IMG/VR virus record: IMGVR_UViG_3300018023_000112
Span: 1 to 20,035 of that record
Direction: 5' to 3' (one strand)
Length of the DNA: 20,035 bases
Origin: a virus
In this document: one piece after another, positions 1 through 20,035 of the stretch
Position numbering within the stretch: position 1 is the stretch's first letter
Layout: each line of letters opens with the position of its first letter
Translations under genes and position numbers: made by a program
Notes under the pieces: model-generated
Database searches by the model: none
Told to the model about the DNA's origin: nothing
The model's input: only the letters and a program-made list of their open reading frames with translations

Positions 1-161
1 CCTAATACAACCTGCGTCAACGCCTCGATAATTTGCCTGTGGAAATCCAAAACAACCCGCGGCTGCCTGACCATAAGCCCGTGTATCAGGAAGAAATCCT
101 CAAGCGAAGGATACTCGATTATATCACTTGACGCTTGCGGCGTCTGCGGTTGTATTGGCAT
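1..161 (-). CDS. Probable terminase large subunit, N-terminal fragment
   Basis: The left edge of the window cuts this gene, leaving about 53 codons. The frame opens with ATG at 161-159, inside the 3' end of the small-terminase gene (38-base overlap, different frame), and stays open to the edge. The visible protein begins MPIQPQTPQASSDIIEYPSL and continues with a segment containing VRQPRVVLDFHRQIIEAL. A short N-terminal arm with a P...FH...L pattern before the ATPase core is seen in some large terminases, but no Walker motif falls inside the window. The assignment rests mainly on position directly after the small terminase. The upstream SD is weak, so translational coupling with the preceding gene is likely. 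Confidence 0.45.
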   Translation of the reverse strand, partial: MPIQPQTPQASSDIIEYPSLEDFFLIHGLMVRQPRVVLDFHRQIIEALTQVVL

Positions 162-630
162 TACTATTGCCTGTTGCTGCATTGTCCCCCAGCCCCTTCT
201 TTAATGCCTCTAATCGTTCCTTCGGCGATAAATGCGTCAACAAAGCCAACGAGCCGGCATTGATATTCTTCTGCACAACCTTGTCCGTCTGGCCCAAATG
301 CTGCTTGCCCCACCAGATAAGCATTACACGGTCGCCAGCCACAGCCATGGTGTATTGCTTGCGCTTAACCGACATCTTTCCGTTTTCGACTCCTCTTTTA
401 TAAGCTTCCGCAAAAAGCTCATCACTCTTCATCCTGTCAGTAACAGTTCTTTCGGAGCAACATAGGGCGGCGGCCATTTCCTCATACGTGCATTGAATCG
501 CTCCGAGGGCTTCCACTTCTTTGAGATTGAATTCGAGTCGCGGGCGTCCGTCTTCGGCTTTACGCTTGACGGGCTTAACCACTGAAATAGATTGTGCTTT
601 TTTCGACTGTTTTTTCTTCTCGTCTGCCAT
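124..630 (-). CDS. Phage terminase small subunit
   Basis: A 168-residue protein if translation starts at ATG 630. Small terminases bind the packaging start site and hand DNA to the large subunit. A lysine-rich N terminus (1-30) is followed by GRPRLEF and a helix-turn-helix at about 45-66 (TYEEMAAALCCSERTVTDRM). Next comes the hallmark segment MLIWWGKQHLGQTDK at 103-117, typical of one small-terminase family. The C-terminal tail is Asn/Ala/Thr-rich. No clear SD precedes ATG 630. An in-frame GTG at 693 would add 21 residues and lies about 10 bases after a TATAAT box, so the start is uncertain. The next gene begins in another frame inside its 3' end. Confidence 0.85.
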   Translation of the reverse strand: MADEKKKQSKKAQSISVVKPVKRKAEDGRPRLEFNLKEVEALGAIQCTYEEMAAALCCSERTVTDRMKSDELFAEAYKRGVENGKMSVKRKQYTMAVAGDRVMLIWWGKQHLGQTDKVVQKNINAGSLALLTHLSPKERLEALKKGLGDNAATGNSNANTTADAASVK

Positions 631-693
631 AGATAATACTATCGGCTTTTGAGAGTGAATTGCGTTTGAAGAGGGGATGCTTCTTACTGGCAC

Positions 694-736
694 AGTATAT
701 ATATTATATATATTACATTATACTACTACACAGGAA
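694..736 (-). promoter_or_regulatory. AT-rich promoter-like spacer before the small terminase
   Basis: This 43-base gap between the methyltransferase stop and the small terminase is nearly all A/T. On the minus strand it contains two TATAAT boxes, at 722-717 and 708-703. No good -35 box is spaced correctly (GCAAAG at best). A packaging-module promoter is plausible but unproven. Confidence 0.3.
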
Positions 737-1981
737 TTACTTTGCGAGGACGGCTTTCTTGCCTGTGAAATCCTCGCAGCGTTTGACAATCACATCGACG
801 TAATGCGGGTCAATCTCGCAACCGAAACACCGCCGATTCAGCTTCTCGCAGGCGATTAGCGTAGAGCCGGAGCCGAGGAATAAATCGAGGACGTTGTTAT
901 TGACGAGCGACGAATTGAGCAGGGCGTTTTCTATTAAGGCAATGGGCTTCATTGTGGGATGCTTATCACATTTTAATTCTTTATCAATATCCCATACGCT
1001 GTTTTTGAATTCCCCCTTGCCATAAAACACATGTTTTTTCTTCCACGTGTATAAAATTGGCTCGTGCTTGTATTCATAATCCAAACGGCCTAAAGAAAAA
1101 TTCTGGCGATTTTTGTTCCATATTAGAACGTGGCGGGTCGGCAGTCCGCTCATCATCATCATCATCATCATCATCATCAGGCCAAGTTCGCCGTTTTGTG
1201 GCGCGGTTACATAATAACTACAATGGTCTTTTCCATGTTCATAAGCCAGCGTAAACGCTTTTTGCAATAAGGTGAATAGTTTATCTTTTCCCAAAACATC
1301 GTTGGCTATGTCCTTCAAATTCCTTCCAGAAGGCTGGAAGGAATTTAGGAAGCGATTCTTTTCTCCATAATCTACTCCATAGGGCGGGTCAGTGAATACC
1401 ATATCCGCCTTTTGTCCGTCCATCAGCCGCGCGACGTCCTCCGGCTTCGTAGAATCTCCACAAAGTAAGCGATGATTACCGAGGAGCCACAAATCACCTG
1501 CTTTGCTTATCGGCTTCGGCACTTCTGGTATCGCGTCTTCGTCAGTCAATCCTGCCTGATTCGGCATAAACTCCGAAAGCAGGGCGTCAATTTCATCCTG
1601 CGGGAAGCCCAGCGTCGTAACGTCAATCTCCTGCGATTGCAGGTCCGCTATAATCTTAGCCAAAGCCGCGTCATCCCACGTCGCAAGCTCGTTCAATTTG
1701 TTGTCGGCCAGCATATAGGCGTCGGCCTGCTTCTCGGTCATATCAAGGAAAACGACGGGCACTTCTTTTATGCCCAGCTTCTTTGCCGCCTTAAAACGCG
1801 TGTGGCCTGCGATAATAACCTTGTTGGCCTTGCGGACTAATATGGGGTTTGTAAAATCGAATTGCTCTATGCTGCCGGAAATCTTATCGACTGCCTCATC
1901 GTTCTTGCGGGGATTCTTCGGATTGAGCTTTATTGAGCCAATAGCAACATATTCGATTTTGAGCTTGTTTTTCTCTGCCAT
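737..1981 (-). CDS. ParB-like domain fused to a DNA methyltransferase (beta class, N6-A or N4-C)
   Basis: A 414-residue two-domain protein. Residues 8-135 match the ParB/sulfiredoxin-like fold: NPRK at 23-26 and the GHTR version of the GHRR box at 59-62. Residues 160-410 form an S-adenosylmethionine-dependent amino-methyltransferase: catalytic DPPY at 198-201, HPTMKP at 341-346 and the AdoMet-binding FLGSGST at 368-374. DPPY before FxGxG is the beta-class order. Fusions of this kind are common in phages and often sit beside terminase genes, where they may protect DNA from host restriction. Residues 269-277 are nine consecutive methionines from a perfect ATG repeat, in the region between the two motifs where the target-recognition segment lies. 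An intrinsic terminator separates it from the upstream cluster. No clear SD precedes ATG 1981. Confidence 0.92.
   Translation of the reverse strand: MAEKNKLKIEYVAIGSIKLNPKNPRKNDEAVDKISGSIEQFDFTNPILVRKANKVIIAGHTRFKAAKKLGIKEVPVVFLDMTEKQADAYMLADNKLNELATWDDAALAKIIADLQSQEIDVTTLGFPQDEIDALLSEFMPNQAGLTDEDAIPEVPKPISKAGDLWLLGNHRLLCGDSTKPEDVARLMDGQKADMVFTDPPYGVDYGEKNRFLNSFQPSGRNLKDIANDVLGKDKLFTLLQKAFTLAYEHGKDHCSYYVTAPQNGELGLMMMMMMMMMSGLPTRHVLIWNKNRQNFSLGRLDYEYKHEPILYTWKKKHVFYGKGEFKNSVWDIDKELKCDKHPTMKPIALIENALLNSSLVNNNVLDLFLGSGSTLIACEKLNRRCFGCEIDPHYVDVIVKRCEDFTGKKAVLAK
1151..1177. repeat. Perfect (CAT)9 trinucleotide repeat
   Basis: Nine uninterrupted CAT units (ATG on the coding strand) inside the methyltransferase gene encode Met 269-277. 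Unit changes would alter length without shifting the frame. Confidence 0.95.
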
Positions 1982-2112
1982 ATACCGCTTATCGGCAAAA
2001 CCGCGTAAAATGCCCCACGTTGTTTACCCCCCTGCTACGGGACGGGTTAGCGGTTAACCCCCCTAAATTTCGCCGCATAGATTGAATTTGGCCTATTCTG
2101 GCGCATATCAGA
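1982..2112. promoter_or_regulatory. Leader of the methyltransferase gene with two C6 boxes and a dyad
   Basis: Gene-free stretch between the terminator and the methyltransferase. It holds two near-identical boxes, TTTACCCCCCT (2023-2033) and TTAACCCCCCT (2054-2064), 31 bases apart. A dyad, GGGTTA (2044-2049) with TAACCC (2055-2060), overlaps the second box. No convincing -35/-10 pair was found. The layout suits a regulator binding two sites on one helix face, but that is inference. Confidence 0.35.
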
Positions 2113-2146
2113 CAATAAAAAAGCCGCCTGTGCACCAGACGGCTCT
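2113..2146 (-). terminator. Intrinsic terminator after the exported-protein cluster
   Basis: On the minus strand the sequence reads AGCCGTCTG, loop GTGCA, CAGGCGGCT, then a T run. The arms are 2122-2130 and 2136-2144, and the T run is 2122-2117. The 9-bp stem is complete with one G-U pair only as minus-strand RNA, which fixes the direction. It ends the transcript carrying the gene at 2185-2973. Confidence 0.88.
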
Positions 2147-2184
2147 TTCGTATTAACGCCTTTTTAAGGAGGAGGGCTATATCG

Positions 2185-2973
2185 TCAGGTATTCGAATCG
2201 TTGGCAACAGAGTAACTATATGCCGTGCCAAGCGGATTACCTTTGACGTGACTGCCTTTTCTCGCCGCGGACTCTATTTGCTGCATAGCGTTCACGTCGT
2301 ATATCTTTCCGACATTCACGCCATTAGCATCGCCAGAATTTGTAACGTGCTGGGCGATTAACGCGGTATTTACATCGGCCTGTCGTAGCGTCTTGTTTGC
2401 GGAGGTGCCCATAGCCACGTTAATATCGGTTTGTATTACAGCGGCATTGGCGGTCGTGTTTAATGCTGTATTAACGTCTGTCTGAATGAGGGTATGCGTA
2501 GTCCCATCGAGCGTCATTGCGCTGCCAACTGCCGCGGGTGAGGCCGGTATCAGATTCGTCTGCGCGAGAATCACCGGAATACTATTGGTGTCGAATATCT
2601 TAGCCGTTCCAGACCATCGCTCCCGTGGGGACTGATAAACGAGCTTATTGACTAATACCTGGTCTTCCCAAAGAGTATGGTAACTACACGCAGGGGTGCT
2701 CGCCGGCATATCCGCCTTCCAAATACCCATCGCCGCATCATTGGATAACGTATGAGGCGTGATGTAGTAATTTGCAGTCGTCCCGTTATAGTCCTCAAAT
2801 ACAAGCGTGTTGATATTGAGGGAGGTGCCGTCCATCGCATTAACGACGATTACCCTAAGAACAGCCGCCGAGTTGGCATCAAATCCTATAAGCTCATTCG
2901 CCGCATTCGCCAACTGGCAGGTGAAGAACATCGACAGGGCCACTATTGCCAACGTTACGAGTAAGTTTCTCAT
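2185..2973 (-). CDS. Exported phage-associated protein with DVNTAL repeats
   Basis: A 262-residue protein with a clear Sec signal peptide (RN, hydrophobic core, cleavage near LANA at 21-24). Residues 30-115 look like a beta-rich domain with a pattern recalling N-terminal domains of baseplate or receptor-binding proteins: VIVVNAMDGTSLNINTLVF, then a YITPHTL segment. Residues 164-207 hold a 17-residue repeat: QTDVNTALNTTANAAVI, QTDINVAMGTSANKTLR, then QADVNTAL. The start is supported by AGGAG seven to eight bases upstream. It is the last gene before the terminator. A role in host-surface recognition or surface display is inferred from its neighbours; I do not recognise a named family. Confidence 0.7.
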   Translation of the reverse strand: MRNLLVTLAIVALSMFFTCQLANAANELIGFDANSAAVLRVIVVNAMDGTSLNINTLVFEDYNGTTANYYITPHTLSNDAAMGIWKADMPASTPACSYHTLWEDQVLVNKLVYQSPRERWSGTAKIFDTNSIPVILAQTNLIPASPAAVGSAMTLDGTTHTLIQTDVNTALNTTANAAVIQTDINVAMGTSANKTLRQADVNTALIAQHVTNSGDANGVNVGKIYDVNAMQQIESAARKGSHVKGNPLGTAYSYSVANDSNT

Positions 2974-3045
2974 TTTGTCAATCTCCTAAAATTCATTCAG
3001 GTTCATTCAACAATAATACTAATCGGCGATACGGGCGATTTTGGT

Positions 3046-3768
3046 TTATGGCGTCCGCACTCTGCTTATCGAATCGTTGTTGTCCGCCTGGCTAACATCC
3101 CGCATCACAAGCGGTGTTGCGCCATCGACTTTGAATATCGTAAAGATCTGCGGCGTAGTTTTATTGAGCACGGTCTGATTGCCCCAGTTGCACTTCATCG
3201 AATAGACAAGCCAGTCAACGCCCGTCCAGGAATTCGGGTCGGTATTCGGGTCATTGAAATTAACGTCGGCGAATGCCTGGGCTGCAAGTTTGACCTCAAC
3301 GCCGGCGAGAGCTGCAGCAATCTGCGAAGTATTTATGTCGCGGGCGTAACCGCCATGCGAAGCGTCGTAAGAGTTCGCGTCGATTACTTTGAAATTGCGG
3401 AAGTCCCTTGAAACAATAGTAGCATTATTATCATTCACGTCGATATACAGCCAGCCGAGCGTATTGGTATCGCATGCGTCAAGCGGGCAATCATACCAGC
3501 CGTCATAATCAAACGTAACAGCCCCGGCACTATGCTTGACCGCAAAAGCACCCTGATTTTCCTTTGCGAGATATATCTCAAAAGAGGGGAGCGAGGGCAA
3601 AACAAGAGGCACTGTCCCATCGGTATCATTCTTGTTTACCATCGAGCCCAGCTTTACGGTTGTCGCTGTATTCTGGCGTAACTCGGTTTCACCAAAGCAT
3701 ACGTCAACGCACCCGCCGATAAAAACTGCCATATAAAATACAGTCAATGTGATTACGCTCTTAATCAT
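3046..3768 (-). CDS. Exported or lipid-anchored tail-adhesin-like protein
   Basis: A 240-residue protein from the ATG at 3768. An in-frame ATG at 3774 lies only two bases from the AAGGAG SD, so the second ATG fits better. A hydrophobic signal segment covers residues 4-19. IGGC at 17-20 could be a lipobox, or SPase I could cut after CFG at 26. Residues 29-135 resemble a domain I recall from tail-fibre regions of marine and metagenomic phages: LRQNTATTVKLG, then YLAKENQGAFAVKH, a GWYDCPLDACDTNTLGWL segment and FKVIDANSYDA. Versions I recall lack a signal peptide, which makes this copy unusual. The C-terminal third is unknown. Confidence 0.65.
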   Translation of the reverse strand: MIKSVITLTVFYMAVFIGGCVDVCFGETELRQNTATTVKLGSMVNKNDTDGTVPLVLPSLPSFEIYLAKENQGAFAVKHSAGAVTFDYDGWYDCPLDACDTNTLGWLYIDVNDNNATIVSRDFRNFKVIDANSYDASHGGYARDINTSQIAAALAGVEVKLAAQAFADVNFNDPNTDPNSWTGVDWLVYSMKCNWGNQTVLNKTTPQIFTIFKVDGATPLVMRDVSQADNNDSISRVRTP

Positions 3769-3865
3769 TACCATGTCTCCTTACCAGTGATTAGCTCTTA
3801 CTATGTGATTAATCTTAGGGATTTTGAAATCTGCCCAAACAACGTATATTTTAGAGCAAGTCGGG

Positions 3866-6064
3866 TCATCTTTTCCTCATAAGCCAATACAGAGCGGGAT
3901 TAACATTATTTTGCTGTATAGTAGCCGGGGCGTACGGGGGCTGATATGCCCCAATAGTTGTTTTGCCGCCAGCAGGGATAAGCACACCAGCATTTATACA
4001 AGGCGAGGACGGCAGCAAGCTGAAATCTCCGCCGTTCACATCCTTGAATTGCGGGTCGGCATTTATGCTGTGCAGGTCGTTCAAAGCGGACATTGAGTTT
4101 GCCCCGATAGTCGGCCACGCGGTCAGCATTGAGGCCAGAGTAGTATATTCTGTGGTGTAATTATTGACCATATTTGCGTAGTTTTGCATATTCGCATCTT
4201 TGGCATAAGAGCCGATAGTCCAGTAGTCGTTGCGATCGAAGAAGTTGCCGCCGATATATTTCTGGTAATCAAAAATACAGTAAATAGGCGTTGTTGGCAA
4301 ACTGCCTGTCCCCATATTGACAAGAGAGGAATTGGCAACGCAGATATTATTGTAGGCCAGATTGTTCACGGCCTTGTTTCCGCTTCCAGTATTCAGAACG
4401 CCGATAGCGAAATCTGGATACTCAATGCCGTACAAAGTGCAGTTCTTAATAGTGTTTTTAGTTGCACCTGATTCGACAAGATACGGCCAGTTGGCTTGTG
4501 ATATACAGCTATCCACAAGGGCGTTTAATGCTCGGCACACAATCCCGAAGAAACAATCTTTAACCCTGCAATTCTGGACAGTTACACCGCCGCCGTAGGT
4601 TATACCATTGACGTTTATTCCTTCCCACGGCATACCATTGCAGGCATCAACAACGCAGTTTTTCAGCAGGACGTTATTGCCATCAAGTACAATTGGGTCG
4701 TAAGGAAGTTTTACTGTCGGGCCATACTCAAAGTCGGCCATATTTACAATAGTCCCGCCACCGGAAGAAGCCGCACCGGAAACGCCATTGATTACCGGTG
4801 TCATTGTCTGCCACGCAGAAGTCCCGTTTAAAATTATATTGGAGTCGCCAATATTTGACGCTACTATGGTCTTGCAGAAGGCATCGGCGTTGGCGTTCCA
4901 GTCGGTTATGAAATCAGCGATTACCTGTGCAGAAGTTGTCCTGCCAGCACCTACCGTAAACGTATGAGATGAGGTGTTCAAACCCTTCTGAATCCAGATT
5001 TGAATCGTATCGCCGGATACCCACGTTCCCGCTACCATCAATCTTGTCGGGGCGTTGACATCTAAATTGCAATCGTCAATCAAAACATTGGCGGCCAGTG
5101 AATATTGCAGTATCGCGCTCGATGGGGTGTTGAAATTACAATGTTTGATATACGTCCAGACGGGAGATACAATATATATTCCAGTTCCATATCCTAAAGA
5201 GTTGGCCTCTATCGTGCAATTCGTTAAACTCAAAACCGGAAAACTACTGGATGATTCCAATATGGCGTATGTCAAAGCCGTTGTATTCGGCTCATTGAAG
5301 GTCGAGCCGGTTGCAGTAAAGACAAGGGTATCTCCCGCGTCGCCATAGCCCAATTCGACGCAGGGCGAAGTGCCGTAATTGGTGAATGTGCTGTTTGTAA
5401 CATTAGCATCGACATTGCCCTGTCCCCAAAAAATCGGCGAGCCATTAGTTGTTAATGTGCATTGATTCAGGTCGATTTCGCCGCATATTGAGACAGGCGG
5501 GAATATACCCGCACCAACAGGAACGGAAAACTGACAGCCGTTGAATGTTCTGAGCGAATCTGCATAGTGGCCGGATGTTCCCGCGTTGGCGTCAAACTGA
5601 AACATAGAATCTGATTTTGATGACACGAAGTTTATGTCGTTAAATATATAATTTGCTGCGGCACAAAGAGAAGGCGTGAAAATTCCGTAATTAGGTGCAG
5701 TAGGACTGCTATAATTATGAAAATACATATATCTTGAAGCAATTACATTCACACCGGAAATGTTAAGGTAATTGAAAACCCAAGTTTTACCGGATATTAA
5801 AGGCGAGATGGCACAGGGGTCGAAATTCTGATTGACATTCATATTGTAAGTGCCGGTAGCCATACAGACATCAATGGGACTGTTAGTGTTCGACAATTTC
5901 CAGCTTGCAGTCATAATCATATTGAAATCGTTGGCCTCGTCAGTCGAATCTACACCCGTGCCGTTTCCCGTTGCCACGGGAGCCATATACATATAGTAAG
6001 GCGAAGCCGCGAAACACGGCATTGTAACCAGCAGAACCAACAGGATTGTAAATAGCTTACGCAT
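3866..6064 (-). CDS. Exported right-handed parallel beta-helix protein (pectate-lyase-like fold)
   Basis: A 732-residue protein, the largest here. Residues 1-19 form a Sec signal ending in PCFA. Most of the chain shows repeats typical of right-handed beta-helices, such as LIDDCNLDVN, LLKNCVVDACNG, VQNCRVKDCFFGIVCRA and IKNCTLYG. About residues 338-440 form a non-repetitive insertion. The C-terminal DPQFKDVNGGDFSLLPSSPC (about 670-689), then INAG and IGAYQPP, is the usual ending of secreted bacterial beta-helix proteins. Such folds serve as phage tailspikes or as polysaccharide-binding or -cleaving enzymes. I see no definite catalytic set. ATG overlaps the upstream gene's stop by one base (TAATG), with a G-rich SD. 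Confidence 0.78.
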   Translation of the reverse strand: MRKLFTILLVLLVTMPCFAASPYYMYMAPVATGNGTGVDSTDEANDFNMIMTASWKLSNTNSPIDVCMATGTYNMNVNQNFDPCAISPLISGKTWVFNYLNISGVNVIASRYMYFHNYSSPTAPNYGIFTPSLCAAANYIFNDINFVSSKSDSMFQFDANAGTSGHYADSLRTFNGCQFSVPVGAGIFPPVSICGEIDLNQCTLTTNGSPIFWGQGNVDANVTNSTFTNYGTSPCVELGYGDAGDTLVFTATGSTFNEPNTTALTYAILESSSSFPVLSLTNCTIEANSLGYGTGIYIVSPVWTYIKHCNFNTPSSAILQYSLAANVLIDDCNLDVNAPTRLMVAGTWVSGDTIQIWIQKGLNTSSHTFTVGAGRTTSAQVIADFITDWNANADAFCKTIVASNIGDSNIILNGTSAWQTMTPVINGVSGAASSGGGTIVNMADFEYGPTVKLPYDPIVLDGNNVLLKNCVVDACNGMPWEGINVNGITYGGGVTVQNCRVKDCFFGIVCRALNALVDSCISQANWPYLVESGATKNTIKNCTLYGIEYPDFAIGVLNTGSGNKAVNNLAYNNICVANSSLVNMGTGSLPTTPIYCIFDYQKYIGGNFFDRNDYWTIGSYAKDANMQNYANMVNNYTTEYTTLASMLTAWPTIGANSMSALNDLHSINADPQFKDVNGGDFSLLPSSPCINAGVLIPAGGKTTIGAYQPPYAPATIQQNNVNPALYWLMRKR

Positions 6065-6717
6065 TATTTGCCCCCCGTAACAACGCAGTAAACGTAATCG
6101 AGCTTCGCGGCAGGGGAGATATTACTAATCCTCACCCGCCAGAATTTGTCGATTGCGATAACGGTATAAGTGAGAACGCCGTAAGTTGACGATGTGCCCG
6201 CTGTATCTGCCCGAAACATATTGCAGTCGGTTTTGTCGATAAAATTGGCATCAGCATTAGCCCACTTACTATTCGGGTCCGGGAGATGATTCGTGCGTAA
6301 CCACGCCCCGGTATTCGGGTCGTTACTCAGTGCCTCATTGCCCGCGAAAACGGTAGAGCCGAATTGACGCCTTAGACCGCCGTAAGTATTGCCGGAGTAG
6401 CAATTGAAATCAGCTTGCCCGACATTAGCATCGTTGCCGTCGCCCGCCGAGCCGACTGCCCCGTGAAAATAAAGCTGGAATTTCAGCCATGTCCAGCTAT
6501 CGGGCTTGACGAAAACGCGACTGGCATTCGTAACGTTTGAATCTGCCCAAGTTCCGAAATTCGCATCGACCGCCGCGTCGCCGTTGACATCGACTTTGGC
6601 AATCTGGACATATCGAAAATCAGGGGAGGCGCCGCCGGCAGGTGTCGGCACGGTAATAAAGCCGAAAGAAATGCTCGCGGTCAATAAAACAATCAGTAAT
6701 GCTGATAAGTAGCGCAT
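6064..6717 (-). CDS. Exported protein of unknown function
   Basis: A 217-residue protein starting at ATG 6717, with AGGAG eight bases upstream; a TTG two codons earlier is less likely. It has an N-terminal signal peptide (MRYLSALLIVLLTASISFG). The mature part is rich in Asp, Asn, Ala and Trp, for example DVNGDAAVDANFGTWADSN, and is probably beta-structured. It contains no motif I can name. Its stop overlaps the start of the beta-helix gene, so the two are translationally coupled and probably act together. It opens a run of four exported proteins. Confidence 0.7.
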   Translation of the reverse strand: MRYLSALLIVLLTASISFGFITVPTPAGGASPDFRYVQIAKVDVNGDAAVDANFGTWADSNVTNASRVFVKPDSWTWLKFQLYFHGAVGSAGDGNDANVGQADFNCYSGNTYGGLRRQFGSTVFAGNEALSNDPNTGAWLRTNHLPDPNSKWANADANFIDKTDCNMFRADTAGTSSTYGVLTYTVIAIDKFWRVRISNISPAAKLDYVYCVVTGGK

Positions 6718-6753
6718 TGTCAATTCTCCTAATGTAAAAAATCGTAATCACAC

Positions 6754-6777
6754 ATGGAGATTATATCGTCTGATATG
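6754..6777 (-). promoter_or_regulatory. Possible promoter before the exported-protein cluster
   Basis: In the 60-base gap the minus strand has a perfect TATAAT at 6765-6760, preceded by a short dyad CTGACATATCAG (6768-6779). The -35 region is poor (GTTTCC, 16-base spacing), so only the -10 supports this. Confidence 0.3.
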
Positions 6778-7098
6778 TCAGGGAAACTTCATTGCGCGTG
6801 AAATCCTGCTACTGCCGCATTTAACACAAAGAGGGGGCTTGCTCTTATATCCCATACCACAAGTATCGCAGAGCCATTCGCCGCCGGCGTCAGGGTTAAT
6901 CACAGCATCGGACGGTCGCGCCGCCTCATATAGCTCGTAAGGGATTGTGCTACGCATCATCGCAATAGTAAGTTTGTCAATCGTCACCTCGGCCACCTGA
7001 ATGTCCCGGCCCGTACCACCATTCCCAGCCAGAACGCCGAGCATAAAGATATAAGCCACAATACCATCCACGCCAAAGTCATATTTCAATACTCCCAT
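6778..7098 (-). CDS. Small protein with C-terminal zinc ribbon
   Basis: A 106-residue protein. A short hydrophobic stretch (about 12-25, GIVAYIFMLGVLAG) may be a membrane segment. The C terminus carries C77-x2-C80 and C91-x2-C94, a classic treble-cysteine-pair zinc ribbon. Middle residues contain an ELYEAARPSD segment. The ATG lies inside the 3' end of the preceding gene (13-base overlap) without a clear SD. It precedes the exported-protein cluster. Function unknown. Confidence 0.7.
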   Translation of the reverse strand: MGVLKYDFGVDGIVAYIFMLGVLAGNGGTGRDIQVAEVTIDKLTIAMMRSTIPYELYEAARPSDAVINPDAGGEWLCDTCGMGYKSKPPLCVKCGSSRISRAMKFP

Positions 7099-7235
7099 AA
7101 TTTTGTCAATTTGTCTGCCGCATCCTCAGTATCGCTCGTCTGATAAACCACATTCCAGATTTTGCTACCTGCCTGCGACCGGGCTAAAATTTGGATGCAC
7201 CTGTGCTGCATATATTTTGTTCTGCTTTTCGGCAT
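7086..7235 (-). CDS. Small protein of unknown function (49 aa)
   Basis: The 49-residue frame starts at ATG 7235 and ends LTKLWEY. The C-terminal part (QAGSKIWNVVYQTSDTEDAA) has normal coding character. The same frame continues upstream to 7379, but that extension is Arg/Tyr-rich and looks like a shadow of the gene at 7165-7390, so I place the start at 7235. A second ATG eight codons later is also possible. It overlaps both neighbours, as usual in compact phage operons. Confidence 0.55.
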   Translation of the reverse strand: MPKSRTKYMQHRCIQILARSQAGSKIWNVVYQTSDTEDAADKLTKLWEY

Positions 7236-7390
7236 ATATAATCTCGAATCGACAAGCCAGCAATAATGCCTTCTTTGAATCCGGCAGAGCAAGGGATACG
7301 GCGTCCTCAGTAATTCCCGCCTGAGCTGATACTCTGTTTTGTAGCCATATCGACGCTTTGCGCCAACGGTGAATCTCAAAAGACCTCCAT
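7165..7390 (-). CDS. Small protein needing a +1 shift near its start (frameshifted gene)
   Basis: From ATG 7390 the frame reads M-E-V-F then TGA (7378-7376). Skipping one T of the TTTT run restores a long frame to the TAG at 7167-7165: MEVFEIHRWRKASIWLQNRV, then a segment with AGITEDAVSLALPDSKKALL and an ending HPNFSPVAGR. The downstream part has balanced, protein-like composition but no ATG, GTG or TTG start in its own frame. The slip site GTC TTT TGA follows GGAGG closely, recalling the release-factor-2 +1 frameshift. A one-base insertion or sequencing error in the T run is equally possible. About 74 residues if joined. Function unknown. Confidence 0.5.
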
Positions 7391-7405
7391 GTCCTCTGCC
7401 TGAAC

Positions 7406-7528
7406 CTATTTACTCTTTGCTGTCACAACCGCTTTGATTTCGCATTCACCCGGCGATAATGTTCTGCGGAAGCTTTTCACCGGCTTATGCGCCATCATCG
7501 TTTTTTTGATTCGCCTCATATTACCCAT
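7406..7528 (-). CDS. Small basic protein (40 aa)
   Basis: A 40-residue protein starting MGNMRRIKKTMMAHKPVKSF and ending VVTAKSK. The ATG overlaps the preceding stop by one base (TAATG), and AGAGG lies upstream, so translation is coupled. The N-terminal half is strongly basic and could bind nucleic acid. No family recognised. Confidence 0.55.
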   Translation of the reverse strand: MGNMRRIKKTMMAHKPVKSFRRTLSPGECEIKAVVTAKSK

Positions 7529-7710
7529 TAGAATAACCTCTTTTCTTTGGGCCTCTCAATTGAGCGTGGCATTTTCAATTTATCATACAAAGCATACGCC
7601 CGCTTTTTGTTTTTATACCTGCGGCACTTTTCGGACATCGACTCCCATCGGCCCGTATTTTCGTCGTGTTCCATCACTTTTACAATAACATAATAATCGG
7701 GATTGCTCAT
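7528..7710 (-). CDS. Small protein of unknown function (60 aa)
   Basis: A 60-residue protein starting MSNPDYYVIVKVMEHDENTG. A beta-strand-like opening is followed by a basic helix (EKCRRYKNKKRAYALYDKL). The ATGA overlap with the upstream gene and the TAATG overlap with the downstream one place it in the operon. No family recognised. Confidence 0.65.
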   Translation of the reverse strand: MSNPDYYVIVKVMEHDENTGRWESMSEKCRRYKNKKRAYALYDKLKMPRSIERPKEKRLF

Positions 7711-8075
7711 TTCTTCGCCTTTCTGTATGCCTGCACCTCTGAGCCGTTATCGCCAACTTTAGACCGCCGCGTAAAAGCCACTTCAATATCGCCGGACGCT
7801 ATCAGTTCATTTAATCGGCGGGCGACAGCGTGGTAAATCAACATATAATGCCTGCCCTCCTTGAAGCTGATTGCTTCGGCGATTTCCTTTGCAGTCCACC
7901 CGTAAGTGTCTTCGGAGTAATCCTCGCGGCTGCCCAGGACGGCTACAATTTTCGCGTGCATTGAGGATTGAAGATTAGATTTTGTCACCCGCTCAGCCGC
8001 CGCATAAGATGAAACGGGGTCTCTCGTTTTGACTATTCTTTGCTGCTCGAAAAGATTGCCGCTTGTTTTAATCAT
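7707..8075 (-). CDS. Winged-helix DNA-binding-like phage protein
   Basis: A 122-residue protein. DPVSSYAAAERV at 19-30 is a motif seen before helix-turn-helix domains in small phage proteins (DPxTSxxAA). Residues 38-105 fit a winged helix: helix MHAKIVAVLG, turn and helix YGWTAKEIAEAIS (59-70), recognition helix YHAVARRLNELIASGDIE (81-98), then a wing. Such proteins probably act as regulators or replication accessories. AAGGG is spaced well before the ATG. Confidence 0.7.
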   Translation of the reverse strand: MIKTSGNLFEQQRIVKTRDPVSSYAAAERVTKSNLQSSMHAKIVAVLGSREDYSEDTYGWTAKEIAEAISFKEGRHYMLIYHAVARRLNELIASGDIEVAFTRRSKVGDNGSEVQAYRKAKK

Positions 8076-8084
8076 ATCGCACCC

Positions 8085-8282
8085 TTAAAAATGCCTGTAA
8101 TAAATATCTTCTATTTCCCGCATCTGCGACACCTTATACTCGCCCTGCCACGTCTGCATATTCCGCAAGAACCTTAAATCATCCGGATGCAGTTTGTAAT
8201 TGCCTATGAAGTCCCCGTCGTTAACGAGTAGCCGCTTGACCATCGCCTTTAATTCCTCTCTCGCCGCTTCAATCTCTGCCAT
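8085..8282 (-). CDS. Small protein of unknown function (65 aa)
   Basis: A 65-residue, mostly helical protein starting MAEIEAAREELKAMVKRLL, with a LHPDDLRFLRNMQTWQGEY segment and an acidic, aromatic end. It overlaps the upstream gene by 14 bases. No family recognised. Confidence 0.6.
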   Translation of the reverse strand: MAEIEAAREELKAMVKRLLVNDGDFIGNYKLHPDDLRFLRNMQTWQGEYKVSQMREIEDIYYRHF

Positions 8283-8421
8283 TTTTCAGCCCCTTCACAA
8301 TCTGTCTTATCGCCGCCAAAGATTTTATATACCGGACAATCAATGCCCATCGATGCGGTGTTTTGTTCTCGATAATATGCAAATCGTATTCGAGCATTAA
8401 AATTATGGGCGATTCAATCAT
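8269..8421 (-). CDS. Small protein of unknown function (50 aa)
   Basis: The chosen ATG at 8421 makes a 4-base ATGA overlap with the upstream gene; the frame is open further upstream but that part overlaps a better gene. The 50-residue product starts MIESPIILMLEYDLHIIENK and has a basic C terminus (IRQIVKGLKNGRD). No family recognised. Confidence 0.55.
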   Translation of the reverse strand: MIESPIILMLEYDLHIIENKTPHRWALIVRYIKSLAAIRQIVKGLKNGRD

Positions 8422-8678
8422 TCTGCCCTCCATTCCCTTATCAGCCGGAGCAGCGCGCATTTGAAAGCTACCTCTGCGCACAACGTAGAGCGCGGCATCA
8501 ATACTTCGAGCAGCCGAATATGATTTCCTATTTCCGACAGCATAAGCCCGCGAGTAAAAACTTCCGCAAGCTCCTCCGCCGTCTGTCCCCGATATTGCTC
8601 TACCGCCTCACGAATATCCGGCTTATTCAAAACGTCGTAAAGACCGTCCTCAAGATTTTGCTGTGCCGTGGAAATCAT
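8418..8678 (-). CDS. Small helical protein of unknown function (86 aa)
   Basis: An 86-residue, largely helical protein with alternating acidic and hydrophobic positions (GQTAEELAEVFTRGLMLSEI). It is joined by ATGA overlaps to both neighbours, with GGTGG upstream as a weak SD. No family recognised. Confidence 0.65.
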   Translation of the reverse strand: MISTAQQNLEDGLYDVLNKPDIREAVEQYRGQTAEELAEVFTRGLMLSEIGNHIRLLEVLMPRSTLCAEVAFKCALLRLIREWRAE

Positions 8679-8812
8679 TTTATATCCACCTTAATTTCGT
8701 AAAGTATTTCTAATCGCCGCTTAAAATCAACACAAAAAGAAATAGCATCGGGACAATAACCATAACCCTCTGCGCAAATAGGCAGGACAACAATTTTCGA
8801 CCTGTCAATCAC
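8675..8812 (-). CDS. Small cysteine-containing protein (45 aa)
   Basis: A 45-residue frame from GTG 8812 with AGGG five bases upstream. It starts VIDRSKIVVLPICAEGYGYC and ends in an alternating helix-like tail. The stop overlaps the next ATG (ATGA). The frame is open further up to the stop of the preceding gene and reads protein-like (IIHVEVQRVEV), with no ATG, GTG or TTG there. A rare ATA start just after a G6 SD is therefore conceivable. Confidence 0.5.
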   Translation of the reverse strand: MIDRSKIVVLPICAEGYGYCPDAISFCVDFKRRLEILYEIKVDIK

Positions 8813-8857
8813 CTCTACCCTTTGAACCTCGACGTGGATTATCTCGCTGGATATTGC

Positions 8858-9181
8858 TTACCCCCCATAATAATGCTTGACGTTTCTGCTCCAATTCACA
8901 TTCAGCCCGTGTGGGTCATTGCTCGCGCCAACAGGACAATAAACGCGGGACAGATATTCTATGAAATCCCCCTGTCCGTCCCACCGTCGGTAATTGCTGG
9001 CTATGGTGTTCAGGCACACTTGACGGGGGCCGGTATGCTTGTAATGCTTTAATATCCCATAAGGATGCTTACTGTTTACACCCTCCGCTCCGAAAATCGC
9101 ATCGGCCAACCTGTTCGCTTCAACCGCAGGTTTCGCAAAGCAAGGGCAAGTGAAAATTAAAACCAAAAGCCAAATTCTCAT
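8858..9181 (-). CDS. Secreted lysozyme-like protein, endolysin candidate
   Basis: A 107-residue protein with a short signal peptide (1-16, MRIWLLVLIFTCPCFA). The mature part resembles a small family I recall from phages and bacteria of the Planctomycetota-Verrucomicrobiota kind: LADAIFGAEG (26-34), HPYGILKHY, RQVCLNTIASNYRRW (53-67), GDFIEYLSRVYCP (71-83) and NWSRNVKHY. Glu33 sits where a lysozyme or transglycosylase catalytic Glu would be, and Cys56/Cys82 could pair after export. A signal-bearing muralytic enzyme could lyse without a classical holin. ATGA overlap with NinG. The enzymatic role is inference. Confidence 0.55.
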   Translation of the reverse strand: MRIWLLVLIFTCPCFAKPAVEANRLADAIFGAEGVNSKHPYGILKHYKHTGPRQVCLNTIASNYRRWDGQGDFIEYLSRVYCPVGASNDPHGLNVNWSRNVKHYYGG

Positions 9182-9606
9182 ATTGTAATCCCCATCGCCG
9201 CATCCATCTTTTCGTAACGGGCTTTTATTTCGGCGTAATCTTCAACATCGAACATCAACCGCTTATCCTGCAACGCTTCGAGCCGGTCTCTTTCAGGTAT
9301 GCCGTAGTTCCGCTCGATGAATTTGCGATATTTTATCGGGTTGCCCTTCAGGTTCACATTGCAGTTATAGCACTGCGCGTGGGTATTATGCTCCTCGAAT
9401 AAAACCGCATTACTTCGGCCCGGAACGTAATGCCCGGCTTGCATACAGCCCTTGCCAAACGCCGGATATAACTTACCGCAGGTACAGCAACGCCCGATTC
9501 TTGGCCCAACTATCGGCTGACCAATAGAATCTCGTAACCTTATAAAAATCGAGAATGCGTCCCACGCCTTCCCGCGCCACCACAATATGCCGTGCTTCTT
9601 TTTCAT
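9178..9606 (-). CDS. ninG: NinG/Rap-like recombination nuclease
   Basis: A 142-residue protein from ATG 9606, which has AAAGG six bases upstream; a GTG two codons earlier is possible. The NinG pattern is complete: DAFSIFIRLRD (16-26), zinc-binding CCTCG (40-44), AGHYVPGR (57-64), EEHNTHAQCYNCN (71-83) and a KYRKFIERNYG segment. NinG (Rap) of lambda acts on recombination intermediates, and its cysteine/histidine core is related to HNH nucleases. Its place between replication and lysis-like genes matches the lambda nin region. Confidence 0.85.
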   Translation of the reverse strand: MKKKHGILWWRGKAWDAFSIFIRLRDSIGQPIVGPRIGRCCTCGKLYPAFGKGCMQAGHYVPGRSNAVLFEEHNTHAQCYNCNVNLKGNPIKYRKFIERNYGIPERDRLEALQDKRLMFDVEDYAEIKARYEKMDAAMGITI

Positions 9607-9608
9607 AT

Positions 9609-9668
9609 TCACCTTTCAAAGTGCCGGGGATTTACGCCTAATTCTTTTGGCCGCGTCCGGTTACTCAT
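9609..9668 (-). CDS. Possible 19-residue peptide upstream of ninG
   Basis: ATG 9668 opens a 19-codon frame, MSNRTRPKELGVNPRHFER, whose TGA overlaps the in-frame GTG of ninG. GGGG lies upstream. It may be a coupling peptide or the remnant of a larger gene. Too short to be sure. Confidence 0.25.
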   Translation of the reverse strand: MSNRTRPKELGVNPRHFER

Positions 9669-9706
9669 TTTCGGCTACCCCGGCATAAACTCAAATTCCA
9701 AAGAAC

Positions 9707-10102
9707 CTACTCGCCGCCCTCTTCGCCCTCTTCCTTCACTCTGATAAGCTCGTCGCGGGGGGTCACGGTGATAATTATACCGTCAAGCCGGAAACGAATA
9801 CTGCCGTTTTCCAGCTGGGCAAGATTTTCCTTTTTGATAAGCTCAAGGAGTTTGCCCTTCAAGTCAACTTCCTTCTCGCCCATCCGCATCCGTGCCGCTA
9901 CTGCCTTTTTGTAATCTTTGGCGATAGCGAGGATTGCCGCGCCGTGCTCCGGTGTTACGTCAATTAAGTCGAGCTGCTCGCCCGATGTTGACTCTTCCGG
10001 CGGTACATCATCCGGCGGCGCATCGCTTATCGATTCATTTGTTAAATCCCCTGGTGGCTGCTGTTCTGCCTCTGGCCCTCTGATTTTCTTTTTCCTTGCC
10101 AT
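9707..10102 (-). CDS. Small charged protein downstream of dnaB
   Basis: A 131-residue protein from ATG 10102, chosen because AGGAGAG sits upstream; the frame extends further but without an SD. A basic N terminus (MARKKKIRG) leads into an acidic Pro/Ser/Glu linker (about 10-55). A helical region (EHGAAILAIAKDYKKAVAAR) and a beta-rich end (FRLDGIIITVTPRDELI) follow. No family recognised. The acidic linker could mediate contact with replication proteins, but this is inference. Confidence 0.65.
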   Translation of the reverse strand: MARKKKIRGPEAEQQPPGDLTNESISDAPPDDVPPEESTSGEQLDLIDVTPEHGAAILAIAKDYKKAVAARMRMGEKEVDLKGKLLELIKKENLAQLENGSIRFRLDGIIITVTPRDELIRVKEEGEEGGE

Positions 10103-10115
10103 TTTTGCTCTCCTG

Positions 10116-11546
10116 CTAAAAATTACAATTTCGGTTAAGGGGACACATCGCCCCGCTATTCGCAAATTCACCCTGTTCTATCGCGGACGCGCCCGGGTGC
10201 GCTTTAAAGCTGAACTGTTCCGGCAGCCATACAAGCGGCACGTCGCCGGTTGCTCCCTGCCTGTTCTTCGCAATGATGCAGACTGCTTCCCCGTCCTTAT
10301 CTTCATTGCCTCGCCGGTAATAATCGTCCCGATGCAGGAACATCACAACATCAGCGTCCTGTTCAATAGAACCGGATTCACGCAGGTCAGACAATATCGG
10401 TCTGTGGTCCGCCCGCATTTCACACGCCCTGTTTAACTGGCACAGGACGACTATCGGCATATCGAGCCGCTTTGCCAGCCCTTTAATCGTCGCCATAATT
10501 TTTGTAATCTCCTGCTGGCGATTTTCGTTTCGGTCCTTGTGGTCGGCGAACATAAGTTGGAGGTAATCAATAAAGATGCAGGAAACCTTGTGTTGATATT
10601 TCAATTTTGTTATTTTGGCCGTCAACGAATTCGGCGTCAGCATCGGGCTGCCGTCAATCCACAAGTGTAATTTTGCGATTTCATTACCAACCTCGAATAT
10701 GGCATCCCAATTTTCCTTCGTAAGATTGCCGTCGCCCATCCGATACAAACTCACTCTGGACCTGCTGGCGATTATACGTTCAACCAGCGATTGCGGGGAC
10801 ATCTCCAAAGAATAAATAGCCACGCCCGCACCTTCGCCGGCGATATTCAAAACGAGGTCTAACATAAATGACGACTTGCCCATTGAGGGCCGGGCTGCGA
10901 TGATTATTGCCTGGCCCCCTTTCAGCCCGCGGAGTTTCACATCAAGCGCGGAAAATCCCGTCTGTATCCCAAGCTTGCGGTCCTGGAGCATACCGATTGT
11001 TGATATTACAATCTCGTTTATATGATTTAGCGACGCCGGTTTGTCATCGAGCGCCAATTGGAATGCCGCCGATTCGAAAACCTGCCTCTTTTCCTCGACG
11101 TCGAGCATCACACTGCGGACCTCCTGCGACACGGTATCGATTGCTGATAGTATTTTTCTCTCCTGTGCTTTCAGCTTCACACGCTTGGCATAATATACAG
11201 CATTGACGGCGGTGGGCAGTGATGAAACAATTTTAATAAAAAAGGACGCCAAGTCATCATCCCATTTTCCCTTATCCGTTAACCGGCCCTGAACCACAAG
11301 AACGCCGATTACTGTTCCGCTGTTATGCATCTCGGCCCATAAAGAAATTATTGTCTCATAAAGCAGGGCGCACTGAAGGTCCACAAAATCCGCTGCCGAT
11401 AGAATATCCATCACCTCCGGGATAACCTCGTTGTCAAGAACCATGCTGCCGACAACGGCCCTCTCTGCTTCAGCCGCTTGTGGCAACAGGTCCGGCTGCC
11501 CCGAAGTGCTCTGCTGCCTCTGTGCGTTCTCTTTTTTGTTTTGCAT
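10116..11546 (-). CDS. dnaB: Replicative DNA helicase, DnaB family
   Basis: A 476-residue helicase that unwinds DNA ahead of the phage fork. The N-terminal primase-interacting domain (about 20-165) begins with AEAERAVVGSMVLDNEVIPE. The RecA-like motor shows Walker A ARPSMGKSS (218-226, Ser where Thr is usual), the SLEMSPQSLVERIIAS motif (about 246-261), Walker B IFIDYLQ (324-330) and QLNRACEMRADHRP (370-383). RESGSIEQDADVVMFLHR (389-406) and KNRQGATG near the end complete the set. Length matches bacterial DnaB. ATG 11546 has GGAGA upstream and lies 77 bases inside the upstream replication gene. Confidence 0.95.
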   Translation of the reverse strand: MQNKKENAQRQQSTSGQPDLLPQAAEAERAVVGSMVLDNEVIPEVMDILSAADFVDLQCALLYETIISLWAEMHNSGTVIGVLVVQGRLTDKGKWDDDLASFFIKIVSSLPTAVNAVYYAKRVKLKAQERKILSAIDTVSQEVRSVMLDVEEKRQVFESAAFQLALDDKPASLNHINEIVISTIGMLQDRKLGIQTGFSALDVKLRGLKGGQAIIIAARPSMGKSSFMLDLVLNIAGEGAGVAIYSLEMSPQSLVERIIASRSRVSLYRMGDGNLTKENWDAIFEVGNEIAKLHLWIDGSPMLTPNSLTAKITKLKYQHKVSCIFIDYLQLMFADHKDRNENRQQEITKIMATIKGLAKRLDMPIVVLCQLNRACEMRADHRPILSDLRESGSIEQDADVVMFLHRDDYYRRGNEDKDGEAVCIIAKNRQGATGDVPLVWLPEQFSFKAHPGASAIEQGEFANSGAMCPLNRNCNF

Positions 11547-12423
11547 CCTGCGTCTCCTTTTCCTGTAATTTCAAGGCCCGTTCCTGTGCTGTCAACCCAT
11601 CCACACCTCGTTTTGCCGGCGGGGGCTTTCTGTTTTTATCCTGCTCCTCAAAATTCGACTTGCGATAATTCTCGATGTTGAATTGGCCGGGCAGGAATTT
11701 CTTAAAATGCTCCCGCTGTAACCAGTGGAACAGTGAATGTTTTTTGAACGCCTGAGAATCTGGCAGGGCGCAGGCCTCGGCGTAATAATCAATCGCCGTC
11801 AATAGCTCCTCTTGTGGTAAGGTTAATTTTGTCGTTGCGAATTGTCGCTGGACGGCCAACTGCTCCGGTATCGACTCGCATTTTATGAGGCACTTCTTAT
11901 TCCAGTGGTTTATTAGCTTTTCAGTAAAATCAGCGATTTTGTTGTTGTTGCCGTTTACTTCAACTTCACCTTCAACTTCACTCTTAATTAACTTAACTTT
12001 ACTTAAATTAAAGCGCCCATTGGATTCCATTGGATTCCAACTTTTTCCAATTAACTCAAGCCCTTGTTGATACTGGGGATATGCACTTACTCGCCCCCGG
12101 TCACTCTTAAATGTCTGAAATATGTCTCCACCCACTGTTTTTTCAAAGTTTTGGTACTGCTGATAAGTCTTTTCCTCTACTTTGTATAAAATTATCAACC
12201 CGATGCTGGCCTCTTCGAGCAGTGCCGCTTTGATGTCGTTCTTGGAAATTTTTGGATTCCGTGGGAATACTTCGGATTTTATGTCTTCCGGGTTGCCGGT
12301 GTAGCAACCATAATCATCAAGCCACGGTATCGTCCATGTCCATATAATTTGGCCGTTTTTTGAGAGCTTATTTACCTTCTCTGATTGTGATATTCTGCGG
12401 GATAGCATCCGTCTTTGTGCCAT
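11470..12423 (-). CDS. Phage replisome-organizer-like replication initiation protein
   Basis: A 317-residue protein. The N-terminal 1-110 fits the phage replisome-organizer/winged-helix pattern: RRISQSEKVNKLS, TIPWLDDYGCYTGNPEDIKS (31-50), IGLIILYKVEEKTYQQYQNF. The middle (about 160-250) has NHWNKKCLIKCESIPEQ and a LFHWLQREHFKKFLPGQFN segment seen in such proteins. The C terminus is a charged, Glu/Lys/Gln-rich tail. Members bind the origin and load DnaB, which fits the helicase gene overlapping its 3' end by 77 bases. The CsrA-like gene ends two bases upstream. Confidence 0.82.
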   Translation of the reverse strand: MAQRRMLSRRISQSEKVNKLSKNGQIIWTWTIPWLDDYGCYTGNPEDIKSEVFPRNPKISKNDIKAALLEEASIGLIILYKVEEKTYQQYQNFEKTVGGDIFQTFKSDRGRVSAYPQYQQGLELIGKSWNPMESNGRFNLSKVKLIKSEVEGEVEVNGNNNKIADFTEKLINHWNKKCLIKCESIPEQLAVQRQFATTKLTLPQEELLTAIDYYAEACALPDSQAFKKHSLFHWLQREHFKKFLPGQFNIENYRKSNFEEQDKNRKPPPAKRGVDGLTAQERALKLQEKETQDAKQKRERTEAAEHFGAAGPVATSG

Positions 12424-12425
12424 TT

Positions 12426-12620
12426 TTAGCGTCCCTGCCTTCCCTGATTAAACTTGGTCCCCGCCTTCCCTCTTTGAATATCAAACGAGCGGGGGGCCTC
12501 AAAGAATATCTTTAATCGTTCCTTCCCGTAGCACTCCTGTTTACGGAAATTCATTGTGATTTTTTCGCCGCGGTGTGTTATTGAGATTTCGTCGTATTCG
12601 TCAAAAGTCAACGCCAGCAT
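12426..12620 (-). CDS. CsrA-like RNA-binding regulator
   Basis: A 64-residue protein. It lines up with CsrA over its length: MLALT (1-5) matches MLxLT, then EISI, GEKITMNF where CsrA has its second strands, and KIFFEAPRSFDIQR (37-50) matching the xIGxxAPxxVxVHR core. Arg50 is in the place of the RNA-contacting Arg44 of E. coli CsrA. The strand between residues 22 and 36 is slightly longer than usual, and the tail is basic. CsrA dimers bind GGA motifs in leaders and block ribosome access. Its own leader has GGA in the SD (ACGGAGG) and in the terminator stem. It heads the replication operon. Divergent, so the family call is likely, not certain. Confidence 0.6.
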   Translation of the reverse strand: MLALTFDEYDEISITHRGEKITMNFRKQECYGKERLKIFFEAPRSFDIQRGKAGTKFNQGRQGR

Positions 12621-12732
12621 AAACGCCTCCGTGCGTGAAAAAGATGAGTCCTCGTCCTGGATAAGGTGAAAGCGGAGAACCGCTACGAGGACCCATAAAG
12701 TTCAAACGTGATTTTGCCTTCAACTTATCCAT
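12601..12732 (-). other. Possible leaderless leader peptide of the replication operon
   Basis: ATG 12732 lies 8 bases after the -10 box and opens 43 codons (MDKLKAKSRLNF...), passing through the terminator stem and the SD of the CsrA-like gene, and stopping 15-17 bases inside that gene. Translation would melt the terminator. No SD is present. A frame this long is not rare by chance (about 1 in 8). Confidence 0.25.
12638..12696 (-). terminator. Structured terminator in the leader of the CsrA-like gene
   Basis: As minus-strand RNA, 12696-12685 (AUGGGUCCUCGU) pairs with 12655-12644 (ACGAGGACUCAU), 12 bp including one G-U. It encloses a hairpin, AGCGG-UUCU-CCGCU (12684-12671), and a 15-base bulge. 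C and five U follow. Only about 7 bases separate the U run from the SD GGAGG (12630-12626), so no promoter fits between and downstream genes need readthrough. GGA occurs twice in the stem. Confidence 0.75.
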
Positions 12733-12740
12733 TACTCAGC

Positions 12741-12769
12741 ATTATCGGCTTTCATCTGTGAAAAGTCAA
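12741..12769 (-). promoter_or_regulatory. Sigma70-like promoter of the replication operon
   Basis: TTGACT (12769-12764), a 17-base spacer and GATAAT (12746-12741), with an A/T-rich stretch upstream like an UP element. Start of transcription expected near 12734. Lies in the gap between the small membrane protein gene and the CsrA-like gene. Confidence 0.75.
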
Positions 12770-12787
12770 ATGTATTTTTAAATATTT

Positions 12788-13009
12788 TTACGGGCGGCGG
12801 TAAGCCACCCAAAGCGTATAAAACGACATAACCTTGAATATCCATTTATACGTCGAGTCGCAACGACAAAACCAAATCCTAAATCGAGGAGTCCCAGTAT
12901 CTTTCCAGAATTTAATCTCTAAATTTTGCGCCCACAGTATCGCCGCTCTAATAACAAAGCAGGCACAGGCGATACCCAGGGCGCCAAGGATTAGCTTTAA
13001 GAAATACAT
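12788..13009 (-). CDS. Small membrane protein (73 aa)
   Basis: A 73-residue protein with one N-terminal membrane helix (about 4-26, LKLILGALGIACACFVIRAA), then a Trp/Phe-rich, basic region (FKVMSFYTLWVAYRRP). GGAGAG precedes the ATG. It sits between the recombination and replication modules, just upstream of the replication promoter. No family recognised; membrane anchoring is what the sequence shows. Confidence 0.65.
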   Translation of the reverse strand: MYFLKLILGALGIACACFVIRAAILWAQNLEIKFWKDTGTPRFRIWFCRCDSTYKWIFKVMSFYTLWVAYRRP

Positions 13010-13072
13010 TTTATCTCTCCAAAAAGGGGAGCGGCAATCCGTTACCGCCCCCAGTTTTCTGTCAATCCGTGA

Positions 13073-14152
13073 CTACGGCTCCTCGACGAGAATATAACCA
13101 CAATCACCACACTCAGCCTCGCCCGACTTGTTTATACTAAATGCGTTTTTGTCCGCCAAGTTGATTTTCTTTTTGCAATTCGGGCAGTACGTTTTCGGCT
13201 TCTCGGGCGCTGCTGTCTTTACTGGCTCGGTCTTTGCCGGCTGATTCTTCGGGGCTTCGGTCTTGCCCTTCAAATCATCTTTGAGGCCCGCGACGCCGCC
13301 CTTTTTTGCATCGGCTTTTTTCTCGCTCTCGATAGGCGGGAAAGCTTCGTCGATTGTTATATCGCCGCTCTCGATAGCCGTTTTCAGCCCGGCCATTTGC
13401 AGCAGGTGGTCAATGCCCATATCCGCATAACCTTTGACATTCAGGACCGCGAACATTCGCTCGTTCGATACCTCGATGCCTTTGAGCCACGCCTGTAGCT
13501 CTGCCTTGCGTTTATCCATCGTCTGCACGTTGCCGTCGCCCATTATGACCTTCTTTGCCAAGTCCTCTAAAGGCTTACAAATACCGACCGGCACAATCTT
13601 GAATATCGCATCGCGGAACGCTTTGGCCGCCGCCGCCTTTGCGACAACAACCCGCATACGCTCAGACATCGGAGTCCCGTCGCGTTTAACGGTTGATTCG
13701 ACACACTCCGCACTGAAGCCGATATTCTTTTCCAGGTCCATAACAAAGCCAACCGCTTTGACGTGCCGGGGCTTCATTTCGGTTATGATCGTCTTGGCCC
13801 GGATATTACCGTAACAGGACGCGACAATCTCGGCCATGCGGATACTCTTGCCCTCGGCCACCTTACCGTCCCCGACAGGCCGCGAGTAAATACAGCTTTT
13901 GGCCGTCCCCTCGTCCATCATAATCATTTCGCTGGCCTCTTTTTTGAACTGAGCCAGACTCCGCGGGAATTGCCTTGCGGTCTTAATCTGCATCATAATT
14001 TCAGATTCTTCCATCACCGCCAAAGCGTTCTGCTCGACCGCCTCCGTCTCGACGTGTTCGATTTCGTTTACCGGCTCACCTGTTTGCTCTACTGGTGAGG
14101 GCGGCTGTTGTGGGCCTGCCGCTCGCTGCCCCTGTCCTTTTTTGAATGCCAT
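13073..14152 (-). CDS. Putative phage single-strand annealing (recombination) protein with zinc-ribbon tail
   Basis: A 359-residue protein. After a disordered N terminus (1-50), the core reads YSRPVGDGKVAEGKSIRMAE (89-108), YGNIRAKT, VGFVMDLEKN (about 134-143), AAAAKAFRDAIFKIVP (173-188) and a helical region to about 270. This pattern recurs in phage proteins encoded beside YqaJ exonucleases and is probably the annealing partner, as RecT or Beta are in other phages. A Lys/Pro-rich linker (about 285-320) leads to a zinc ribbon, C323-x2-C326 and C348-x2-C351. AAGGAGAG precedes the ATG. The annealing function is inferred from context. Confidence 0.65.
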   Translation of the reverse strand: MAFKKGQGQRAAGPQQPPSPVEQTGEPVNEIEHVETEAVEQNALAVMEESEIMMQIKTARQFPRSLAQFKKEASEMIMMDEGTAKSCIYSRPVGDGKVAEGKSIRMAEIVASCYGNIRAKTIITEMKPRHVKAVGFVMDLEKNIGFSAECVESTVKRDGTPMSERMRVVVAKAAAAKAFRDAIFKIVPVGICKPLEDLAKKVIMGDGNVQTMDKRKAELQAWLKGIEVSNERMFAVLNVKGYADMGIDHLLQMAGLKTAIESGDITIDEAFPPIESEKKADAKKGGVAGLKDDLKGKTEAPKNQPAKTEPVKTAAPEKPKTYCPNCKKKINLADKNAFSINKSGEAECGDCGYILVEEP

Positions 14153-14172
14153 TGAATCTCTCCTTGAAAAGT

Positions 14173-15120
14173 TTATTTTTTCTTATCCGTTTTCAGATAC
14201 AGTTTGTGACAATAGCTCGTATCCGACAATTTGTGATTACAGGCCGGGCAATGCGTTTCTTTGCGGCAGACCTGCTGCGGGTAAGTGACCAACCCCTGCG
14301 AATATCTCGCCGCCTCGTAATTACCCAGATACGTCAAGAGCTTTGCCTGTGCCGCTTCTTTCGTAGCGTCCGCCTCTTTTGATTTCGCCTTCGCCTCCTC
14401 ATAAGCAACGACTAATGGGTCAATGTCGGTAAATATCTCGTCACCGTCCGGCCCATCTATCTGTGCCGGCTTAATCGATTTCGGCTCGCGGGATATGCGT
14501 TTGATTACGTCAAGTGAGGCAATTGAATCGGCAGGGGGAATATCTTTTTTGACACACTGCCAGAAGTCATACGCCTTTTCCATAAGCATCGCCGCAACGT
14601 CGGGGTCAAGCTCCGCGTGATAAAGCTGATAGCCCCGCCCGCCAAGTATCGCCGCTATGTGACAGGATAACGTCACGGTGCAAATCATTTGAACCGACGC
14701 CTGGACTAAAATATCTTTCGGAACATCGTCCGTCCCCGGCTCACCCCAGCCCTGCTCCATCGGCCTAAATATGCCGCGACACTTCGCTTCGACACATAGG
14801 CCGGTCTCTTTTACCCGACCGTCAAGCGTTGCCGCTAATACGCCGTCGCGCGGGTCCACGATGAAAAACGGATTACCCTTTTCGTCCCGCGTCTCAATCG
14901 GGCCGAGGTCATTAGCGGCAAGCTCGTTTAAGATATACGGCTCTAAGGCACTGCCAATATCTGCCGCCTCGTTCTCCGTATCCTCCGGCTTGACTTTGCC
15001 TGTTTTGAGCAACCAGACATCCATAGCCGTCATCCAGGGCGACAAGCCGAGGATTGCGGGCATATCAGACGCGCCGATGTGTTTCATTCTTTGTGCGTGT
15101 TGTACCATAGTTAATGCCAT
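14173..15120 (-). CDS. YqaJ-type viral recombinase / 5'-3' exonuclease
   Basis: A 315-residue PD-(D/E)XK-type exonuclease from ATG 15120, chosen for AGGAGAG eight bases upstream. YqaJ features: HIGASDMPAILGLSPW (14-29), DVWLLKTGK (34-42), GSALEP (57-61, Glu60), AATLDGRV (96-103, Asp100), CVEAKC (109-114, Glu111-x-Lys113) and ILVQASVQM (137-145). It would chew one strand from DNA ends to feed the annealing protein encoded 21 bases downstream, as lambda Exo does. The C-terminal HCPACNHKL with nearby Cys residues forms an extra zinc knuckle. First gene after a promoter and terminator-like leader. Confidence 0.88.
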   Translation of the reverse strand: MALTMVQHAQRMKHIGASDMPAILGLSPWMTAMDVWLLKTGKVKPEDTENEAADIGSALEPYILNELAANDLGPIETRDEKGNPFFIVDPRDGVLAATLDGRVKETGLCVEAKCRGIFRPMEQGWGEPGTDDVPKDILVQASVQMICTVTLSCHIAAILGGRGYQLYHAELDPDVAAMLMEKAYDFWQCVKKDIPPADSIASLDVIKRISREPKSIKPAQIDGPDGDEIFTDIDPLVVAYEEAKAKSKEADATKEAAQAKLLTYLGNYEAARYSQGLVTYPQQVCRKETHCPACNHKLSDTSYCHKLYLKTDKKK

Positions 15121-15242
15121 TTTATCTCTCCTAAAAAAGTAAGAGGCCACCAGCCGCTTGCGACGGTAAGCATCGAGAGGGGATGCACTGGGGGCCTCTT
15201 AGTCCTAAGTTTCGGATTATGATTTATTACCATCGCAAGCAT
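15111..15242 (-). other. Possible leaderless leader peptide of the recombination operon
   Basis: ATG 15242 lies 8 bases after the -10 box and opens 43 codons (MLAMVINHNPKLRTKR...), crossing the terminator, with tandem Trp codons (GWWPL) in its 3' arm, and stopping inside the first codons of the exonuclease gene. Same length and layout as the frame at 12601-12732. No SD. Confidence 0.25.
15133..15201 (-). terminator. Structured terminator/attenuator-like leader of the exonuclease gene
   Basis: As minus-strand RNA, 15201-15193 (UAAGAGGCC) plus CCAG (15191-15188) pair with CUGG (15153-15150) plus GGCCUCUUA (15148-15140), 13 bp with one mismatch. Inside are GCATC/GATGC (15186-15182 with 15174-15170) and a weaker hairpin, giving a three-way-junction shape. 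C and six U follow at 15139-15133, and the SD AGGAG begins at the very next base. Genes downstream therefore need readthrough. Confidence 0.7.
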
Positions 15243-15249
15243 AGTTACA

Positions 15250-15277
15250 ATCCTATAATCCCCGGCCAAAATGTCAA
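15250..15277 (-). promoter_or_regulatory. Promoter of the recombination operon with overlapping dyad
   Basis: TTGACA (15277-15272, perfect), a 16-base spacer and TAGGAT (15255-15250). Transcription should start near 15243. The -35 box is one half of the dyad TGTCAA-N9-TTGACA (15272-15292), a possible operator for the adjacent ribbon-helix-helix protein. Confidence 0.6.
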
Positions 15278-15280
15278 GCT

Positions 15281-15472
15281 TTATTTTGACAATTTCGCGG
15301 TTAATTTTGCTCTGACGATTTGCCTGCAACCCAGCAAAAGGGCCTCTCGCAAAAAGTCGTTTTTGTGCTTATATTCGACGCGGGAGAATCGGGACATCGC
15401 GTCTTCGATTTCCAGATACTCGCTGCCCTTAACCCGGACGCCAAGCTGTTTATTAATTTTCTCTTTTGGCAT
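15281..15472 (-). CDS. Ribbon-helix-helix (CopG/Arc-like) DNA-binding protein
   Basis: A 63-residue protein with a ribbon-helix-helix layout: strand QLGVRV (9-14), helix GSEYLEIEDAMSRFS (16-30), turn with basic HK, and helix NDFLREALLLGCRQIV (38-53). AAGGG precedes the ATG. Such proteins are usually dimeric repressors. Its 3' end overlaps the dyad at the recombination promoter, so it may control that operon. A regulatory role is inferred. Confidence 0.6.
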   Translation of the reverse strand: MPKEKINKQLGVRVKGSEYLEIEDAMSRFSRVEYKHKNDFLREALLLGCRQIVRAKLTAKLSK

Positions 15473-15543
15473 ATTATTTTCCCTTAATAAGGTTTTATCT
15501 CGGTTATATCCATTTGGCCGGGTATATCATATTGCCAGTTGTA

Positions 15544-15672
15544 TTAGATTCCGCATTTCTGGCATATCTTTGTCCCGTAACAAGAGCGGCCATTGAAAAT
15601 CCGGCAAAGGTCTGTAAAACTATGCTCTTTGCATTCATCGAAGACAATCGGGAATATATCCTTTTCGTTCAT
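15544..15672 (-). CDS. Small zinc-ribbon-like protein (42 aa)
   Basis: A 42-residue protein starting MNEKDIFPIVFDECKEHSFT, with Cys at 14, 23, 31, 37 and 40 and a terminal CQKCGI knuckle. AAGGA lies eight bases before the ATG. Structural zinc binding is likely; partner unknown. Confidence 0.5.
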   Translation of the reverse strand: MNEKDIFPIVFDECKEHSFTDLCRIFNGRSCYGTKICQKCGI

Positions 15673-15683
15673 ATCGAAAATCC

Positions 15684-15920
15684 TTAAACCATAAATACAC
15701 ATCGTTTGCATTTCGAGCAAAAGCGCGGGCCGTGGTTTTTGTGCCTGCCTGTTTTAATAACACGGGATTCGTCAATTGGCGCTTTGCAACAGGGCGATAT
15801 TCCCTTTTCCATGCAATCTATAAGCTCGTCGTATTGTTTATCTTCTTCGGATTTTTCCACTTTCTTGAATATACTTTCAGGTGGACAGGTTTTTAATATC
15901 AATTCGTCGTGTTGGGTCAT
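15684..15920 (-). CDS. Small cysteine-rich, zinc-binding-like protein (78 aa)
   Basis: A 78-residue protein. The N-terminal half is acidic and helical. The C-terminal half has C44-C45 and C68-x2-C71-x2-C74 with basic residues between (SRVIKTGRHKNHGPRF), consistent with a zinc ribbon binding nucleic acid or protein. ATGA overlap with the ATPase gene suggests they work together. Confidence 0.6.
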   Translation of the reverse strand: MTQHDELILKTCPPESIFKKVEKSEEDKQYDELIDCMEKGISPCCKAPIDESRVIKTGRHKNHGPRFCSKCKRCVFMV

Positions 15921-17200
15921 TTATTCACCTTCTTTACTAAGCCGTCCTCGATATATATGCCCACTTTGCCGCTCTCATCCACAACCTCTACGAAAACCTG
16001 ATAGTCCTCGGCCTTGACCATATCGGAAATTATCTGCATCGAGTTTTTATCGAGCAGCGAGCCGTCGATTATCCGCAAGACTTTCAGCGTCGGATTCATC
16101 GCCATACCGATAGCGATGCCCACCCGCAACTTTTCAGAATCGGAAATCTGCTCGATGGGGATATTATTATACGCTAATCCGTCCGCACCGATTGTCAGTC
16201 CAGGTATCGGCATTTTGGACTTGGCGAGGGCAGCTGTCTTATTTGATTCGAGCGCCTTCATTTGCTTGCTGATTTCGTCGGACGTATTTTCTGCTGCTTT
16301 CATCAACGCAAGGTCAGCGGCCTTGTCCTGTTTCTTTGCTACCGACGCGTTTATTTCACCTATTGAAGTCATTTGCTCGACGATTGCCGCTGTGTCGATA
16401 TGTTCCGGGGCCTTGAATTTGTCAATCTGTCCCTGTAGCTTCTCGCGTTCCTTTGTTGCCTTATCGAGCGACTTTTTTGCCTCTTCGAGCGATTCTTCGA
16501 GCCGTGTAACTTCCGCCTGAGCGTACCGCACCCGCGAATCGCAGCCAGTCAGATTTGATTTCATTGTTTTGAGATTACTCTCGAGCGCCGCGGCTTTGGC
16601 GTTCGCAGTGTTCGCCTCATCGAGCGCCTTTTGCAATTCTGCCAAGTCCACCGGCTCATTCGGTGTGTCGGCAGGGACATTTATCTGCGCCGCCGCCGCC
16701 TTAAATCTCGCCGCCTCGCGGTTTACGTCCGTCCGCTTATCGTAAAGCGCGGAAATCTGCTCGTCGGTTTTTGAGAAGTCCAGGCCGAGCATATCGAGCA
16801 ATAGTTTCTTGCGGGCCTTTGCGTCGTATCTCCGCTCGTCGAAAAACTCCAGGGGATCGAATGAAATCTGGTCCAGCATCTTATCGAGCAATGCCTGCGG
16901 ACTTGGAATCTTCGCGCCATCCTTGTTGCGGACCTCAAGATAACTGCCCTTCTCAGTAAACGTCCGGGTGATTGTGAATTCCTCCGTTTCGACGACCACC
17001 TGCGCCTCGGTCTCGCCGTCGCGTATAGGTCGCTTCGGCAGATTCTTCCCGCCGGCGAACGCCATAACGATGCTATCGAGAACACTTGACTTGCCCGCCC
17101 CGTTCTTGCCTGTAATCTTGACTACGTTGCCGACGGGGACAATTTCGACCGCGACCAATTTCTTGATATTTGAAGCCGATAGCTTGATAATTTTTGCCAT
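15917..17200 (-). CDS. Rad50/SbcC-like AAA ATPase with coiled coil
   Basis: A 427-residue ATPase. Walker A is GKNGAGKSS (31-39). A charged, Ala/Glu/Lys-rich coiled coil spans about 150-330. The ABC-type signature region reads ISDSEKLRVGIAIG (352-365), and the Walker B region LRIIDGSLLD (375-384) has Gly in place of the usual catalytic Glu. This compact SbcC-like form is frequent in phages, where DGSLLD appears typical. No nuclease partner (SbcD/Mre11) is seen in the window, so it may act with the YqaJ exonuclease or as a loader in recombination. AGGAGAG precedes the ATG. Confidence 0.82.
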   Translation of the reverse strand: MAKIIKLSASNIKKLVAVEIVPVGNVVKITGKNGAGKSSVLDSIVMAFAGGKNLPKRPIRDGETEAQVVVETEEFTITRTFTEKGSYLEVRNKDGAKIPSPQALLDKMLDQISFDPLEFFDERRYDAKARKKLLLDMLGLDFSKTDEQISALYDKRTDVNREAARFKAAAAQINVPADTPNEPVDLAELQKALDEANTANAKAAALESNLKTMKSNLTGCDSRVRYAQAEVTRLEESLEEAKKSLDKATKEREKLQGQIDKFKAPEHIDTAAIVEQMTSIGEINASVAKKQDKAADLALMKAAENTSDEISKQMKALESNKTAALAKSKMPIPGLTIGADGLAYNNIPIEQISDSEKLRVGIAIGMAMNPTLKVLRIIDGSLLDKNSMQIISDMVKAEDYQVFVEVVDESGKVGIYIEDGLVKKVNK

Positions 17201-17227
17201 TTGAATCTCTCCTATAATATAAACTGG

Positions 17228-17716
17228 TTAGATTTTCTTCACGATACCATATTCTACCGTTCCACCCTTTACGTATTGGCACTCGATAACTTTATCATCG
17301 TCTGCGACTTTCCGCCAAGTGCATATACCTGCGAAAAGCTGAAATGAAAAACTGATAATTTTTTTGCATTTAATCGACAAGCCCGCTTCGATACCCCTGC
17401 CCGCTTTGATACCCCAGCCCGCTTTGATACCGTCGCCCGCTTTGATACCCTCGCCCGCTTCGATACCGTCGCCCACTTCGATACCCCTGCCCGCTTTGAT
17501 ACCCTCGCCCGCTTCGATACCCTCGCCCACTTCGATACCCTCGCCCACTTCGATACTCCTGCCCGCTTCGATACCCCTGCCCGCTTTGATACCCAATTCG
17601 ACGATAAGCCAAGCGTCCAAATCGATAATCAATGATTCCTTTGTGCTGATTCCCCCCGATAGGTAATAATTTCCATTCTCAAATCTCAGCCCTTTGTAAT
17701 TTTTATCAATTTTCAT
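17228..17716 (-). CDS. Hexapeptide-repeat beta-solenoid-like protein
   Basis: A 162-residue protein. A unique N terminus (MKIDKNYKGLRFENGNYYLS...) leads to twelve six-residue repeats of the form G-I-E/K-A/V-G-x (about 41-112). A C-terminal cap follows, with SFQLFAGICTWRK and a Val-rich end. Ile every sixth residue and Gly at fixed positions suit a left-handed beta-helix or related solenoid. I recall similar GIKAG-type proteins in phages and gut bacteria, with no known function. The repeat is also exact 18-bp DNA units. AAGGAGAG precedes the ATG. A binding or scaffolding role is a guess. Confidence 0.75.
   Translation of the reverse strand: MKIDKNYKGLRFENGNYYLSGGISTKESLIIDLDAWLIVELGIKAGRGIEAGRSIEVGEGIEVGEGIEAGEGIKAGRGIEVGDGIEAGEGIKAGDGIKAGWGIKAGRGIEAGLSIKCKKIISFSFQLFAGICTWRKVADDDKVIECQYVKGGTVEYGIVKKI
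17381..17596. repeat. Twelve tandem 18-bp units
   Basis: Twelve consecutive 18-base units, consensus GCCCGCTTYGATACCCYT, differing at a few third-codon or Glu/Lys, Ala/Val sites. They encode the hexapeptide repeats. The pattern implies duplication by slippage or unequal recombination. Units are adjacent with no spacers, so this is not a CRISPR array. Confidence 0.95.
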
Positions 17717-17738
17717 TTTGAATCTCTCCTTGAATTGA

Positions 17739-17999
17739 TTATGGTTTCGTTTTTATTGTTACGGGCATCCCTTTACCCTCTGCGTCCTTAAATATATCCA
17801 ATTGCAGGCAGGTATTTTTGAGCATAACCTCGAAAGTGCCCACCCTTACGATTGTGGATGTCCTGCCAATATATACAGATGGTATGCCGATTATTACTCC
17901 GTCATCTTCTATGGATATTTTCTCTTCCAGCATCGGTTTAATTTCTACGCCTCCGACAAGCACCTTCACTTGTTTCGGATTGTATTTTTTATTAGCCAT
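17739..17999 (-). CDS. Small beta-rich protein of unknown function (86 aa)
   Basis: An 86-residue protein from ATG 17999, chosen for AGGGGG upstream; an upstream in-frame ATG lacks support. Sequence MANKKYNPKQVKVLVGGVEI opens a likely beta-strand pair, followed by KISIEDDGVIIGIPSVYIG and VGTFEVML. The opening recalls small phage tail-associated proteins that begin with a K-V-x-V-x-G-G-V strand, but its early-gene location argues against that. Not recognised. Confidence 0.65.
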   Translation of the reverse strand: MANKKYNPKQVKVLVGGVEIKPMLEEKISIEDDGVIIGIPSVYIGRTSTIVRVGTFEVMLKNTCLQLDIFKDAEGKGMPVTIKTKP

Positions 18000-18246
18000 T
18001 TTCCCCCTTCGACCTGCTCTCGCCATAAAGCATTTTCTTCATTTGTTTTATTGCCATCCGCTTAACGTCTTTGTCATCTTTTGTGATTATGCTGTGCAAA
18101 GGCGACATTTTAAAAGTAATACTGGATATAGATATTTCTATGCCATTCTTTTTTGCGAGTTTCTTGAATAGTGGTTTTAGGACTCTATTGAACCAACGTT
18201 TTTGTGCCTTCGTCGGTTCTATGTAAGGTTCGTCAATAACAATCAT
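17992..18246 (-). CDS. Small basic protein of unknown function (84 aa)
   Basis: An 84-residue, Lys-rich protein. MIVIDEPYIEPTKAQKRWFN is followed by helices (VLKPLFKKLAKKNG, DVKRMAIKQMKKMLYG). ATGA overlap with the upstream gene, and 8-base overlap with the downstream one. Likely nucleic-acid associated by charge only. Confidence 0.6.
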   Translation of the reverse strand: MIVIDEPYIEPTKAQKRWFNRVLKPLFKKLAKKNGIEISISSITFKMSPLHSIITKDDKDVKRMAIKQMKKMLYGESRSKGENG

Positions 18247-18578
18247 TTCACCACCGTTATAGTTATGGGTACACTTTCTTGTGGCTCTAAGACCACAACA
18301 TCGAACATAACAGGAAACGGAGTATTGAGATTGTAAGCATCCTCAACCGCCTTTATTGCCGCTACCTCGTCTTTGACGTTGCCGAGATAAAATTCAAATC
18401 GCCGATGCTTTTCAATGGCCCTCAATGCCTTTGGCAATCGTCCCCATATCTCAAAGAAAAACAGGAATTGCCACAAAGGAATATCGAGAGTTTGTCTGTG
18501 GGCGACAATACCATCTTTGATTTCAAAAACGCCTATTCGCCAAAAACTCTTTTTGTAAAAATGTTTGTGAAATCTCAT
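18243..18578 (-). CDS. Protein of unknown function (111 aa)
   Basis: A 111-residue protein, rich in Phe and Trp in the middle (LDIPLWQFLFFFEIWGRLP) with a basic helix (KALRAIEKHRRFEF) and a beta-like C terminus (MFDVVVLEPQESVPITITVV). Linked by ATGA overlaps to both neighbours. No family recognised. Confidence 0.6.
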   Translation of the reverse strand: MRFHKHFYKKSFWRIGVFEIKDGIVAHRQTLDIPLWQFLFFFEIWGRLPKALRAIEKHRRFEFYLGNVKDEVAAIKAVEDAYNLNTPFPVMFDVVVLEPQESVPITITVVK

Positions 18579-18880
18579 TTCGCCTCCGGTTTCTTATACG
18601 TCGTTTCTATATGCACCTTAACCTGTTTCATCCAACGCTCCAACACGTTCTTTGCAATGACCGGCTGCGTTATCAGCGAGGCGTCAACCGTCTTGTAAAT
18701 CAGACGAGCAGCCGTCGCGTTTATCCCCTGCACCAGATTACCCATCGGCTTGCTCTTTGCGCACTTGTCGTGGACTACCGCCATCACCGCCAGCTTGGTA
18801 TTCATATCGACATGGGCATCCTGCCCCGTTGTCAGGGCTATCGCAATCAATTTGAGCATGTCCTTTGGTTCTACTGGCAT
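18575..18880 (-). CDS. Helical protein of unknown function (101 aa)
   Basis: A 101-residue, mostly helical protein (MPVEPKDMLKLIAIALTTGQ, then TKLAVMAVVHDKCAK and NVLERWMKQVKVHIETTYK). AAGGA is spaced eight bases before ATG. No family recognised. Confidence 0.65.
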   Translation of the reverse strand: MPVEPKDMLKLIAIALTTGQDAHVDMNTKLAVMAVVHDKCAKSKPMGNLVQGINATAARLIYKTVDASLITQPVIAKNVLERWMKQVKVHIETTYKKPEAK

Positions 18881-18884
18881 AATT

Positions 18885-18968
18885 TTAATCCTTTATCCAC
18901 TTTACGAATCGCCAAACAAATACTGCTCCGGCCAACGCAGCCACAAATACCCACGCATCTTCAGACAT
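18885..18968 (-). CDS. Tiny single-span membrane protein (27 aa)
   Basis: A 27-residue protein (MSEDAWVFVAALAGAVFVWR, then FVKWIKD): acidic start, one hydrophobic helix, basic end, consistent with one membrane span. The SD is a perfect AGGAGG six bases upstream, which argues for this start. The frame is open upstream to ATG 19052 and would add a short basic segment with a C-x2-C knuckle, so a 55-residue product is a weaker alternative. Confidence 0.6.
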   Translation of the reverse strand: MSEDAWVFVAALAGAVFVWRFVKWIKD

Positions 18969-19341
18969 TGTATGCCTCCTAAAAAAAGTATAATTGCAAT
19001 GCTGGCAAATAGGTTGCCTCGGCGCCTTCCACCTACGGTTCGGGCATACCATAAAAATATATGTCCTGCCATTGCCAGCATACCACACCCTTGCAAAAGC
19101 GACTCCGTAGAGCCGCCTTTAGAGGAGGGTGATGAAAACTATATAAGGGGCCAGCCAACTGGTCAAAGCCAGCCCCTGTGAAAGGATTTCGCGGGATGGA
19201 AAGCCCGCCGCGCCGATGAATGAATCCAGCTCGGAGCGCACACCGTGTCAATATATTTTTATGAGAAAGAGCGTATGATTGCAGGCGCGCTGATTAACAA
19301 GACGCGCCTGACTCCTCTGCGGAACATACCGCAAAGCTCGA
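18969..19341. promoter_or_regulatory. Gene-free region dense in inverted repeats
   Basis: No convincing gene in 373 bases. Perfect inverted repeats include ATGCTGGCAA/TTGCCAGCAT (18999-19008, 19072-19081), AGGGGC/GCCCCT (19146-19151, 19172-19177), GCGGG/CCCGC (19191-19195, 19204-19208), CAGGCGCG/CGCGCCTG (19282-19289, 19303-19310) and TGCGG/CCGCA (19318-19322, 19329-19333). A T7 run on the minus strand (18987-18981) touches the SD of the 27-residue gene. Candidates: structured leader RNA, small RNA, operator cluster or origin. Confidence 0.55.
19223..19251 (-). promoter_or_regulatory. Possible promoter within the inverted-repeat region
   Basis: A perfect TTGACA (19251-19246) with an A/T-rich tract just upstream (AAAAATATA). 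A weak TGGATT (19228-19223) follows after 17 bases. The -10 is poor, so this is tentative. Confidence 0.35.
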
Positions 19342-19515
19342 TTATTGAATTTTCAAAATAACGGAGACCTTAAATAGAATAGCGCTCAGTAACCCGATTA
19401 CAATTGGCTCGAAACATGGTCTGCCAGTTATGATGCAGGCGATACCGATAATTAGCAAAGCGATTGAGCTAATTGCGATACTTACATAGGCGACCTGCTC
19501 TATCATCTTAATCAT
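19342..19515 (-). CDS. Small membrane protein with two spans (57 aa)
   Basis: A 57-residue protein from ATG 19515, with an ATGA overlap with the upstream gene and GGAGAAG upstream. Two hydrophobic helices: VAYVSIAISSIALLIIGIAC and FEPIVIGLLSAILFKVSVIL. It could be a phage membrane protein (exclusion, holin-like or other), but nothing decides between these. Confidence 0.6.
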   Translation of the reverse strand: MIKMIEQVAYVSIAISSIALLIIGIACIITGRPCFEPIVIGLLSAILFKVSVILKIQ

Positions 19516-19724
19516 TTTATCTTCTCCATTATGTCCTCGACCTCGCATTTCGGAAGCCCCGCCGCAATCATATTCTTGGCAAGGTTCTGTGATATAAACC
19601 CCTGAGCGTGCCCCTTATCCGTCCACTTCGCCCGGCCATTGCTGAATCCGCCAAAATATAAACCGTCGAAGCGTTTAATCCTGATATGCCTCGCGTACCT
19701 TATTGTCTCTGTCGGCGTGTCCAT
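19512..19724 (-). CDS. Small protein of unknown function (70 aa)
   Basis: A 70-residue protein (MDTPTETIRYARHIRIKRFD, with GFSNGRAKWTDKGHAQGF and a helical end LPKCEVEDIMEKIK). AAGGATG precedes the ATG. No family recognised. Confidence 0.6.
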   Translation of the reverse strand: MDTPTETIRYARHIRIKRFDGLYFGGFSNGRAKWTDKGHAQGFISQNLAKNMIAAGLPKCEVEDIMEKIK

Positions 19725-19759
19725 AATTTCATCCTTTCGATTTCAAAAACCCAGCCGGA

Positions 19760-19921
19760 TTACTTATCTGACAATGCCTTCGCGCCCGCTTCGATTATCA
19801 GCCGTGCTGCATCGTGGAATTTCATTTTCCGCTTGTTCGCCACCTCATTGATAAGCGCGATTGATTTTACGTCCTGCGCCTTCCTGTTCGTTAGATTGAG
19901 CGATTCACCGTCTTTTGCCAT
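19760..19921 (-). CDS. Small helical protein, possibly DNA-binding (53 aa)
   Basis: A 53-residue protein starting MAKDGESLNLTNRKAQDVKS, with a second helix KFHDAARLIIEAGAKAL. The layout recalls small ribbon-helix-helix regulators but lacks a clear first strand. GGAG five bases upstream supports the start. Function unknown. Confidence 0.5.
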   Translation of the reverse strand: MAKDGESLNLTNRKAQDVKSIALINEVANKRKMKFHDAARLIIEAGAKALSDK

Positions 19922-19933
19922 AAAATCTCCATT

Positions 19934-19979
19934 TCAAAAATTCCCCACCCTGCCGACGTGCGCCGGACAGGGCAGGGCT
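19934..19979 (-). terminator. Possible terminator-like hairpin before the 53-residue gene
   Basis: As minus-strand RNA, CCCUGCC (19977-19971) pairs with GGCAGGG (19954-19948), plus one G-U. Six to seven bases (UGGGGAA) then separate the stem from five U (19940-19936). That spacing is long for a canonical terminator. The SD follows within ten bases. Confidence 0.35.
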
Positions 19980-19987
19980 TAATAGGA

Positions 19988-20035
19988 CTAATCTATCGAG
20001 ATTCTTCCGTCGTAGTCGCCGTGCCGACCTGTTAC
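19988..20035 (-). CDS. C-terminal end of an upstream gene (partial)
   Basis: The right edge cuts this frame. Only 15 codons are visible, ending DYDGRISID and TAG at 19990-19988. Composition is protein-like but too short to identify. Confidence 0.35.
   Translation of the reverse strand, partial: VTGRHGDYDGRISID

Follow-up and report, generated by a model that had tools for sequence, protein, structure and literature searches.

A candidate two-state transcription attenuator before the recombination and replication operons of an uncultivated phage

How is an operon read when an apparently complete intrinsic terminator stands between its promoter and its first gene? Tailed phages are usually thought to time their early genes by repressors and antitermination proteins. 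We addressed this question in an uncultivated phage represented by IMG/VR virus record IMGVR_UViG_3300018023_000112, positions 1 to 20,035 (the window, 20,035 nt in all; this 20,035-base record is probably a fragment). The first gene behind the terminator encodes a YqaJ exonuclease, as a preliminary description had proposed: its product matches PF09588 (E 2e-16) and is assigned by PHROG to the RecE-like exonucleases. The second gene had been called an annealing gene. Its product matches phrog_3657, a family of unknown function that adjoins YqaJ-like genes in other phages, and an annealing role is suggested by that position. A terminator at 13052-13027 closes the gene pair. CxxC-type zinc-ribbon-like motifs end both proteins (14173-14230 and 13080-13200, minus strand) and are absent from five aligned relatives of YqaJ and three of the phrog_3657 protein.

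Two interleaved helices upstream of the YqaJ gene

The leader, here called L1, occupies the minus-strand interval from a short ORF, which ends at 15281, to the YqaJ start at 15120. Its parts and the genes that follow are:

15272-15277, minus strand: L1 promoter, -35 box TTGACA
15250-15255, minus strand: L1 promoter, -10 box TAGGAT, after a 16-nt spacer
15111-15242, minus strand: putative leader ORF of 43 codons, opening with the element's first base; it overlaps the YqaJ start
15227-15240, minus strand: arm A, GCTTGCGATGGTAA, at the extreme 5' end of the transcript
15188-15201, minus strand: arm B, TAAGAGGCCCCCAG, the 5' arm of the terminator
15170-15186, minus strand: shared hairpin GCATC-CCCTCTC-GATGC, compatible with either state
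15156-15169, minus strand: arm A', TTACCGTCGCAAGC, making 14 pairs with A, one of them G-U
15155-15154, minus strand: GG linker preceding B'
15140-15153, minus strand: arm B', CTGGTGGCCTCTTA, 13 of 14 positions paired with B
15133-15139, minus strand: terminator tract C-TTTTTT
15126-15132, minus strand: Shine-Dalgarno AGGAGAG of the YqaJ gene, directly after the U run
14173-15120, minus strand: YqaJ/RecE-like exonuclease, first gene after L1
13073-14152, minus strand: phrog_3657 protein in the annealing-protein position

The preliminary description had listed a TTGACA -35 box with a plausible -10, about 40 nt, a 13-pair stem, and C-U6 followed by AGGAGAG and the YqaJ ATG, all of which proved correct on the minus strand, coordinates included (15139-15133, 15132-15126 and 15120 for the last three). 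The -10 box matches at four of six bases and, judging from the spacing, transcription is expected to start near 15242, some 40 nt before the terminator stem. Its further claim that no promoter fits after the terminator also stands, since the gap from the U run to the ATG measures only 12 nt. A perfect inverted repeat, TGTCAA-N8-TTGACA (15272-15291, minus strand), overlaps the -35 box and is a possible operator; just before it lies a 63-aa ORF (15281-15472) of no known family.

The terminator stem, TAAGAGGCCCCCAG/CTGGTGGCCTCTTA, is paired at 13 of 14 positions and encloses two small hairpins. Folded alone, the terminator part reaches -29.3 kcal/mol (z = -4.7), and none of 200 shuffles was equally stable, which places the folded RNA far beyond chance. 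A repeat search revealed a second 14-nt inverted repeat in L1 (A, 15240-15227, with A', 15169-15156), interleaved with B/B'. The order along the RNA is thus A, B, small hairpin, A', GG, B' and C-U6, with four separate arms, and A/A' and B/B' are mutually exclusive as nested structures, an exclusion derived from nested folding. This interleaved pair scores 65, compared with at most 41 across 400 dinucleotide shuffles of the leader.

The two helices are nearly equal in duplex energy (A -22.7, B -21.1 kcal/mol). The minimum free energy structure of full-length L1 is the A/A' hairpin (-35.7) and not the terminator, the nested ensemble comprises about 95% A/A' and 5% terminator, and forcing the terminator in the 126-nt transcript costs 3.6 kcal/mol. 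The three-way junction proposed earlier is only one of two alternative states, and it is not the one predicted to dominate in L1. Because the predicted resting state of L1 is read-through, the terminator may rarely act. Folds of the growing chain have A/A' complete before B' exists, both in L1 and in the second leader described below (L2); L1 then stays mostly in A as the chain grows, and L2 switches to B once B' is made. Predicted access to the Shine-Dalgarno is nearly the same in either state of both leaders, which favours control of termination over masking of the ribosome site.

A second leader and a weaker relative in the same window

All intergenic stretches were read, and the same arm order was found before the gene at 12426-12620. 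This second leader, L2, spans 12732-12636:

12741-12769, minus strand: L2 promoter, TTGACT-17-GATAAT
12716-12731, minus strand: arm A, TGGATAAGTTGAAGGC
12685-12696, minus strand: arm B, ATGGGTCCTCGT
12671-12684, minus strand: hairpin AGCGG-TTCT-CCGCT between B and A'
12658-12673, minus strand: arm A', GCTTTCACCTTATCCA
12657-12656, minus strand: GG linker after A'
12644-12655, minus strand: arm B', ACGAGGACTCAT, 12 of 12 positions paired with B
12638-12643, minus strand: terminator tract C-TTTTT
12426-12620, minus strand: CsrA-like 64-aa protein, first gene after L2, in the replication operon
10116-12423, minus strand: replication initiator-like protein and DnaB helicase, the remainder of the L2 operon

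Helix energies are again close in L2 (A -18.9 vs B -18.7 kcal/mol), and its nested ensemble is about 99% B. With L1 at about 95% A, this points to one switch with different set points.

A descriptor scan of the window for interleaved stems A-B-A'-B' with a short linker and a T run returned exactly two strong cases, L1 (65.5) and L2 (60), the next scoring 37. Each follows a sigma-70-like promoter and precedes an operon. With the T-run condition removed, L1 (65) and L2 (60) were still at the top and six shuffles of the window gave 50.5 or less; the highest scores among dinucleotide shuffles of the leaders were 41 (L1) and 40 (L2). A third interleaved candidate, spotted by eye before NinG (9613-9706), was not outstanding in the scan and was rejected. 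Both strands of the 20 kb were also searched with a covariance model for which L1, in its A/A' structure, was the sole input. Its best non-self match was L2, at full length (E 0.0037), followed on the coding strand by 19081-18982 (L3, see below; E 0.57). With the B/B' structure, the L1 model listed L2 weakly (E 3.1).

MAFFT was unable to align L1 with L2, and the covariance model aligned them. Both sides have changed with pairing kept in 7 of the 14 A pairs and in 9 of the 11 comparable B pairs, with one mismatch per helix. In the model-fitted alignment 97% of the cells are paired in register, against 28-48% after a slide of one to three columns. The A arms were aligned by the model fit and the B arms by hand, so the A-pair counts lean toward A/A', to which the alignment was fitted. 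The covariation rests on two paralogous leaders, since no homologue was found outside the 20-kb fragment. Two sequences are few; nonetheless, this many compensatory changes in both helices would be hard to explain unless both were selected as RNA. A loop motif, AAATCA-N-GAAMYTT, is common to L1 and L2 and may be due to chance, as it fails to predict structure elsewhere.

The third leader, L3, is a weaker relative of L1 and heads a run of small genes that includes one for an SbcC-like ATPase:

19138-19166, minus strand: L3 promoter, TTGACC-17-TATAGT
18967-19081, minus strand: L3
19081-19072 with 19008-18999, minus strand: A with A', 10 bp
19052-19043 with 18976-18967, minus strand: B with B', B' covering the Shine-Dalgarno and start codon
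18987-18981, minus strand: T7 tract

L3 aligns with L1 with a global sequence score of 80.5 (shuffle maximum 53.5) and likeness at both ends, part of the likeness in the tail being an ordinary T run and Shine-Dalgarno. It shares sequence with L1 and keeps A/A', but is without the terminator arrangement. As its B' lies over the ribosome site, L3 appears to be a relative with a different logic. An 11-bp hairpin, AAAGGCGGCTC-TACG-GAGTCGCTTTT (19120-19095, minus strand), lies between the L3 promoter and L3, and is possibly a further tandem terminator.

Elsewhere in the window, a clear terminator, AGCCGTCTG-GTGCA-CAGGCGGCTTTTTT (about 2100-2160, minus strand, between 2185 and 1981), is absent from the list of a consensus scan, which therefore misses some real-looking terminators. 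A ParB-N/DNA methylase protein (737-1981, minus strand) carries nine consecutive methionines encoded by an ATG repeat, perhaps a slippage-prone tract, and the protein at 17228-17716 (minus strand) consists of short in-register repeats of the GIEAG/GIEVG type.

Relatives and known RNA families

The preliminary description proposed a search for such leaders upstream of YqaJ in other phages. The outcome was negative: in the closest relatives of YqaJ that were inspected, the genes abut and no leader is present at all, and the element thus belongs to the operon heads of this phage rather than to YqaJ. Searches of viral contigs with single proteins gave no useful close relative; one candidate (L009) looks like a virus of archaea. 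Alignments of YqaJ and of phrog_3657 supplied 80 + 80 viral and 57 genome loci. The element is absent from these loci by the descriptor, and from 175 of them by the covariance model. Over the 1.6 Mb of phage and genome loci, the descriptor scan gave a best score of 54.5 and 28 matches, compared with a best of 48 and 26 matches in shuffles. Likewise, the covariance model found no element in 50 whole viral records, nor in 149 genomes of the phylum to which a Phycisphaerales genome carrying YqaJ and phrog_3657 belongs; these covariance-model negatives are weak, as the model has no positive control outside the window. In one Phycisphaerales locus (L221), YqaJ has upstream of it a repetitive coding stretch that differs from the GIEAG/GIEVG one of the window.

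At the sequence level, blastn of the leader DNA against phages and plasmids gave chance-level pieces only, and pattern scans for the stems, the loop motif and the head and tail of L1/L3 detected no true relative. Within the window, no 12-mer of L1 or L2 recurs except for the shared Shine-Dalgarno stretch. DNA-level explanations of the leaders (cruciform, replication origin or transposon end) were judged unlikely because of the U runs, the orientation at operon heads and the G-U pairs, which are present in both A helices and suit RNA better than DNA.

No Rfam family matches the leaders at its gathering score, in line with the earlier remark that the fold is not a known riboswitch. Among known systems, the P4 CI and P1/P7 c4 immunity RNAs are antisense RNAs that act through Rho-dependent termination. 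They resemble the present leaders in combining, on an early phage transcript, RNA pairing between interleaved complementary segments with premature termination, but pairing here lies within one leader and termination looks intrinsic. The bglG/LicT-type antiterminators (RF03530) likewise place a hairpin upstream of a terminator, and theirs prevents termination when bound by protein. In a search with RF03530, L3 alone matched, below threshold (17.3 bits, the gathering score being 80), and no BglG-like protein was seen. The rplJL leader of Bacillus subtilis carries an exclusive antiterminator and an intrinsic terminator and serves autogenous attenuation (PMC4538822). L1 is similar in its promoter, its exclusive antiterminator and terminator with the gene behind, and possibly in having a leader ORF and an RNA-binding protein that acts autogenously. 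Unlike attenuators of the rplJL type, the helix arms here interleave (A-B-A'-B') without overlap, and they occur in a phage and at more than one operon. The nearest phage precedent is the isrK leader of prophage Gifsy-1, with its own terminator, partial read-through and alternative structures; IsrK acts in trans on orf45 translation (PMC4825925), whereas no trans target or similar sequence was seen in the window and both helices here precede the U run.

A proposed switch and what may set it

The suggestion of an attenuator-like leader with conditional termination is strengthened by the competing antiterminator helix and by L2, which conserves both helices and the U run. Before the YqaJ and CsrA-like genes lie a promoter and an intrinsic-terminator hairpin with its U run, together with a competing upstream structure exclusive with the terminator; the keeping of both structures by compensatory change refers to L1 versus L2 only. 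The promoter, the two predicted interleaved helices, the U run, their same order in two leaders and the compensatory changes can all be read from the DNA itself; from these we infer that transcription is terminated, that this depends on conditions and what may control it. The best explanation, to which we give a probability of roughly 0.6, is that L1 is a bistable transcription attenuator and that L2 does the same for the CsrA-like/replication operon, possibly with one signal for both.

According to this model, RNA polymerase would start near 15242 and make A, B, the small hairpin and then A'. A would pair with A' before B' is made, and this antiterminator hairpin would trap B in its loop. As long as A/A' holds, B' would be without a partner, the polymerase would pass the U run and the YqaJ operon would be read. 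Should a ribosome, a protein or some other factor occupy A or open A/A', B/B' would pair and transcription would stop at U6, just before the Shine-Dalgarno. L2 would act as the same switch for the CsrA-like/replication operon, with a set point nearer to termination; a single phage signal could thus govern both operons together. The leading guesses for this signal are the phage CsrA-like protein and translation of the leader.

The first of these would name the effector of the attenuator and is tentative. The CsrA-like protein would bind GGA motifs in the leaders and tip A/A' against B/B', or load on the Shine-Dalgarno, and would thereby feed back on the replication operon and co-control the recombination operon. 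Its gene is the first behind L2, and autogenous attenuation by an RNA-binding operon product has its precedent in rplJL. All three leaders contain AGGAC (chance about 0.0015 for three 105-nt stretches on the same strand, for a motif chosen after being seen), which in L1 sits in CUUA-GGAC-UAAG, a stretch that begins slightly 5' of arm B and runs into it. On the other hand, the GGA motifs are placed differently in each of the three leaders, and GGA is in any case part of Shine-Dalgarno sequences. The family assignment is also below the Pfam cut-off: the match to PF02599 is nearly full length (profile 1-50 of 53; E 5e-4) but scores 20.3 bits against a curated 27, for which reason we call the protein CsrA-like only. 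An hhalign comparison gave E 6e-4 and a probability of 30. A structure search returned no meaningful fold match, and is itself meaningless because the single-sequence model is poor (pLDDT 63).

Ribosome-dependent attenuation seems unlikely, although several features recall it. Here an ORF from the first base of the element would be translated, the initiating ribosome covering A and a following one keeping B or B' open, so that coupling would set read-through. Each of the three elements has an ATG where arm A starts, with frames open for 43, 43 and 59 codons, through the U run; the other two frames are interrupted in L1 and L2, and the joint chance of this openness, at about 0.006, makes it only moderately unlikely. 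The L1 and L3 ORFs both begin MLAM, with synonymous changes, but the leader peptides share little else. In B. subtilis, rplJL is expressed more strongly when its leader peptide is translated (PMC4538822), and in mgtCBR attenuation depends on short leader ORFs (PMC3641672). Against this, the ATG of L1 and L2 would lie at the 5' end or within a few bases of it, which leaves no space for a Shine-Dalgarno, and a run of regulatory codons is missing from the classical place, L1 having its Trp-Trp in B'.

Less probable still is a small-RNA gene with a leaky terminator, whose terminated RNA of about 105 nt would be stable and trans-acting, as IsrK is in relation to its own read-through transcript. This would fit an own promoter, an RNA structured from its first bases and a terminator followed by mRNA, and a short terminated RNA alongside a read-through mRNA, with alternative structures, is already known from IsrK of Gifsy-1 (PMC4825925). 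The A-B-A'-B' order is that of an H-type pseudoknot, which could use both helices; by geometric estimate, however, a 2-nt linker, an A helix of 14-16 bp and a hairpin in the second loop would hardly allow both full helices at once, unless the middle hairpin opens. No trans target was found in the window (no 12-nt match), the record being a fragment. Finally, a constitutive or strong terminator insulating the operon from upstream transcription, with A/A' as a by-product, is very improbable: a plain terminator without a competing helix does abut a Shine-Dalgarno elsewhere in the phage (13052-13027), but a terminator that separates a gene from its own promoter has no insulating effect, and an interleaved A/A' conserved in L2 with compensatory changes would be left unexplained. 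That plain terminator (minus strand) is GC-rich, ends in T5 and directly abuts GGAGAGATAAAATG of the next gene (12788-13009), which therefore seems reachable by read-through only.

Returning to the bistable attenuator, its interleaved order and its repetition across phage operons would be new with respect to known attenuators. The widest form of this reading is doubtful: a new class of phage cis-regulatory RNA, in which an interleaved (pseudoknot-ordered) bistable attenuator stands at the head of each early operon, its sequence rewritten with both helices kept, and is tuned by the CsrA-like protein of the phage, which would thereby coordinate the replication and recombination genes. L1 and L2 would represent a compact switch whose helices are in balance, and perhaps an instance of phage genes controlled by a CsrA-like protein that the phage itself encodes. 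Covariation evidence is available without any relative, from the two divergent copies that a single genome carries. It is probably through an undescribed RNA switch that this phage meters its own early genes and, if this is true, the same two-state RNA before the recombination and replication operons would constitute a small RNA-based regulon.
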